Assembly: GCA_019637585.1 (NCBI GenBank)
Contig: JAHBVL010000005.1
Location: 124,001-188,000, forward strand
Length of the DNA stretch: 64,000 nucleotides
Origin: Thermomicrobiales bacterium
GTDB taxonomy: Bacteria; Chloroflexota; Chloroflexia; Thermomicrobiales; UBA6265
Direction: 5' to 3'
Position numbers and translations under genes: made by a program. Positions 1-64,000 of this stretch are shown here, one piece after another. The stretch's first letter is position 1. Each line of letters opens with the position of its first letter. Under the pieces are notes generated by a model. That model was given only the letters and a program-made list of their open reading frames with translations, ran no database searches and had not been told where the DNA came from.

Positions 1-86
1 TGGCGGCGATCAAAGGAATCAACCCGGACACTTTTCGCCGGGACGACGAGGTCTACAAAGCGGCATTCGGACGACTGACGCTCTAG
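1..86 (+). CDS. 3' end of an unidentified gene (truncated by window start)
   Basis: An open frame enters from the left edge and stops with TAG at 84-86. The visible tail is about 28 codons and ends in EVYKAAFGRLTL. The stop overlaps the stop of the convergent PucR gene: the bases cta/tag at 83-86 serve both strands. Such tight convergence suggests a genuine gene end. Too little is left to name a family. A catabolic enzyme would fit next to a PucR regulator, but that is only inference. Confidence 0.5.
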   Translation, partial: AAIKGINPDTFRRDDEVYKAAFGRLTL

Positions 87-1597
87 GTTCCCGTCTGAGC
101 AACTGGCGCCGGCGGCAGGACCGACGCCAGCAGGGCCATGTGCAACGCCAGGTGACTCTGCGGTTTGGTCGGATCGGTGCCGGTCAGCTCGGCGATCTGC
201 CGCAGGCGATAGGAGAGGGTGTTGCGGTGTACTTCGAGCCGCGTTGCGGCATCGACCTGCGACCCGCCCGCTTCCAGGTAGGCGAGCAACGTGCGACGGA
301 GACTGCCTCGGCGGTCGCGCGTCAGAAGCTGGCCGAGCGTGTCGCGCGAGAAGGTCTCCAGCTCAGGCGATCCCCAGAGTGGGAACATGAGGCGATAGAC
401 CCCAACGTCGGATGGCCGGTCGAACCGGATGTGGGAACCGCGCAGAAGTCCACCGGTCACCAATGCGGCCAGATACCGGGCTTGCCGCGCCGCCAACGGG
501 ATTCTGGCCACGCCGGTGACCGGTTCTGACAGGACGATCCAGTGCTCGGCGCTCTCCTGTCCGGGTGCGTGTTGCCGGCCGGAAACGGGATGTTCCCCGC
601 CCGCAAAACGAGGTGAGCGGGTGTTCAGCTCGACCAGCGTCGCCATCATGCCATCGATCTCCGCAGCCTCGTGGGGTGTACCCAGCGACGCAATCTCCCG
701 GGCCATAGCCGACCGGTTCGCTCCGGCCGATGACAACACCACCGCATACGAGCCATTGGCCGGCAGCCCAAGCGCCACGCCGATCTTGGCGGAATCAGAT
801 CCAGCATCGGTGAGCAGACCAGCGATGGCATTGGCACGCGCGTTGCCGCGCGGACGAACATCGATCGCGTGGGCAAGAGCGACCTCGACTGCCATCCCCA
901 CCCGCTCGCTGATCAACCTGGCCAGAGCGCGCCGGGACGACGCAACAGGACCGAGCCACAATTCGGCGACCTGCGAGATCCGGCGGACATAGCGATCTCC
1001 ATGCCAGCCTTGCCGATCGGAGAGAGCCGAAAGATCACCGGGCGCGACATCGCCTGCCGGTCCAGCGCTGGCGATAACGCCATCTCTGCCTGAAACCACC
1101 GCAGCGCCCATTCCGAGATAGTCGGATGCCGTTTTCAGCACGTCTTCGACATCTGCTCCCAGCGCATTCGCCTGCGTCAGCAACCGGCCAAGCTCAGTAC
1201 CCGCCCGGTAGATTTCGCCGCGCTGCTCGGTCAGCACCCGGTTGATATCGCTCTCCAGGTCGGCAGGAATTGAATCGGCGTAGAGTGTGATCAGGGAAGA
1301 AGGCGCGGCAATAAATCGTTCGACAACCAGGCCACGCGCTCCCCGGTTGGCCACTTCCCGGACGATCTCATCGACCGGCACACCGGTATCAGGCAGAATT
1401 CTGTCGGGGAGGATGACGATCTCGCCGCCGCGCAAGGGTGGCAGAATGGGCATCGAAGCTCGAAGGGTGACCGCCCAGCTGATCTCGCTGTCGAGCGCAC
1501 GCTCGGACGATGCCCCGGAGCCGTCGAGCTCACTGCTCTGCGGCAGAGTCAAACGGTTCTCCCATGAGAGAAGATCGAGGATCGTGATGTCCGCCAT
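83..1597 (-). CDS. PucR family transcriptional regulator
   Basis: PucR-type regulators are cytoplasmic DNA-binding proteins that often control purine, amino-acid or sugar-acid catabolism. The N-terminus begins MADITILDLLSWE, typical of the PucR sensory domain. The middle fits the GGDEF-like segment of the CdaR/PucR group. The C-terminal helix-turn-helix (about residues 438-480 of 504) carries VHRNTLSYRLRQIAELTG, the hallmark of this family. The frame stays open for 40 more codons upstream, to 1717. I chose the ATG at 1597 because the family domain starts there and GGAAAGG lies 8 bases before it. It is divergent from the ECF transporter gene, which could be a target. The ligand cannot be predicted. 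Confidence 0.9.
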   Translation of the reverse strand: MADITILDLLSWENRLTLPQSSELDGSGASSERALDSEISWAVTLRASMPILPPLRGGEIVILPDRILPDTGVPVDEIVREVANRGARGLVVERFIAAPSSLITLYADSIPADLESDINRVLTEQRGEIYRAGTELGRLLTQANALGADVEDVLKTASDYLGMGAAVVSGRDGVIASAGPAGDVAPGDLSALSDRQGWHGDRYVRRISQVAELWLGPVASSRRALARLISERVGMAVEVALAHAIDVRPRGNARANAIAGLLTDAGSDSAKIGVALGLPANGSYAVVLSSAGANRSAMAREIASLGTPHEAAEIDGMMATLVELNTRSPRFAGGEHPVSGRQHAPGQESAEHWIVLSEPVTGVARIPLAARQARYLAALVTGGLLRGSHIRFDRPSDVGVYRLMFPLWGSPELETFSRDTLGQLLTRDRRGSLRRTLLAYLEAGGSQVDAATRLEVHRNTLSYRLRQIAELTGTDPTKPQSHLALHMALLASVLPPAPVAQTGT

Positions 1598-1686
1598 CCG
1601 TCGAACCTTTCCGAGACTTCGCGGGAATTGTTCACAATGAACAAATTTGAATCGGTCAGTGCGCGATCGATCGATTTCATACCTGG

Positions 1687-2568
1687 TTGCAGCCGGTTTG
1701 GTATCAAGGGTTAGCATTTTTGCACAATTTCGTTCGAGTCACAAGAGGAGTATGGCGGGAAACGCCGGCAAACCTGGCGGTTTTGGTGGCGTCACTTGCG
1801 GGTGTGGCGGCGTTTCTCTATCCATTTGTGCTTCCTGCCCTTGAGCCAGCCCCGGAGAATAGGGCTCGAAGTACAGAAGCGCCCCTGCTCTTCGCCATGG
1901 TCACCCTTCTGGCTCTGTTCTCCATCCTGGTGACGTTTCAGCCCGGGCACGACGGCACGAACCTTCAACAGGCAGCGAAGTCGACGGCATTGCTCGGCGT
2001 GCTGGTGTCGCTCGACGCCACCCTGCGGCTCGTGCCCACCTTCCTGGGCGCTTCGCCGATCTTCCCCCTGATCATGTTGACCGGAGTCGTGTTCGGTTCC
2101 GCTATGGGGTTCCAGATGGGCGCGCTGACGCTGCTCGTCTCCGCATTTCTGACCGGAGGCATTGGTCCCTGGTTGCCATTTCAGATGATGGTGGCGGGGT
2201 GGGTCGGTTTGACAGCGGGATGGCTACCGAGATTCGAGCGTCATCGCGTCCAGCTGGCGGTGCTGGCCACTTTCGCGGCAGTCTGGGGGTTTCTGTATGG
2301 GGCGCTGATGAACCTGTGGAGCTGGCCATTCGCCTCCCCCGGTCTCGAAGAGGACGCCGGTCTCTACTGGACCCCTTCCCTCAGCGCAGTGGAATCGCTG
2401 CAGCACTATGCGCAGTTCTATCTCCTCACCTCAGCGGCATACGACCTCTTCCGCGCCGCCGCCAATGTGGCCATCATCCTGATCCTTGGCCCGCCCGTTC
2501 TGGCCACGCTGGAGCGCTTCGCCGATCGCTTCACCTGGCAACCCTGGGAAGAGGCAGGCGCCGAGTAG
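1687..2568 (+). CDS. ECF transporter S component (vitamin-binding membrane subunit), CbrT-like
   Basis: This is a predicted polytopic membrane protein of up to 293 residues. The block GASPIFPLIMLTGVVFGS followed by GGIGPWLPFQMMVAGWVG is characteristic of substrate-specific S components of energy-coupling-factor importers. It most resembles the CbrT-like group, as far as I recall that family. S components bind a vitamin and dock on a shared T/A/A' module, which is not encoded in this window, so it would have to be a stand-alone group II subunit. The start is uncertain: TTG 1687 and TTG 1720 are possible and neither has a convincing ribosome site. Its neighbour downstream is the B12-dependent nrdJ, which makes cobalamin an attractive but unproven substrate. 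Confidence 0.75.
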   Translation: MQPVWYQGLAFLHNFVRVTRGVWRETPANLAVLVASLAGVAAFLYPFVLPALEPAPENRARSTEAPLLFAMVTLLALFSILVTFQPGHDGTNLQQAAKSTALLGVLVSLDATLRLVPTFLGASPIFPLIMLTGVVFGSAMGFQMGALTLLVSAFLTGGIGPWLPFQMMVAGWVGLTAGWLPRFERHRVQLAVLATFAAVWGFLYGALMNLWSWPFASPGLEEDAGLYWTPSLSAVESLQHYAQFYLLTSAAYDLFRAAANVAIILILGPPVLATLERFADRFTWQPWEEAGAE

Positions 2569-2751
2569 ACCATTCTGGGCCAGCTCGATCGTTGTCTTTT
2601 GCCTCTTGCCCTTCGCCATCCGAACTCCGGTCAACGCTCCTTGACTTTATGGCACATGGGAATTCCGCATGTCCATTGAGGGGGTGAATTTGGTGAACTT
2701 CGATTCACCCAGATATCTGGCACTTCGCACCCCGCTTCTATGACAGAGTGG

Positions 2752-2785
2752 CACATCTTGTGTCTCAACGCGGCTTCGCTATACT
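2752..2785 (+). promoter_or_regulatory. Predicted nrdJ promoter with an overlapping dyad
   Basis: TTGTGT at 2758-2763 and TATACT at 2780-2785 are separated by 16 bases and form a good sigma-70-like promoter. The -35 element overlaps an inverted repeat, CACA-TCT-TGTG (2752-2762). A second palindrome, CCAGATATCTGG, lies upstream at 2709-2720. Ribonucleotide reductase promoters are commonly controlled by NrdR, whose box overlaps the promoter, but neither dyad matches the published 16-base NrdR consensus well. The regulator is therefore unassigned. Confidence 0.5.
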
Positions 2786-2791
2786 ACTGGT

Positions 2792-3055
2792 AGCCATCGC
2801 GCTGCTGTCATCCTTTCCAGGTAGTCATTGCCCCTGGCAGCGCGCCCCCCGAATGGCTCCGATCACGGGACAGTCTTCCCGGAGGCGTATGTACGCGGTG
2901 AACTCACCGCCGCGGCGGCATCGTCTCCCCAAACTGTCCTCATCGGGCGGCGAGCTGGAGGCAGCTCGGCCAATTTTGATCGACGTCGTGCTGTTGGCGG
3001 GCGGCATGACAAGAACAATGGCCCCTCCGTCAAAGGGGGAAGTAAGGAAACGGAT
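2792..3055 (+). promoter_or_regulatory. Long leader of nrdJ with potential RNA structure
   Basis: From the predicted start point to the chosen nrdJ ATG is about 264 bases. A 7-base pairing, GGACAGT (2868-2874) with ACTGTCC (2933-2939), could enclose a strong hairpin, GCGGTG-AACT-CACCGC (2895-2910). The nrdJ frame is open through this stretch back to 2828, but the codons there look unlike family sequence. No recognisable cobalamin-riboswitch core (B12 box) was found. A structured leader or an unrecognised N-terminal extension are both possible. Confidence 0.3.
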
Positions 3056-6000
3056 ATGGCGTCCCCGAAACGCACCCGATCGACGAAGACGGCAGTGTCT
3101 CACGGGCTTCCCGTGCAGCGTTACTTCACCAAGGCCGGCGAAAGCCCCTATGCCTCGGTGGAGTGGACGCGACGCACCTCACGAATCACCAACCAGGATG
3201 GGACGACCGTCTTCGAGATGAAGGACGCCGAAGTTCCGTCGTCGTGGTCGCAGGTCGCCACCGACATCATGGTGTCCAAGTATTTCCGGAAAGCAGGTGT
3301 TCCGCAGGTTGCCGATGACGGCGCTCCCCTGCTGGACCATGAGGGCAACCCGGTGCTCGGCCCCGAGCGCTCCGCCCGGCAGGTGATTCACCGGCTGGCT
3401 GGTTGCTGGCGGTACTGGGGCGAAACCCATGGGTATTTCGCTTCGAAGGAAGATGCCCAGGCTTTCTACGATGAGCTCGCCTTCATGCTGGTCAACCAGA
3501 TGGCCGCGCCAAACTCGCCGCAGTGGTTCAACACAGGGCTCCACTGGGCGTACGACATCTCCGGCCCGGCGCAGGGGCACTACTACACTGACCCGGCAAC
3601 TGGCGAAGTCCGCGAATCGACCGATGCGTACAGCCATCCGCAGCCGCACGCCTGCTTCATCCAATCGATCGCCGACGATCTGGTGGCCGAAGGCGGCATC
3701 ATGGACCTCTGGGTCCGCGAAGCGCGTCTCTTTAAATATGGATCTGGCACCGGCACCAACTTCTCGACATTGCGCGGTGAGGGAGAACCCCTCTCCGGCG
3801 GCGGAACCTCGTCTGGTTTGATGAGCTTCCTGCGGGTGGGCGACCGCGCCGCGGGCGCTATCAAGAGCGGCGGCACAACGCGCCGGGCGGCCAAAATGGT
3901 CTGCCTCGATGTCGATCACCCAGACATCGAAGCCTTCGTCACCTGGAAAGCGGACGAGGAAAAGAAGGTCCAGGCGCTCATTGCCGCGGGCTATCCCGCC
4001 GACTTCAACGGCGAGGCGTACCAGACCGTCTCCGGCCAGAACGCCAACAACTCCGTGCGGATCACCAATGACTTCCTGCAGGCCGTCGCCGACGATGCGG
4101 ACTGGAACCTGATTCGCCGGACCGATGGCTCCGTGCATCGCACCGTCCGTGCCCGCGATCTCTGGAATCTCGTTGCCGAGTCGGCCTGGAAGAGCGCCGA
4201 TCCCGGTGTCCAGTACGACACCACGATCAATGAATGGCACACCTGCCCGGAAGGTGGCCGGATCAACGCGTCGAATCCCTGTTCCGAATACATGTTCCTG
4301 GACAATACGGCCTGCAACCTGGCCAGTCTGAATCTGCTCAAGTTCGTGGATATCGAAACCGGTCAGGTCGATATCGAGGGGTATCGCCACGCGGTGCGCC
4401 TCTGGACGATCGTGCTGGAGATCAGCGTGCTGATGGCGCAGTTCCCCAGTCGCGAAATCGCCCGGCTTTCCTATGACTACCGCACGCTGGGACTCGGGTA
4501 TGCCAACATCGGCACCGTGTTGATGCTGCGCGGTCTTCCCTATGATTCAGACGAAGCCCGGGCATTCACCAGTGCGATGACCGCCGTGATGACCGGTGAG
4601 TCGTACGCCACCTCCGCGGAGCTGGCGTCGGTCCTTGGACCGTTCCCCGAGTATCAGGCGAACGCCGAGCACATGAAGCGCGTGATCCGCAATCATCGCC
4701 GGGCGGCCTACGATGCACCCGCCGAAGCGTACGAGCAGCTTTCCGTGCCGCCAATGGGTCTGCGGGCCGATCTGGCGCCTCGAGAACTCGTCGCGGCCGC
4801 TCAGCAATCATGGGATCGCGCACTGGAGCTGGGCGAGACATATGGTTACCGCAACGCCCAGACGACCCTTCTGGCCCCGACCGGCACGATCGGACTGCTC
4901 ATGGACTGCGACACCACCGGTGTCGAACCAGACTTCGCCCTGGTCAAATTCAAGAAGCTGGCCGGCGGCGGCTACTTCAAGATCGCCAATCAAAGTATCG
5001 AACCGGCGCTGAAGAACCTCGGCTACGACAAAGCGCAGCGCAAGGCGATTCTCGACTATGTTCTCGGCACGATGACACTCGACGGCGCTCCAGGCATCAA
5101 CCGGGAAACGCTGAAGAGCAAGGGGTTCGCCGACGCCGACATCGATCGAGTGAACCGGTCGCTGCCGGGTGTTTTCGAGCTGCCGTTCGCCTTCAATGCC
5201 TGGACGCTCGGTGAGGAAGCTCTGGCCCGGGTTGGCATCAGCATGGCGGACGCATCCAGCCCTGGTTTCAATCTGCTCGAACGGCTCGGATTCAGCCGCT
5301 CGGAGATCGACGCGGCCAACGAGCACATCTGCGGCACGATGACAGTCGAAGGCGCTCCCTATCTGAAAGAAGATCACCTGCCGGTGTTCGATACCGCCAA
5401 CAAATGTGGCAAAAAGGGAACCCGCTTCATTCACTACCTCGGCCACGTCAAGATGATGGCCGCCGCCCAGAGTTTCCTCTCCGGCGCCATTTCCAAGACG
5501 ATCAACATGCCGAACGAAGCGACGGTGACGGACATTCTCGATGCCTACGATCAGAGCTGGCACAGTGGGCTGAAAGCGATGGCCATCTATCGCGACGGTT
5601 CCAAACTGAGTCAGCCCCTTTCGACCAAATCGGAAGGATCGGCGGGCGCATCGAAGAGTGACGACGAGATCGAAGCGGAGATCGAGCGACGCGTTGCCGA
5701 GGCGCTCATCGCCGAGCGCGAGCAGGCCGCGGCAGAACGCGACCGCGCCATCGACGAAGCCGTCACCGCGCTGCGTGCCGAACTGGGCGTGCAGCAGCCG
5801 CTCCGCCGCCGCCTCCCGGCTCGCCGCAATGGATTCACCCAGGAAGCGCGCGTGGCCGGACACAAAGTCTTCCTTCGCACCGGCGAGTATGACGATGGTT
5901 CGCTCGGCGAGATCTTCATCGACATGCACAAGGAAGGCGCCGCGTTCCGGTCGATGATCAACTGCTTTGCCATTTCGATTTCGAAGGGCCTCCAGTACGG

Positions 6001-6559
6001 CGTGCCGCTCGACGAGTTCGTCGATACCTTCACCTTCACCCGCTTCGAACCGCAGGGGATGGTTTCCGGTCACCCGAACATCAAGATGGCCACGTCGATC
6101 ATCGACTATGTCTTCCGCGTGCTCGGTCTGGAGTATCTGGACCGCACCGATCTGGCGCAGGTGCCGCCGGAAATGCTGGAATACGACGAGGACGACGCCG
6201 AAGGCTATGCCGAGGAGCCAGTAACACCAGAACTGCCAGCGGCCAGCGCGCCTCCGGCCACACCGGACACCCCACTGGCCACCCAGACGGCAACCGTCGC
6301 GGCTCCCTCAGTGGCAACTACGGTCAGCAATGGACACGGTCATAGCAACGGCACGAACGGGCACAGTAACGGCGCCCTCAAGGAGAGCCTGAAAGCAACA
6401 GCCGCAACCGCGCTCTACGAGCCCACCGGTTCGCTCGACGCCCAGCTCTCCGAGATGATGGGCGACGCACCCTTCTGCGATCAGTGCGGCCACATCACCG
6501 TTCGCAACGGCAGCTGCTATCGATGCCTCAACTGCGGGAATAGTCTGGGCTGTTCGTAG
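3056..6559 (+). CDS. nrdJ: Adenosylcobalamin-dependent class II ribonucleoside-diphosphate reductase
   Basis: Reduces ribonucleotides to deoxyribonucleotides in the cytoplasm using a B12-derived radical, giving oxygen-independent DNA precursor synthesis. Seen: NSPQWFNTGLHW (about residue 151), KYGSGTGTNFSTLRG, and NPCSEY near residue 407 with the conserved active-site cysteine and glutamate. The C-terminal tail from about residue 1141 holds CDQCGH and SCYRCLNCGNSLGCS, the metal-binding/redox CxxC segment of this family. The length of 1167 residues is normal. A Gly/His/Asn-rich linker lies near residue 1090-1110. The ATG at 3056 was chosen because family-like sequence starts there and AAGGA precedes it. 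No class I reductase genes lie nearby. Confidence 0.96.
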   Translation: MASPKRTRSTKTAVSHGLPVQRYFTKAGESPYASVEWTRRTSRITNQDGTTVFEMKDAEVPSSWSQVATDIMVSKYFRKAGVPQVADDGAPLLDHEGNPVLGPERSARQVIHRLAGCWRYWGETHGYFASKEDAQAFYDELAFMLVNQMAAPNSPQWFNTGLHWAYDISGPAQGHYYTDPATGEVRESTDAYSHPQPHACFIQSIADDLVAEGGIMDLWVREARLFKYGSGTGTNFSTLRGEGEPLSGGGTSSGLMSFLRVGDRAAGAIKSGGTTRRAAKMVCLDVDHPDIEAFVTWKADEEKKVQALIAAGYPADFNGEAYQTVSGQNANNSVRITNDFLQAVADDADWNLIRRTDGSVHRTVRARDLWNLVAESAWKSADPGVQYDTTINEWHTCPEGGRINASNPCSEYMFLDNTACNLASLNLLKFVDIETGQVDIEGYRHAVRLWTIVLEISVLMAQFPSREIARLSYDYRTLGLGYANIGTVLMLRGLPYDSDEARAFTSAMTAVMTGESYATSAELASVLGPFPEYQANAEHMKRVIRNHRRAAYDAPAEAYEQLSVPPMGLRADLAPRELVAAAQQSWDRALELGETYGYRNAQTTLLAPTGTIGLLMDCDTTGVEPDFALVKFKKLAGGGYFKIANQSIEPALKNLGYDKAQRKAILDYVLGTMTLDGAPGINRETLKSKGFADADIDRVNRSLPGVFELPFAFNAWTLGEEALARVGISMADASSPGFNLLERLGFSRSEIDAANEHICGTMTVEGAPYLKEDHLPVFDTANKCGKKGTRFIHYLGHVKMMAAAQSFLSGAISKTINMPNEATVTDILDAYDQSWHSGLKAMAIYRDGSKLSQPLSTKSEGSAGASKSDDEIEAEIERRVAEALIAEREQAAAERDRAIDEAVTALRAELGVQQPLRRRLPARRNGFTQEARVAGHKVFLRTGEYDDGSLGEIFIDMHKEGAAFRSMINCFAISISKGLQYGVPLDEFVDTFTFTRFEPQGMVSGHPNIKMATSIIDYVFRVLGLEYLDRTDLAQVPPEMLEYDEDDAEGYAEEPVTPELPAASAPPATPDTPLATQTATVAAPSVATTVSNGHGHSNGTNGHSNGALKESLKATAATALYEPTGSLDAQLSEMMGDAPFCDQCGHITVRNGSCYRCLNCGNSLGCS

Positions 6560-6583
6560 TTCGAGTGGTCTTTCTCTCAAGAG

Positions 6584-6616
6584 AACAGGGAGCCGGGAAT
6601 CCGGCTCCCTGTTTTA
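6584..6616 (+). terminator. Rho-independent terminator of nrdJ
   Basis: A perfect 13-base stem, AACAGGGAGCCGG (6584-6596) with CCGGCTCCCTGTT (6601-6613), has a GAAT loop and a short T run. It starts 25 bases after the nrdJ stop. Confidence 0.9.
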
Positions 6617-6679
6617 TTCAGGCAGAAGCCATGCCCTGAGGTATCGGCAACCGCTCACCGGAAGACCGGATCGTGGTCA

Positions 6680-6716
6680 CAAACGACAAAGCCGGATGGT
6701 CGAACGACCATCCGGC
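6680..6716 (-). terminator. Rho-independent terminator of the LPATG Tat protein gene
   Basis: GCCGGATGGTCG (6691-6702) pairs perfectly with CGACCATCCGGC (6705-6716). On the minus strand it is followed by a T-rich tract. It lies 24 bases beyond the stop of the 6740-7234 gene and faces the nrdJ terminator. Confidence 0.8.
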
Positions 6717-6739
6717 TCAGTGGTGCTGCGTGGATTCAG

Positions 6740-7234
6740 CTAGTTTGCAGGCTCCTCCGCCTGGTTCCCTTTGCGAAGAAGGAGCGCGGCCGCAGCGGCC
6801 GCGCCACCGACAGCAGCAGCCCCTGCCCAGGTGCTGCCACTGGCTTCCGGACCTGTGCCCGTTGCTGGCAGGACGTCGACCTCTCCACCACCGGTGTCAG
6901 TCTCAGTGACGCAGGTGCCGTTGACGCAAACCATCGACTCATCGCAGCATGGGTACTCGGCGTCGCATTCGTCCTCGACCTCCCAGCACCCTTTCGCGTT
7001 GTCGCACATCGCTTCGAAGCAGGTGTACGAGCCACAACACGGCGTGGCGCCGTCTTCCATCACGCACTCGCCACCCGGCTCGATGCAGATGTCATCCTGA
7101 GCGCCCACGCTTTCGGGAACCAGCGTCACGCCGGTGCCAAGAGCCGCTCCGCCGAGCAACCCCTTCAGAAGTGTGCGCCGGCTCGTTCCGCTGGCCATCG
7201 CTTTGGTCAGACTGTCGAATCGATACCGATCCAT
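6740..7234 (-). CDS. Small Tat-exported cysteine-rich protein with C-terminal LPATG sorting signal
   Basis: 164 residues. The N-terminus MDRYRFDSLTKAMASG is followed by TSRRTLLKGLLGG, a twin-arginine signal, and a hydrophobic stretch ending in ESVGAQ. The mature part has 12 cysteines in CC and CxxxxxC spacings, consistent with a disulfide-rich extracellular domain. The C-terminus is LPATG, then an Ala-rich hydrophobic segment and a charged RKGNQ tail. That is the architecture of a sortase-anchored surface protein. The start ATG 7234 has GGAGGGAATC just upstream; a longer frame reaches 7252. The leader matches those of the two large Cys-rich proteins at 19-27 kb. The function of the Cys-rich part is unknown. 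Confidence 0.8.
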   Translation of the reverse strand: MDRYRFDSLTKAMASGTSRRTLLKGLLGGAALGTGVTLVPESVGAQDDICIEPGGECVMEDGATPCCGSYTCFEAMCDNAKGCWEVEDECDAEYPCCDESMVCVNGTCVTETDTGGGEVDVLPATGTGPEASGSTWAGAAAVGGAAAAAALLLRKGNQAEEPAN

Positions 7235-7397
7235 GATTCCCTCCTCATGCATGTGGGCGCCGCCACCAGCACCCCTCCTTCAATAAACGTCCGGCCGCCA
7301 GGTTGGTTTCATTTGCGACGCTGGTCGACCAGCTGAGGATTCGATAAGCAAGAAACGGGCCGCGGCGCAGCGGGCGGCAGGCAGCCGGCAGCAGGCA

Positions 7398-7667
7398 GTA
7401 GTTCGGGCACCTGTGGCCCGACATCGGCAGTCGGCAGTCGGCAGTCGGCAGTCGGCAGTCGGCAGTCGGCAGTCGGCAGTCGGCAGTCGGCAGTCGGCAG
7501 TCGGCAGTCGGCAGTCGAACAAGGATGTCATCGATCTCCCCGCTTTCTGCGGCGTCCGACTCGACTGATGATGCCGCCCCCGACTACTGCTGGCTCGCTC
7601 GGCGGACTTCGTTCTGCCGGCTGCCAGCCGCTCGCTGCCCGCATCGGGCCACAAGTGCCCGAACTAC
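7398..7667. repeat. REPIN-like inverted pair of GTAG-headed palindromes
   Basis: A 24-base element, GTAGTTCGGGCA...GGCCCGA (7398-7421), recurs in inverted orientation at 7644-7667 with one base difference in the loop. Each can fold on itself as TCGGGC/GCCCGA and has a GTAG head outside the stem, as REP sequences do. The 222 bases between the two arms hold a heptamer tandem array and no gene. Related copies occur at 34346-34361 (half) and 61801-61889 (three in tandem). Confidence 0.7.
7424..7516. repeat. Heptanucleotide tandem repeat (TCGGCAG), about 13 copies
   Basis: An uninterrupted run of TCGGCAG covers 93 bases. The unit length of 7 means all three frames are read in rotation, so the apparent minus-strand peptide (PTADCRL repeated) is an artefact. 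The rest of the 630-base gap between 7235 and 7883 shows no gene. The array is likely to vary in copy number. Confidence 0.9.
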
Positions 7668-7883
7668 CCTTCCGCCTACCTGCCAAATGTGGTTGTGGTA
7701 GTATGTACGTACACAGTGTGCGAACACCCCGAATGGTTCCTGCTGTGTTCCCCGTACATGCCGGTGCCCACTATCGCACGGTCCCGTTCACGCCGTCACC
7801 GCATCTTCCTGTTTTCGCGTGAATGACCAGCTATCGAGGGCAGACGACGGACGATCCGTCGGATGACGAGGGACGATCGCACC

Positions 7884-9740
7884 ATGAGCGCGCAGCTTCC
7901 AAATGTCGGCAGGCCAAAAGGTGGCGCCTGGCGACGCCTCCAGGACGAAGGGATCGTCTGGGAGGGTCAGGTTCTGGTCACGGGAGACGAAACCGATCTC
8001 GCCGCCCTCCTGATCGTCACCAACGAACGCCTCGCATTCGTTCGAGGCGGCAATGTCGTTCTCGATATCGAACGGGACTGGCTCGATCCCGCTCCGGTGC
8101 TTCGTCGTACCGGCACGGTCCAGCTCTGGGTATCCCCACCAGACGATCCGGTCGCAGAATCACTGACTTTCATCGCCAGGGACGGCCGCGACGAAGCCGC
8201 CGTTGTCCTTTCGCTGATCACCGGGCATGGAAGCTATGGCTCCGCCTACCGAATGCCGGCCTACGCGCCCGAGTATGACTCTCCCGTTCCCGACTACCCG
8301 GTTGCGCCATCCCGCCGTCATACAGAATTCGATCCCTACGGATACGCACCGGAACCAAAACCACTACCGGTCTTTTCGCTGCTCGATGACGACGATTTTC
8401 CGCCGGTCGTCACTGGCGAAACCGAGCAGGGGATACCCGCCTGGGAAGAGGCGATCGCTGAAGCACTGGAACCAGGCACGTTGCTACAGCTGGCGGGATC
8501 GTTGCGACAACCCAATGATCCGATCAGACCACTGGACGGTTTCGACTCGAAATACACACGCGATCGGCGGGCATGGGTCATCCGTCTGGTTGGTCTGTTT
8601 GCACTCGTCGCGATTGGCTCGATCGTCGCCAGCGGACTGCTGCCCAGCGCAAATGACATCCGCGGGTTGATCGATGACAAGACCACGCCGGTCGTGGTCG
8701 CCCAGGCCAACACTCCAACGTCGACGCCGGCCGAAACGCCGTTGTCCATCGCCGAGAGTGCTCAGACGACCGAGCCGACGGCCACCGCGACGCAGGCAGG
8801 TCCGTCGACGTCTGATCCCCGCAATCCCACGGTCGTGCCCATCGAAACAGGAATCGCGCTGGGTGTCGGTGGCGACACCACGCACATGCCGGCTCCCCCG
8901 ACTGAAACCGCCGCACCGGACGTTGAAGTGGCTCCCTCCGCGACCGCCGAACCGTCGGAGCTGGCCCAGGCCGCTCAGGAAACCGAAACGGTGACGGCCA
9001 TCATTCCCGATCCGGACGAGAACTTCACGCCGGAACCGACTGCCACGACCGAGGTCGCCGAACCGACCGAATCGCCGGTAGAAACCGCGACAGAAGTCCC
9101 CGCCTCGACATCTGAGCCGGAAACGTCCGCGGATCCGGCTGATGCAACGAACGCTGGCCTCCGTGTCGATCTGAAAGAAGTGCATCGTGGCGAGCGTCTT
9201 CCGGACCTGACCCTGGGACGCAATTCGATTGGCGAATGGGTGGTCATTCTCGTCGACGTGACGAATGAGACAACTGCCCCTGTGGAACTGTCGATGAGCA
9301 CCATTCAGCTGGTTCCCAACGCCGACCCGCAGGGAGCGGTATCGCTCGATTCGGCATCCAGCGCCGTCGCGTCCTATCTCGGTATGACACCCACCGTTCG
9401 ATCGGATGAGTCGGCGACCATCCCGGCCGGTGGTGTGCAACAGCTGGCGCTCGTTTTCAGCATTCCTGCTGGAGTGGGTGACGTGACGCTGCAATTTGGC
9501 GACGAATCGTTCGATCTGACCAATGGCGCGTCGCAAACCGCCGGTCTCACCGACGGCGTCCAATCGATGAGCGCCACATTTGCACCTTCCTCATCTGCGG
9601 CTGGTTCCTCCGTGGCTGCGGAGCCGACGCCGGCCAGTTTTCGGGGCGGCAATCGTTTCGCCGGTTGGCTGACCGGCGAAGCGCCTGCCGAAGCGGCAGC
9701 GAATCCCACGGCTGAGATCCCCGATGCCGGCATCTGGTAA
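7884..9740 (+). CDS. Membrane protein with N-terminal PH/GRAM-like domain, Pro/Thr-rich stalk and DUF4352-like domain
   Basis: 618 residues. The N-terminal 115 or so residues (WEGQVLVTGDETDLAALLIVTN...) look like a GRAM/PH-type domain. A single membrane helix follows near residue 235-255 (VIRLVGLFALVAIGSIVASG). Next comes about 160 residues rich in Thr, Pro, Ala and Glu, a probable extracellular stalk, then a beta-rich domain (VILVDVTNETTAPVEL...) resembling DUF4352. The predicted topology is inside-to-outside. The ATG 7884 was preferred because GAGGGA lies 10 bases upstream; the frame also allows 7863. It overlaps the next gene by 17 bases. The role is unknown. Confidence 0.65.
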   Translation: MSAQLPNVGRPKGGAWRRLQDEGIVWEGQVLVTGDETDLAALLIVTNERLAFVRGGNVVLDIERDWLDPAPVLRRTGTVQLWVSPPDDPVAESLTFIARDGRDEAAVVLSLITGHGSYGSAYRMPAYAPEYDSPVPDYPVAPSRRHTEFDPYGYAPEPKPLPVFSLLDDDDFPPVVTGETEQGIPAWEEAIAEALEPGTLLQLAGSLRQPNDPIRPLDGFDSKYTRDRRAWVIRLVGLFALVAIGSIVASGLLPSANDIRGLIDDKTTPVVVAQANTPTSTPAETPLSIAESAQTTEPTATATQAGPSTSDPRNPTVVPIETGIALGVGGDTTHMPAPPTETAAPDVEVAPSATAEPSELAQAAQETETVTAIIPDPDENFTPEPTATTEVAEPTESPVETATEVPASTSEPETSADPADATNAGLRVDLKEVHRGERLPDLTLGRNSIGEWVVILVDVTNETTAPVELSMSTIQLVPNADPQGAVSLDSASSAVASYLGMTPTVRSDESATIPAGGVQQLALVFSIPAGVGDVTLQFGDESFDLTNGASQTAGLTDGVQSMSATFAPSSSAAGSSVAAEPTPASFRGGNRFAGWLTGEAPAEAAANPTAEIPDAGIW

Positions 9741-10902
9741 GAGCGCTGTCTATCGGACATTCCTGTTGCCGGGTGAAATGCGGTTTGGCTGGGGTGTCAG
9801 CGAGACCGCTGGTGAGGTCGCTGCCGAGCTCGGGGCTGGACGGGTCACGATTGTCACCGACGCGGGTCTGATCGCGGCTGGTCTCGTTCAACCGGTGCAA
9901 CAGCAGCTGCGGGACCGGCGTATCGACACGCTGGTCTTTTCGCAGGTCAGCCCGAATCCCCGCGACACCGAAGTCTTGCTGGCGGCCGAAGCGATGGCGG
10001 AGCATCAGAGCGATCTGGTGATCGCGATCGGCGGAGGCAGCCCGATCGATCTGGCGAAGGCTGCGGTTGGCATCGCCACCAATGGCGGAGCGCCGCAGGA
10101 TTGGGTTGCTCCGGCGACGTTTCCCGCGAAACCGTTGCCGCTGGTCGCCATTCCAACCACTGCCGGCACCGGCAGCGAAGTGACTCGCAGCTCGGTGATC
10201 AACGACACGACACGGAACATCAAGATCTCGCTCCGCGACTCGCGAATCGCCGCGGTGATCGGGCTGGTCGATCCCGGGCTAACGATGGGACTCCCGGCAC
10301 ACTTGACCGCATCAACCGGTATGGATGCGCTGACCCATGCCATCGAAGCCTATACCTGCAAACGAGCCACCCCGGTCACCGATGCGCTGGCGCTGCATGC
10401 CATGAAACTGATTGCTGAGAACCTCGATGCTGCCGTGCAGGATGGTTCCAACCGTGATGCTCGCGAAGGCATGATGCTGGGCAGCATGATTGCCGGCATG
10501 GCGTTCAGCAACAGCGATGTCGCGTCGGTGCACTGCATCGCCGAAGCCATCGGCGGCCGGTACGACACCCCTCACGGCGTGGCCAACTCGCTTTTCCTGC
10601 CCTTCCTCTTCCAGCACAACGCGACGGCCGATATCGAGCGCCATGCCGATGTGGCCAGGGCGTTGGGCGTGGCCCAGCCGGAGCAGTCCGCCGCCGACGC
10701 AGCGCAGTCGGCCGCTGACTACCTCGTCAGCCTCGGCCAGTCGATCGGCATTCCGCCCCTCAAGGCAATTCCCAGGATCAAACCGGAAGACTTCCCCTGG
10801 ATCGCCGCTGCATCCTTTCAGAATCTCTCGAATGGCAGCAGTGCCCGGGAGATGGATGAAGCCGCCTATCTGAGCATCCTCGACAGCGCCTGGAACGCAT
10901 AG
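9724..10902 (+). CDS. Iron-containing (group III) alcohol dehydrogenase
   Basis: 392 residues, normal for the family of cytoplasmic NAD(P)-dependent dehydrogenases. Seen: the dinucleotide-binding GGGSPIDLAKA, the AIPTTAGTGSEVTR block, and the metal-binding GMDALTHAIEAY and PHGVANSLFLP segments, which hold the conserved Asp and His ligands. The substrate cannot be read from sequence; 1,3-propanediol, butanol, lactaldehyde and maleylacetate reductases share this fold. The start overlaps the preceding membrane-protein gene by 17 bases, suggesting translational coupling, although no functional link is obvious. Confidence 0.92.
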   Translation: MPASGKSAVYRTFLLPGEMRFGWGVSETAGEVAAELGAGRVTIVTDAGLIAAGLVQPVQQQLRDRRIDTLVFSQVSPNPRDTEVLLAAEAMAEHQSDLVIAIGGGSPIDLAKAAVGIATNGGAPQDWVAPATFPAKPLPLVAIPTTAGTGSEVTRSSVINDTTRNIKISLRDSRIAAVIGLVDPGLTMGLPAHLTASTGMDALTHAIEAYTCKRATPVTDALALHAMKLIAENLDAAVQDGSNRDAREGMMLGSMIAGMAFSNSDVASVHCIAEAIGGRYDTPHGVANSLFLPFLFQHNATADIERHADVARALGVAQPEQSAADAAQSAADYLVSLGQSIGIPPLKAIPRIKPEDFPWIAAASFQNLSNGSSAREMDEAAYLSILDSAWNA

Positions 10903-11012
10903 CCAGCTGCATGGTGTGCTGCCACTTCCTCATGCGCTCACCAGGACAAAACAGGTAGACTGTCCACCTGCACCGCGATCAGTTGTGATGCCCCACGATG
11001 GGGGGATGAGCG

Positions 11013-11093
11013 ATGCGACAGGTTCCAGCCGATGGGCTGGATGTTGATGAGTTGCGGCAGCGGTTGCTGCTGTCAGAAGCGAGAACACCATGA
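11013..11093 (+). CDS. Possible 26-codon upstream ORF coupled to the DUF349 gene
   Basis: An ATG at 11013, preceded by GGGGGA at 7 bases, opens a frame encoding MRQVPADGLDVDELRQRLLL and six more residues. Its TGA overlaps the ATG of the next gene as ATGA (11090-11093). The downstream gene has only a poor ribosome site of its own. This arrangement is typical of translational coupling. It may be a regulatory micro-ORF or a chance frame. Confidence 0.35.
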   Translation: MRQVPADGLDVDELRQRLLLSEARTP

Positions 11094-13000
11094 TGAACGG
11101 CGAACAGCCCGGCGAGGGGACTGCGGAAGACGTGACGACAGCATTCGACAGTCCAACGGCTGACGAAGCTGAGGCGATGGTATCGGAAACATTGGGAGCG
11201 CCGGAAACGGTGGAGATCGTCGCGGCAGTCGACGCATCGGAAAGCGACGAAGCGAGCGACGAGAGCAACGCTTCATCGGAAGAGGAAGCCGCCGCTGAAC
11301 CCGTCGCCGAGGCCACCGAGCCTTCACCGACGATTGACGCGGAGATTCCCACTCCCCCATCCGAGCCTGAAACCGCTGGCGATTCCTCCGGTAGTGACGT
11401 CGAGCAGCCGGTCGACGAAGTACCGGTATCCGTCGGGGCCGTTCTGGCCGCAGACGCCATCGCGGCATCCGCTCCCGCTCCCGAACCGGAAGTGCCTGCA
11501 GAGCCAGACACGCCCGTCGTCGTGGCCACCGAGCTCACCTGGGGATTCATCGACACCGAGGGACGCGTTCATCAGAAAACGACCGAGCGGTTTCGCGGCC
11601 GCGTCATTGGCAAGATTCACGGAGGCAGCGGCGAGCCGCAAATCGCCGAGTTCGAGTCCAACTTCGGACCGCTGGTCAAAGAAGTCGAGCTGCTGGAAAA
11701 AGACGTTTCAGAAGCGAAGAACAAGGTCGCAGTTCTCGGACGCGTTCGCAAGATGAAAACGACCGCAGGACGCTCCGAGGCGCTGGGCGACTTCGACGAT
11801 CTCTTCGCCCGGCTGCTGACCCTCGAAACGACCGTTCAGACGGAAATCGACGAGCGTCGCGCCGCCAAGGAAGCACTCATCACCCGTGCTGAGGAGATGA
11901 AGGACTCGACCGACTGGAAAGTCACCGGTGAAGCCTACAAAGCGCTCTTCCTGGAATGGAAGGAAGTCGGCGCGTCGGGCCGGGAAGCGGACGATGCACT
12001 CTGGGCGCGGTTCATCGCCGCCCGGGAGTCGTTCAACACGCGACGGTCGGAGCACTTCAACCAGCGACAGGAACAATGGGAAGAAAACCGCCTGCTCAAG
12101 CAGGATCTCATCGTCCGGGCTCATGAGCTCTCGACCTCCGATCAATGGCGACAGACCAGCGACGCGTTGCGTAGCCTCTTCGATGAGTGGAAGAAGATCG
12201 GCAGCGCCGGCCGGCAGTCTGATGAGGAGCTGTGGCAACAGTTTAGGGGCGCGCAACAGCATTTCTACGATCGCCGCGCCGCCACTTGGGAGGATGGGCG
12301 CAAGCTTAAGGAAGCGCTGTGCCAGCGGGCCGAGGACCTTCGCGAATCGACCGACTGGGAAGCAACGGTCGAAGAGATGAAGGGCATGATGGCCGAGTGG
12401 AAAACCGTCGGCACTACCGGCAAACGGGATGTCGACGACGCTCTGTGGAACCGCTTCAGAGCCGCCCAGAATGCCTTTTTCGACAAGCGTTATGCGGAGG
12501 CATCGGCGCGCGAGCAGGAAGAGCGAAGCAAGCTGCAGCGCAAGGACGAGATCACGACGAGCATCGAAGCACTTGCCTATTCGTCCGACCCGGTTGCGGC
12601 GGCCGAAGAAGCCGCTGTCTTGCGAGCCGAGTTCGACACCTTGCCCCCTCTGCGCAAGGACAAGGACGAAGCGCTTCAGCGGCGTATCCGCAAGGCGATG
12701 GGCGATATCCGCGTCAACGCGGCTGCCGAAGGAGCCCGCCGTGCCGTCTCCTGGCAGGGCAAGCTCCGGGAAGCCCTCGAGCGCTCGCAGGATCAGATCG
12801 AGAGTCTGCAGCAGACGGTTGTCAATCAAGAATCGACCCTGGCCGATGTCCGGAGCCAGCTCGCGTCGGCGTCCGCCGATGACACTGCCGCTCTGGAACA
12901 GCAAGTCCAGGAGTTGAACGAGAGCATCTCCTACAACAAAGCCGAAATCGATCGTCTGCAGGGGTCGATGAGCGAGATCCAGGGGAGCGTCGAAGTCTAG
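11090..13000 (+). CDS. DUF349 repeat protein with acidic N-terminus
   Basis: 636 residues. Residues 1-140 are acidic and low in complexity (Glu/Asp/Ala/Pro). A short conserved block, TWGFIDTEGRVHQKTTERF, starts near 148. Three DUF349 repeats follow at about 260-323, 337-400 and 406-470, each with the pattern W(K)...G...(D)LWxxFxxAxxxFxxxR. Residues 560-632 are predicted coiled coil. DUF349 proteins are cytoplasmic and helical and have been linked to nucleic-acid or ribosome binding, but no activity is established for this one. The stop is followed by a REP array. Confidence 0.8.
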   Translation: MMNGEQPGEGTAEDVTTAFDSPTADEAEAMVSETLGAPETVEIVAAVDASESDEASDESNASSEEEAAAEPVAEATEPSPTIDAEIPTPPSEPETAGDSSGSDVEQPVDEVPVSVGAVLAADAIAASAPAPEPEVPAEPDTPVVVATELTWGFIDTEGRVHQKTTERFRGRVIGKIHGGSGEPQIAEFESNFGPLVKEVELLEKDVSEAKNKVAVLGRVRKMKTTAGRSEALGDFDDLFARLLTLETTVQTEIDERRAAKEALITRAEEMKDSTDWKVTGEAYKALFLEWKEVGASGREADDALWARFIAARESFNTRRSEHFNQRQEQWEENRLLKQDLIVRAHELSTSDQWRQTSDALRSLFDEWKKIGSAGRQSDEELWQQFRGAQQHFYDRRAATWEDGRKLKEALCQRAEDLRESTDWEATVEEMKGMMAEWKTVGTTGKRDVDDALWNRFRAAQNAFFDKRYAEASAREQEERSKLQRKDEITTSIEALAYSSDPVAAAEEAAVLRAEFDTLPPLRKDKDEALQRRIRKAMGDIRVNAAAEGARRAVSWQGKLREALERSQDQIESLQQTVVNQESTLADVRSQLASASADDTAALEQQVQELNESISYNKAEIDRLQGSMSEIQGSVEV

Positions 13001-13028
13001 AATCCGCCAGTCGCTGGCGAACGGATTT

Positions 13029-13313
13029 GGCAAGGCAGGCCTTGCCGCTACATCGGCGCGGACGCTGCCGCGGTGACGGCATTTGGCAAGGCAGGCCTTG
13101 CCGCTACATCGGCGCGGATGCTGCTGCGGTGACGGGGTTTGGCAAGGCGGGCCTTGCCGCTACATCGGCACGGACACGGCCGCGGCGATGGCATTTGGCA
13201 AGGCAGGCCTTGCCGCTACATTGACACGGACACGGCCGCGGCGATGGCATTTGGCAAGGCAGGCCTTGCCGCTACATTGACACGGATCGTGTAGCGGCGA
13301 GGCCTGCCTCGCC
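13029..13313. repeat. Tandem REP array: five 56-base units plus one inverted REP
   Basis: Five units with an exact 56-base period start at about 13025, 13081, 13137, 13193 and 13249. Each contains GGCAAGGC-(A/G)G-GCCTTGCC followed by GCTAC. On the minus strand this reads GTAGCGGC followed by the palindrome, so each copy is a GTAG-headed REP. A sixth, slightly diverged copy (13291-13313) is in the opposite orientation and closes the array as an inverted pair. The array fills the gap between two convergent genes, a classic REP location. The open frames through it are period artefacts. Confidence 0.9.
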
Positions 13314-13383
13314 CCTCGGTCACCGGCGACGGGATCTCGCAACGCACGCGGTGCCACGCTGCCGACTGCCGACTGCCGCCAAC

Positions 13384-14169
13384 CTACTCTCTCTCCTCGA
13401 CCTGAAATCTCCGCCAGGGCATGGCCAGCCGCTCGATCAACAGGACGATGCCGAAGAGGGTTATGGCCATGACCGACAACACAACGACACAGGCGAAAAC
13501 GTAGTCGGTCCGCAGACTGGCATTGGCCAGCACGATCGCGTGACCGAGCCCTGAGTCGGATCCGACGAACTCCCCAATGACGGCGCCAATCACAGCCACC
13601 GACACAGCCACCTTCAATCCGGAAAAGAAGGCCGGCATGGCGCCCGGCGCCTGAACGATGAGAAACCGCTGGAACCGGCTGGCGCCCATCGTCCGCAGAA
13701 GATCGAGCGTTTCCCGGTCGGCGGAACGAAGGCCATCGACTGTCGCCACCGTTATCGGGAAAAAGGCGATGAGCGCGGTCATGATCACTTTGGGCGCCAG
13801 TCCATGCCCGAACCAGATCAGAAGGAGCGGCGCCAGCGCCACCACGGGAATGGCCTGACTGGCGATGACCAGTGGCCAGGCCGCCCGCTCCAGAATCCGC
13901 GACGCATGGATGCCAATCGCCATCGCCACCCCGGCGACAATAGCCACCGCCAGACCAGCGACCACTTCCTCCAGCGTGACCCATGCGTTCCTGGCCAGCG
14001 AAGAGCGATCCTCCCAAAGGGTGCGGATCACCTGTGACGGCGCGGGCAGGTACCAGTCCGGCGTGTTGCGGACCTCCACCCAGATCTGCCAGGCCACAGC
14101 CAGCCCGAGAAGCAAGAGCAGAGGCGGCAGCCAGCGGCCGGTATGTCGCCACAGCGTCCGGCCGGTCAT
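13384..14169 (-). CDS. ABC transporter permease, NitT/TauT (SsuC/ThiX) type
   Basis: 261 residues with six or so predicted membrane helices. The cytoplasmic EAA loop reads LDLLRTMGASRFQRFLIVQAPG, as in permeases for nitrate, sulfonates, taurine or pyrimidine precursors. The start ATG overlaps the stop of the ATPase gene as ATGA (14166-14169), so the two are co-translated. No periplasmic binding protein gene is adjacent, so the substrate is undetermined. Confidence 0.88.
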   Translation of the reverse strand: MTGRTLWRHTGRWLPPLLLLLGLAVAWQIWVEVRNTPDWYLPAPSQVIRTLWEDRSSLARNAWVTLEEVVAGLAVAIVAGVAMAIGIHASRILERAAWPLVIASQAIPVVALAPLLLIWFGHGLAPKVIMTALIAFFPITVATVDGLRSADRETLDLLRTMGASRFQRFLIVQAPGAMPAFFSGLKVAVSVAVIGAVIGEFVGSDSGLGHAIVLANASLRTDYVFACVVVLSVMAITLFGIVLLIERLAMPWRRFQVEERE

Positions 14170-14969
14170 GAGCCTGCTCCGGCATGCACCAATCCCAGCT
14201 GCTCCAGCAGACGAATGCGGGCCGCGACAAATGCCGCGCTGGCGATCATGTCGCGCGTGCGAGGTCGGGGCAACACCACCGGTTCCTGGTGAATGACCCG
14301 CCCGGGCCGGCCGGAAAGCACCACGACCCGATCGGCGAGCAGAATCGCCTCGTCCACATCATGGGTCACCAGCAGTGCCGACCGCTGATCCCGGGAGAGG
14401 ACATCGAGAAGCCAGTCCTGAGCCGATGCTCGGGTCAGCGCGTCGAGCGACCCAAATGGCTCGTCCAAAAGAATGAGCCGCTGACCGCCAAGCATGGTCC
14501 GGACGAACGCCACCCGCTGCCGCATCCCCCCCGAGAGTTGAGCGGGATAGACCGTTTCGAACCCCTGCAATCCCAGATCGATGAACCGCTGTGTGGCCTG
14601 ATCTCGCGCCGTTCGCCGGTCGACTCCCTTCACCTCGAGCGCCAGCGCCGCATTGGCCACAGCCGTCCGCCATGGCAACAGGAGATCGCGTTGCTGCATG
14701 TAGGCCGACCGGCCCAACCGGCGCTCGGCAGCATGGATTTCTCCGAAAAGGCGAATCTCTCCCCGATCGGGTTCGATGAGGCCAGCCACGATGTCCAGCA
14801 GGGTGCTTTTTCCCGAACCGGACGGCCCGATCAGGGCAACGAATTCACCCTCTCCCACATCGAGATCGACCCGATCGAGCACGGGGAGGATCGCTCCCTG
14901 CTCGGCGTAGGTCGCGGAGAGATCGCGAATCGACAAGATCGGCTTGGGTTGTCCGGGAGCGCTGGCCAA
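14166..14969 (-). CDS. ABC transporter ATP-binding protein, NitT/TauT (SsuB/ThiZ) type
   Basis: Energises the permease encoded next to it. Walker A GPSGSGKST, signature LSGGMRQR, Walker B RLILLDEPFG and the switch histidine in LLVTHDVDEA are all present. I prefer the TTG start at 14969 because GAGGGA lies 8 bases upstream and the family sequence (ILSIRDLSATY) begins soon after. The open frame continues to an ATG at 15041. The pair lacks a solute-binding protein here, which must be encoded elsewhere or be lost. Confidence 0.88.
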   Translation of the reverse strand: MASAPGQPKPILSIRDLSATYAEQGAILPVLDRVDLDVGEGEFVALIGPSGSGKSTLLDIVAGLIEPDRGEIRLFGEIHAAERRLGRSAYMQQRDLLLPWRTAVANAALALEVKGVDRRTARDQATQRFIDLGLQGFETVYPAQLSGGMRQRVAFVRTMLGGQRLILLDEPFGSLDALTRASAQDWLLDVLSRDQRSALLVTHDVDEAILLADRVVVLSGRPGRVIHQEPVVLPRPRTRDMIASAAFVAARIRLLEQLGLVHAGAGS

Positions 14970-15115
14970 CGATCGTTCCCTCTCTGCCCGCTGATGTCCG
15001 CCGCGATTGTATGCGGTGGGAATCCATCCGGAGGCGACCATGGTTTAGACTCCAGGGTCGAATTCGCCCTGATCCAACAGGGACGATCCTTGCTGGCCTG
15101 ACCCGGATACGCGAC

Positions 15116-16576
15116 GTGTCGACCGCTCACCACCACCCTTCACTGAAATCGCAGATACCCGCTGCCCATCTCGCTATCGTGGAACGCCTGGGCCAGACGT
15201 TTCATGCCGCGGGCAAAGAGCTCGTGCTGGTCGGCGGCATTGTGAGGGACATGTTGCTCGAGATCGAGCTGCCCGCCGATCTCGATTTCGCCACTAATGC
15301 CCTGCCGGAAGAAACGGAAGAGCTCGGTCTCGCGGCCGGCGCGGAATCGTCGTATCTCATTGGCGCTCACTTCGGAACAGTCGGACTCGTGTTCCGGCTC
15401 CCAAACGAGGATATGGTCAATGTGGAAATCACCACCTATCGGGCCGAGCACTATCCCGACGACACGCGCAAACCTGCCGTCGAGTGGGGAGAAACGCTGG
15501 AGGACGATCTCAGTCGCCGCGATTTCACGGTCAATGCCATGGCGGCCGATCCACTCACCGGCGAAATCATCGACCCCTACGGCGGACAGGCTGATCTGGC
15601 TATGGCCATCATTCGGGCAGTTGGCGATCCCGAGGCCCGGTTTCGCGAGGACCCTCTCCGGCTCTTGCGCGGCGCGCGGTTCGTTGCGCAGCTCGGCTTT
15701 GCGGTGGAAGCCCGGACGTTCGACGCCATGATCGCCCAGGCGCCGAGTCTGGCCAGAATCAGCAAAGAGCGCATCTACGCCGAGCTGACCAGACTCCTGA
15801 CGGGGCCATACGCCTCGCACGGACTCGATACCCTGGCAGATACCGGCCAGTTTCAGCAGGTCTTGCCGGATATCGCGTTTCTACCGGACGAGTCGCCATT
15901 GCCCGGCGGCCCTCACCGGGAAAAGGACCTCTGGGAACACACCAAGCGGGTGGTCGATCGTTCCGCCGCCCGGCCGGTCGTCCGCTGGTCGGCATTGCTC
16001 CACGATGCGGGGAAACCGCTCTGTCGTGCGATCTCTCCCAGTGGCGAAATCCACTTCATCGGACACGAACGAGAGGGAGGGGTGCTGGCGTCGAAAGTGC
16101 TGGCCAGACTCAACGCCGACCGGGCCACCCAAACCGCCGTTCGCCGGATCGTGGAGCTGCACGGGCGGCCCGAATCGTACGACGACTCCTGGACCGACAG
16201 CGCGGTCCGCCGCCTGATGCTCGATGCGGGCGATCAGCTCGACGATCTGCTCGAGCTGGTGGCGGCCGATGTCACCTCCGCGCGTACGGAAAAGCAAACG
16301 GCGGCCCGAAAGCGAATCGACGCCCTGCGCGCCCACATCGCCAGACTTGAGGCCGAACGCGCGCTCGGTGACTATCAGAGTCCGCTCGACGGTCAGGAGC
16401 TGATGGCGCTGTTCAACAGGCCACCAGGAAAGTGGATCGGCGACATCAAGGACGCATTGCGTGAAATGGTCATCGACGGCGACCTGGAGCCCGAGGACAA
16501 GAGCGGCGCTTCGTCCATCGCCACCCGGCTCCTGGCGATGCTCGATCAGGGGAAGGGCGTCGATACAGTATCCTGA
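15116..16576 (+). CDS. cca: CCA tRNA nucleotidyltransferase / poly(A) polymerase family with HD domain
   Basis: Adds or repairs the 3' CCA end of tRNAs in the cytoplasm. Seen: LVGGIVRDMLL and the DLDFAT carboxylates of the nucleotidyltransferase head, RRDFTVNAMA, EDPLRLLRGARFVAQLGF, and an HD hydrolase motif LLHDAGKP around residue 300. About 486 residues if the GTG at 15116 is used. The frame is open back to 15011, but the extra N-terminus is unlike the family. A poly(A) polymerase cannot be excluded from sequence alone, but it is the only such gene in the window. Confidence 0.9.
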   Translation: MSTAHHHPSLKSQIPAAHLAIVERLGQTFHAAGKELVLVGGIVRDMLLEIELPADLDFATNALPEETEELGLAAGAESSYLIGAHFGTVGLVFRLPNEDMVNVEITTYRAEHYPDDTRKPAVEWGETLEDDLSRRDFTVNAMAADPLTGEIIDPYGGQADLAMAIIRAVGDPEARFREDPLRLLRGARFVAQLGFAVEARTFDAMIAQAPSLARISKERIYAELTRLLTGPYASHGLDTLADTGQFQQVLPDIAFLPDESPLPGGPHREKDLWEHTKRVVDRSAARPVVRWSALLHDAGKPLCRAISPSGEIHFIGHEREGGVLASKVLARLNADRATQTAVRRIVELHGRPESYDDSWTDSAVRRLMLDAGDQLDDLLELVAADVTSARTEKQTAARKRIDALRAHIARLEAERALGDYQSPLDGQELMALFNRPPGKWIGDIKDALREMVIDGDLEPEDKSGASSIATRLLAMLDQGKGVDTVS

Positions 16577-16615
16577 TCGGTAGACGTTGTGGGCGCTTGT
16601 GCACGGAGAAGTCTG

Positions 16616-16900
16616 GTGAAAGAAACCACGGATCATGGCAAATCGATGGAAGACCTTCTCGAATCAGCAGAGCTTACTCCGCAGGAGCTCTCTCGCCTGA
16701 TCGATATCCCTCTCGACGCAATCACCCGTGCCGCTTTCGCCGGCGACTTGAAGGCGAGGATCGTCAATCACGACATCATCAGCATCAGTCGCGACGACGC
16801 TCTCGCCTGGTTGAAATCCCGGTCGGGAACCCGACGGCCGTCGCGGTCGTGGGTTGCCTCGAATCACCGCCACCGCGCGCCGCCGGCCTATCCTCGATAG
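16616..16900 (+). CDS. Small protein with a MerR/excisionase-like helix-turn-helix
   Basis: 94 residues from GTG 16616, which has GGAGAA 5 bases upstream. The core, MEDLLESAELTPQELSRLID followed by ITRAAFAGDL and DDALAWLKSR, resembles the helix-turn-helix fold of excisionase/MerR-like DNA-binding domains, in which a trailing helix ends in a similar W-L-x-x-R. The C-terminus is basic. The last 13 bases overlap the convergent thermonuclease gene. Function unknown; the HTH assignment is by eye. Confidence 0.5.
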   Translation: MKETTDHGKSMEDLLESAELTPQELSRLIDIPLDAITRAAFAGDLKARIVNHDIISISRDDALAWLKSRSGTRRPSRSWVASNHRHRAPPAYPR

Positions 16901-17490
16901 GCCGGACAGGCCGCCCACATCCCCAGGTTCCGGTCGCGGGCTTCCGACGCCGTTTCCCGGAAGAGATCGGCGCGCGAACGGTCATTTCCGTACGTTCTGG
17001 CAAAGGCAAAGCCATCTTCCAGAATCGCGTGGTTGATCAGCACCGCTTCGCCGTCACGCGTGGCCCAGACGAAGCGAAGCAAGCGGGCATACTGGTCGCG
17101 GTCGGAGACATCCCGCTCGAGCCAGACGGTGCTCCCGACCGGCAGGAGCGACCGGAGATACTGGGTGGATTCGGCACCGTAGCATTGCACGGTCGTGTTG
17201 TTGCCGCCGGTTTCCGGCGCATCGAGACGGACCAGTCGCACCCGCTCTTTGTCGCCATTCTCGAGCAGCACGGAGATTGTGTCGCCGTCGTAGACCCACT
17301 CGACTGTCGCCCGAGTCGAACCATCCGGAATCTCGGATGGCACCGTCTCCGGTTCGAGGAGCCCGAACTCCGCGACGATGGCCACGACCACCGAAAAAAC
17401 CGCGACGAGCAGCAGAAACGTCAGCAGCGTGCGAATCAGCAGCACGGAGGGCGCCACCCATTGAACGTTTCTCGTCGCTCGGCCATACAC
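16888..17490 (-). CDS. Membrane-anchored thermonuclease (SNase-like) family protein
   Basis: About 200 residues. An N-terminal membrane helix (LLTFLLLVAVFSVVVAIV) anchors or exports the protein. The nuclease domain shows VYDGDTISVLL, RVRLVRLDAPET, and later DRDQYARLLRFVW and NHAILEDGFAFA, matching the staphylococcal-nuclease OB fold with its conserved Asp, Arg and Glu. It would cut nucleic acids outside the membrane. The start is uncertain: GTG 17490 is used here because the frame to 17559 would overlap the start of divergent mnmE. GTG 17457 is another option. Confidence 0.82.
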   Translation of the reverse strand: MYGRATRNVQWVAPSVLLIRTLLTFLLLVAVFSVVVAIVAEFGLLEPETVPSEIPDGSTRATVEWVYDGDTISVLLENGDKERVRLVRLDAPETGGNNTTVQCYGAESTQYLRSLLPVGSTVWLERDVSDRDQYARLLRFVWATRDGEAVLINHAILEDGFAFARTYGNDRSRADLFRETASEARDRNLGMWAACPAYRG

Positions 17491-17528
17491 TTTCCGTTCT
17501 GACGGTTCGTTGACAACCAGAAGCCGCG

Positions 17529-19154
17529 ATGCCACTCGATTTTGCCACGATAGCCGCAATCAGCACGCCCCCGGGGGTTGGCGGTATCGGTGTGATCCGC
17601 ATCAGCGGCGCCGGCGCAGCCGGTATCGCCTCGCACCTGTTCGTCCGGGCAAATGGGAGTCCCGTCGACCTGCGCAGCGTGACGTCCCACCGGGTTCTGT
17701 TCGGGGAGATTCGCGATCCAGGAACCGGAGCGCTGGTCGACGAAGTTCTCCTGACCTGGATGGCCGCGCCGCACACCTACACCACGGAAGACACGGTCGA
17801 GATCTCCTGTCATGGCGGACAACTGCCCCTGCAGGAGACGCTACGAGTCGTACTGGCCGCCGGCGCCCGGCATGCCGAGCCGGGTGAGTTCACCTTGCGG
17901 GCATTTCTGCATGGGCGGCTCGATCTGTCGCAAGCCGAATCGGTCCTCAATGTGATCGATGCCCGCACGGCCGAGGGTCTTCGCCTGGCGGTCGAGGATT
18001 TGCAGGGGGAGCTCTCGCGGCGAATCGCTCCGGCCAGACAGGCTGTCATTTCGCTGCTGGCGTTTCTCGACGCCGCTGCGGACTTTCCCGAAGACGAAAT
18101 TCCCGGCACCGATATCGACGCCGATCTGGCGACCGCCATCGCCGCTTTGGACGATGTGATCGCCGGATCGCGAGCAGGCATGCTCTTTCGGGATGGCGCT
18201 CAGGTGGCGCTGGTCGGCCGGCCAAACGTGGGCAAGAGCAGTCTGATGAACGCGTTGTTGCGTTCCGACCGGGCCATCGTCACATCGATCGCCGGCACCA
18301 CACGCGACGTCATTACCGAGAGCTGCAACATTCACGGAATTTCCGTAACGCTCATCGATACCGCGGGTATTGCCGAAACCGAGGATATCGTCGAGCGACT
18401 TGGCATCGAACGAAGCCAGAGAGCACTCGCCACCGCCGGAGCCGCCATCCTCGTTCTCGACGGCTCGATTCCCCCAGCAGACGACGATCTCGCAGTGGCG
18501 CGTCTCCTGGCCGATCGCGTCGACGGGGGCCACAACTCGTCTCCACCTCCCTCGTCATCCCGAGCGAAGCCGACGGATCTCCTGGCCAGCCGCGTCGATA
18601 GGGGCCACGACTCCTCTCCACTTCCCTCGTCATCCCGAGCGAAGCCGAGGGATCTCCTGCCGCGGCAGTTCTCGGAGCAACGGCCGTTGTCTTCAGAAAC
18701 GACCGAGAGATCCGTCGGCGGCACTCGTCACGACGAGAGTCGTGCTGATGCTCCCCATCAAGCACCGATCGTGATTGCCATCAACAAACGCGATCTCCCC
18801 CAGACCACCCAGCAGGCGGTCATTGACATTCTGCCGGGCGCCGTCGGGGTGGAGGTCTCGTCGATGACCGGAGCAGGAATCGCCGATCTCGAATCAGCCC
18901 TGGCCGCCGTGCTCGGGCAGAACGATGTCGCCACCGCCCAGCCGTCGCTCATCACGACCCGGCAGCGGGCCGCGCTCGAGCGAGCCCTCACCCACCTTCG
19001 CGAAGCACACGCCACGCGAATCGCCGGCTTCCCCATCGACCTGATGGCCACCGACGTCCGCGCCGCGCTTCACGCGATAGGAGAGGTCACAGGGGAGAAC
19101 GTCGACGAAGAGGTGCTGACCGAGATCTTCAGCCGGTTCTGTATTGGGAAATAA
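17529..19154 (+). CDS. mnmE: tRNA uridine-34 modification GTPase MnmE, with an in-frame repeat insertion
   Basis: MnmE works with MnmG to form the carboxymethylaminomethyl group at wobble uridine 34 of tRNAs. Seen: an N-terminal folate-binding domain beginning DFATIAAISTPPGVGGIGVI, then G1 GRPNVGKSS, G2 GTTRD, G3 DTAG, G4 NKRD and the C-terminal CIGK motif with the catalytic cysteine. The family is usually about 440-460 residues; this one is 541. The excess is one low-complexity insertion, about residues 333-413, between G3 and G4, built from a duplicated palindromic repeat. All catalytic motifs are intact, so the protein may still work. Confidence 0.95.
   Translation: MPLDFATIAAISTPPGVGGIGVIRISGAGAAGIASHLFVRANGSPVDLRSVTSHRVLFGEIRDPGTGALVDEVLLTWMAAPHTYTTEDTVEISCHGGQLPLQETLRVVLAAGARHAEPGEFTLRAFLHGRLDLSQAESVLNVIDARTAEGLRLAVEDLQGELSRRIAPARQAVISLLAFLDAAADFPEDEIPGTDIDADLATAIAALDDVIAGSRAGMLFRDGAQVALVGRPNVGKSSLMNALLRSDRAIVTSIAGTTRDVITESCNIHGISVTLIDTAGIAETEDIVERLGIERSQRALATAGAAILVLDGSIPPADDDLAVARLLADRVDGGHNSSPPPSSSRAKPTDLLASRVDRGHDSSPLPSSSRAKPRDLLPRQFSEQRPLSSETTERSVGGTRHDESRADAPHQAPIVIAINKRDLPQTTQQAVIDILPGAVGVEVSSMTGAGIADLESALAAVLGQNDVATAQPSLITTRQRAALERALTHLREAHATRIAGFPIDLMATDVRAALHAIGEVTGENVDEEVLTEIFSRFCIGK
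18504..18659 (+). repeat. 75-base in-frame tandem duplication carrying a dispersed palindromic repeat, inside mnmE
   Basis: Two 75-base units (18504-18578 and 18579-18653) plus the first bases of a third encode LLADRVDGG... and LLASRVDRG..., each ending in SSSRAKPxD. Both contain the repeat CATCCCGAGCGAAGCCGA followed by GGATCTC. A similar core (CCTGAGCGAAGTCGAA) lies in non-coding DNA at about 37485-37500. A partial inverted copy (GAGAGATCCGTCGGCGG) follows near 18705-18722. The insertion keeps the frame because 75 is a multiple of 3. Confidence 0.85.
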
Positions 19155-19165
19155 CGTTGCTTCCC

Positions 19166-19185
19166 TGACCACGGGTCAGCTTTTC
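19166..19185 (+). terminator. Likely terminator of mnmE
   Basis: CTGACC (19166-19171) pairs with GGTCAG (19175-19180) around a 3-base loop and is followed by CTTTT. It is short but lies 11 bases after the mnmE stop. Confidence 0.55.
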
Positions 19186-19221
19186 ACCGATTGCGCCCGG
19201 GCCAAGTGTGTCGTTTGACCA

Positions 19222-21495
19222 TCACAGCGTTTGGCAGAATCTCGTGCATCCGAACGGCGATGAGCAGGATGGCAGCGGAATGCAGACTTCTCCGTGGCAA
19301 CAGGTGTCTTCGCTCAAGCAGGATCTGGTCCCGCCTCCCGGAGGATCGGAATAGATACACCCGCCGTTGCCATCGCACCTCACGGTTTGATCGCCACAGA
19401 ACGACGGTGGTTCTATGCAGAGTGGCCGGCTGACATGGGTCGGCCCGCACTGGCCGCTTGCCAGGCAGGTGTTCTTGTATCGGCATTCCTGGAGACTGAT
19501 TCCACAAAGCTCTCCTTCGCCCCGGAATACTCGCTCAGTGCATTCTCCGGCCAAACAGGTAACGGGAGAACATGAAGTGAATCGGTCGCAGACCTTGCCG
19601 TCGGGTTCGTTGAGCAACTCACAGACACCGGACTTGCAGCTTCCGGTGCCCTGTTTGCAGATCGGTGGCAACTGCTGGAATGTGGGAACACATGCTTGAC
19701 CTTCGCGAATCGGTTCGCCTTCGCATCTTCCACTCCGGCAGACCGATGCGCTGCACGGCGACTGGAAGGGGTCAGTACCGCACGCCTGACCTTCCATTTC
19801 AGGAATGGGAACGGCGATGCAGTGACCCTGCTGACACGTTCCGCTGCCAGTGGAGCAGGCGCCAGGCAGGAGCTCGGTGCAGGGAGTTCCATCTGGTCGA
19901 AGAGCTGGAACACAACCACCTGAACCGTCGCATTGCGCGACGAGGCATGCCGGCAGCAGCTGATCGATGATGCACGATTCGCCCGCCGGTTTCGGTACCG
20001 GCGCGCATGCGCCAGAGCCGTCGCACTCGCCGGTGTGACACTGGCCGGCTTCTGATACGGAAATGGAACATGGCGTACCGGCGGAATGGTACGGTTCGAC
20101 ACCGATGCACTGACCAGTCTCCGGGTCACAGGCCCGGGCCGAGCAGAAGGCATTGGAGCTGAGGCATGTAAATCGCTGTGTCCAGGCCGTTGTTGAAAAA
20201 CCCGGATGGCAATGTTCGCAAGCATTGGCGGGATTGATCGTTCCGGTGGTGATGCACGAACCGGCGATGACGCATCCAGCGCAACACGCTCCGTCCAGGC
20301 ACGTGCCGCCGGGGCATGGATCGCCAGTTGGCATATCGCGCATTGCGCAGGATCCATTGACGCAAATGGTCTCCTCACATGGATCAGTGGCCGGAGCGCA
20401 TTGCGACAGATTGCCGGCACAGCACTGCTGGCATGCTCCCGCGCAGCAGACTTCGCCCGATGCACAGTCGCCATCTTCGTCACATTGACAGGTGTTGTCG
20501 ATGCACACGAAACCCGGGGCGCACTGCGTTCCACACGTGCCGCAGTGCTGTTCGTCGTTCGCAACGCATACCTCCCCACAACAGATTCCCGTGTTGCCCT
20601 GGCCACAGGGTTGATCGTCGCCGCGATACTGGTCGTTGATGCAAACGCCGCTTGATGGTTCGCAGCGCTGCGTGTGGCATGCCGGATTGCCGGGGTCGGG
20701 CAGGCATTCCTCGACGGCGTCCAGCACGCAGGCGCCGCTCTGGCAGCTCCACGTTTCGCACTGATCCGACGAACAGGGAGAAGCGTCTGCGCCGCAACAT
20801 TCCTGGCAGGAGCCGTCGCAGCAGAGAGACCCCGAGGGCGATGGGGAGCAGACTTCGCTCAGACCGCACCTGCCCGCAGCACAGACGCCAGTTTGACAGG
20901 TCTCGGGATTGCCGGGGCACTCACTATCGGCGCAGCAATCACCGGGATTCAGGCATGTTCCGTTGCAGCACCGCTGACCTGGACCGTTGCAGCAAACGCC
21001 GCCGCACATCAGCTCCAGAGGACAGCAGGTTTCTTCACCGATGCAGACCGATCCGTCGATACAGCATTCGCGGCCACAGCATTGCTCGGGGGTGGTACAG
21101 CACTCCCGCCCGCACACCTGACCGGGAGATGGGCAACAGACATCCTGATTGCCCGACCGGGCGCAGGTGCCGGCCAGGCAACATCGCGAACCGCAGTTGT
21201 CAGCATCGATACAACAGTCGCCGGTAGAGGTGCATAGACCGGCAGGACAGCAACCCGCGCCACAGAGGGATTGGCCTGACGGACAGGGAGGTGGTGTCGT
21301 GGTTGCCGGTACACTCGGAGGAGGAATCGTGGGACGGGTTCGCTGGGCATTGGCATCGCCAGGCGAAACGGCCGTTCCAGCGACTGCGGCGCCACTGAGA
21401 CCAAGGAATGCTTTGACGACCTGACGCCGTGATGCACCGGACGCCAACGCTCTGGTCAAACGATCGAATCGCTGGCTATCCACATCACCGCCCAT
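19222..21495 (-). CDS. Large Tat-exported cysteine-rich repeat protein
   Basis: 757 residues. The leader QRFDRLTRALASGASRRQVV with an Ala/Gly-rich hydrophobic core is a twin-arginine-type signal. A linker, QRTRPTIPPP, follows. The remainder is almost entirely short cysteine-rich units with recurring CC, CCxGxC and CxxGxC patterns (for example CGRECCIDGSVCIGEETCC), as in disulfide-knotted extracellular proteins. There is no transmembrane segment, LPxTG signal or catalytic motif. It faces a STAND regulator across a 174-base gap. It is paralogous to the interrupted gene at 24130-26703 (same leader, same linker, same CGRECC unit). The start could instead be an internal GTG a few codons later. Role unknown; surface adhesion or matrix is a guess. 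Confidence 0.75.
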   Translation of the reverse strand: MGGDVDSQRFDRLTRALASGASRRQVVKAFLGLSGAAVAGTAVSPGDANAQRTRPTIPPPSVPATTTPPPCPSGQSLCGAGCCPAGLCTSTGDCCIDADNCGSRCCLAGTCARSGNQDVCCPSPGQVCGRECCTTPEQCCGRECCIDGSVCIGEETCCPLELMCGGVCCNGPGQRCCNGTCLNPGDCCADSECPGNPETCQTGVCAAGRCGLSEVCSPSPSGSLCCDGSCQECCGADASPCSSDQCETWSCQSGACVLDAVEECLPDPGNPACHTQRCEPSSGVCINDQYRGDDQPCGQGNTGICCGEVCVANDEQHCGTCGTQCAPGFVCIDNTCQCDEDGDCASGEVCCAGACQQCCAGNLSQCAPATDPCEETICVNGSCAMRDMPTGDPCPGGTCLDGACCAGCVIAGSCITTGTINPANACEHCHPGFSTTAWTQRFTCLSSNAFCSARACDPETGQCIGVEPYHSAGTPCSISVSEAGQCHTGECDGSGACAPVPKPAGESCIIDQLLPACLVAQCDGSGGCVPALRPDGTPCTELLPGACSTGSGTCQQGHCIAVPIPEMEGQACGTDPFQSPCSASVCRSGRCEGEPIREGQACVPTFQQLPPICKQGTGSCKSGVCELLNEPDGKVCDRFTSCSPVTCLAGECTERVFRGEGELCGISLQECRYKNTCLASGQCGPTHVSRPLCIEPPSFCGDQTVRCDGNGGCIYSDPPGGGTRSCLSEDTCCHGEVCIPLPSCSSPFGCTRFCQTL

Positions 21496-21652
21496 GTCAC
21501 GTTCGGCAGCGACAGCCCAATGGCCGATCGTTCACAGATTGTCGGTTGTGCGCGATCGCATCGAACTGGCGTTTCATTGACACTAGGAGCCGGGTCAGTC
21601 AGGCGCAAGGAACAGAACAGGACCAAACGCGGACCTGCGGACAATTTTCCTG

Positions 21653-21661
21653 TGCTAGCAT
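21653..21661 (+). promoter_or_regulatory. Extended -10 element placing the STAND regulator start near +1
   Basis: TGCTAGCAT (TG-n-TAGCAT) lies 8 bases before the ATG at 21670. If used, transcription would begin at or within a few bases of the start codon, giving a leaderless mRNA. No good -35 is present and no clear ribosome site precedes the ATG, which fits this reading. Confidence 0.3.
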
Positions 21662-21669
21662 GCCGGGGT

Positions 21670-24033
21670 ATGAGTCGGGCAGATAGAAGCCATCCCTCGC
21701 CTGAAAACCGGCCGGGACCGGCTGGCTTTGGCGGCGTGCTGCGCCGGTTTCGGCTCGCGTCAGGGCTGACCCAGGAACAGCTGGCGGAACGAAGCGGAAC
21801 GTCGGCGCGTGGGATCCGTCACCTGGAAGCAGGCGACCGCATCCCCCGGCTGGAAACGGTCCGTCTTCTCGGGACGGCGCTCGATCTCAGCGCTCAGGAG
21901 TACGATCTCCTTCTCGAGGCCGCACGACCGGAACTGGCGGCCCCGCCACCGGCGGGGGGAAGCCACGTCCTGGCCGATACCCGAATCTCACGAATCCCCC
22001 TCTCGCTCACCTCGCTCATCGGACGGGATGAAGCCAGGCGGACAGTCGCCCAGACGATCACGCGGCATGATGTTCGCCTCCTGACCCTCACCGGTCCGCC
22101 GGGTGTGGGCAAAACCCGGTTGATGATCGAAACCGGGCACGATCTCGAGAGAACCTTTGCCCTCCCGGTCTGCTTCGTCTCCCTGGCTCCCATTGCCGAT
22201 CCGGGTTTGGTCGTTCCGGCGATCTTTCAGGCGCTGGGCGGTCGATCGATGAGCGGCATTGTCGATGTCGATGTGCTCTCCGCCTGGATCGGCGATCTGC
22301 CGATGCTTCTTCTGGTCGATAATTTCGAGCATTTGCTTCCTGCCGCGAGCGCAATTCCTCACCTCCTGAGCCGGAATCCTGGTCTCAAGGTCATCGTCAC
22401 CAGCCGGACAGTCTTACGCGTCAGCGGCGAAACGGTGATGCAGGTTCCGCCGCTCGGCATGAACGTCACCAGTGAAGAAGCCTCGGAGGCTGAGCAACTC
22501 TTCATGGCTCGTGCGAAGGCCATTGATCCGGCATTTGAGGCCCCGCCCGAGGTTGCTGCAATGGTTCGAACCGTCTGTCAACGTCTCGACGGCCTGCCAC
22601 TGGCCATAGAGCTGGCGGCGGGACAGCTCGGTCACCAGACGATCGAGGGAATCACGAGTCGCACCGAAGGCATGCTCCCGTTGCTCACAGCGGGTCCGCG
22701 CGACCAGAGCAAACGGCTCCAGGCGATGACAAGCTCGCTCGAGTGGAGCTATGCGCTTCTCTCCACGGAAGCGCAATCGCTGTTCCGGCGGCTCGCGGTG
22801 TTCCGTGGTGGATTCACGGCAGATGCCGTGCAGGCGGTTGGCGGAGGCGACAACGACGCGCTGCGGGTGCTCGTCGAGGCCAATCTCGTCGTCAGGCCAA
22901 CTCAGGGATCCCGGCCCCGCTACGCCCTGCTCGAGCTGATTCGGGAGTTTGCGGGCATTGTGCTGTCACAGGCGGGTGAAGGCGACCTGGTCCGGGAAGC
23001 GCACGCGGTGTATTTCTCTGAGTTCGCCTCCAGGGTAGAGCGGGAAGGATGGCTGCCGCGCGATGCCTCGGTCACCAGCCAGGCGTTCGAGGAGCTTCCC
23101 AACATTCGGGAAGCGCTGCAATGGCTGGACGAGCAAGGCGACGGTGAACGCTTGTTGCGCACGGTGGGAGCGCTTCCGATCTGCTGGATTTCAGCGGGAA
23201 ATCGATGGGAAGGGCAACGGTGGATAGAATACGCGCTCCAGAAAGGGAGCTCGTGCTCGCCTCTGGCGCGGTCGAAGTGCCACGTCGCCGCTGAGCAGGT
23301 TTATTACTACCTGGGCGACGTTGAACGCGCGCTATGGCACGCAGGACAAGCGCACCAAACTGCGCAGGACTCGGGCGACCCCTTTCAGGTCGCGAGCACC
23401 GGCATCCTGGCGGCGTCGAGCGCCAGCTATCGCGGTGATTATCAGGAAGCGCTCCGCCAGTGTGAACTCGGCCTTCGCGCGGCGGCCACAATCGAAGACC
23501 GGGAGATGGGATCCGCAGTTGCGATCTGGTTCCCCGGCATTCAGGGGAGGGCGGAGCACGGGCTGGGACATCTGGACACGGCAGACCAGCACCTGACGCA
23601 TGCTATCGAGTTGCTGGCGGCGTTCGAGAACCCTCAGTGCGCAACGCGAACCTGGTGCAGCTGGGGATCGCTGGCGATCACGCAGGGACATCCGGAACTG
23701 GCCATCGAACGCTATGTTCGTGGGGCTCAAATCGCTATCGTCAGCGGAGACGAGACGCTGGCCGCGACCAATCTGAGGCTCGCCGCGGCAGCGTGCGCAC
23801 TGCTCGATCGATTCGAGCTCGCTGCCCAGCTGGCGGGAGCAGTCCGGGAGCTTGAACGACGCAGCGGACCGGTGCTGGCCCGGAACGCCATGGATGCCCG
23901 GGTGCTGGATGCAGGGTTCGCCGCTCTTCACGGCGCCATGGGAGAGCGAGATCTCGACCGGGTCATGAAACTGGGTGAAGGCCTCTCACTCAGTGAGGCC
24001 GTTGAGTTGATCGTCGAGACACACGCTACGTAG
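21670..24033 (+). CDS. HTH-STAND regulator (XRE helix-turn-helix, NB-ARC ATPase, TPR repeats)
   Basis: 787 residues. The N-terminal Cro/XRE-type DNA-binding domain reads RFRLASGLTQEQLAERSGTS. The ATPase follows with Walker A TGPPGVGKTR, Walker B MLLLVDNFEH, VIVTSRTVLR and the GLPLAIELAA motif of AfsR/MalT-like STAND proteins. The C-terminal half is TPR-like helical repeats that usually bind an effector. Such proteins switch on transcription after ATP-driven oligomerisation. The frame is open upstream to 21520, but the HTH starts soon after the ATG 21670. It is divergent from the Cys-rich gene at 19222-21495 and may control it (inference). Confidence 0.85.
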   Translation: MSRADRSHPSPENRPGPAGFGGVLRRFRLASGLTQEQLAERSGTSARGIRHLEAGDRIPRLETVRLLGTALDLSAQEYDLLLEAARPELAAPPPAGGSHVLADTRISRIPLSLTSLIGRDEARRTVAQTITRHDVRLLTLTGPPGVGKTRLMIETGHDLERTFALPVCFVSLAPIADPGLVVPAIFQALGGRSMSGIVDVDVLSAWIGDLPMLLLVDNFEHLLPAASAIPHLLSRNPGLKVIVTSRTVLRVSGETVMQVPPLGMNVTSEEASEAEQLFMARAKAIDPAFEAPPEVAAMVRTVCQRLDGLPLAIELAAGQLGHQTIEGITSRTEGMLPLLTAGPRDQSKRLQAMTSSLEWSYALLSTEAQSLFRRLAVFRGGFTADAVQAVGGGDNDALRVLVEANLVVRPTQGSRPRYALLELIREFAGIVLSQAGEGDLVREAHAVYFSEFASRVEREGWLPRDASVTSQAFEELPNIREALQWLDEQGDGERLLRTVGALPICWISAGNRWEGQRWIEYALQKGSSCSPLARSKCHVAAEQVYYYLGDVERALWHAGQAHQTAQDSGDPFQVASTGILAASSASYRGDYQEALRQCELGLRAAATIEDREMGSAVAIWFPGIQGRAEHGLGHLDTADQHLTHAIELLAAFENPQCATRTWCSWGSLAITQGHPELAIERYVRGAQIAIVSGDETLAATNLRLAAAACALLDRFELAAQLAGAVRELERRSGPVLARNAMDARVLDAGFAALHGAMGERDLDRVMKLGEGLSLSEAVELIVETHAT

Positions 24034-24615
24034 GCGCGCGTGTCTACGAGGAGAGCTTCGACTGTTCCTTACACCCCCATCGGATTTCCAGATCCCGAAC
24101 CCCCGGACACTGACGACGCGTCATGGCCATCAGCTGTACTTGATTCGCGCTTTGTAGTTCTCCACGACATACGAACCGTTGCCATCGACACGCAAATGGA
24201 AGAGCTGCGTGTCACTGGCCGCCCGGACGCCTCTGATGGTGTGCAGCACCTCATGCATATCCAGCGATGCCGGAGAGGCGCCCAACTTCTGGCGGGCAAG
24301 CCGCACAAAGCTGTTTCGTTCACGGCCGGCCAGCAGATTGTGCGATGCATCCTCGCCGGCGGGGGACATGCCCAGGATGTGATCGATTGTCACGTCTCCA
24401 TGCTCAGCCACAAGCGGCTGCGATCCAGTGACAAAATGGGTCGTTTCGTCGTTGAGGGCATAGAGTGGACGAGCACCGAGAAGCGTTCTATGCACGACAA
24501 GAACCCGATTCGACTCACCAACTCCGCCTCGCACCAAATCGCCGGCGACTATCCGGTCGATCGGTTTCAGCGATCCGTCGGCCATCGTCACCATGGCGCT
24601 GCCGATGAAGCAACC

Positions 24616-24651
24616 CCCTCCTCCTCCTCCTCCTTCTCCTTCTCCTTCTCC
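24616..24651. repeat. CTC/CTT microsatellite encoding the Gly/Glu hinge before the Hint domain
   Basis: Runs of CCT and CTT trinucleotides and CCTTCT hexamers encode alternating Gly-Glu and then poly-Gly just before the Hint cysteine. Copy-number change in multiples of 3 would alter hinge length without a frameshift. Confidence 0.7.
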
Positions 24652-25889
24652 GGGCAGGCTGACTTGCCCGGTCGTTGTCGTCCCCGGCGGAGGCGTCGTG
24701 GGAGGGCTTGTTGTCGTGGTGGGAAGGGTGACGCACTGATCGTTGACGCAAATCTCGGCAGGTCGCTGGCAGACATTTGGTCCACACAGCAAGTCTTTGC
24801 AGTTGAGTCCGCCACCAGCATTGCATTCGTTCGGTGAGCAGACCGCGACGCCACCACAGCACACCATTCCTGACGAGTCAGGGAAACAGGTCCCATGACA
24901 GCAGATCGTTCCCGCACCGCCACAGTGGGTATCGATATTGCACTGACTGCACATGCCCGAATAGCACCAACCCGTGTTTCCATTGCACGGGGTCGCATTC
25001 GTCACATACGGATAGAGGCAGGCGCCATTCCCCTGGCAGATAGCAGCGGCGGTGCACTCATTTCCGTCGTCGGGGCAGAGGTTGGAGAATGGGGCACAGG
25101 CGCCCTGATCGCAGGCCAGGCAACCGGTGCAATCCTGCTTGGGATCCTGCCCGGTGGCGACATACCTGCATCCACCAGTGCCATCCGAGACCTGGCAAGG
25201 CGGACACTCACCGTACGGATCGGTCCCGTCGGCCACCGGTACACACGCTCCCTGACCGTCGCATGTCTTGAGTTCCAGGCACTCGCCCAGTGGGTCGTTG
25301 TTCCCGACGATGAATTCGCATCGCCCCTGCAGATTGCACTGCTGACAGATGCCGCAGTCATGAGCGCTTTGACATTGCGCGGGCGGCGTCTTGGGGACGC
25401 AGGGCCTCTGAATATTGCTGCCGCACATCTGCGTATCGGGACAGCATTTTTCACCGAAACAGTTCAGGTCGCAGCACACGCCCGAAGCGCTGCATGCCAC
25501 GCCGGCGGCGCAGATGGTGTCTCCGCCGCAGCACAGATTGGCGCCGCCGCCAGGTAGGCATTGAGAGCCACAGCAGCCGGCTCCTCCGGCGGTCGGGCAA
25601 CACGTCCCCTCGCAACACTGCTGCCCCAGTCCACAACTCAGTCCATAGCAGCCGGCGCACTCCCCGTCGACACAATATCCACTGTCGTTCACGCCGCATC
25701 GTGTGCCATTCGGTGCCTGTACGGCGCGACACTGGCCATTGGTCGTGTCACAGATGGCGCGCTCACAGATGCCGACCTGCGTGCCAGAGCAGTCCTTGTT
25801 CCGCTCCCGGCAGACGGCGCCGTCACACCAGGCCTCCCGGCAGAGGGTCGACGGCGCCGGACAGCCGGAGAGATCGCTGACCGTGCACT

Positions 25890-26150
25890 CCGGAGCAGGC
25901 GTCGTTGTGGTGGTCGACGTGGTGGTTGTTGTAGTCGATGTGGTCGTGGATGTGGTTGTGGTGGTAGTGGGCCCCTGAGTCGTGGACGTTGTCGTCGAGG
26001 TGGTCGTCGTGGGCGCCTGAGTCGTGGACGTTGTCGTCGAGGTAGTGGTCGTGGGCTCCTGGGTGGTCGAGGTCGTAGTCGATGTCGTCGTGCTGGTGGT
26101 GGTGGTGGTGGTCGATGTCGTCGTGGGAGCACTGGTAGTCGTGGTCGCTA
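25890..26150. repeat. Degenerate tandem repeats encoding a Thr/Ser mucin-like tract
   Basis: Units of about 42 bases (for example GTCGTGGACGTTGTCGTCGA followed by a GGTGGTCGTCGTGGG-type segment) recur at 25978-26060 and in shorter forms on either side. On the minus strand they encode TTTTSTTTSTTQxP repeats. Such tracts are commonly extended, glycosylated stalks in surface proteins. Confidence 0.8.
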
Positions 26151-26908
26151 CACAACCAGCGCCGGAACAGATTTCGTTCTCGTCACAGGCGTCGCCGCAG
26201 GCCAGGCAGTCGACGACAGTGCCCAATAATGTGCAGCCATGGTCGCAGCAAACCTGACCGGGTCCGTTACAGCAGGTTCCTCCGCATTACTGGTCGATCC
26301 AGCAGCATCGTTCTTCACCGACGCAGAGAGCGCCGTCGGGACAACACTCCCTGCCACAACACTGGTCGGCGGACGCACAGCACTCATAGCCGCACACGGT
26401 CCGGCCGGCGGCGCAGCACCGGCCCTGTGCCGTGCATTGCCCGTCGCAGCAGCCATCGATGCTGCATCTCGCCATGCCTGGGCAGGGATTGGGAGGTGAT
26501 GTGGTTGGCGCCGGCGTTGTGGTTGCTGGTGGCGGAGGAGGGGGTGGAATCGTGGGTCTGGTGCGCTGTTCGCGGGCATCTGACTCCAATGCCTCAGATG
26601 CCGTGACGACGGCTCCGATCCCGATGATCCCCTTGAGCAGCCGCCGGCGCGAGGCGCCTGAAGCGAGCGAGCGGACGAGATCGTCGAATCGCGAGCTATC
26701 CATCGGTGACGTCCTTTCGGGCCCGCATGCGCCGGCAGGCTGGATGTGTCCAGACGCGGTACTGGAAGACTGCCTCCGAACGTATTGGTTTATGATTTGG
26801 AGGAAAAGGAAGCCAGGAGGAAATCTGGAGGAAATTCCCAAGCCGTGTCCTGCGTGGACGCCTTCGGAAGCGATTCCGGCGTTTTCGCGTTGATCCGGCA
26901 ACGACGGC

Positions 26909-29271
26909 ATGGATCAGTCATCGCACCAGCCATTTGGATCTGAGCTTCGCCGGCTCCGCCAGCGGAAGGGATTGACCCAAGAGAGCTTGCGGGACGATCG
27001 GGCGTCACGGCCCGAACGATTCGCATGCTCGAAGCCGGCCAAACGGCATCTCCCCGCTTTTCCACGATTCGTCTGCTGGCTGATGCGCTCCAATTGAATG
27101 AGGCCGACCAGCGGCCTCTCCTGCAGAATTCACGTCCCCAACCCGGGGATGGGCCAGAGACGTCAGCCCACGGCCCCGGGTTGTCACCCCCATTCCCGCC
27201 GTCACTCCCGGCGCCATTGACGTCGTTCGTGGGCCGGGAGCAGGTCATCCTGGAGATTTCCGCCCAGCTCACCTCACCAAATGTGCGGATCCTGACCCTG
27301 CTTGGGCCAGGCGGCATTGGCAAAACCCGGTTGGCGCGGGAAGTGGCTCGCCGGCTGGCTCCGGCGTTCCCGGATGGCGTGATCTGCGTTTTCCTGGAGT
27401 CGGTTGCCGACAACGATCTGGTCATTCCGGCATTGGCCGAGTCGCTCCAGATGTCGCCTCGCCTGAAGAATGGACGTATCGAGTCGATCGCGGAGCTGAT
27501 CGGCGACCGGTCGATGCTCATCCTGATGGACAACATGGAGCAGGTCCTCGGCGCGGCTCCCGCCCTGCCTGGACTCTTGCGGCAATGCCCATCCTTGCGA
27601 CTGCTCGTGACGTCACGAGTGCCGCTGAACATCTCCGGCGAACACCGTTGGCCCGTTAGCCCCCTCACCCTTCCACAACGAGCGAACGACTCCCGGCCAA
27701 GCGGCACCACCCCAAGCGAAGCTGAGCTGCTTTTTGAGCAGCGGGCGAAAGCAGTCGATCCCGACTTCACACTGGACGAGGAGCGAGCCGGTCACGTTGC
27801 GACGATCTGCCAGCGGCTGGATGGTTTGCCGCTGGCGATCGAGCTGGCAGCCGGCCGGCTGGGGGAAGTGTCGGTTGCCGCGCTTGCCCAGGAAACGAGT
27901 CTTCTCGAGCATCTGATCGATGGTCCGGACGATCTGCCCGACCGGCTTCGGACGATGGAAAGCTCGCTCGATTGGGGCTACCGGCAGCTCTCCCCCCAGG
28001 AGCAGCAGCTTTTTCGCCGGATATCGGTGTTTCGGAATGGTTTCGAGCTTTCGTCGGTCGTCGATTTGACGAACCAATGTGGAGAAGATCCGGCTCCCGT
28101 TTCACGGATGCTGACCGACCTGAAGCATCGCAGCATGCTGTCGATCGATACCAAAGAGCCCTCGACGCGATACCGCCTCCTCGAGGTGGTTCGCGAGTTC
28201 GGCATGCACCTGTTGCGGACCAACGGAGAGGAGCTGGCAACGGAGGAGGCGCACGCGCGCGTCTTTCTGGCCCTCGCCGATTCGCATGAACGGCACGCCT
28301 GGATACCAGTTCCCGGTGTGCATGAGCGATTGCTCGCGGAGCTCCCGAATGTTCGGGCGGCGCTGCTCCACTTTGAACAAACCGGACAACGCGAGGCGAT
28401 GCTCCGGTTGGCGGGCGCGCTACGATGGGTGTGGACGTCCAGAATCGACATCGGCGAAGGAGCGCGGTGGATCGACCGGGCCCTGGCTATCGACGCCGGG
28501 TCCTCACCAGAAGCGGACGCGCGAGCCCTGCTCACGGTCGCCCAGATTCGCTATCTGCTCGGCGACGAAGCGGCAGCGCTCCCACTCTTCGAGCGCGCGC
28601 TGGCCATATCGCTGAGCGCCAGGGATTGGTTCCAGGCCGCGTTCGCCAGCTCCGCGCTCGGCGCCGTGCATGTCGGTCTCGGAAGTCTCGATACGGCGAA
28701 GCGGTTCGGAACGCAGTCGCTCGAGCTCACACAGCGGATGACCGATCGGGAGCTGGCCAGCGCGGTCGATACATCGACACTGGGCACACTGGGACGAGCC
28801 GAACATGGGCTGGGCAATCTCGACCTGGGCGAAGCGCATCTGACGCTCGCCGCCAGCCAGTTCGAAGCGCGCGGTATGGCCCAGGGGGTGGCACGCGTCT
28901 CCCAGGCGCTGGGAACCATTGCGTACGAGCAATCGGATTTCCTGCTGGCGCTCCGGCGCTACCAGCGGAGCATGGCCTGTGCCGTGGAGAGCGATGATGT
29001 TCGGGTGGTCAGTCTCGATCTGACATTGATCGCCGCCACCCTGGCGGCTCTGGGCGAAGGGCGGCGGGGGGCCCGGCTGCTTGGAGCCGCCGCGACACTC
29101 GACGAGATCGTCGGAGCGCCGGTTGCCTACTCGGAAATAGACCGGGCGATTTGCGGTGACGCGCACGAACAGGTGGCCAGCAGTCTGGATATGAACTGCC
29201 TGGAAGTGGAACTGTCGATCGGCGCCAGTCTGACGTTCGACGAGGCAGTGGCCGAAGCGCTCGAAAAATGA
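26909..29271 (+). pseudogene. HTH-STAND regulator with a single-base frameshift in its DNA-binding domain
   Basis: The frame from ATG 26909 encodes SELRRLRQRKGLTQES and then runs out of phase. The frame that continues to 29271 encodes ELAGRSGVTARTIRMLEAG, exactly the missing rest of the XRE helix-turn-helix. The joint lies at about 26981-26986, where GAGAGC stands in place of an expected GAGGAGC, so one G is lost. Downstream are Walker A LGPGGIGKTR, Walker B MLILMDNMEQ, LVTSRVPLNI, GLPLAIELAA and a TPR region. Translation from ATG 27025 would give 748 residues lacking the recognition helices. It is paralogous to 21670-24033. A sequencing error is possible. Confidence 0.75.
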
Positions 29272-29364
29272 CGCGGCATTTCAGCTACTCGCGACGCCTC
29301 GCGCTCTGGCCCGGATTACTCATTGGGCAATAAATACGACCTGTTGAAGCGATCTCATTGCCTT

Positions 29365-29529
29365 GTAGTCGCAGACCCCCGTGTCTGCACTTGTAGGGGA
29401 GACACTGCGATCGCTCGCCACGATCCTCATGCACAACAATCGCCACCCCGCATCGGAACGTGACGAGAAGCCGCCGCCAATGGATGCGTTGCACCCGCTG
29501 AGAAAGCAGACACGGGGGTCTGCGACTAC
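29365..29529. repeat. REPIN/MITE-like element with perfect 24-base inverted termini
   Basis: The arm 29365-29388 starts GTAGTCGCAGACCCCC and is perfectly inverted at 29506-29529, giving a 165-base element with 117 bases between the arms. Each arm can itself fold (GCAGAC/GTCTGC) behind a GTAG head, so this fits two REPs head to head. No open frame of note and no target duplication were seen. It lies in the 294-base gap between a STAND gene and a glycosyltransferase gene; the rest of the gap shows nothing else. Confidence 0.8.
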
Positions 29530-29565
29530 GGAAGAACACAGAGGGGTCCTATTGAGTACTCCGGG

Positions 29566-30732
29566 CTAGGCACTGCGCGCGACCACCGGGGCTGCCACCA
29601 CAGATCCCGGATTCTGGGTTCCGGGTCCACGCCGCAGCGGGACAACGGTACGCTCCGCTTTCCTGGAGGTTGCGACGGCCTGGATAAGCTCGAGATGCCG
29701 TTCGGCAATGCGCATCCGGTCGAACCGGCCCAGCGCTTCCTCGCGGCAGGTCTGGGGATCGAGACTCATGGCTTCCGGCACCCGGTCCGCCATCGCCGCG
29801 CAATCGGAGCAGAGCACGCCGGTGAGGCGGTCCTGGATGATTTCCGGGGCGGATCCCCGCCGGAGAGCGGCAACCGGCGTCCCCCGGGCCAGCGATTCCG
29901 TCAACACGAGACCAAATGGCTCCTCCCACACCGAGGAGAAGAGGAGGGTTCGCGCCCGGCCGAAGAACTCGTCTCGCTCCCGTCCGGTGACTTCCCCGAC
30001 ATATTCAACGATTCCGGATGCCGTCTCCAGCAGGGGCTTGACCTCGGTCTCGAAATAGGAACGCTCCTCCGCGCTCACCCGCATCGCCATGCGCAGCTGT
30101 ACACCGGCCCGCATGGCGATTTCGATGGCCTCGACTGGTCCCTTGTCCGGATGACATCGTCCGATATACGCCGCGTCGACGTCCTTGGCGTCGGCCCCGA
30201 AAAAGGGAGTATTCGTAACGTCGATCGGGTTGTGAATCGCCGCGGCGAATCGAACCGCATGACTCGAACCGAAGCGCTCCGCCGCAGCGCTGGCGAAGAG
30301 CTCGACCTGACGATGGCTGATTCCCAGAAGAAACTCTCCGGCGATAGTGTGCTGGCGGCAGCGATCCAGATTGTCGCCGTTGGCGGGACCATGAATCGTC
30401 CGGATCACCGGAACGCCCCATGGGGCGTCGTAGATGATCTCGGTATGGTCGTAGATGACATCGAACGCAAACGCGCTTGCCGCACGTCTGACGCGATGAC
30501 CGTAGTCGCGAAGCAGCGCCGCACGCTCCTCGCCCGCCTGATCGAAACCAGGAGGCTCGTCGATCAGCGGAACGAGCTCTGCTCGCGTCCGCGATCCCTC
30601 GGATGCGAACAACGTGACCTGTTGCTCCAGGTCGATAAATGACTCCACCTGATCGAAAACGACTCGCTCGATTCCTCCATAGCCAGCGGGTGGAACGCTG
30701 AACCACGGCGGAGCAATGACTCCGATGTGCAT
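29566..30732 (-). CDS. Family 4 glycosyltransferase
   Basis: 388 residues with two Rossmann-like halves of the GT-B fold. The N-terminus MHIGVIAPPWFSVPPAGYGG contains the glycine-rich loop. The C-terminal nucleotide-sugar site reads SVWEEPFGLVLTESLARGTP with the EPFG...E motif, followed by RRGSAPEII. Cytoplasmic, using an activated sugar. The start ATG has GGAGA 8 bases upstream. It is divergent from the debranching-type enzyme gene and may act on the same glucan or glycoside, but donor and acceptor are unknown. Confidence 0.88.
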   Translation of the reverse strand: MHIGVIAPPWFSVPPAGYGGIERVVFDQVESFIDLEQQVTLFASEGSRTRAELVPLIDEPPGFDQAGEERAALLRDYGHRVRRAASAFAFDVIYDHTEIIYDAPWGVPVIRTIHGPANGDNLDRCRQHTIAGEFLLGISHRQVELFASAAAERFGSSHAVRFAAAIHNPIDVTNTPFFGADAKDVDAAYIGRCHPDKGPVEAIEIAMRAGVQLRMAMRVSAEERSYFETEVKPLLETASGIVEYVGEVTGRERDEFFGRARTLLFSSVWEEPFGLVLTESLARGTPVAALRRGSAPEIIQDRLTGVLCSDCAAMADRVPEAMSLDPQTCREEALGRFDRMRIAERHLELIQAVATSRKAERTVVPLRRGPGTQNPGSVVAAPVVARSA

Positions 30733-30890
30733 AGGTTGCGATCTCCATAAGTTCCCGGCAAGGAGCGCCGGAAATCAGGGAAATGCATACGTCATGCCAG
30801 CCGTTGCGCTCGCGCCGGGTTGTACCCTTGTGACGATGGAGCGGGCGCGCTCTACTCGACGTCGAACCGACTGTGGAGAGGAACACGATC

Positions 30891-33074
30891 ATGCCGCACC
30901 GGGAGCTCGTGCTGAAGAGCCCGGAGCTCTTCTTCGTCAATGAGCTCGCCTGGGAGAGTATTCGCAACCGGGCCGCCGGGCTCTACTTCCGCGATACCCG
31001 CCATCTCAACAGCATGCGCGTGCACCTCAACGATCAACCGCCGGAAGTGCTGGCCATCACACCGCACAGCGCTGCATCCGCAACGATCACCTCCACGAAT
31101 CCCTACCTCGATCTCACCGGGGATGGCCATCTCCTGCCTCACACCGTCGCGATCGAACAACGCGTGCTGCTCGATTCGTCGCTCAATCTCACCTGGATTC
31201 TGCACAACCACGCCAGAGTGACGGCAGCGTTCGATTTCGGACTGCTCTGCTCGGCCGATTTCCGCGATGTCTTCGATATCCGCGGCTTTCCCCGTCACAG
31301 GTTCGGTACGCGCTTGCGTCCGCATGCCAGTGAAGGAGCCATCCACCTTCGCTATCGAGCGGAGGACGGATCGATTTTCGCCACGTCGCTGTCGTTCGAT
31401 CGTCAGCCACGGATCGACCTCCGGCGTCTCAATGGCGATCACGAAGAGGTCCTGGTGCCGCTGCTGCCCGGGATGGACGATCTGGCGATCGATCCTGCTC
31501 CCGATGACATGGCCGGGGTTCTCCTCTCATTCCCTGTTGCGCTCGAACCGGGAGACCGGTGGGAATTGCGCGTCTCCGTCACTCCCATCATTGAAGAAGC
31601 ACGCGAACAGATCGCCCGGCCAATGCAGCTGGGTCAATCACACAGCGGGAACACAACCATCGTCACCGACAATCCGCTGTTCAACCGTGTGATGCACCGC
31701 TGTCAGCAGGATCTCGAGGCGCTGATGACCCGCTTTCCGCAGGGAAATCTGATCGCGGCTGGGATTCCCTGGTACGTCGCGCCATTCGGCCGCGACAGTC
31801 TGATCGCTGGGTTGCAGACGGTGCACATCGCTCCCCATGGTGCGGAGGGAACGTTGCGCCTGCTGGCCTCCCTGCAGGGGACGAAAGTCGACCCGGCCAC
31901 CGAGGAAGAACCGGGCAAGATCCTGCACGAGATGCGGTACGGTGAAATGGCCCGCAATGGCGATATCCCTCACCGGCCCTATTACGGCACCATCGACGCT
32001 ACCCCACTCTTCATTCTGCTCTTTGCGGAAACGGTCGCCTGGACCTCGAGCGATACCCTCTACGGCGATCTCTTGCCGAACGTCCTCGCGGCGCTGGAGT
32101 GGGTCGACGCGTATGGTGATTCCGACGGGGATGGCATGATCGACTACGACGCCACTCCCACCGAGGGCATCCGCATCCGTCACCGGGTCTGGAAGGACAG
32201 TCTCGATTCGCTTCACCACGTCGACGGCCGGGAGCCTTCCGGACGGGTGACACCGGTGGAAGTGCAGGGGTATCTCTTCGCGGCATACCGAAAGCTCGCG
32301 GTTGTTGCCGCTGCTTATGGCGACGGCGCTCTGGCGATCCGTTTGGAAGCGAAGGCGAACCAGCTCCAGCAGCGATTCGAGCTCGATTTCTGGATGGAGG
32401 ACGAAGGGTTCTATGCCCAGGCGCTCGACAGCGACCGTTCACCAATGCGGAGCATCTCGTCGAATGCAGGTCAGCTTCTGTTCACCGGTATCGCCGATCC
32501 GGAACGAGCCGCTGCGGTCGCCCACCGGTTGAGACATCCTGATATGGAATCGGGTTGGGGTGTGCGCACATTGAGCGCGTCGTCCACCAGCTACAACCCG
32601 ATGAGCTATCACAACGGTTCGATCTGGCCGCACGACAACAGTCTGATCGCCGATGGATGCTACCGAATTGGGGAGGCGAAGATCGGCAACGAGATCTTCT
32701 GCGCCATGTTCGATGCCGCTCGCCTCAGCGTCAACGAACGGCTCAACGAGCTCTATTGTGGTTTCAGCCGCAGTGGCGCTGGGGCCGACGCGCCGGTTCC
32801 CTACCCAACCGCCTGCAGTCCGCAGGCGTGGGCCGCGGGAACACTACCCTACCTGTTGCGCGGCGCACTCGGCCTGGAAGTCGATCTCTCGCAGCACGCC
32901 ATACGCCTCGATCCGCACTTCCCTCCATTTCTCAATGAAGTGTCCATCCATCACCTCTCGGCGCTCGGTCACACCGGAAATCTGATCGTCCGGCGAGATG
33001 GCGACGGGTATTCGCTCTCCAGCGACGACCTTCCCGTGATGCTGGAGCCAGCGGGTTCGGGTGATCACCTGTGA
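30891..33074 (+). CDS. Glycogen-debranching / amylo-alpha-1,6-glucosidase family protein
   Basis: 727 residues. The N-terminal beta domain (YFRDTRHLNSMRVHLNDQPP) matches the glycogen-debranching N-terminal domain. The C-terminal (alpha/alpha)6 barrel holds GIPWYVAPFGRDSLIAGLQT and HNGSIWPHDNSLIADGCYR, with the acidic residues expected for a GH-type hydrolase. It probably trims alpha-1,6 or related glucosidic links of a storage glucan or compatible solute. ATG 30891 is preferred over the frame's first Met at 30873 because GAGAGGA precedes it. No signal peptide, so it is cytoplasmic. Confidence 0.85.
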   Translation: MPHRELVLKSPELFFVNELAWESIRNRAAGLYFRDTRHLNSMRVHLNDQPPEVLAITPHSAASATITSTNPYLDLTGDGHLLPHTVAIEQRVLLDSSLNLTWILHNHARVTAAFDFGLLCSADFRDVFDIRGFPRHRFGTRLRPHASEGAIHLRYRAEDGSIFATSLSFDRQPRIDLRRLNGDHEEVLVPLLPGMDDLAIDPAPDDMAGVLLSFPVALEPGDRWELRVSVTPIIEEAREQIARPMQLGQSHSGNTTIVTDNPLFNRVMHRCQQDLEALMTRFPQGNLIAAGIPWYVAPFGRDSLIAGLQTVHIAPHGAEGTLRLLASLQGTKVDPATEEEPGKILHEMRYGEMARNGDIPHRPYYGTIDATPLFILLFAETVAWTSSDTLYGDLLPNVLAALEWVDAYGDSDGDGMIDYDATPTEGIRIRHRVWKDSLDSLHHVDGREPSGRVTPVEVQGYLFAAYRKLAVVAAAYGDGALAIRLEAKANQLQQRFELDFWMEDEGFYAQALDSDRSPMRSISSNAGQLLFTGIADPERAAAVAHRLRHPDMESGWGVRTLSASSTSYNPMSYHNGSIWPHDNSLIADGCYRIGEAKIGNEIFCAMFDAARLSVNERLNELYCGFSRSGAGADAPVPYPTACSPQAWAAGTLPYLLRGALGLEVDLSQHAIRLDPHFPPFLNEVSIHHLSALGHTGNLIVRRDGDGYSLSSDDLPVMLEPAGSGDHL

Positions 33075-33177
33075 AATGGCCCGGTTGCACTGACCAGGCG
33101 GACCCCGACCCGAGTATCATCGCCAGCAACGACTGGCCCGCCGGTTCGACATCCTGCCCCGCGTCCCGAGAGAGTCT

Positions 33178-33435
33178 GTGTCGCATCGCGATCCCGAGAT
33201 CATCGAAATCGAAGACTGGCGAGTGGTGAGCGATCACGAGGTCAGCGCGCTCGCCGAAGATGAAGAACCCGAGCCCCAGTACGCCAACCCGGTCTGGGTC
33301 GGCGAGATGCGCTCAGCGGGGCCAGGGTGTTGCTTCGGTCTCTCGCTGACCGTGCTGGTCATCGGTCTGGTGTTTCTGCTCGGACTCTGCGCCGCCTGCT
33401 GGCTGATACTCAGCGCACTCGGCTGGTTGTTCTGA
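33178..33435 (+). CDS. Small single-helix membrane protein of unknown function
   Basis: 85 residues from GTG 33178, preceded by CGAGAGAG. The N-terminal half is acidic (EIIEIEDWRVVSDHEVSALA). The C-terminal half is one long hydrophobic segment rich in Leu, Val and Cys (LSLTVLVIGLVFLLGLC). The codon usage matches its neighbours. No family recognised. It ends 3 bases before the stop of the convergent DUF6941-like gene. Confidence 0.55.
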   Translation: MSHRDPEIIEIEDWRVVSDHEVSALAEDEEPEPQYANPVWVGEMRSAGPGCCFGLSLTVLVIGLVFLLGLCAACWLILSALGWLF

Positions 33436-33438
33436 TCG

Positions 33439-33864
33439 TCAGCCGCGCGCCGGCGGGGCTTTCACCACCAGATCGAACGCCGTTCGCGCCAGTTCGGTCC
33501 CCTCAAAGCTGAGGGTGAGCGCGTAGCGACCTTCTTTCTCCAACCGCACATTGGGCAAACGGAGGGTCAGCGGCACGACCTGATCGGTTCCTTCCTTGAG
33601 CTGCACTGGTCTGCCGACACTGATGTCCGCCCGGAGAACCTGCTCCAGAATCCCGTTGCCATCCTCGTCGATCATCTGCAGCTCGAAGGGGAGTTTGCGA
33701 TTGGTTTCGGTCCAGGGAACGACCACCCGCACCGCTATCTCAAATGGGCGGTTGACGGGAAGCCCATCGACCGTGAGCCGGGCCCACCCACCACCGAGAA
33801 TGAAGAGCTTGCCATTGGCGACTTGCACCGCATCGGCGAGAAGGAAGCAATCGACGCGCGGCAC
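33439..33864 (-). CDS. DUF6941-like beta-sandwich protein
   Basis: 141 residues from GTG 33864 (GAGG upstream). The opening PRVDCFLLADAVQVANGKLF and ILGGGW, followed by alternating beta-type hydrophobic pattern (VRVVVPWTETN, YALTLSFEG), fits the DUF6941 family of small cytoplasmic proteins with no known activity. It sits 9 bases downstream of the VOC gene and is probably co-transcribed with it. Confidence 0.6.
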   Translation of the reverse strand: MPRVDCFLLADAVQVANGKLFILGGGWARLTVDGLPVNRPFEIAVRVVVPWTETNRKLPFELQMIDEDGNGILEQVLRADISVGRPVQLKEGTDQVVPLTLRLPNVRLEKEGRYALTLSFEGTELARTAFDLVVKAPPARG

Positions 33865-33873
33865 CCGGGTACC

Positions 33874-34275
33874 TCAGTCGCTCATCGGCGTGCAGATCTC
33901 GATCAACACACCATTGAGATCGCGCACATAGGCGACAGTCTGGCCCCAGGGCTTCTGGGCAGGAGGCGTAACGAGCGCGGCGCCAGCGGCGACAGCCCGA
34001 TCGACCATAGCCGCGACATCGTCCGTGGCGAAAGCCACCTCGAACGCCGCCGGCTTGTCGGTTGGTCGAAGGGGCTGGTAGCCGTCCGGGAGGTTATGGT
34101 CCGCCAGCGACTCGGAAGCAAACGACAGCGTCACCGCTCCGGTGTCCAGCTCGCCATAGCTTCCGTCGTCGGAAACGAACCGCCGCTGGAGGCCAAGTGC
34201 CTGTTCGTAGAACTCGATGGTGGCGACGACATCGGGAACGTAGATGATCGTATAGGCGAAACGCAAAGTGCTCAT
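33874..34275 (-). CDS. VOC superfamily (glyoxalase/bleomycin-resistance-like) protein
   Basis: 133 residues with the paired beta-alpha-beta-beta-beta modules of the vicinal-oxygen-chelate fold: FAYTIIYVPDVVATIEFYEQ at the start and AYVRDLNGVLIEICTP at the end, with a conserved Glu. Members bind metals, antibiotics or small aldehydes. The specific substrate cannot be inferred. Confidence 0.85.
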   Translation of the reverse strand: MSTLRFAYTIIYVPDVVATIEFYEQALGLQRRFVSDDGSYGELDTGAVTLSFASESLADHNLPDGYQPLRPTDKPAAFEVAFATDDVAAMVDRAVAAGAALVTPPAQKPWGQTVAYVRDLNGVLIEICTPMSD

Positions 34276-34316
34276 GGTTCCAAGTGTAGCGTGTCGGGAA
34301 CGTCGCTCACCCCCGG

Positions 34317-34361
34317 CCCCTCTCCCGACCGCGGGAGAGGGGAGATTTGTGCCCGAACTAC
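34317..34361 (-). repeat. Inverted-repeat hairpin plus a half REP between divergently read units
   Basis: CCCCTCTCCC (34317-34326) pairs with GGGAGAGGGG (34333-34342) around a 6-base loop and could terminate the FtsX gene on the minus strand. Next to it, TTTGTGCCCGAACTAC (34346-34361) is half of the REP family seen at 7398-7667. A C/T-rich CCGCCTCTCCGCC segment follows at about 34371-34412. Confidence 0.5.
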
Positions 34362-34421
34362 GATTCCCCGTCCGCCTCTCCGCCTTTTCGCCTCTCCGCC
34401 TCGACTAGCCGCCTTGCCGCC

Positions 34422-37394
34422 TCACTCGTAGCGCAACGCTTCCGCCGGTGCGATGCGCGATGCCTGCCGGGCTGGCAACCAGGTCATCAGCAGCGCGGCG
34501 CCGACAGCCAGCGCGAGAACGACGCTGACCGTGCTCCAGGGAACGGCGAAGTCGATGGCGCCGGTGGTGGCGATCTCTCCGCTGGTCAGGAGATTGCGGG
34601 CCAGCGCCAGCCCGAGGAATGTCCCTGACACGACTCCAAGGCCAACGACGAAGGCCGCTTCCAGCAGGAAGGAAAGCGCGACGTCACCCCGCTGGAATCC
34701 CAGTGCCCGAAGCACGCCGATCTGCTGGCGCCGGTCGATGACATTGCGGGAGGCAATGACGCCGATGGCCGCGACGCCGACCAGCATGCCAAGACCCATG
34801 AATGCCTGAAGAATCAGGAAGAAGCCATTGTTCTCGCGCTGATCGTCTTCCAGCATCTCCCGAATCGACGTGGCCTGCACGCCGAATGGCAGCAACGCCG
34901 ACTCGATCTCCCGGGCGACGTCTCCTGAACGCTCCGGATCTGTCGTCTGGAAATACCAGACCGTGGCCTCGTAGGTGTCGTACATCTGATCGATCGTCTG
35001 CTGGCTGCCGACGATTCGGTCCAGACCAGAGAGTTTTGGATCGATCACGCCGATGACGGTGACCGTGTGCGGCTGGCCGTCGCTGCCCAACAGCTCGATC
35101 TGCGCCGGCTCGAAGGAGGTGACGCCGAGATCGATGTCGATCTGCAGGGTGTCCGCGTCGCTGTCGAAGTCCGATTCTCCTTCGACATACCAGGATGGCA
35201 CGACGACAACGCCTGGTTCGGTCAACAGCGCTTCGATGATGGCTTCATCGCTGTCGTACCCACTCGCCCGATTCGAGAATGACCAGTCGGTCGACTCGAT
35301 AAAGGAAGCGTCCGCTCCCGCCACCGCCGCATCCTGCCAGGACGCATCACCAGCGGGTCGGACGTTCCCCTCGTCGATCGAGGGGATGGAAAGCTCGCCA
35401 ATTGCGGCAATCTCGCCGGGATCGACGCCACTGGCGGTCAGCTCAGCCCCGATGTCGTCTGGAACGTGCCGTTGCTGTGTGCTGCCCCGGATGTCCCAGC
35501 CCGCAGTGGCGGCATCGCTCAGAAACGCGTTGGAGAAGTTGAGGTTGAGCGTGGCGATCGTCACCAGCGAGAAGACGATCAAACTGAACATCGCCACGGT
35601 CATGCCCGTACGGCTGCGGGCCGAACCGGGATAGGCAACAGCTAGCTTGAATGCCGAGAGGCGTGACCGGAAGAGGTTGCCGATTCGGCTCGTGCCGTTC
35701 AGCAACACCTGGTCGTTCTGCATCATCAGGATGGTGGCGCCGACGACGAGAAAGATGCCAGAGACGAAGAACATCTCGAAGTCACCCTCATAGTCGCCGA
35801 AGATTCGGGAGAATTGTTTCTCCGGCATCAACCAGAAAAGGAGCAAGAGCAGACTGGCCAGCGAGTAGACCCTTCGTCCGGAGATCCCGGTCGCGTGGAG
35901 AAGGAGAGCGCCGCTCAGGATGAGAAGACTGACGCCGGTCATGAAGGGCATCGCCGATCCGGATGAAACACCAATACCCGTCATCAGGATGCCAATGAGC
36001 ACCATCAGCACTGGCCGCAGGATGGCTCGCCAGGTGCGCTTGCGAGAGGGGGCGTCGGGAAGATCACGCACCGCGGATACAACGTTCAGGCGGCTGATTC
36101 GCCAGGATGAGCCGACCACGGCGATGAAGGTGATCACCACTCCCAGAGCGTAGGAGGCGATGACGCTGCGGGCCGAGACGTAGGGTTCGACATCGATGAA
36201 ATCGCCAAAAACCCAGCTCAAGCCGAACCCGATTCCCAATGCCGCAGCGACACCGAGCGCTGCCCCGGCGATACCGGCCAGCAGGGAATAGGCAGCGCCT
36301 TCGCTCATGAATTGCTGGATGAGCTGGCGGCGCTGTGCCCCAACCGCTCTGGCCATACCCATTTCCGATCGCCGCTCGGCCGCCAGCATGGTGAAGATCA
36401 GCAGAATCAGCAGGATGCCGGCCGCGATCGAGAAAAGCCCAACGACAAGGAAGAGCCCGGCGAAAATCTGGCCGGACGTCGACGCCTCGTCGAGAATGGC
36501 GTTCTTGATAGGATTGACGGCCAGACCAGAGCCATCCAGCACCGGTTGCAGCGTTTCCCCGACGCCATCAGCAAGATCTGCCGCGTTGCGAGCCCCACCG
36601 GTGGTGGAAACCGCTATCGCACTGATCGTTTCCTGTTTTTCCGTAATCTCCTGCAGATCGGCGAGAGGCATCACCAGACCACTCGACCCGTCGACTTCCG
36701 ATCCGGTCAACAGTGAATCCTCGACGATCGCCGCTACCGTTGCGCCGACGGGCTGGCTGTTGACGTAGATGACGATGGAGTCGCCGCGCGCTGCGTCGAG
36801 CTCTTCGGCCAGGGTTGCGCTTATCGCCACCGAACCCTGCGCAAGCGAGGAGAAGTCGAGGCTGTTGCCGTCGGTCGTCGGGATGCCGCCGAAGGAATCG
36901 ATTCTCGCCGGGTCGAGGCCGATCGCGAGCACCTGTGGTTCACTCAGCCGGGTCGATTCACTGCTGACCGAGACTGGTTCCGCCAAAATGGGCATCACCC
37001 CGTCCACATCCGGGTTGGCAGCGAGCGTCTGATCGACGGTGTGGAGCATCTCGACCGGTACATCGCCATCGAGCAGATTCCAGAATCCGTCTTCTTTTTC
37101 CTCGGGCAGGATCAGCAGATCGACATCTCCGGCGTGGGAATAGGCCGTCGATGTGAATGAGCGGTCGACCGTGTCGCCAACGCCGAGCGCGCTGGTAATG
37201 ATCAATGTACTGAGCATCAGTCCTGCCACGATGAGCAGCGTCTGCGCTTTGCGCCGGGGCAGGTTCCGCACCCCGAGGTTGAACACCACCCGCCGTCGCC
37301 AGGCAATCCAGCCGACGCTGAGCAGGCAAACGGTCAGCAGGGCGACCAGCGCGATGGTCAGCGTAGTCATATCAATGCCAAAGAGTTCGTTCAT
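34422..37394 (-). CDS. FtsX-type ABC exporter permease (large, two FtsX domains)
   Basis: 990 residues. One N-terminal helix (LTIALVALLTVCLLSVGWIA) precedes a large external domain. Two FtsX-like blocks follow, one near residues 330-440 with the LLILLIFTMLAAERRSEMGM motif and one at the C-terminus with RNVIDRRQQIGVLRALGFQR. This is the MacB/LolC/BceB-like layout for exporting or extracting peptides, lipids or antibiotics. The ribosome site AGGAGGAG lies 9 bases before the ATG. It probably pairs with the ATPase upstream and with the adjacent two-component system. Confidence 0.88.
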   Translation of the reverse strand: MNELFGIDMTTLTIALVALLTVCLLSVGWIAWRRRVVFNLGVRNLPRRKAQTLLIVAGLMLSTLIITSALGVGDTVDRSFTSTAYSHAGDVDLLILPEEKEDGFWNLLDGDVPVEMLHTVDQTLAANPDVDGVMPILAEPVSVSSESTRLSEPQVLAIGLDPARIDSFGGIPTTDGNSLDFSSLAQGSVAISATLAEELDAARGDSIVIYVNSQPVGATVAAIVEDSLLTGSEVDGSSGLVMPLADLQEITEKQETISAIAVSTTGGARNAADLADGVGETLQPVLDGSGLAVNPIKNAILDEASTSGQIFAGLFLVVGLFSIAAGILLILLIFTMLAAERRSEMGMARAVGAQRRQLIQQFMSEGAAYSLLAGIAGAALGVAAALGIGFGLSWVFGDFIDVEPYVSARSVIASYALGVVITFIAVVGSSWRISRLNVVSAVRDLPDAPSRKRTWRAILRPVLMVLIGILMTGIGVSSGSAMPFMTGVSLLILSGALLLHATGISGRRVYSLASLLLLLFWLMPEKQFSRIFGDYEGDFEMFFVSGIFLVVGATILMMQNDQVLLNGTSRIGNLFRSRLSAFKLAVAYPGSARSRTGMTVAMFSLIVFSLVTIATLNLNFSNAFLSDAATAGWDIRGSTQQRHVPDDIGAELTASGVDPGEIAAIGELSIPSIDEGNVRPAGDASWQDAAVAGADASFIESTDWSFSNRASGYDSDEAIIEALLTEPGVVVVPSWYVEGESDFDSDADTLQIDIDLGVTSFEPAQIELLGSDGQPHTVTVIGVIDPKLSGLDRIVGSQQTIDQMYDTYEATVWYFQTTDPERSGDVAREIESALLPFGVQATSIREMLEDDQRENNGFFLILQAFMGLGMLVGVAAIGVIASRNVIDRRQQIGVLRALGFQRGDVALSFLLEAAFVVGLGVVSGTFLGLALARNLLTSGEIATTGAIDFAVPWSTVSVVLALAVGAALLMTWLPARQASRIAPAEALRYE

Positions 37395-37694
37395 CTCTTA
37401 TTTCTCCTCCTGGGAGAGCCGTATTCGTACCGGCGATCTTTCGTGGTCGCCCTTCACCCGTAGCGGCGATCCCTTGTGGTCGGTCCTGAGCGAAGTCGAA
37501 CGATGGCCCGAAGGGCCATAACCGCCTCGCCACCGGCCATTTCCATCAACGACCGCCGCCTTGTGACGGCAGTTGTGGCTCCATTCCGCGCCTCCGGCGC
37601 TCCACTCCGCCACCGGCGGGGACAAGCCGCCGCCGCTACGAGGGTCGGGCGGGAACGAGCGTGCGAAACGACGGCTGCACTACCGCTCACTCGC
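37395..37694. other. 300-base gap between exporter ATPase and permease, with repeat remnants
   Basis: No gene. The segment holds a GTAGCGGCGATC fragment (37460-37471) and CCTGAGCGAAGTCGAA (about 37485-37500), the latter similar to the repeat inserted in mnmE. A GATGGCCCGAAGGGCCAT hairpin (37502-37519) follows. The gap separates two genes whose products should act together. Confidence 0.5.
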
Positions 37695-38480
37695 CTAGAC
37701 AGCGAGTGCTTCGCGTGGCTGCGACAAGCGCATCTCCGCAAGCGGAATAGATGCGATGCGTTCGGTGGGCGGGACGATCTGGCCGTCGAGCATGGTCACG
37801 ATCCGGTCGCAGCGGTTTCCGACCGATGCGTCGTGGGTCACCACGACCAGGGTGAGCCCGGATTGCTGGTTGAGCGCTCGAAGAAGCTCGACGATTTCGT
37901 CGGCTGTGTGCGAATCGAGGGCGCCGGTTGGCTCGTCGGCCCAGACGATGGCCGGATCGTTCACCAGCGAACGAGCGATCGTCACCCGCTGCCTCTGACC
38001 GCCCGACAGCTCCGCCGGTCGGTGCCCCGCCCATTGCCCCAATCCGACCTGCTCCAGCGCCGCATAACCACGCGCTCGCGCATCCTTCGGACTGACGCCG
38101 GACAAGAGGAGCGGCAGCTCGACATTTTCCACCGCGGAGAGAACCGGCAGCAGGTTGAAGACCTGAAACACAAACCCCATACGCTGGGCGCGGTAGGTGG
38201 TTCGCTGTTTGTCCGACATCGTCGACAGATCCTTACCATCCAGCCAGATGCGACCCGTGTCGATATCGTCAAGCCCCGAAAGACAGTTCAGCAGCGTGGT
38301 CTTGCCGCAGCCGGACGGTCCCATGACGGCCACCATCTCGCCGGGCGCCACCGAGAAATCGACCGATCGGAGCGCAGTCAGCCGGTCGGTGCCGGTGTCA
38401 TATGTCTTGACCACCGATGAGGCGTGAATGATCGATCCAGACGGCGGTCCACCAGTTTCCTTATTACGTCGAAAGAACAT
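37695..38480 (-). CDS. MacB/LolD-type ABC exporter ATP-binding protein
   Basis: 261 residues. Walker [10 protein letters not shown], signature LSGGQRQR, Walker [14 protein letters not shown] and H-loop [11 protein letters not shown] are intact. The ADEPTGALD sequence is typical of exporters that partner FtsX-type permeases. The start ATG has GGGGAG upstream. It is divergent from the response-regulator gene across 214 bases that contain direct repeats and a consensus -35. Confidence 0.93.
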
Positions 38481-38545
38481 CGTTGCTCCCCTGAGTCATC
38501 GTCTGCTGGTCGCGTCGACCAACACATTCGATGCTAGGGAGCGCA

Positions 38546-38586
38546 TGTCAACGGACTATCGTCGGAATCCTCAACGAATGCTCAAC
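38546..38586 (-). promoter_or_regulatory. Candidate OmpR-type operator and -35 box in the exporter promoter
   Basis: Three TCAAC direct repeats begin at 38548, 38571 and 38582, spaced 23 and 11 bases, that is whole helical turns. On the minus strand they read GTTGAG, GTTGAG and GTTGAC. The last overlaps a perfect -35 TTGACA (38551-38546), with no good -10 at 16-18 bases. Direct repeats on one face just upstream of a weak promoter are typical of OmpR/PhoB activation, so the adjacent response regulator is the obvious candidate. Confidence 0.5.
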
Positions 38587-38694
38587 AGTGCGTAGCGGGT
38601 TCATGCGACCGCCTGATTTCGGCCGCATCGGGCTGGAGTGGGGGGTAATAATGGGAAAGATGAACGAGCGAGGCAGAACCAGTCAGGGAGATCA

Positions 38695-39393
38695 ATGAGC
38701 GCACACCCGGCCACTATTCTGGTTATCGACGATGAAGAAGATATCCGTTCCCTGATGCGGGACTTTCTGGAAGCCGACGGCTACACGGTGATGACCGCCC
38801 AGGATGGTCAGAATGGACTGGCGATCCTGCCGTCGAAGCCAATCGACTGCGTGCTTCTGGACGTGATGATGCCCGGTTTGAGCGGATTCGATGTTCTCCG
38901 TAAGATTCGGGAGTTCAGTGAGGTTCCCGTTCTCTTTCTCAGTGCCCGGCATGAAGATGCCAACAAGATTCGGGGTCTTGGCCTGGGGGCCGATGACTAC
39001 ATCGTCAAGACGGCAACCCCCGCCGAGGTCGTGGCCCGCGTTCGAGCGGTGCTCCGCCGGGCGCGGCGGTCCGAGCCGGCCGCGCCGGAAGCGCTCGACT
39101 ACGGGCGTTTGAAAATCGATGCGGCAGCGAGGGAGGTGCTGGTCAACGGACAACCAGTGCAACTGACTGCCCGCGAATTCGATCTGCTGCTTCTGCTGGC
39201 CGAGCACCCTCGGCAGGTATTCAGTCGCGATCAGCTTTTCGACCGGCTGTGGGGAGCATATGGCGACCGGCACACGGTGACCGTTCACATCGCTCGTCTC
39301 AGAGAGAAGCTGGAGGAAGATCCGGCCAAACCAACACTCATCGTGACGGTCTGGGGCGTGGGCTACCGCTTCGAAGGAGAGCGAGGTTCGTGA
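38695..39393 (+). CDS. OmpR family response regulator
   Basis: 232 residues. The receiver domain has the acidic pair D12-D13, phospho-acceptor D56 in VLLDVMMPG, and the Lys in DDYIVKTA. The winged-helix output domain ends VTVHIARLREKL and VWGVGYRFE, standard for this family. ATG 38695 has AGGGAG 5 bases upstream. Its stop overlaps the kinase start as GTGA, so they are co-translated. Probable activator of the facing ABC exporter. Confidence 0.95.
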   Translation: MSAHPATILVIDDEEDIRSLMRDFLEADGYTVMTAQDGQNGLAILPSKPIDCVLLDVMMPGLSGFDVLRKIREFSEVPVLFLSARHEDANKIRGLGLGADDYIVKTATPAEVVARVRAVLRRARRSEPAAPEALDYGRLKIDAAAREVLVNGQPVQLTAREFDLLLLLAEHPRQVFSRDQLFDRLWGAYGDRHTVTVHIARLREKLEEDPAKPTLIVTVWGVGYRFEGERGS

Positions 39394-40934
39394 GCTCTCC
39401 TGTCGATCCGCTTCAGCTTCCTCCGCCATCGAAATGGCGGTATCTGTGGAAGCCTGTCGCCTGGATGGGCCGGTTCACGTGGTGGCTTTGCGTTCTCTGC
39501 TGGCGGATTGGCGTCTACAGCGCACAGGCGGCCTTGCGGGTGCTGCCGATCACCGAATGGGGCTGGTGGAAGCGAAATGTGTCGCGGCTGGGGTTGCGGT
39601 CAATGCCGCTGCGCCGCTGGCTGGTGCTCAGCCTGGCGTCGCTGTTCATCCTGCCCATTCTGGCCGGATCCATCACTGCGGTCATTCTGAATCTCGGCGA
39701 CGATCCAGAGAAACCGAGTGCTGAACTCATCCTCGGCGCGTCGCTCGACCAATGGAACGATCCGGCTTGGCGAGCGGAAACGGCAGACGAGCTGGAAGAA
39801 CGCGGCGTCGATTTCGTCCTCTACGAGGACGGCACTGAGATCTACCGGACGAGCGAGGATCCCCTGGAAGGAAGAGATTTCCCCGGCGGTATGCATCAGG
39901 TCGATTTCAACGACGACCAGATGGCGCTGATTTATGGAGGAGGCTGGGGGCCGTTCAGTGAGGAAGACGATGACTGGCCGGTTCCGGTTGTCGCGATCGG
40001 AACGCTCATCGCCACCTTCATTGGCATGGGCATCTTCTTCGGCAGAACGGTCGTCATGCCACTGGCAAGAGCGAGCGCCGCCGCGGAGGATATCGCTGGC
40101 GGCGACCTCAGCATCGCGCTTCCCGGTTCCCGGGTACGCGAAGTGGCGGAGTTGAACGCCGCAGTGGTGGGGATGGCCAGCGCGCTGTCCGAATCGCTCG
40201 CCCATGAGGCGAAGCTCGAGCAGGAACGGCGATTTCTGGTGGGAGCGGTGGCGCACGATCTGCGCACACCTCTTTTCGCCTTGCGAGGCTCGCTGGAAGC
40301 GATCAGCACCGGTGTGGCGGATACCGAGGAGAAGCGGCTGCGCTACCTGGCCACCGCCCAGGAAAAAGCCAACATGCTGGACCGGCTCGTTTCCGACCTC
40401 TTCGACCTGACGCGTCTCGAGTTCCTGGAAATGGAGCCGGTGCGAGAGTCGGTCGACCTGGCAGCGCTGGTTTCCAGCAGTGTCGCGGCCTTCCGACCGG
40501 CGGCGGATCAGAAAGGCATCAGGCTGGTGACAGACGATGCCACCGCCACCCACCGCATCGCCATCGACGCGCATCTTGTGACGAGAGCCGTCGACAATCT
40601 GATCGACAACGCGATCCGCTTCACCCCACAGGAAGGAACCGTCACGATCACCTGCTCGACTTCGGAGGATGGGGCAGAAATCGCCATTGCCGACTCCGGA
40701 CCAGGTATCCCTGAAGAGGAAATCGCGCAGATCTTCGAACCACTCTACCGGGGCGAAGGATCGCGCAACCGCCAAACGGGTGGCGCCGGGCTCGGACTGA
40801 CCATCGCCCGGCGGGTCTTCGTCGCCCACGGTGGGGATCTGGTTGTGCGCAACCGGGAGTCGGGAGGGGCGTCGTTCGTCGCCACCATTCCGGCGGGGGA
40901 TCGGGCTCCAGCAGGATCGCCAAAGCCTGGTTGA
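39390..40934 (+). CDS. Membrane-bound sensor histidine kinase with HAMP
   Basis: 514 residues from GTG 39390. There is an N-terminal hydrophobic region near residues 15-45, a helix LVLSLASLFILPILAGSI near 75-95, an external domain of roughly 90 residues, and a second helix VPVVAIGTLIATFIGMGIF. HAMP follows (VVMPLARASAAAEDIAGGDL). The dimerisation/phosphorylation site is H289 in VAHDLRTPL. The ATPase has DNLIDNAIRFT, DSGPGIPEEE and GGAGLGLTIA. It phosphorylates the response regulator encoded with it. The stimulus is unknown. Confidence 0.93.
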   Translation: MSSPVDPLQLPPPSKWRYLWKPVAWMGRFTWWLCVLCWRIGVYSAQAALRVLPITEWGWWKRNVSRLGLRSMPLRRWLVLSLASLFILPILAGSITAVILNLGDDPEKPSAELILGASLDQWNDPAWRAETADELEERGVDFVLYEDGTEIYRTSEDPLEGRDFPGGMHQVDFNDDQMALIYGGGWGPFSEEDDDWPVPVVAIGTLIATFIGMGIFFGRTVVMPLARASAAAEDIAGGDLSIALPGSRVREVAELNAAVVGMASALSESLAHEAKLEQERRFLVGAVAHDLRTPLFALRGSLEAISTGVADTEEKRLRYLATAQEKANMLDRLVSDLFDLTRLEFLEMEPVRESVDLAALVSSSVAAFRPAADQKGIRLVTDDATATHRIAIDAHLVTRAVDNLIDNAIRFTPQEGTVTITCSTSEDGAEIAIADSGPGIPEEEIAQIFEPLYRGEGSRNRQTGGAGLGLTIARRVFVAHGGDLVVRNRESGGASFVATIPAGDRAPAGSPKPG

Positions 40935-41024
40935 GCATGCTCAGGGAAAGCGCTGCCTGTCGTTCGGACACACTCCCTGCTATCTTGTTGACCGACTATT
41001 GGCCATACGTGATCGATCGAGACG

Positions 41025-41846
41025 TTGAGCGACCAACCAACCCCCGACAAACTTTCCCCGGAATCGCCGGCCGCGGGTGAAGCGTACGAACCGCTCACTG
41101 GCCGGTGGAGCCGGTTGATCGCTCCGGCGTTTGTCGAGTGGCTCGATGTTCCCGGTGGAGGACGATGGCTCGATGTCGGGTGCGGCACTGGCGCATTGAT
41201 CCAGGCGATTCTGGAAACACAGCGGCCGGAGGAGATCATCGGGGTCGATCCGAACTCATCGTTCATCGCCTACGCCCGCCGGCAGATTCACGATGCACGC
41301 GTCCGCTACGAAGTCGGCGACGCTCGCGACCTGCCGGTGCCATCGAAGCAGTTTCATGCCGTCGTCGCGGGTCTGGTGCTCAACCATATCGAGCCAGCTG
41401 GACAGGTCCGGGCACTCACCGAAATGAAACGCACCGCTCGTCAGGGTGGCGTGGTTGGCGCCTATGTCTGGGACTACGCCGCCGGCCTGATGCCGCGCGT
41501 CAGGTTCTGGGAAGCCGCGACCGCGCTCGATCCCGGGGCATCCGCATTCGATGAGCGACCGCGTTATCCCATCTGCGCGCCCGACCGCCTGGCGGAGCTC
41601 GCCCGCCGCGCCGGTTTGCAGGCCATCGAAACGCGGTACTTCGAGATCGAAGCGCGGTTCGACTCGTTCGCTGACTACTGGAACCCATTTCTTGCAGGCG
41701 CTGGGGCGGCCAGTCACTATCTGATGAGTCTGCCCGCTGCGCGACAGTCGAGCCTCCGTTCACATCTGGAGGCGACGCTGGATGCGAATCCAGATGGCTC
41801 CATTGTGCTGCCCATGAGGGTTGTGGCAGTCCAAGGGGTCGCATAA
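41025..41846 (+). CDS. Class I SAM-dependent methyltransferase
   Basis: 273 residues. The SAM-binding motif I reads WLDVGCGTGALIQAI, followed by IIGVDPNSSFIAYARR (motif II), GDARDLPVPSKQFHAVVAG (motif III) and a post-motif VVGAYVWDYA. It resembles UbiE/Methyltransf_11-like small-molecule methyltransferases. The start is a TTG with a weak ribosome site. The substrate is unknown. Confidence 0.85.
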   Translation: MSDQPTPDKLSPESPAAGEAYEPLTGRWSRLIAPAFVEWLDVPGGGRWLDVGCGTGALIQAILETQRPEEIIGVDPNSSFIAYARRQIHDARVRYEVGDARDLPVPSKQFHAVVAGLVLNHIEPAGQVRALTEMKRTARQGGVVGAYVWDYAAGLMPRVRFWEAATALDPGASAFDERPRYPICAPDRLAELARRAGLQAIETRYFEIEARFDSFADYWNPFLAGAGAASHYLMSLPAARQSSLRSHLEATLDANPDGSIVLPMRVVAVQGVA

Positions 41847-41989
41847 ATGCGTACGTTCGCACTATTTTCAGTGTATGCTTGGCGCTGAGTCACTGATTCT
41901 GCCATCTCGTCAAATCTTGCCGGATGACAGCCCGTGTTGGTAGGATCACCAGTCGTGAAACTGCTGTCTCACCCCCTTGTGGAACGCGG

Positions 41990-43138
41990 ATGAACTGGTC
42001 CTCGCACCGGAAGAGAAAAGTGCCCGCGCTGAATGCCATTGCGGCGGCGATGGCATTGGTGTTCGTGGCGATCGTGGTTTCCGGATGCGCCAATTCCAGC
42101 AAACCGATCGTCTCTGCACCGATTTCCGCGCCGACCGAAACGTTGCCGGACTCGCCACCCGGAAGTCTCATCCAGCTCACACCGATCAACCACGAGCAGA
42201 TGCAGAATCCGGCCGTCCAGGTGACGCCGATCATCACACCGATTCCCACGATCACGCCGACGCCTGATCCGATTTCCGCCATTCCGCAGACGATGGAGCA
42301 GGAAGCGACGCGCAACCTGCTCAATGACGAAGGCGGCGTCTACGGTTTCGTCGTGCTCGACGACGCTGGGCGCCTGGTGGCCTCCTACAACAGCTTCACG
42401 CCGTTCGTCACCGCCAGCACCTACAAGCTGATCCTGATGGCCGATATCTACCGGCGAATCGAGAATGGCGAATATGGACAATGGGAACAGATCTATCTCG
42501 ACCCGGAAAAGTTTGATCCGGGTGGCGGGGACAACTACTACAACTGGGAGTCGGCCGGCACGTATACGACGCTGCAGGACTTGCTTTACGCTGTCGGGGC
42601 ATGGTCGAGCAATGTCGCGGCGCATCATCTGCTCACACTGACCACGCCGGAGGACCTGAACGCCACGGCCAAATCGATCGGGATGTTGCGCACCTGCATT
42701 CTGTGCGATCCCTACTCGCTGCCCTTCTGGCCACCGGCTCCGGGTATCGATTCCTCCTGGGAGGATATGAACCTGGCGCTCGACTACATCGCCGTGGAAG
42801 CGGAACTCGGTCCGGTCAATCTGACCACGCCCTACGACATGGCCGTCTATCAGCTCGGCGTGCTGCATGACACGGTCATCTCGCCCTGGGTCAGCCAGCA
42901 GATTTTCGAGGTGCTCTCCCAGCAGGCGATCCGCGACCGGCTGAATGTCTACAACCAGGGCATCACCGTGATGAGCAAACCGGGGAACCTGGCCGGCGTC
43001 GTCAACGACACCGCGTTGCTCTTCCTGCCGGGAGGCGCCCGTGCCGTGGCGGCCCTCAGCATCAACGTCCCCGATGATGAGCGGGCCACCAAGATTATCC
43101 AGCTTCTCGGCCTGATCGCCAGCGGCACCTCCCCGTAG
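41990..43138 (+). CDS. Serine hydrolase lipoprotein, class A beta-lactamase / DD-peptidase-like
   Basis: 382 residues. The signal peptide ends in a lipobox, VSGCANSS, so the protein is tethered outside the membrane. A Pro/Thr-rich linker leads to the catalytic domain. The catalytic S143-T-Y-K146 lies in the SxxK motif, WSSN fits the SxN motif and SKPG stands in place of KTG. The missing canonical KTG argues for a peptidase-like or altered activity rather than a true beta-lactamase. ATG 41990 (GGAA upstream) was chosen so that the signal peptide begins properly. Confidence 0.75.
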   Translation: MNWSSHRKRKVPALNAIAAAMALVFVAIVVSGCANSSKPIVSAPISAPTETLPDSPPGSLIQLTPINHEQMQNPAVQVTPIITPIPTITPTPDPISAIPQTMEQEATRNLLNDEGGVYGFVVLDDAGRLVASYNSFTPFVTASTYKLILMADIYRRIENGEYGQWEQIYLDPEKFDPGGGDNYYNWESAGTYTTLQDLLYAVGAWSSNVAAHHLLTLTTPEDLNATAKSIGMLRTCILCDPYSLPFWPPAPGIDSSWEDMNLALDYIAVEAELGPVNLTTPYDMAVYQLGVLHDTVISPWVSQQIFEVLSQQAIRDRLNVYNQGITVMSKPGNLAGVVNDTALLFLPGGARAVAALSINVPDDERATKIIQLLGLIASGTSP

Positions 43139-43190
43139 GACGAGGCGGATAGGCGAAAAGGCGGAGAGGCGGAAGGGCACGGAACACCGG

Positions 43191-43213
43191 GTAGGGGCGC
43201 ACGGCGTGCGCCC
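43191..43213. repeat. Single GTAG-headed palindrome (REP-like)
   Basis: GTAG is followed by GGGCGCACG (43195-43203), one G, and CGTGCGCCC (43205-43213), a perfect 9-base palindrome. It lies between two convergent genes. A C/T-rich segment of the CCGCCTCTCCGCC type, on the opposite strand, lies just before it (43143-43175). Confidence 0.6.
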
Positions 43214-43297
43214 TTCTCAACGACGGAGACGGAAAAGGCGGAAAGCCTCCCAAACAGAGACTTCCCGCCCCCCAGCCATCGGACTCCGGACAAATCG

Positions 43298-44503
43298 TCA
43301 ATCGACCGTAAACTCCCGCTCCGAATCGATCTTGTCCGGATCGATTTCGATGCCCATGCCCGGATCGTTGGGAACGGTGATCCAGCCGTCGACGGGCAGC
43401 ACCGGGTTCTTGAAGAAGAATTGCAGGATCTCGTTCCACTTCACCAGGAATTCGACATACGGCACACCGGCGGGTGACAGCGCCGCGCTCAGTTGCACAT
43501 TCGCCGGGACGGAATGCCCATGCGGAATGATCGGGATGTCATATGCCGAGCAGAGGGTGCAGATCTTCTGCATCTCGCTGATGCCGCCCGCCCAGTAGGT
43601 GTCGGCCTGCATCAGATCGACGGCGCGCGTGTCGAGGAGCTCCTTGATGCCAAAGCGGGTGTACTCATGCTCGCCGCCGCTGATCGGCACCACCGACGCC
43701 GCCCGAATCTCGGTGTACTGCGGAATCATGTCCGGCATCACCGGTTCTTCCAGCCAGCGCGGATCGTAAGGTTTGAGCCGTTGCGCCATATCCAGCGTGT
43801 ACGGCACATTCCAGGACATCCAGGCGTCGACCATGATGTCGGTATCGGCCCCGGCGGACGATCGCAGGATTTCCATCATCTCCACATTCTTGCGGACGCC
43901 CTCTCTGCCGTCAGACGGTCCCCAGCGCGGAAACCATTTCTGCGCGGCGTATCCCTTCGCGGCAAACGCCGCGGCCCGGTCGGCCAGCTTGTCGGGCTCC
44001 AGCGAGTAACCGAGCATGCTGGCATAGGCAGGCAGCTTGTCGCGCGTCGGACCACCGAGCAGGCGGTGGACTGGTTGGCCCAGGAATTTGCCTTTGAGGT
44101 CCCAGAGCGCGGCGTCGATCACGCTGATGGCGAACATCGGCACGCCTTTGCGGTTGTGGACACCGAGGCGATACATGATGTCCCAGAGCCGCTCAGTGGC
44201 CAGGGCATCGTGCCCGATCAGGAAGTCCCGATACTCGGTGTGGAGCAGCGTGGCGGTGTCCCGCGTCACCGGTCCGCCCAGACCGGTCAACCCGTCGTCG
44301 GTTTCGATCTCGAGAAACTGCAGCACCACGGTCGACTCGGTGTCTGTCGAGCTGCTTGGCTGCCAGTTGGCGTCGCGTGCGTGCTGCGCATGGTACTCGG
44401 GGTAGATGTCAACAGGCCGAATCAGTCGTTCTTCCCAAAATGGTCCATCCGGATGCTTCAACGTTCCCTGCAATTCCCGAATGCGAACCTTGGCGATTTT
44501 CAC
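43298..44503 (-). CDS. Enolase-superfamily dehydratase, L-rhamnonate-dehydratase-like
   Basis: 401 residues. Mandelate-racemase/muconate-lactonising fold with metal ligands D226 (VDAW), E252 (WLEEP) and E280 (GGEHEYTR), plus catalytic-type histidines in IPHGHS (328-330). GPSDGREGVRKN and the ligand spacing recall rhamnonate dehydratase, as I remember it. This enzyme class dehydrates a sugar acid to a 2-keto-3-deoxy acid in the cytoplasm. It lies last in the minus-strand sugar locus, 44 bases after the SDR gene. The substrate is not provable from sequence; L-fuconate or another aldonate remain possible. Confidence 0.85.
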   Translation of the reverse strand: MKIAKVRIRELQGTLKHPDGPFWEERLIRPVDIYPEYHAQHARDANWQPSSSTDTESTVVLQFLEIETDDGLTGLGGPVTRDTATLLHTEYRDFLIGHDALATERLWDIMYRLGVHNRKGVPMFAISVIDAALWDLKGKFLGQPVHRLLGGPTRDKLPAYASMLGYSLEPDKLADRAAAFAAKGYAAQKWFPRWGPSDGREGVRKNVEMMEILRSSAGADTDIMVDAWMSWNVPYTLDMAQRLKPYDPRWLEEPVMPDMIPQYTEIRAASVVPISGGEHEYTRFGIKELLDTRAVDLMQADTYWAGGISEMQKICTLCSAYDIPIIPHGHSVPANVQLSAALSPAGVPYVEFLVKWNEILQFFFKNPVLPVDGWITVPNDPGMGIEIDPDKIDSEREFTVD

Positions 44504-44547
44504 CGTTGCTCCTTCCCTGCTTTTCCGTTTTCCACTCGACTACTCGC

Positions 44548-45363
44548 TCAGTCCATGATGAGTCCGCCGCAGACATTGAACGCCTGGCCCGTCACATAAT
44601 CGGAATCAGCCGATGCGAGATAAAAGGCCAGGGAGGCAACGTCGTCCGGCCGCGAGATCCGGCCAAGGGGAATCTGCGAGCGCATCTCCTCGGTGACATC
44701 ACCACTCTCGAGGTTCTCCCCTTCCCTGTTCCGGATATCTCGAATTTCCCCGTCGGTGCGGCGCCACATCGGCGTGTCGACGATCCCCGGATTGATGGCA
44801 TTGACGGTGATGCCATAGGGAGCGAGTGCTTTGGCGGTGGATTGGGTCAAATTGATCACCGCCGCTTTGCTCGCCCCGTAGTGCGCCTGATACGCCGGTC
44901 CGTGACGGCCGGCAATCGAGGCGATATTGATGATCTTGCCCCCGGATCCCTGATCCTTCATCTGCAGACCCTCGGCCTGCATGCTGAGAAAAACCCCTTT
45001 GGCGTTGACCGCGAACATCCGATCCCAGTCTTCTTCCGCGATCTCCAGAAACGCCGAGTTGTGCCCAACGCCGGCGTTGTTGACGGCGATGTCGATCCGG
45101 CCGAACGCCTCGACTACGGCGGCCACCATGGCGAATACCGATTCCTTGCTCGTCACATCGACGTGCATGGCGATAGCTCGCCCACCCGCTGCCTCGATCT
45201 CTCCAGCACATTCGCGGGCGGAGGGCTCCACAACATCGGCAACGGCAAGAGCAGCGCCGTCGCGGGCCAGCCGCGTCGCGATGCTCCTGCCGATGCCGCT
45301 GCCTCCCCCGGTAACCAGCACAATCTTGCCCTGCAGCGGCAATGAACCCCGTTCTGCTGTCAA
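44548..45363 (-). CDS. Short-chain dehydrogenase/reductase
   Basis: 271 residues from TTG 45363, which has GGAGGG 5 bases upstream and lies directly after the stop of the MDR gene. NAD(P)-binding TGGGSGIG, NNAG, Ser in NIASIAG and the catalytic YGASK are present, and PGIVDTP follows. The open frame continues upstream into the MDR gene, but that part is not SDR-like. It probably oxidises a sugar, sugar acid or 2-keto-3-deoxy intermediate. Confidence 0.9.
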   Translation of the reverse strand: MTAERGSLPLQGKIVLVTGGGSGIGRSIATRLARDGAALAVADVVEPSARECAGEIEAAGGRAIAMHVDVTSKESVFAMVAAVVEAFGRIDIAVNNAGVGHNSAFLEIAEEDWDRMFAVNAKGVFLSMQAEGLQMKDQGSGGKIINIASIAGRHGPAYQAHYGASKAAVINLTQSTAKALAPYGITVNAINPGIVDTPMWRRTDGEIRDIRNREGENLESGDVTEEMRSQIPLGRISRPDDVASLAFYLASADSDYVTGQAFNVCGGLIMD

Positions 45364-45364
45364 C

Positions 45365-46423
45365 TCATCCCTCCGCCGGAACGACGACGATCTTGCCCGC
45401 TGCACTGCCGTCCATCGAGATGGCGAAGGCCCCGGCGATGTCGTCCAGGGAGCTCCGATGCGTGATGATCGGTTCGAGGCGAACCGAGCCGTCGAGCACC
45501 AGAGCCGCGGCATCCTCGAACGGCGCCAGCCCGAATCCGGCCGACCCCTGCAACCGGATCTGCTTCTGCGTGATGATCGTCGGATCGATCAGCACCTCGT
45601 TTTCGTAGAGGGCGATCTGGATGACCGTTCCGCCCCACTTCACCATCTCGAGAGCCTGGCGCAATGTCAAACCGATTCCCGCCGCTTCGACGACAACGTC
45701 GACCTTGGCGCCCAGACCATATTTGCCGGCGGCCTGGCTCCCCCACCGGTAGTGACCTGCTCCGGTGAGATCGGCCACCCGGGCCAGTACATCTTCGGCG
45801 CCGGCATCGATCACCACATCGGCGCCCAGTTCACGCGCCAGCTCCAGCCGCCGCTCCGAGATGTCGATCGCAATCATTCGGCAGTCTGCGGTCGCTTTGA
45901 TCGCTTGCATCGTGCAGAGCCCGATGGCGCCGCAACCGATCACCGCTACCCAATCGCCCGGGCGGACATCGGCCAGCCGGGCGGCATGCAGCCCGCATCG
46001 GAGGGGCTCCATAGCCGCGGCTTCGTCGTAGCTGATTCCTTCCGGGATGGTGGCCACCGCGCGCGGTGTGCTCACACCGGGAACGTGCATGACCTCGGCA
46101 TAGGCGCCGGGCAGACCATAGCCAGGGCTCTTTTCCCACCCCGCGCCGAGTCCGCCACTCCCCTGACCGACGGTGATGCGATCGCCAACCGAAAGATGCT
46201 GGACGTTCTCACCCACCGCGATGACGTCGCCCGCCCACTCGTGACCCATCACTTCGCCCGGTTCGACCCACAACCCGGCTCGCAGACCGTGGATGTCCGA
46301 ACCGCAGATACCGCAGGCGCGCACGGTAATCATCACGTCGTCCGCTCCCACCGCTGGCAGCTCGATTTCACGGAGCTCAAGCTGCATCGGTCCGAGATAG
46401 ACGGCTGCCCGGGTCGTTGTCAT
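45365..46423 (-). CDS. Zinc-dependent MDR alcohol/polyol dehydrogenase
   Basis: 352 residues. Catalytic zinc ligands lie in CGICGSDIH and GHEWAGDV. NAD(P) is bound through VIGCGAIGLCTMQ. The four-cysteine structural zinc site is not evident where expected (the region reads GQGSGGLGAGWEKSPGYG). It resembles sorbitol/threonine-type dehydrogenases. It precedes the SDR gene by a single base and follows the ABC ATPase gene by 11 bases, so it belongs to the same operon. Confidence 0.9.
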   Translation of the reverse strand: MTTTRAAVYLGPMQLELREIELPAVGADDVMITVRACGICGSDIHGLRAGLWVEPGEVMGHEWAGDVIAVGENVQHLSVGDRITVGQGSGGLGAGWEKSPGYGLPGAYAEVMHVPGVSTPRAVATIPEGISYDEAAAMEPLRCGLHAARLADVRPGDWVAVIGCGAIGLCTMQAIKATADCRMIAIDISERRLELARELGADVVIDAGAEDVLARVADLTGAGHYRWGSQAAGKYGLGAKVDVVVEAAGIGLTLRQALEMVKWGGTVIQIALYENEVLIDPTIITQKQIRLQGSAGFGLAPFEDAAALVLDGSVRLEPIITHRSSLDDIAGAFAISMDGSAAGKIVVVPAEG

Positions 46424-46434
46424 GAGTACCTCCG

Positions 46435-47553
46435 CTAGATCTTCAGTCGAGCCTCGCTCACCGCGTCGAACGCCATCACGTTGGGCCAGTCGAAGTCAAC
46501 AAAGACCGACTGGTCGACGCGGAAATGCTCGCGCGACGAAGTGATGGCCAGCAGGTGGTTCGTGCCGATCTCGAGATCGTAGAGAATCTGGTTGCCCAGT
46601 ACCTGCAGCGTGTAGACACGGGCCGCCAGCGAGGATGCACCCCGCGATGCCGCGCTGACCTCGACGAACTCCGGCCGCACACCCAGTGTCACGGTTCGCG
46701 AATCGGTGGCGGCGGCGACGCGATCGAAAAAGCCCTCGTCGACCTGCATCGCACACGACCCATCGAAGAGCCCGGCCATACCGCCCCGCTCGCCGAGGTT
46801 CGCCGGCACCACATTGGTCGGCTGCGCGCCGATGAATTTCGCGACCCAGAGATTGGCCGGTTCGTCATAGAGACTGAGGGGAGGACCGACCTGCATCAGC
46901 TCGCCGCCCCGCATCACCGCGACCCGGTCGGCGATGCTCATCGCTTCTTCCTGGTCGTGGGTGACGAAAACCATCGTGGTTTTCACTTCGCGGTGAATTC
47001 GGACGATCTCCGTGCGGAGCTCCCGGCGAAGAATCGCGTCGATACTGGAGAAGGGTTCGTCCAGAAGGAAGAGAAAGGGTTTGCGAACCAGCGCTTTGGC
47101 GATGGAGACCCGCTGCCGTTGACCACCGCTGAGCTCGGTGATCTTGCGGTCCAGGAGCTCCTCGATATGCAGCAGATGGCTGATCTCGCTCACTCGCTGG
47201 GCGATCACATCCTTGCTCGTGCCACGGGTTTTGAGTCCGAAGCCGATGTTGCCGCGCACATTGAGATGCGGGTAGAGCGCAAAGGTCTGGAAAACCATCG
47301 CCACGTCCCGCTGCTCCGCGGGGACATTGGTCACCTGCCTGGACCCGAACCAGATCTCGCCGCTGGTCGGCTCCTCGAGTCCGGCAAGCATGTTCATGGT
47401 CGTGGTTTTGCCGCATCCGGAAGGACCCAGGAGCACGAGGAGTTCCTTGTCCTCGATCTCCAGCTCCAGATCCTTCACCGCAACCTCGCTGCCAAAGTGT
47501 TTTGCCACATGGTTGAGGCGGATGTTGTTGCTTCCCGTCTCCGGCTGCTGCAT
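46435..47553 (-). CDS. Carbohydrate ABC importer ATP-binding protein (MsmX/UgpC-like)
   Basis: 372 residues. Walker [10 protein letters not shown], signature LSGGQRQR, Walker B FLFLLDEPFSSID and VFVTHDQEEAM are intact. The C-terminal 130 residues form the regulatory OB (TOBE-like) extension of sugar importers, with GVRPEF. ATG 47553 has GGAGAAGGG upstream; the frame runs on to 47601. It powers the two permeases encoded before it. Confidence 0.95.
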   Translation of the reverse strand: MQQPETGSNNIRLNHVAKHFGSEVAVKDLELEIEDKELLVLLGPSGCGKTTTMNMLAGLEEPTSGEIWFGSRQVTNVPAEQRDVAMVFQTFALYPHLNVRGNIGFGLKTRGTSKDVIAQRVSEISHLLHIEELLDRKITELSGGQRQRVSIAKALVRKPFLFLLDEPFSSIDAILRRELRTEIVRIHREVKTTMVFVTHDQEEAMSIADRVAVMRGGELMQVGPPLSLYDEPANLWVAKFIGAQPTNVVPANLGERGGMAGLFDGSCAMQVDEGFFDRVAAATDSRTVTLGVRPEFVEVSAASRGASSLAARVYTLQVLGNQILYDLEIGTNHLLAITSSREHFRVDQSVFVDFDWPNVMAFDAVSEARLKI

Positions 47554-47584
47554 GGGATTCCCTTCTCCAGGCTGCCCCGCTCCC

Positions 47585-48457
47585 CTAAAGCGGATCGACA
47601 ATATTCAGCTTGCGGATCCACCGCTGAAAGACAAAGGCCACGATGGCGACCGGCAGCACGCCGAGCACTGTGGCTGCGGAGGCTTCGGTCGGATAGGAGT
47701 ACTGGAAGAACATGTTCGAGAGCGTGGGCGGAAATGTCAGCGCGCTCGATCCGGTGGCCAGCAGGAATGCGAACAGGAAATCGTTCCACACCAGCAGAAA
47801 GGCGATGACCGCGCAAGCCGCGATGCCGGGCAGTGACGTTGGCAGCACGACTCGATATAAGGTCTGGAAGCGGGTACAGCCATCGACCCTTGCCGCTGAT
47901 TCGAGACTGCGCGGCAACGCGTTGAAGAACCCCATCATGATCCAGACGACGAGCGGTACGGTGATGCTCAGGTAGACGATGACCAACCCATGATGGGTGC
48001 CACGCAGCCCCAGGCTCGACCACATCTTGTAGAGCGGAATGATTGCCGCAATAGCGGGATAGGCCCGGCTGAGCAGGATGGCCATGACGATGGAGTTGCG
48101 AAATGGAAAGACATACCGGCCGAGCACGTATGCGCATGGCATGGCGATGAGCAATGTCAGCGGTGTGGTGACGCCCGCGACGATCAGGCTGTTCTTCAGG
48201 CCAGTCCGGATGAACTGGCCATGCGGAATCGGCAGCAGATCGACGCCCCCAGGTCCAGTGGCGTGCCGGTTGAACAACCGGACGTAGTTCGACCAGGTGA
48301 AGTCGTGCGGATAGAAGTGTGTGATCGCCGAGTTCATCTCGACGTTGAACATGAACGACAGGTTGAGCAGCCAGTAGAACGGGACGAGCGTCCACAGGGC
48401 AACGAGAAGTGCGCAGATATAGATGATGACGCGCTTGGCCGTCAGTCTGGAGCTCAT
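47585..48457 (-). CDS. Carbohydrate ABC importer permease (MalG/UgpE type)
   Basis: 290 residues and six predicted helices. The EAA loop reads ESAARVDGCTRFQTLYRVVL, and the C-terminus ends QRWIRKLNIV, as usual for the MalG side. The start overlaps the stop of the other permease gene as ATGA (48454-48457). Confidence 0.94.
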   Translation of the reverse strand: MSSRLTAKRVIIYICALLVALWTLVPFYWLLNLSFMFNVEMNSAITHFYPHDFTWSNYVRLFNRHATGPGGVDLLPIPHGQFIRTGLKNSLIVAGVTTPLTLLIAMPCAYVLGRYVFPFRNSIVMAILLSRAYPAIAAIIPLYKMWSSLGLRGTHHGLVIVYLSITVPLVVWIMMGFFNALPRSLESAARVDGCTRFQTLYRVVLPTSLPGIAACAVIAFLLVWNDFLFAFLLATGSSALTFPPTLSNMFFQYSYPTEASAATVLGVLPVAIVAFVFQRWIRKLNIVDPL

Positions 48458-49407
48458 GCTGCCGCCTCACCTGTTGAGATCTTCTTTTCCTTCCGATACA
48501 GCACCCGGACGTAGGCCAGCGTGACCAGAATGACCAGGATCAGCAGGAGCCACGCTTCGGCGGCGCCAAGTCCGAGCCGGAGGTTGAGGAACGCTGTCGT
48601 GTAGACCTCGTATGTCATCACCCGCGTCGCCGCGCCAGGTCCTCCCGCTGTCGTGAAGTAGATGAGATCGAAGACGTTGACGGCGGAGATGGTGTTCAGG
48701 ATCAGAACGATGAGCAGTGGTGCTTTCAGATAGGGCAACGTCACATGCCGGAAGCGGCCGATGGCGTTGAGTTTGTCGATCCTTCCGACCCGATAGAGAT
48801 CCTGAGGAATGACCTGCAGCGTCGCCAGCATGAAAAAGACGCCCAGGGGAGCGATGTGCCAGGTGTGGGCGATCGCGATCCAGGTCAGCGCAGTGTCGAT
48901 GTTCATCAGGTTCGGCGGTCTGTCGGTGATTCCCAACCGGAAGAGCACCGCGGGGAAGAGTCCCGTCTCTGTGCTGAGCAGGAATCGCCAGACAATACCC
49001 GCCGCATAGGTGGACACCGCCCAGGGCAGGAGAATCAGCGCGGTGAGCAACGTCCTGCCATGAAATTTCTCATTGAGGAGAATGGCCATGCCAAGGCCCA
49101 GGAGCGTGGAATAGACCGTCACCTGCACGCTGTATTTGACGGTTCGCCACATCGCGTCGCGCACGTCCTGGCTCTCCAGCGTTTTGCGGAAGTTGTCCAG
49201 ACCGGTAAATTCATCGATCCCGAATCGCAGATCGATATCGCGGAGCGCGAGCCAGAACGAATAGAGAAACGGATAGAGATTCAGCAATATCAGAATGGCG
49301 GCTACCGGGAGCGAAAGAAGCAACCCAAACCGCGCATCGGTCATCCCCAGACCGAAACGACGAGGTCTGCTGGATTGATCCTGCGAAGCCGGCGAGAGTT
49401 CTGCCAT
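48454..49407 (-). CDS. Carbohydrate ABC importer permease (MalF/UgpA type)
   Basis: 317 residues, six predicted helices starting LLLSLPVAAILILLNLYPFL. A MalF-type cytoplasmic loop region reads DLYRVGRIDKLNAIGRFRHV; the usual EAA alanines are replaced by V-G-R. It forms the channel together with the MalG-type subunit. Confidence 0.92.
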   Translation of the reverse strand: MAELSPASQDQSSRPRRFGLGMTDARFGLLLSLPVAAILILLNLYPFLYSFWLALRDIDLRFGIDEFTGLDNFRKTLESQDVRDAMWRTVKYSVQVTVYSTLLGLGMAILLNEKFHGRTLLTALILLPWAVSTYAAGIVWRFLLSTETGLFPAVLFRLGITDRPPNLMNIDTALTWIAIAHTWHIAPLGVFFMLATLQVIPQDLYRVGRIDKLNAIGRFRHVTLPYLKAPLLIVLILNTISAVNVFDLIYFTTAGGPGAATRVMTYEVYTTAFLNLRLGLGAAEAWLLLILVILVTLAYVRVLYRKEKKISTGEAAA

Positions 49408-49461
49408 AGCGTTAGACCACTCACTCGTTGACGGAGAGCCGGGAATGCCTGGAACCGGCTC

Positions 49462-49508
49462 CCCGGATCGCTTCTGACCGACGGAGGACGGTCAGAAGCC
49501 GATCCGGG
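49462..49508 (-). terminator. Strong hairpin between the binding-protein and permease genes
   Basis: CCCGGATCGCTTCTGACCG (49462-49480) pairs with 49489-49508, leaving one bulged base and an 8-base loop. No T run follows on the minus strand, so it may act as a partial terminator or mRNA stabiliser. Such structures between the binding-protein and permease genes commonly keep binding-protein mRNA in excess. Confidence 0.55.
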
Positions 49509-49521
49509 CGCCGGGGTAGAC

Positions 49522-50982
49522 CTAACCCTGATTGCTCAGGATGACGTCGCGATATCGCTCCCAGAGCTCGTTCGTAGCGGAAGCCAGGTCGTTCATCGCG
49601 TCCTGCGGCGACTTCCGGCCGAGAATGGCCGACTCGAGCTCTTCCTTGGCCGGAATCTGCCATTCGAGGAACCACGGACACTGATGGAACGGATTCCAGA
49701 CAGCCTGCCGGAAGTACTGCCCCATGTCGTTGAACTGCCGCTCGCCACCTGGCATCCATTCGGCATAGGCGGCGAGAACATCGGGATCTTCCAGGATCGC
49801 GGAGTAGCTCGAATTGAGCGCATGATCGATCGCCCACCGCTTGGCGACGAAGAGCTCGTCGTTGATGTCGCGGTAGCCGAAGAAGCTGTTGTGCCGGTAA
49901 ACGCGGGCCAGCTGCTGGTCGGTTCGTTCCCGCTTCGGCAGGAGATAGCCGCCCTGCTCGATCTTGCCCCAGGGAGCGCCTTCCGGCGGCGCGGCGAAGT
50001 CGACGAGACCGGCGATCTGGGACATGGCCGGATCGTTCAGCCGTTTGCCGTCATAGGTCTGCTGCGGGCTGAACATGAAGTCGCCGGTGGCGAAACCATC
50101 GACATAGCCACCTTCGGACATGTTGAAGGAACTCTCGGGATGGATGCCATCGGCGAAGAGCCCGGCCCAGGTCTCGAGGGTCTTGGTCGATTCATGATCG
50201 CCGCCAAACAACGGCTTGTAGGCGTCTTCGAAGTCCCACAGATCGATGCCGCGATTGTGGTTCTCCCAGAGGAACTGCCACGCGGTAGCCCATGGAGTGG
50301 CGAACCAGTGGTTGAGGAGTGGGTACTCGACCACGCCATCCGCCTTCATCTGGCGGCAGAGATCGTAGAAGTCGTCCCAGGTCGTCAGCTGAACGGTATC
50401 GAGACCGGCCTTCTCTGTGTACGCGGTGTTGACCATGATGGTGCCGCGAACCGAGGAGAAGTAGGGAAGCCCGTAGAGCTTGCCATCGCCGCGCCAGGTC
50501 CACGCTTCGGTGAATGCCGGCAGCATCTCCGCTGTGGCCCGCTCGAAATCCCACCAGGAGCTGTAGTCGAGCAGCTGACCCTGGAGGATGTACCGCCCAA
50601 TGCCGATCTCATGACCGTAGAACATGTCCAGCGGTTCATTGTTGATCTGCATGGTGTCGATGATCAGGTCGTAGTCGCCCGAGACGGTCTGATAGTCGAC
50701 ATTCTCGGTGAACTGTTCCTCGAAAATACGAACGTTGTCTTCGACCACGGTTGGTTCATACGCCCAGCCGCGGAAGACGATCGGTTTGCTGTCGATCTCA
50801 TCCTGCGGTGGAAACTCGGGTGCAATCGTGGCCGTTTCCTGAGCGGCCGAAACGCCGCCAGTCTCCAGCCAGGTCATGATTGCCGGGGTAGCGACCCCGA
50901 GCGCGGCCAGCCGCTTGAAGTATTCGCGGCGTGTGATCAGTCCCCGTTTGTACTTCTCCAGTTGAACGTAGACGGGTTCCAT
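49522..50982 (-). CDS. Extracellular sugar-binding protein of an ABC importer (Tat-type leader)
   Basis: 486 residues. The N-terminus contains ITRREYFKRLAALG followed by a moderately hydrophobic stretch ending VSAAQ, consistent with Tat export of a folded protein. The rest fits family-1 extracellular solute-binding proteins (GEHE-like segments, Trp-rich binding cleft, FAAPPEG). AAAGGAG lies well placed before the ATG. It captures the substrate for the two permeases and the ATPase. The ligand is unknown but presumably a sugar or sugar derivative processed by the flanking dehydrogenases. Confidence 0.9.
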   Translation of the reverse strand: MEPVYVQLEKYKRGLITRREYFKRLAALGVATPAIMTWLETGGVSAAQETATIAPEFPPQDEIDSKPIVFRGWAYEPTVVEDNVRIFEEQFTENVDYQTVSGDYDLIIDTMQINNEPLDMFYGHEIGIGRYILQGQLLDYSSWWDFERATAEMLPAFTEAWTWRGDGKLYGLPYFSSVRGTIMVNTAYTEKAGLDTVQLTTWDDFYDLCRQMKADGVVEYPLLNHWFATPWATAWQFLWENHNRGIDLWDFEDAYKPLFGGDHESTKTLETWAGLFADGIHPESSFNMSEGGYVDGFATGDFMFSPQQTYDGKRLNDPAMSQIAGLVDFAAPPEGAPWGKIEQGGYLLPKRERTDQQLARVYRHNSFFGYRDINDELFVAKRWAIDHALNSSYSAILEDPDVLAAYAEWMPGGERQFNDMGQYFRQAVWNPFHQCPWFLEWQIPAKEELESAILGRKSPQDAMNDLASATNELWERYRDVILSNQG

Positions 50983-51075
50983 CTGCCCTGACTCCTTTGC
51001 TTCCGCCCCGTGAAGCTCGCGGACCTCGCGAGCGCTGGGCGCCTGGCAAACCGGGTTTCGCGTAACCGTTCGTCT

Positions 51076-52725
51076 CTAGATCGGGTCACCTCCCTTTGGC
51101 GAACCACCAGTAATCGGCACGTGAATCAGCGTCGTGACGCCGCTCTTGAGTGCCTTTTCGATTGCAGGTTGGAGATCGGCGGCTTCAGTGACTCGTACGC
51201 CGGCAGCGCCAAGCCCTTCCGCCACCGTGTCGTACGCAACCGGTCCAAGCAGACTGGCCACAACGCCTTCCTGGCCATAAACCCGCTGCTGTCCGGTGAC
51301 CACGCTGCCCCACTCCCGGTCGTCGGCAATGATCACGACGATGGGGGTGTTGTGGCGGACCGCTGTTTCCAGCTCCATCAGGCAGAAGCCAACGGCGCCA
51401 TCACCGGAAAGGAGGAGAACCGACTTTTCCGGATGGGCGAGTTTCGCCGAGATGGCCCCGGAGATGCCCCATCCGACGACGCCGCTGGGACCGCAGGTCA
51501 TCCAGTTCGCCGAGTAGTGATCGCCAATGGCCATGTGCGACCACTGTCCGATGTTGCCGCCGTCGATGAGGAAGAGCAGATCGTCGCCCAGCAGCGGCTG
51601 GATCGCCCGCACGATATGCTGGCCGGTGAGCGGGGTGGCAGGCGGAGCCTCTCCCGTCCACGGGCTGCGGAAAGAATTCCAGCGGCGCTTCGCTTCAGTC
51701 ATCCACGCCGACTTGCGCGATGCCTTGCCGGAGCCAAGTGCCGCGATGATCGCTTCGATGGCCGATTTCGGATCGGCCTGGATCGCCACATCCGGTTCTC
51801 GTCCCTGAACGAGCTCGTTGGGATCGATATCGACCCGGACGATCTTGACGTCTGGCGCAAGCCCGGGCGTCTGGCCAAAACCAACCCGGTAGTCGACCCT
51901 GGCGCCGAGCATGATCAGCACATCGGCATCGGGCAGCAGTTTCGGTCCGCCATACGCGGCGCCGATGAATCCGACGAACTGCTCGTTCCCCTTGGCGATC
52001 GTTCCCTGATCCCAGATGGGCACCACGACCGGGATGTCGTAGCTCGACGCCAGCTCAGCCAGCGCGGCTTCACCACCCGAGAAGTAAATACCGCTCCCGG
52101 CAACGATGACCGGCCGCTCGGCGGCGCCGATCAGCTCGGCCGCCGCCGCGATTCGGTCTGCGCTGGGCAGTGCCACCGGATTCACGGCGGCAGACGCCGG
52201 TGTCGATCCCCATTCGCCGTTCCAGGTCACTTCGGCGTTCAGAATGTCGGCAGGAATGGAGAGGTTGACCGGTCCCGGCCGCCCGGACACAGCCCGGGAG
52301 CATGCTTCGTGCACATAGAACGGAATACGGTCGGCCTGGTCGATCGTTTTCGCATACTTGCAGATCGGAGCCGACATGGCCACCTGATCGAAATCCTGAA
52401 ACCGGCCGAGATCGGCCTGGGCGTGCGGCGCCGCGCCACTGATCAGGAGCACCGGCGAACCGGCGAAATTGGCGTTGACCAGCCCGACGAGGGCATTGGC
52501 ATGCCCAACCGTGGCGTTGACGGCACAGACCGCCAGCTTCTTGTCCAGCCGGGCGACGGCATCGGCGGCAAATGCAGCCGCCTGTTCGTTACGGAAATCG
52601 ATGAGGGGCAGGTCCGCCCGCCGGCAGGCCTCGTAAAACGGATCCATGCCGTTTCCGGAGAGGGTGGTGACAAACTCGACGCCGCGATCTTTCAAACATG
52701 CAACTAACAGGTCGGCCCCGTTCAT
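51076..52725 (-). CDS. Thiamine-diphosphate-dependent enzyme (acetolactate synthase / decarboxylase family)
   Basis: 549 residues. The N-terminal Pyr domain has the catalytic Glu in RNEQAAAFAAD. The C-terminal PP domain has SGDGAVGF...IADD, the ThDP/Mg-binding motif. No FAD- or valine-specific marks identify it as a true acetolactate synthase. In this locus it may cleave or decarboxylate a 2-keto acid. ATG 52725 with GAGGA upstream was chosen; the frame extends to 52758. It is the gene before the binding protein, 93 bases apart. Confidence 0.88.
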   Translation of the reverse strand: MNGADLLVACLKDRGVEFVTTLSGNGMDPFYEACRRADLPLIDFRNEQAAAFAADAVARLDKKLAVCAVNATVGHANALVGLVNANFAGSPVLLISGAAPHAQADLGRFQDFDQVAMSAPICKYAKTIDQADRIPFYVHEACSRAVSGRPGPVNLSIPADILNAEVTWNGEWGSTPASAAVNPVALPSADRIAAAAELIGAAERPVIVAGSGIYFSGGEAALAELASSYDIPVVVPIWDQGTIAKGNEQFVGFIGAAYGGPKLLPDADVLIMLGARVDYRVGFGQTPGLAPDVKIVRVDIDPNELVQGREPDVAIQADPKSAIEAIIAALGSGKASRKSAWMTEAKRRWNSFRSPWTGEAPPATPLTGQHIVRAIQPLLGDDLLFLIDGGNIGQWSHMAIGDHYSANWMTCGPSGVVGWGISGAISAKLAHPEKSVLLLSGDGAVGFCLMELETAVRHNTPIVVIIADDREWGSVVTGQQRVYGQEGVVASLLGPVAYDTVAEGLGAAGVRVTEAADLQPAIEKALKSGVTTLIHVPITGGSPKGGDPI

Positions 52726-52789
52726 GATTCCTCGCAGTCTGGTTACTGAAATCCTCAATTCCGAAATGTGTACCGTTCCCCTGAGTTCG

Positions 52790-53500
52790 CTATTCGGCCG
52801 CGACGCCCTTTTCTCGCTCCACCAGACTCCTTTTCACGAGTTCGAATGACCCTTCCAGGTGCTCCTCGATCAGCTTCGCGGAAAGGGCCTGGTCCCCTTC
52901 CCTAATCGCATCGGCAATGCTCTTGTGCGATTCAAGCAACGTTTCCCGGTAGTAGCCTTTGTCGAGGATGTTCCTGTTGAGCAAGAGGACATGAATCTGG
53001 GGGCGAATCATCGACCAGACTTCCTGGACCCTCGTGTGTTTGCTTCCCGCGTAGATCTGGTCGTGAAACTGCAGGTCGACATCCGCTCCGTCAACGACGG
53101 AGAGATCCTTGTCCACAGCACCTTCCATTTGCGCGATCGCCCTGTCGAGATTACTCGCCAGCTCACGGTCGTTGCATTCGATGCAGCGGCTTACCGCCAG
53201 CTTCTCGATAGCGAGCCGGAGCGTAAAAACTTCTTCGAGATCTTCAAGCGAGAGCTGGGCCACGAATGCCCCGCGGTGGGGCCGGATGATCACCAGTCCT
53301 TCTCGCTCGAGCTTGACCAGAGCCTCGCGAATGGGGCCGCGGCTCACTTCGAACGCCGTCGCGAGATCGTTTTCCCTCAACCGTTCACCGGGGGCGAAAT
53401 GCCCTTCGAGAATGGCCGCTCGGAGTCGGAGCGCCAGATGATCCGACATCGAACGCTTTTGCGCCGGAGCCAATACAGATGAAAGGTAGGAATTCGCCAT
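52790..53500 (-). CDS. GntR family regulator, FCD (FadR C-terminal) subfamily
   Basis: 236 residues. The winged helix reads GERLRENDLATAFEVSRGPI with REALVKLEREGLV following. The C-terminal FCD domain is helical and carries LRLAIEKLA, FHDQIYAGS and HKSIADAI, with the Asp/His positions that bind a metal and a small carboxylate. Members typically repress sugar-acid catabolic operons until the inducer binds. ATG 53500 lacks a clear ribosome site; a start further in (MSDHLAL) is possible. Likely regulator of the adjoining locus. Confidence 0.9.
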   Translation of the reverse strand: MANSYLSSVLAPAQKRSMSDHLALRLRAAILEGHFAPGERLRENDLATAFEVSRGPIREALVKLEREGLVIIRPHRGAFVAQLSLEDLEEVFTLRLAIEKLAVSRCIECNDRELASNLDRAIAQMEGAVDKDLSVVDGADVDLQFHDQIYAGSKHTRVQEVWSMIRPQIHVLLLNRNILDKGYYRETLLESHKSIADAIREGDQALSAKLIEEHLEGSFELVKRSLVEREKGVAAE

Positions 53501-53550
53501 AACAAACACGAACTGCCGACACCAGTGTGCAATTGAGCGAAAAAGAAAAC

Positions 53551-53558
53551 TGTTAACA
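53551..53558. promoter_or_regulatory. Candidate GntR operator palindrome
   Basis: TGTTAACA lies about 50 bases upstream of the GntR gene start, inside an AT-rich stretch that also contains a TTGTTA -35-like element on the minus strand. GntR/FCD operators are often short palindromes of this kind, so autoregulation is plausible. Confidence 0.35.
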
Positions 53559-53746
53559 ATCTGAATGCAGACTATCAGCAACGCGACAGCGTGTCAATGC
53601 GCCCTGAAACTGTCCCGGCTCGCGACGCGATCGCATAGCGGAAACGCCTGCGTTTCCCTCGTATGGGAGGCGGCCAACGTCGAAAACCGGCGTTCGCTGC
53701 AGCAGCGGCCGGCAACACGCGCGTCGTATCAACAGGGAGACGCGGA

Positions 53747-54733
53747 TCAGCGCCTGATCGGATATTCCTGGGCTGTCTTGAGGAACTCGTCGATCTGGGC
53801 GGCGGTGGGAATGCCATCGACGCCGACGCCCGTCAGGCTCAATGCGGAAACGGCCGAGGCGAACTGCGCCGCCTTCACCGCCGAAACGGATCGATCGGTC
53901 GCTTTGATGAAAAAGGATGCGGCGTAGGTATCACCGGCGCCGGTGGCATCTGCCACGTCTACCTTGTAGGCGGCCACGTAGTCCGTTGTGCCGCCGTAGA
54001 TGATCCGCGAACCATTGTCGCCCATCGTGACCGCGCCAAGACGCCGGGACCCGACCGCATCCACGGTGTCGCGGCAATCGCTGATCTCCTCATCGCTCAC
54101 GACGATGCCATCGAGCGAACCGACCAGACTGGCCGGCAACCGCAGATGTGACGTCGTCACGCGGCCCCCACCCGGCCGCGGCCAGTTGCGCATCCAGCCC
54201 TGTGGCGTGGCTCCGAGAAATTCGGGAGTCAATCCTCCGGTCTGGCGAGGATCGATCTCCTGGGCGATTGGTCCCAGGTGGATGATCTTGGCGTTGCGCC
54301 AGTGAGGCGGCAATCCACGCAGATCGATCGGCTCCGCCCAATGCGGCAGCATCTGGGTGCGCCGGCCAGCGTTGTAGGTGTTGACGAACATCGTGGTGCT
54401 GCCGGCCTCCTGGACGATGATGTCCAACTCGTCGGCAAATGGCTCCAACGACGGCACCATGTGGCCGTGGACTTCCCGGCCAAAGATGCCTCGCGTCAGC
54501 ACAGCCGTGCGCCAGCCGAGTCTCGCCGCGGTCAGCGCTGAATAGAGTGCCGTGCCGCCCAGCACAACATGGCCCTCGGTGTGAAGATCGGCGCAGATGT
54601 GCCCGATGACCAGGTACTCAGGGGTCCGCGATCCCTGCAGTCCAGCGTGGGACCGCTTGTCCGAGAGGGGTTGGCGCACCCGCGAGACGCTCCGTTTGGC
54701 GCTGGGTTTTGCCGGTTTCGTCGAGTCAGTCAT
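53747..54733 (-). CDS. PfkB family carbohydrate kinase
   Basis: 328 residues from ATG 54733. Signature 2 of ribokinase-like kinases, DATGAGDTYAASF, holds the catalytic Asp, and the N-terminal VLGGTALYSALTAARLGW corresponds to signature 1. A basic, Ser/Lys-rich stretch precedes the domain. It phosphorylates a sugar or related small molecule, for example a 2-keto-3-deoxy sugar acid in this context, but ribokinase-like specificity cannot be read. A palindrome, GGAAACGC-CT-GCGTTTCC (about 53640-53657), lies beyond its stop. Confidence 0.88.
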   Translation of the reverse strand: MTDSTKPAKPSAKRSVSRVRQPLSDKRSHAGLQGSRTPEYLVIGHICADLHTEGHVVLGGTALYSALTAARLGWRTAVLTRGIFGREVHGHMVPSLEPFADELDIIVQEAGSTTMFVNTYNAGRRTQMLPHWAEPIDLRGLPPHWRNAKIIHLGPIAQEIDPRQTGGLTPEFLGATPQGWMRNWPRPGGGRVTTSHLRLPASLVGSLDGIVVSDEEISDCRDTVDAVGSRRLGAVTMGDNGSRIIYGGTTDYVAAYKVDVADATGAGDTYAASFFIKATDRSVSAVKAAQFASAVSALSLTGVGVDGIPTAAQIDEFLKTAQEYPIRR

Positions 54734-54839
54734 GTTCACACCTACCACTGTGCCAACCCATGAACCGCAGACTCGCGTCGACAGGCGGGTTAGAAATCTC
54801 GCCAAGAATCACACGGTCCCGAGGCTCCGGGATTGGAAT

Positions 54840-55670
54840 CTAGAGTGGCAGAACGGTGATGCGCCGCTCGTGCCCTTCTCCGCTGCTTTCGGTGGTGACT
54901 TCCGGATTGCCCCGCAGGGTCATGTGCACAACGCGACGCTCGTTCGGCGGCATCGGCTCGAGCTGCACCGGCCGGCCACTGCGCGAGACCTGCCGGGCGA
55001 CCCGCTCCGCCAGTCCGATCAGCGACTCTTCACGCCGGGTCCGATAGGCCTCGACATCGACGATGATGCGGGTCCAGTCGCCGAGCTGCTTGTTGGCAAT
55101 CAGGTTGACCATGTACTGAAACTGGGCCAGGTGCTCGCCACGCCGGCCGATGAGCATGCCGAGATCCTGCCCGAGGATGTCGATGAAGATCGTCGGGGGT
55201 TCATCGTCGCTCAGGGGCATGGTTGAGGGATTATCGGTGGCAACTACCTCAGCCTGGATACCCATGTGGGAAAGCAGGGTGCGGACGATCTCCTTTGCCG
55301 CCGCTTCGCCTTCCGCATCGAGCCGGTTGGGATCGTAGGTACGGGGAGGCGCCGCCGGGCGTTCGTGCCGCTGGCCCCCTCCTCCTCCTCGCTGGGACGG
55401 CCGGTCGCCAGGCACCCGCCGGTTCGACTTCGGTCGCGACTGCTGGGATTGCTGTCCACCCTGCCTGTTGCCGCTCGGCACTGGTTGGGAGGCCATTCCC
55501 TTGGCCGTGACGCGCACCAGGGCTTCTTCATCTTCTGTGGCGCCGGCGTCGGAGAGAATCTCGATATCGACCTGATCCTCTGTCAGCGCAAGCTGCTCCA
55601 GGGCAAGCCGAATCGCATCTTCAACGGTGACCGCCTGAATCTCGACGCTCGTCATCCGCATGTGGTTCAT
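54840..55670 (-). CDS. jag: Jag/KhpB-type RNA-binding protein (KH-R3H)
   Basis: 276 residues. The Jag N-terminal domain (VEIQAVTVEDAIRLALEQL) is followed by a Gln/Arg/Gly-rich linker, a KH domain with the GxxG loop in GMLIGRRGEHLAQFQYM, and an R3H domain ending in ERRVVHMTL. It binds RNA in the cytoplasm and is linked to cell-wall and division control in other bacteria. It follows yidC by 83 bases, the usual order. ATG 55670 with GGAGCAGGG upstream was chosen. Confidence 0.93.
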   Translation of the reverse strand: MNHMRMTSVEIQAVTVEDAIRLALEQLALTEDQVDIEILSDAGATEDEEALVRVTAKGMASQPVPSGNRQGGQQSQQSRPKSNRRVPGDRPSQRGGGGGQRHERPAAPPRTYDPNRLDAEGEAAAKEIVRTLLSHMGIQAEVVATDNPSTMPLSDDEPPTIFIDILGQDLGMLIGRRGEHLAQFQYMVNLIANKQLGDWTRIIVDVEAYRTRREESLIGLAERVARQVSRSGRPVQLEPMPPNERRVVHMTLRGNPEVTTESSGEGHERRITVLPL

Positions 55671-55753
55671 GATTCCCTGCTCCAGAATCCCAATTGGGTG
55701 GGGCGGCTCATGCATAAAGCCGGCCGCGTCCCTCCGTGAATACGCACCAGTTC

Positions 55754-56911
55754 CTAGGCGTTCCGGGTCGAACGGGATTTGCGCGGCGTCGGGGCGCCGC
55801 CACTCGATCGCTGCGTGCTGCCGTTCGATCCCTCCGCCCCATCGTCTGCGTCGACCTCGACGCTCGCTGCGGCAGAACCCTTCTTCGACTTCTTCGCCTG
55901 CGGACGCTGCCCACTGCTCTTGGACGGCGCCGGCTTCTCTTTCGATGATGTCTTCTCGGATGACGCGGTCTCTGGCTCACCCTTGGCCGCAGCCTGCCGC
56001 TGAGCTTGCTGTTTTTGCGCTTCGTCCATTTTCGCCTGGAACCAGCCCATCACCCGTCCCTGTGACGCAGCTCCAGAGGCGGCAATCGCTTCCAGCTCCG
56101 CCTCGTCACGAGGTGGTTTGTAGCCGAGCCGGCGATGCTCGGGCAGATCGGGCAACCAGGGAAACCAGTCGTGCATGGCGCCCCAACCGGTGATCAACCA
56201 CTGCTGGACGACCGAGTAGACGCTCTGGGTCACCCAGTAGAGCACCGGACCGGATGCGAATGTCCAACCGAAGAGGACGACCGTGATCGGCATGAAGTTC
56301 ATGATCTGGTTCATCATCTTCTGCTGCGGATCGGCGATGGCGCCCTGGTTCGCCGGCCGCATCATGCGCGTCTGGACGAACTGGAAGATACCGGCCGCAA
56401 TCGGCAGGATGAAGAACGGATCTGGTTTGGCCAAACTGTCCAGCCAGAGAAATCCCCCCGACCAGTAATCGGAAATCGGGAAGCCGGCGTTGTTGTTCGA
56501 GAGATGAAGGATCGATCGGTAGAGACCGAAGAAGATCGGCATCTGGACGAGCATCGGCAGACAGCCCGCCATGGGATTGACCCCATACTGGCTGTAGAGC
56601 TTCATCGTCTCCTGAGAGAGCATCTGCCGGTCGTTCTTGTATTTCTTCTGCAGCTCTTTGACCTTCGGCTGCAGTTCCTGCATGGAACGGCTGGAGCGGG
56701 TGGCCTTGATGGTCAGGGGGAGCATGAGCGTCTTGATGATGATCGTGAAGACGATCACCGCCAACCCGGCGCTATGCAGCGTCCGCGCCAGAAAATCGAG
56801 CGCGCGTTCGAGGAGATCGACGAAGGCGTTCCAACCCGGAGGGGAAGGGAAGGAGACCAGCGCCGAAAGCAACGCACTCAGCGCATGAAGGTCGGGAAGG
56901 AAATCAGGCAC
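55754..56911 (-). CDS. yidC: Membrane protein insertase YidC/Oxa1 family
   Basis: 385 residues from GTG 56911 (AGGAG 9 bases upstream). Inserts membrane proteins, alone or with SecYEG. Seen: AVIVFTIIIKTLMLPLTIKA, the basic loop QELQPKVKELQKKYKND, the hydrophilic-groove helix NPMAGCLPMLVQMPIFFGLY, and QIMNFMPITVVLFGWTFASG. The C-terminal 120 residues are Lys/Ser/Glu-rich, a likely ribosome-binding tail. The open frame runs further to 56971, but the GTG start gives a typical N-terminus. Confidence 0.95.
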   Translation of the reverse strand: MPDFLPDLHALSALLSALVSFPSPPGWNAFVDLLERALDFLARTLHSAGLAVIVFTIIIKTLMLPLTIKATRSSRSMQELQPKVKELQKKYKNDRQMLSQETMKLYSQYGVNPMAGCLPMLVQMPIFFGLYRSILHLSNNNAGFPISDYWSGGFLWLDSLAKPDPFFILPIAAGIFQFVQTRMMRPANQGAIADPQQKMMNQIMNFMPITVVLFGWTFASGPVLYWVTQSVYSVVQQWLITGWGAMHDWFPWLPDLPEHRRLGYKPPRDEAELEAIAASGAASQGRVMGWFQAKMDEAQKQQAQRQAAAKGEPETASSEKTSSKEKPAPSKSSGQRPQAKKSKKGSAAASVEVDADDGAEGSNGSTQRSSGGAPTPRKSRSTRNA

Positions 56912-57157
56912 GTACCGGCGACTCCTGAGCGGTGGTGAGAACCGGCACTCCTGAGCAGGTGCGTCCTGCACGACCGGCGTGAATCGTTACTGCGTTATGT
57001 AAGCTTCCTGCGAACGTCAATGCGACGAACTGGCCGTGCCCCGCACGCGCCAATTCAGGGCATGGAAAACCGTCAGCGGGTTTTCCCGTTGTGGCAGGTA
57101 AGGATAGTGACTTGAGGGGGAGACGGCAAGACGGCGAGTCGGCAAGTCGGCTATGCA

Positions 57158-59527
57158 CTATCGCCTATGCACTACTCCCAATGCACTCTTCTCCGCGACG
57201 CTCCTGGCCAGCTCGAGCCAGGCGGCGCTGCTGAGCGCAGGGGCCGCATCGTGATGTTGTGCGAAGCGCATCTCTCCGAGGGCTGTCCGGCATCGATCGG
57301 TTGCGCGGTCCCAGCCAGGTTTGTCGTGCGAAAAGAGGACGCCACCGATCGTTTCGAGCAGGTGATCGCCGCATCCGAGGAGCGTTGCCGCGATTTCGAA
57401 CTCAGCCAGCGCTGCGGCGACGTCGGCCATCAGGATGATCGGTTGGAAGAGATAGTTCTGGGTCGGCGTGGTGAGCCAGAGTTCCAGCGACCGCAACGCT
57501 CTCACCGCAGCGTCATGCCAAAGCTGTTCGGCGGCATCGATGCAGCCGAGACGCCATTCCGTGGCCGCCAGAAAATCGACAGCCGAGTCGCTCCCGGCAA
57601 AAATGGACGCGGCTTCGTTCTGAAGTCTTCTCGCGGTGGCGTAGTCCGCTCTGATGTAGGCATGCCCACCGAGAAACATGAGCATCTGTCCCTGCGAACC
57701 TCTTTCGCCAAGTTCTTCCCAGATCGCGAGCGCCTGCTCGAAAAAGCCAGTCGCCTCTGACCAATCTTCTCGCAGCTCGGCATGCCACCCAAGGGTGCCG
57801 AGCGAGTAAGCGATGGCGCGCTGGTCTCCCAGATCATGAGACATCCGCAGAGCGATATCGCCGAGCTCCTTCGCGGTCGCATAGTCACCCGTGCCCATCA
57901 GGAATCCCGCCGCAAAGTAGAGGGCTCTCGTTGCCGGGAGCGACGGGGCGAGCGGAGCCAGGCTCACCGCCCGTCGCATCCGGTCCGCAACCACATCCCA
58001 TGGCCCCCGGAACTCCCAGTACATGCCGATCGCCGCGCAAAACGCGATGGCCAGCTCGGCGCGCTCCGGATGGCAGAGCCAGTCGAAAGCAGCAATGACA
58101 TTTGCGTCTTCGCGTTCGACGCGGGCAAACCAGGCCGGATCGAGCTCACCAGCCGGCAACGAAGCGCCATCGGCGACGAGCTCATAAACGAACCGGGAGA
58201 ACGCCATCATGGCGTCGTCGAACTCGCCGCGCTCTGTCAGTTGCGCGATCCCATACTCGCGAATCGTCTCCAGCATCCGGAATCGGGGTTGCCTGTCCGA
58301 TTCGGAATCTCGCTCCATCAGTCCGCTGTCCAGCAGTCCTTCCAAAGCATCGAACGCATCGATGGCGCCGAGCCCGATCGCATCTCCGGTATGCGCAACA
58401 GCGTCGGAAGAAAACCCGCCAACGTAGACCGCCAACCAGCGAAAGAGCGCCTGCTGGTTTGGACCGAGGAGCGCGTAGCTCCAGTCGATCGCCGCCCGCA
58501 TCGACTGCTGCCGGTCCGGTCGATCCCGCGGTCCTCCCGTCAGAACCGGCAACCGGCTCTCGAGCATCTCCAGCAGCGTTCCAGCCGGCATCACCCGCAG
58601 CCGGGTGGCCGCCAGCTCAAGACCCAATGGCAAGCCATCGAGTTTCCGGCATATCTCCGCCACCAGTTCCGGTGGATGCTGCACCGGGTCGGTCTGGTCC
58701 GAAGCGGCGGCCGCTCGTTCTGTGAAAAGCCGTACCGCCCCTGAGCGCCGAATCTCTTCGTCGCTCGCTCCCACAACGGGAAGATCGAGCGGCTGAACGT
58801 GGAGCTCCCGTTCGCTGGAGAGGCGGAGTCTCGCCCGGCTCGTCACCAGAATCAGCACGCCGGCGGCCTCGTCGCTCAACCTGGCAATGAAGGGAGCCGC
58901 CTCCACCACGTGCTCCATGTTGTCCAGAACGAGCAGCATTCGCTGCCTGGCAAGGAATCGCATAATCTGCTCGTCGGGCGACGCAGCGTTGAGGGACACA
59001 CCGAGTGCCTGCCCAATCGCTCCTGGAACGAGCCTGACTTCGGCAACCGGTGCGAGCGGAACAAAAACCGCCGGCCGTTGCTGGCGAGCGGCCATCGCTC
59101 TCGCCGCCTCGATCGCCACACGCGTCTTGCCGACCCCACCGGGACCAGTGAGCGTCTGCAACCGGGTCGTTTCCGTGTCGAACCCGGAAACGATCTCCTC
59201 GACCAACGCAGTCCGTCCGATCAACCGGTTCGGCGATTCGGGAAGATGCGTGCGGATGAGATCACCATCAACTCGTGAAGGGTGAGCAGCAGTGCCGGTC
59301 GTTGCCGCTGCTATCAGCGCAGATCGATCGGCGGGCGGCAAATCCAGACCATCTGCCAGCAACCGCACCGTGTCCATCCGGGCTGTGTTCCGAATCCCCC
59401 GCTCGAGATCGCTGATCGTCCGAACGCTCACTGTCGAACGTTCCGCCAGCTCCTCCTGACTGAAGGTCGCCGCCAGCCGGTATCGACGAAGCAGTGATCC
59501 CAATGATGAATTCGCTGATGTGGCCAT
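57158..59527 (-). CDS. HTH-STAND regulator inserted between yidC and yidD
   Basis: 789 residues. XRE-type HTH (RYRLAATFSQEELAERSTVS), then an NB-ARC ATPase with Walker A TGPGGVGKTRV, Walker B MLLVLDNMEH, LILVTSRARL and LDGLPLGLELAA, then helical TPR-like repeats. Intact. The first Met of the frame is at 59551; ATG 59527 sits closer to the HTH. The gene separates two parts of the widely conserved rnpA-yidD-yidC-jag block, so it was probably acquired here. Its target is unknown. Confidence 0.85.
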   Translation of the reverse strand: MATSANSSLGSLLRRYRLAATFSQEELAERSTVSVRTISDLERGIRNTARMDTVRLLADGLDLPPADRSALIAAATTGTAAHPSRVDGDLIRTHLPESPNRLIGRTALVEEIVSGFDTETTRLQTLTGPGGVGKTRVAIEAARAMAARQQRPAVFVPLAPVAEVRLVPGAIGQALGVSLNAASPDEQIMRFLARQRMLLVLDNMEHVVEAAPFIARLSDEAAGVLILVTSRARLRLSSERELHVQPLDLPVVGASDEEIRRSGAVRLFTERAAAASDQTDPVQHPPELVAEICRKLDGLPLGLELAATRLRVMPAGTLLEMLESRLPVLTGGPRDRPDRQQSMRAAIDWSYALLGPNQQALFRWLAVYVGGFSSDAVAHTGDAIGLGAIDAFDALEGLLDSGLMERDSESDRQPRFRMLETIREYGIAQLTERGEFDDAMMAFSRFVYELVADGASLPAGELDPAWFARVEREDANVIAAFDWLCHPERAELAIAFCAAIGMYWEFRGPWDVVADRMRRAVSLAPLAPSLPATRALYFAAGFLMGTGDYATAKELGDIALRMSHDLGDQRAIAYSLGTLGWHAELREDWSEATGFFEQALAIWEELGERGSQGQMLMFLGGHAYIRADYATARRLQNEAASIFAGSDSAVDFLAATEWRLGCIDAAEQLWHDAAVRALRSLELWLTTPTQNYLFQPIILMADVAAALAEFEIAATLLGCGDHLLETIGGVLFSHDKPGWDRATDRCRTALGEMRFAQHHDAAPALSSAAWLELARSVAEKSALGVVHRR

Positions 59528-59925
59528 CGCGTCGCCTGCCGCCCCTCTCATCTCCCCAAGATGCTCATGCTATCACCGCATTCCGGCGAATCCGTGCAAG
59601 TTGCCGGTTGCCGGTGGGTGAATTGCATGGTGGCGCTGTTTGGAGAGGCGCACGATCGGGATGGTTCGTTGCAGTCATCGTTGGATGGCCAGAGCTCCCT
59701 GGGATCAGCAGCCACGCCGTTGCAGGAGATTCCTCCAGAGAACCGTGTGTCGCGCTTCCTTTGTCTGGGTTGCGTGCTGCTGATCCTCGTGGCCACCCTC
59801 ATGGTGGCACACCCCTCAGGTGCCACGTGGGCAAACGATTCGCTGCCCCCCCCCAACTCATTCTTGCCCTTTGCCTTTTGCCCTTTCCCTTTGCCTTTCC
59901 CTTTGCCTTTGCCTTTGCCTTTGCC
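59528..59925. repeat. Gap with C/T-rich hexamer repeats after yidD
   Basis: About 400 bases without a convincing gene. The final 70 bases before the yidD stop are an imperfect TTTGCC/TTTCCC repeat (59865-59928). The remaining sequence shows a TGGTGGCACACCCC/GGTGCCACGTGG partial dyad (about 59801-59831) and nothing else identifiable. Confidence 0.6.
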
Positions 59926-60147
59926 TTAAGGAACCGGATCATATCCCCCCTTGCAGAAGGGATTGCACCTGGCCACGCGTTTGATTGTGAGCCAGCCACC
60001 CTTGATCACTCCGTATTTGGCAATGGCTTCATATCCGTACTCTGAGCAGGTGGGGTAGAAGCGGCAGGAGGGTGGGAAGAGGGGCGAAAGCACGATCTGA
60101 TAGGCCCGGATGATCCACAGAAATGGTTTCCGGAAGAGGCGAGTCAT
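59926..60147 (-). CDS. yidD: Membrane protein insertion efficiency factor YidD
   Basis: 73 residues. [20 protein letters not shown] followed by [13 protein letters not shown] is the family signature with conserved cysteines. A small membrane-associated helper of YidC. It starts within the rnpA stop (ATGA, 60144-60147). Confidence 0.96.
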
Positions 60148-60530
60148 GTCGATGCATCCGGGGGGGGTGTTTCGGCGGGCTGCCGTGATTCGAGCAACCG
60201 GGCGTTGGTGAAGATGCGCGTCAGATGCTCGACCGCTACATCCTTGCCCGTCAGCTCGTTCGGACCACCCCGGACGATCACGGCGATGGCATGCCCCTGC
60301 CGGAGACGGGGGTGGAGCTCACGCAGCGCTTCGCGGACGAGTCGCTTGCAACGGTTGCGTTCGACCGCGCCACCGACGCGCTTGCCAGCGATCACGGCAT
60401 ATTGATTGGTTGGGGATCGGTCGGGGATGGCCAGGACCCTGGCCACAAGTGGACCGCTGGAAAAAGCACGTCCGCGACGACGGACGTCGTTGATCGCCCA
60501 TTCGTCGCGGAGCCTGAGAGAGCGGTCCAT
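60144..60530 (-). CDS. rnpA: Ribonuclease P protein component
   Basis: 128 residues. Binds the RNase P RNA and helps mature tRNA 5' ends. The RNR motif [20 protein letters not shown] and an N-terminal [20 protein letters not shown] segment are diagnostic. ATG 60530 begins the conserved part, but there is no clear ribosome site; the frame continues upstream through a heptamer repeat that is not family sequence. The tail is Pro-rich. Confidence 0.95.
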
Positions 60531-60563
60531 GGGGGGCAATGGGCAAAAGGCAAAGGTGACCGG

Positions 60564-60605
60564 GGCACTGGGCACTGGGCACTGGGCACTGGGCACTGGG
60601 CACTG
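60564..60605. repeat. Heptanucleotide tandem repeat (GGCACTG), six copies, between rpmH and rnpA
   Basis: Six uninterrupted copies occupy part of the 165-base spacer between the rnpA start and the rpmH stop. C/T-rich TTTTGCC repeats follow at 60653-60690. Same unit length as the array at 7424-7516 but a different sequence. Confidence 0.85.
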
Positions 60606-60695
60606 GAAAAGAATCGTCCATCACCCGGAGCGCCGCCACTCGCGCCCCTACTTTTGCCCTTTGCCTACTGCCTTTTGCCTTTTGCCTTTGTTCGC

Positions 60696-60863
60696 CTATT
60701 TATTCTGCGTGAACTTCTTCTCGTCGCGGACCGTCAGCTTCCAGCGTCCCTTGGCGCGGCGGCGGCGCAGAACCTCGCGGCCGCCCTTGGTGGACATCCG
60801 CTTGAGGAAGCCGTGTTCGCGCAAGCGAGGAATGCGCTTGGGCTGGTACGTTCGCTTGGGCAT
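60696..60863 (-). CDS. rpmH: 50S ribosomal protein L34 (bL34)
   Basis: 55 residues: [20 protein letters not shown], then [20 protein letters not shown] and WKLTV, ending in a short Lys-rich tail. Exactly the conserved basic L34 sequence. AGGAG lies 9 bases before the ATG. It heads the rnpA-yidD cluster. The dnaA gene, often divergent from rpmH, is absent here. Confidence 0.97.
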
Positions 60864-60923
60864 GACTCAGAGCTCCTGTGAACAACAAAATGGCCGCTGC
60901 GGTAGCCGTAGCGGCGACTGGGG

Positions 60924-60951
60924 AGTATAGCATGAAGAAACGATCAGACAA
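60924..60951 (-). promoter_or_regulatory. Predicted rpmH promoter
   Basis: On the minus strand TTGTCT (60951-60946) and TATACT (60929-60924) are 16 bases apart. Transcription would start near 60917, leaving a leader of about 54 bases. The layout matches the predicted nrdJ promoter (TTGTGT-16-TATACT). Confidence 0.65.
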
Positions 60952-61004
60952 TAGAATGGAGTGCGCCTTGACTATGCGCTCCGTTGAACTGGACCAATCC
61001 GCCC

Positions 61005-61256
61005 ATGGAACGCTCAAACGACGATCTGACAGAGCTACCGCACGACTGGGTCGACCTCGAGTCCTCTGTCATCCGCTCGGTGAAATATCGGCAATCCGAA
61101 GAAGAGCTCCTGATCCGCTTCAACCATGGCGCCCTCTACATCTACTACGAAGTTCCGGCTACTGAGTTTGCTGGCTTGTTGGCTGCAGAATCTCACGGTC
61201 AGTACTTCAATGCCTTCATCCGATCCGGATACAACTACCAGGAAGTCAGGGGCTAG
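61005..61256 (+). CDS. KTSC domain protein
   Basis: 83 residues. LESSVIRSVKYRQSEEELLI, then FNHGALYIYYEVPATEF and GQYFNAFIRSGYNY, match the small KTSC domain, found alone or fused to RNA-related proteins such as lysyl-tRNA synthetases. ATG 61005 is preferred to the TTG at 60984. It is divergent from rpmH. Function unknown. Confidence 0.8.
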   Translation: MERSNDDLTELPHDWVDLESSVIRSVKYRQSEEELLIRFNHGALYIYYEVPATEFAGLLAAESHGQYFNAFIRSGYNYQEVRG

Positions 61257-61275
61257 ACGACCCAGCGAAGATAGC

Positions 61276-61382
61276 GGGCACGCGCCCCGCGTGCCCGGTC
61301 CGTCCACGGCCGGGCGGACGCACCCGCCGGACATCGGATATCGGGCGTCGGACCACGGCGTACCACCGGTTGAAACCGGTGG
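61276..61382. repeat. Two REP-like palindromes after the KTSC gene
   Basis: GGGCACGCG-CCC-CGCGTGCCC (61276-61296) and CCACCGGTT-GA-AACCGGTGG (61363-61382, preceded by GTA) are perfect 9-base stems. The first may terminate the KTSC gene. They open a 680-base gap (61257-61936) without a convincing gene. Confidence 0.65.
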
Positions 61383-61800
61383 CTAACACGCCTCATCCGT
61401 TGTGCATCGTCTGTCGCCGGAATCAGAAGCTCTGTCGGATAAATCGAAGTCCATCCCGCAGCGGAGCCCAGCGCTGACCAGCCAGCCTTGTTATCACGAA
61501 CGAGGCGTCTCAGCCGTTGGCTTCAGCCATCGGGCATCTGAGGCCGCAGTCCCAGTTGCCAATAACCGGTCGAACTTTTCCCTTCGTCCAGGTGTATGCT
61601 GAATTCGCGGACGCCACAAAACTCATCATCCAGATTCCGGCCGGAGCGTCGCGCATCGCGAAGGGAGCCCGGATCGGGAGATTGACCTCCGCCGGCAGGA
61701 ACACCGACCCGGAAATCGGGCGGGATCAGGGATGCCGAGCTCCTGAACGCGGCGGGCTACTGGCGGCGGCGATCCACACGTGCCGAATTCTTGGCTGCGG

Positions 61801-61889
61801 CGGGCCGCAGGTGCCCGAACTACTGGGCTGCGCCGGGACCACAGTTGTCCGAACTACTGGCTGCGGCGGGCCATAGGTGCCCGGACTAC
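61801..61889. repeat. Three tandem copies of the GTAGTTCGGGCA REP family
   Basis: On the minus strand, GTAGTTCGGGCA-type elements end at about 61823, 61857 and 61889 (plus-strand coordinates), a period near 33 bases. A more degenerate fourth lies before them. They belong to the family of the inverted pair at 7398-7667. A C/T-rich CCGCCTATCCGCC segment follows at 61893-61935. Confidence 0.65.
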
Positions 61890-61936
61890 AGTTTCTCCTT
61901 TCCGCCTATCCGCCTCTTCGCCCTTCCGCCTCGCCC

Positions 61937-64000
61937 CTATATCCACCCCTCCCGGTGCGCTTTGGACACCGCCTCGGTGCGGGTGTGGACATTCAATTTG
62001 CCCAAAATGCTCGACACGTGCGTGCGCACGGTGCCGCGGGAGATGAAGAGTTCTTCGGCGATCTCGGGATTCGAGGCTCCGGTGGCCAGCAAGCGCAACA
62101 CGTCCTGCTCCCGGTCGGTGAGCGGACTGCTGCCGGCTGACGCACGACCGGCGCGGCCAGACTCCTGGAGATAGCGGACAGCCGCGTCGAGCGACTCCAT
62201 GGCGCCCATCCGACCACCCCGGTTCCAGGCTTCCTCGAACAGCTCGTCTCCGAGACGGCGACGCGATAGCTGCTCGGCATGATCGTAGGACGCGCGGGCC
62301 GGCAGGGTGAACGTCGCTCCCTGCGACGCTCGCACACTCGCGGCCGCGCCGAGCAGAAGCGCCGCGGTTTCCCATTCGCGTTTCGCTGCCGCGTAGGCGG
62401 CGGTATCGGCGATGCCGCCGGCAATCGGCTCCAGGCTGCCTCGCTCGCGAAGTCGCTGCAGATTGTCCAGTCCCGCCAACCGGGCCGCCGGCAGATCGCC
62501 ATTGCGCACGGCAGCCAGCATCACGTAGCGCAGTGGATCGATAGCGTCGAAATGCCCACCGGTTCGATCGTAGATCTCCACCGCTTCACGGCAATGCGCC
62601 ATGGCGGCGGCGTAGTCTTCCTGCCCGAAGGCGATAACCCCGAGGTGAAAGAGTGCGTGTGAGTGCCAGACGTCGTCGCCGGCTTCCTTGAAGTACTGCT
62701 GGTTCTGCTCGAAGACCGGCCGGGCATCGTCGTAGTGCCCGGTTCCGACCAGGAATCCCGCGTAGATGTTGTTGACGATCGCTCTGGCCCGCCGGTCGCC
62801 GCAACACGCATACAGATCGAGACTCTCGGTGTAGTGCTCGCGGGCAGCCGATTCGTTTCCCTTGATCTGACTGATCATCGCCAGCGCCTTGTGAACCCAG
62901 GCCCGTTGCGTTTCTGGCGCATCGTTCGGCGCCAGGTCGAGCGCGCGTTTCATCCAGCGTTCGCATTCGTCGAAATGCCCTCGGTAGTACCAGGCGTCGT
63001 ACATCGCGGACGCGGTTTCGAGAAGCATCGTTCCTTCGCCATGCTGATCCATCCAGGTCAGCGCGGCGCGAATGTTGTCCATCTCCACTTCGATCGGCGC
63101 AACCAGCGCCCGATCGCTCGGTTCGAACGGCGGCGGCGCCACCTTCTGCACGAGATCGTGAAAATAGCGAGCGTGCCATTGCGGCGTCGACTCAGCAAAT
63201 GTGCTTTGCTGCAGCCGCTCCGCGGCATAATCGCGAACGGTATCCAGCATCCGGTACCGCCGATCGTCGGGCGAATCTCCTTCGGCAACGACCAGGCTCG
63301 CTTCGACCAGCGCCGATATGGCGTCGAAAGCGGACGCAGGGGAATACCCATACTCCACCGCCAGCGACTCCAGGGGATCGAGCGTGCAGCCACCGGCAAA
63401 AACTGAAAAGCAGCTGAAGAGGCGCTGTTCGCTGGAACCAAGGAGATCGTAGCTCCAGCCGATGGTGCAGCGCATCGTCTGCTGCCGTTCCGGATAGTCG
63501 CGCGGACCGCGAGCCAGCATCTCCAGACGTTGATCGAGCCGCGCTTCCAGTCCTTCCACCGGCAACGCCCGAACCCGCGCCGCCGCGAGCTCGATCGCCA
63601 GCGGCAATCCATCCAGACGGCGGCAGATATTGACCACCGTGCCGGCGTTCTCCAGCGTCAGCTCGAAATCGGATCGCGCCGCTCGGGCCCGGTCGACAAA
63701 GAGGCGAACCGCCGGGCTGCCGGCGATGGCTTCCAGTGAATCGCTGCTGTCGGCCTCCAGCTCCAGCGGCGCCACCACGAACTCCCGCTCGCCGGAAATG
63801 CGCAGCACGACCCTGCTGGTCAGCAGCACAACCAGATTCGGACAACTACTCAGCAGCGCGGCGATATCGCCAGCGCGCGGCATCAGATGTTCGAAGTTGT
63901 CGACGATCACCAGCTTGCGCTGATCGGCCACGAACGCCGTCAGCTTGTTCAGTGGAAGCGAATCAGGAGGGTCCCAGTACCCCAACGCTTCCGCCAGCAC
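61937..64000 (-). CDS. LuxR-type STAND regulator (N-terminus beyond window)
   Basis: 687 residues visible; the gene continues past the right edge. The preserved part starts within the NB-ARC ATPase (LVIVDNFEHLMPR Walker B, VVLLTSRVVLRIS, LDGLPLAIELAA), continues through TPR-like repeats, and ends in a LuxR helix-turn-helix: SPLTDREQDVLRLLATGASN followed by PEIAEELFISRGTVRTHVS. Unlike the other three STAND proteins here, the DNA-binding domain is C-terminal. The Walker A part lies outside the window. Target unknown. Confidence 0.9.
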   Translation of the reverse strand: MLAEALGYWDPPDSLPLNKLTAFVADQRKLVIVDNFEHLMPRAGDIAALLSSCPNLVVLLTSRVVLRISGEREFVVAPLELEADSSDSLEAIAGSPAVRLFVDRARAARSDFELTLENAGTVVNICRRLDGLPLAIELAAARVRALPVEGLEARLDQRLEMLARGPRDYPERQQTMRCTIGWSYDLLGSSEQRLFSCFSVFAGGCTLDPLESLAVEYGYSPASAFDAISALVEASLVVAEGDSPDDRRYRMLDTVRDYAAERLQQSTFAESTPQWHARYFHDLVQKVAPPPFEPSDRALVAPIEVEMDNIRAALTWMDQHGEGTMLLETASAMYDAWYYRGHFDECERWMKRALDLAPNDAPETQRAWVHKALAMISQIKGNESAAREHYTESLDLYACCGDRRARAIVNNIYAGFLVGTGHYDDARPVFEQNQQYFKEAGDDVWHSHALFHLGVIAFGQEDYAAAMAHCREAVEIYDRTGGHFDAIDPLRYVMLAAVRNGDLPAARLAGLDNLQRLRERGSLEPIAGGIADTAAYAAAKREWETAALLLGAAASVRASQGATFTLPARASYDHAEQLSRRRLGDELFEEAWNRGGRMGAMESLDAAVRYLQESGRAGRASAGSSPLTDREQDVLRLLATGASNPEIAEELFISRGTVRTHVSSILGKLNVHTRTEAVSKAHREGWI

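Follow-up and report, generated by a model that had tools for sequence, protein, structure and literature searches.

How a small cysteine-rich protein of a Thermomicrobiales bacterium leaves the cell, and what holds it at the surface afterwards, is the question raised by one gene in a 64,000-nucleotide stretch of DNA (hereafter the window). Its product carries on a single short chain both a leader of the twin-arginine (Tat) type and a C-terminal LPATG sorting signal. Here we report that this protein, judged from its own sequence and that of its relatives, is quite likely a Tat-exported sortase substrate, and that in Thermomicrobiales the form of the sorting tail goes with the export route. The latter observation is new; the combination of Tat leader and LPxTG is in itself not new, having been published for Actinobacteria.

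The gene, P0001, is the minus-strand open reading frame 6740-7234, translated as 164 amino acids with the stop codon included in the coordinates. A longer frame would begin at an ATG at 7252, and the ATG at 7234 is preferred because it is preceded by GAGGAGG. The chain brings together three elements: a twin-arginine leader, two knottin-like units that hold 12 cysteines in all, and LPATG followed by a helix and a tail. A preliminary description of this DNA had already pointed to a Tat leader and LPATG on the same small Cys-rich protein, and the translation, with its SRRTLLK, 12 cysteines, LPATG and helix, bears it out.

The leader spans residues 1-45 (7100-7234, minus strand, as for all features of the protein) and consists of a long n-region, the motif SRRTLLK (residues 18-24; 7163-7183) and a mild Gly/Ala-rich h-region, GLLGGAALGTGVTLV; it ends in VGA before QDD, this cleavage site (VGA|Q) being placed by eye from the sequence and from paralogous leaders. 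The first cysteine unit, C-x6-C-x8-CC-x4-C-x4-C, covers residues 50-77 (7004-7087) and the second, C-x6-C-x5-CC-x5-C-x4-C, residues 83-108 (6911-6988). Among 20000 shuffled versions of the stretch only 2 yield two such C-C-CC-C-C units, a spacing which we take to be the definition of a knottin-like (ICK) unit; the knottin label is given by spacing alone. LPATG itself (residues 122-126; 6857-6871), seen in the translation and in two family alignments and followed by TG, lies together with the hydrophobic helix within about 50 residues of the chain end. The helix, at about residues 135-153 (6776-6832), is Ala-rich and weakly hydrophobic, both by its sequence and in the set comparison described below. 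It is followed by the 11-residue tail RKGNQAEEPAN (6743-6775), in which RK adjoins the helix; this tail had been described as basic, a label that does not hold, for its charges are R, K, E and E, net zero, and two of its residues are acidic.

Just downstream of the gene lies a terminator-like hairpin of 13 pairs with a 4-nt loop (6689-6718, minus strand; fold z -5.09 versus shuffles). Its left neighbour, on the opposite strand at 2828-6559, is a ribonucleotide reductase, named by eye, which among the best 80 of 592 matches is nearest to those of two Thermomicrobiales MAGs (71% full length, 73% partial). Upstream of the gene, at 7424-7517, the window holds a perfect heptamer tandem repeat, (TCGGCAG) x13.4, and a second one, (GGGCACT) x6.3, is found at 60563-60606.

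Public profiles recognize these elements faintly. On the focal protein the Pfam TAT_signal model PF10518 scores 15.4 bits, under its cut-off of 22.7, and TIGR01409 scores 13.5 bits, under 16.7. Gram_pos_anchor (PF00746) reaches 16.8 bits on the protein alone, against a cut-off of 20, then 20 bits at the focal gene in a genome scan with neighbours in frame, and 21 bits on the paralogue L090. The same faintness marks the family, in which matches at E<=0.1 are found in 5 of 24 members for TAT_signal, 4 of 24 for Gram_pos_anchor, 3 of 24 for LPXTG_anchor and 2 of 24 for TIGR01409. Across the 24 Tat-led LPxTG proteins, R19, R20, P123, T125 and G126 (focal numbering) are invariant, RR and LPxTG having in part been selection criteria. 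A chance occurrence of LPATG in the focal protein is ruled out, as paralogues show the motif too, together with the TG after it, a helix and a tail. A single-sequence structure model came out at pLDDT 47, too low to be of use for the fold, and no solved structure related to the focal protein was found at E below 0.8.

The host genome (3.94 Mb) has the machinery that such a protein would use. The preliminary description saw no sortase in the window, and indeed PF04203 matches nothing there; the search of the whole genome for which it called returned five PF04203 sortases over cut-off, all outside the window, and one TatC (E 1e-56). It had named class E or other sortases as the thing to look for: sortases are present, but for all five the best model is of class F rather than E (NCBIfam NF033748), at 77.9-87.1 bits and thus under the class cut-off of 166. 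A search of the genome with the focal protein gave 25 matches spread over 22 genes, three of which were hit twice, and most of these 22 genes combine an RFDxLxRxL...SRRxxLK leader with Cys-rich bodies. Further LPxTG tails on Tat proteins, also called for, were found by tail profile and reading of the frames: nine host Tat-led proteins end in LPxTG[STA]G, eight of them in addition to the focal one (C1:422712, C1:428368, C1:578498, C1:580399, C1:656811, C2:38995, C29:84115 and C29:110366). Neither of the two outcomes that the preliminary description had named as refuting it, a genome devoid of sortase genes or homologues without LPxTG at this position, was thus encountered. The idea of a dedicated sortase beside each gene was rejected, only one of the nine lying near any of the five sortases.

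Some of the sortases themselves have an unusual build. Two in the host, L086:3694-6468 (+) and L094:1597-6846 (+), are fused to SpaA/prealbumin-like domains, and between these domains and the sortase domain sits YPNTGVGP, as if the enzyme bore its own substrate; one of the two is near a Tat-led LPNTG gene, and YPNTGV is also found in L175, from another genus. Shorter sortases (L002, L004, L144 and L157) have directly before the catalytic domain a linker such as GEMPTTGGLRPGP, which resembles a sorting motif and could possibly act as a lid or pseudosubstrate. The linker has the variants PSSGA, PTSGG and PSTGV, and variant forms are seen in the sortases L145, L146, L148 and L155.

The leader family also extends beyond the anchored proteins. 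In the window, a 757-aa Cys-rich protein (19222-21495, minus strand) has the same leader type and no LPxTG at its end, and the family probably includes both anchored and released members, to go by these leaders and chain ends. Also on the minus strand, a Tat-led Cys-rich frame at 26287-26910 precedes a long frame, likewise Cys-rich and with Thr repeats, at 24130-26226, whose C-terminus we take by eye to be a Hint (Hedgehog/intein-like) domain. The region 24130-26910 may perhaps be one gene split by a change of frame.

We asked how tails and export routes are distributed over the order, using a profile (A1) built from seven tails. Run over 61 Thermomicrobiales genomes, it found a match at E<=0.01 in 26, and the proteins were classed as Tat- or Sec-led by the N-terminus of the frames as read, giving 24 Tat-led proteins in 10 genomes and 34 Sec-led proteins in 13 genomes. 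The full set has 82 rows, from which we excluded 24 whose start or class could not be read (a tail of nine or more residues with two or more acidic ones occurs in one of these). Spurious frames were dropped before counting (L027, 63 aa; L038, 79 aa; L101, 70 aa; L131, 89 aa), and A1 matches without a sorting signal, such as L074, L077, L079, L081 and L082, were left uncounted, as was L099, a Tat-led LPATG protein with a very long end, perhaps from a frame error, that failed the length rule. A few calls were made by hand: L089 (183 aa) as Tat, with a Met after the first hydrophobic stretch, and L101 (1102 aa) and L128 (954 aa) as Sec, with RR before the Met; L078 was ambiguous.

The two groups differ sharply at the chain end. 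A tail of at least nine residues with at least two acidic ones is found in 23 of 24 Tat-led and 1 of 34 Sec-led proteins, in data that are partly the same as those in which the pattern was first spotted; without the seven proteins used to build the profile the counts are 16 of 17 versus 1 of 34. Median tail length is 14 in the Tat-led and 6 in the Sec-led proteins, at least one acidic residue is present in 23/24 versus 6/34, and median net charge is 0.5 versus +3, while the median number of basic residues is 3 in both. The one Tat-led exception, L066, ends in a basic tail devoid of acidic residues. Thus the C-terminal signal in this order is of two kinds, a Tat-led one with a tail of about 14 residues that contains acid, and a Sec-led one of about 6 residues that is mostly basic. 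The helices differ as well: over their last 20 residues the median share of LIVFMW is 0.275 in Tat-led versus 0.50 in Sec-led proteins, and the alanine share is 0.40 versus 0.25. In all seven genera holding both types the Tat type has the lower helix share and the longer tail, and in six of the seven also the lower net charge, the remaining genus (a single protein per type) showing equal charge. Glycine two residues past LPxTG is common to both (23/24 Tat-led, 34/34 Sec-led), a residue that the A1 profile favours. Bodies with at least 4% cysteine are confined to the Tat-led group (18/24 versus 0/34).

Two further sets serve as partial controls. A PF00746 scan of the same genomes gave five hits already in the Tat-led set (three in the host, and the genes of L108 and L064), all with a long tail containing acidic residues. 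Forty further regions comprised 12 in which LPxTG goes with a clear Sec leader (judged by eye), nine with LPxTG whose start was unclear (L310, L312, L313, L314, L316, L326, L329, L333 and L335), and 19 with no sorting signal at the match. Tails of the 12 Sec-led proteins are 3-8 residues long and only two of them have an acidic residue; none of the 21 LPxTG regions, nine of which lack a readable start, showed a Tat leader combined with a Sec-type tail. When the Sec-led proteins are pooled, 6 of 46 have a LIVFMW helix share of 0.35 or less. Three Sec-led LPxTG proteins, L320, L331 and L332, combine Ala-rich weak helices with a tail of just RRR and are exceptions to the helix difference.

The second set started from a ferritin-like Tat protein. 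Ferritin_2 is matched by two proteins of the Tat-led 24 (best E 7.5e-37); this domain binds metal in known relatives, and metal binding is a standard reason for the use of Tat. A search of 158 genomes of the class found matches in 28, and of 30 loci read, seven have PxTG or PxSG close to the C-terminus, among them the query and one locus truncated by the contig end. Five new members (L349, L350, L351, L352 and L359, of which L350 and L351 are closely similar) start with SRR leaders, and their tails have 14-17 residues, 1-4 of them acidic; in L178, from outside the order, the tail is 11 residues long and two are acidic. Ferritin-like Tat proteins that end in PxTG/PxSG tails (these six and L348) are present in several genomes of the class, and by their sequences are candidates for sortase-displayed metal-bearing domains. 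In the six members measured the LIVFMW helix share is 0.35-0.55, above the median of the main Tat set. With these values and the low shares in Sec-led PF00746 proteins, we rejected the idea that a weak helix marks the Tat type in general.

What, then, could the focal protein be if not a Tat-exported sortase substrate? It might be exported by Sec, the usual route of sortase substrates, with the paired arginines in its leader an accident; the Tat models do stay under their cut-offs on it, but an SRRxLLK-type motif ahead of a mild Gly/Ala-rich stretch is shared by more than 12 further host genes, on which the sorting tail was not found, and the four host Sec-led LPxTG proteins classed (L054, L091, L096 and L097) have Leu/Val-rich leaders with no RR motif by the rule used, so that we consider this reading very improbable. 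Unlikely too, if less so, is a Tat-exported tail-anchored membrane protein whose helix is a permanent anchor and whose LPxTG is uncut or rarely cut. Tat substrates held in the membrane by a C-terminal anchor are an established class (PMC10924467); helix and tail would suffice for such an anchor, and the tail is unlike the usual short basic one. Yet LPxTG and the glycine two residues on recur in nine host proteins and in other genera despite variable linkers and helices, the motif would be superfluous in a plain anchor (an argument that is partly circular, the searches having favoured the motif), and sortases are near universal in the order, with PF04203 present in 58 of 61 genomes, the host counted.

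A different alternative concerns the tails, and is compatible with Tat export and sortase anchoring of the focal protein: their difference may reflect descent or composition and not function, which we regard as possible, if doubtful. Many Tat-led members share an RFDxLxRxL leader, the ferritin-like family does not show the helix difference, and Tat-led bodies are slightly more acidic than Sec-led ones (D+E 0.157 versus 0.129, p 0.011, p-values being indicative only among related sequences), with a Spearman correlation of 0.44 between body and tail acidity. Against it, tails of the same kind are found on other leaders and bodies (ferritin-like, and of DLIDGY/ELTDAY type), and tails differ far more than bodies do, with a median D+E of 0.194 in Tat-led versus 0 in Sec-led tails. 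Compositional bias of the whole protein, though not nil, was rejected as too small to account for the acidic tails.

Tat export followed by sortase anchoring, our preferred reading, would proceed as follows. The Cys-rich domain would fold in the cytoplasm and the leader would bring it, folded, to Tat; Tat would export the domain while the C-terminal helix remained as a temporary membrane anchor; and a class-F-like sortase would then cut LPATG between T and G and join the domain to the envelope. Disulfides would need to form in the reducing cytoplasm or be dispensable there, so that before export the cysteines may undergo cytoplasmic oxidation or bind metal, or else Tat may export a loosely folded hydrophilic chain. 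As LPxTGxG is common to both types, the tail difference is probably set by the translocase and not by a different sortase. In the family with Cys-rich leader proteins, the weaker Ala-rich helix would escape Sec.

More broadly, we tentatively propose that the Thermomicrobiales sorting signal encodes the export route: the Tat-type helix and long acidic tail would avoid Sec and insertases until Tat has exported the folded domain, and the same sortases would process both types. The Tat-type signal would comprise LPxTGxG, a long acidic tail, and a helix, weak in the case of the Cys-rich family. Work on other proteins shows that Sec lets go of a Tat-dependent helix when its hydrophobicity is low (PMC5449189); the weakly hydrophobic helices in the main set agree with this idea, and those of the ferritin-like proteins agree with it less. 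The same paper reports no effect of altering the negatively charged residues of a cytoplasmic loop, which lends no support to a role for the acidic tail, and a function for it is a conjecture.

Several known systems resemble parts of this one. Classical Sec LPXTG proteins (Gram_pos_anchor PF00746, LPXTG_anchor TIGR01167) share LPxTG, helix, tail and genomic sortases, whereas here there are a Tat leader and a longer acidic tail, and the focal score alone is under the cut-off. Haloarchaeal archaeosortase (PGF-CTERM) substrates also combine Tat export with C-terminal sorting, by an unrelated enzyme and motif and with lipid anchoring. Sec-Tat membrane proteins (actinobacterial Rieske and others; PMC5449189) have a weak helix placed by Tat, as in the main set and the focal protein, but are multi-span proteins that stay in the membrane for good and carry positive charges at the C-terminus, in contrast to the single helix, sortase motif and acidic tail residues seen here.

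The closest parallel is actinobacterial. Actinobacteria provided the first natural examples of Tat-dependent sortase substrates, described in 2024, and these tail-anchored proteins (the SCO1860 family, HtaA-LPXTG and others) likewise join a twin-arginine leader to LPxTG/LAxTG, helix and tail (PMC10924467). Here the phylum is another, the bodies are Cys-rich or ferritin-like, the tails are long and acidic and not Arg-rich, the motif is LPxTGxG and the sortases are class-F-like. In eight actinobacterial Tat candidates the helix LIVFMW share is 0.30-0.45, and the tails are Arg-rich, with any acid in three of the eight; because of these Arg-rich tails we view the acidic tail as a lineage feature and not a general need of Tat. 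The earlier suggestion that a folded Cys-rich domain passes through Tat and is then anchored by a sortase still gives the best reading, while Tat-dependent sortase substrates can no longer be called unprecedented (PMC10924467). "Chloroflex" has 0 occurrences in the main text of PMC10924467, and by titles and abstract openings the open-licence literature on sortases in Chloroflexi or Thermomicrobia, and on Tat with sorting signals or charged tails, showed nothing on this topic.

Putative Tat-led sortase substrates thus form a large family in Chloroflexota, enriched in Cys-rich and ferritin-like domains, and the nature of these domains offers a plausible reason for folding ahead of export. The tail rule bears on how one membrane picks Sec or Tat for placing a C-terminal helix. 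If the proposal is true, these bacteria would have a large specialised pathway for displaying pre-folded disulfide- or metal-bearing domains on their surface.
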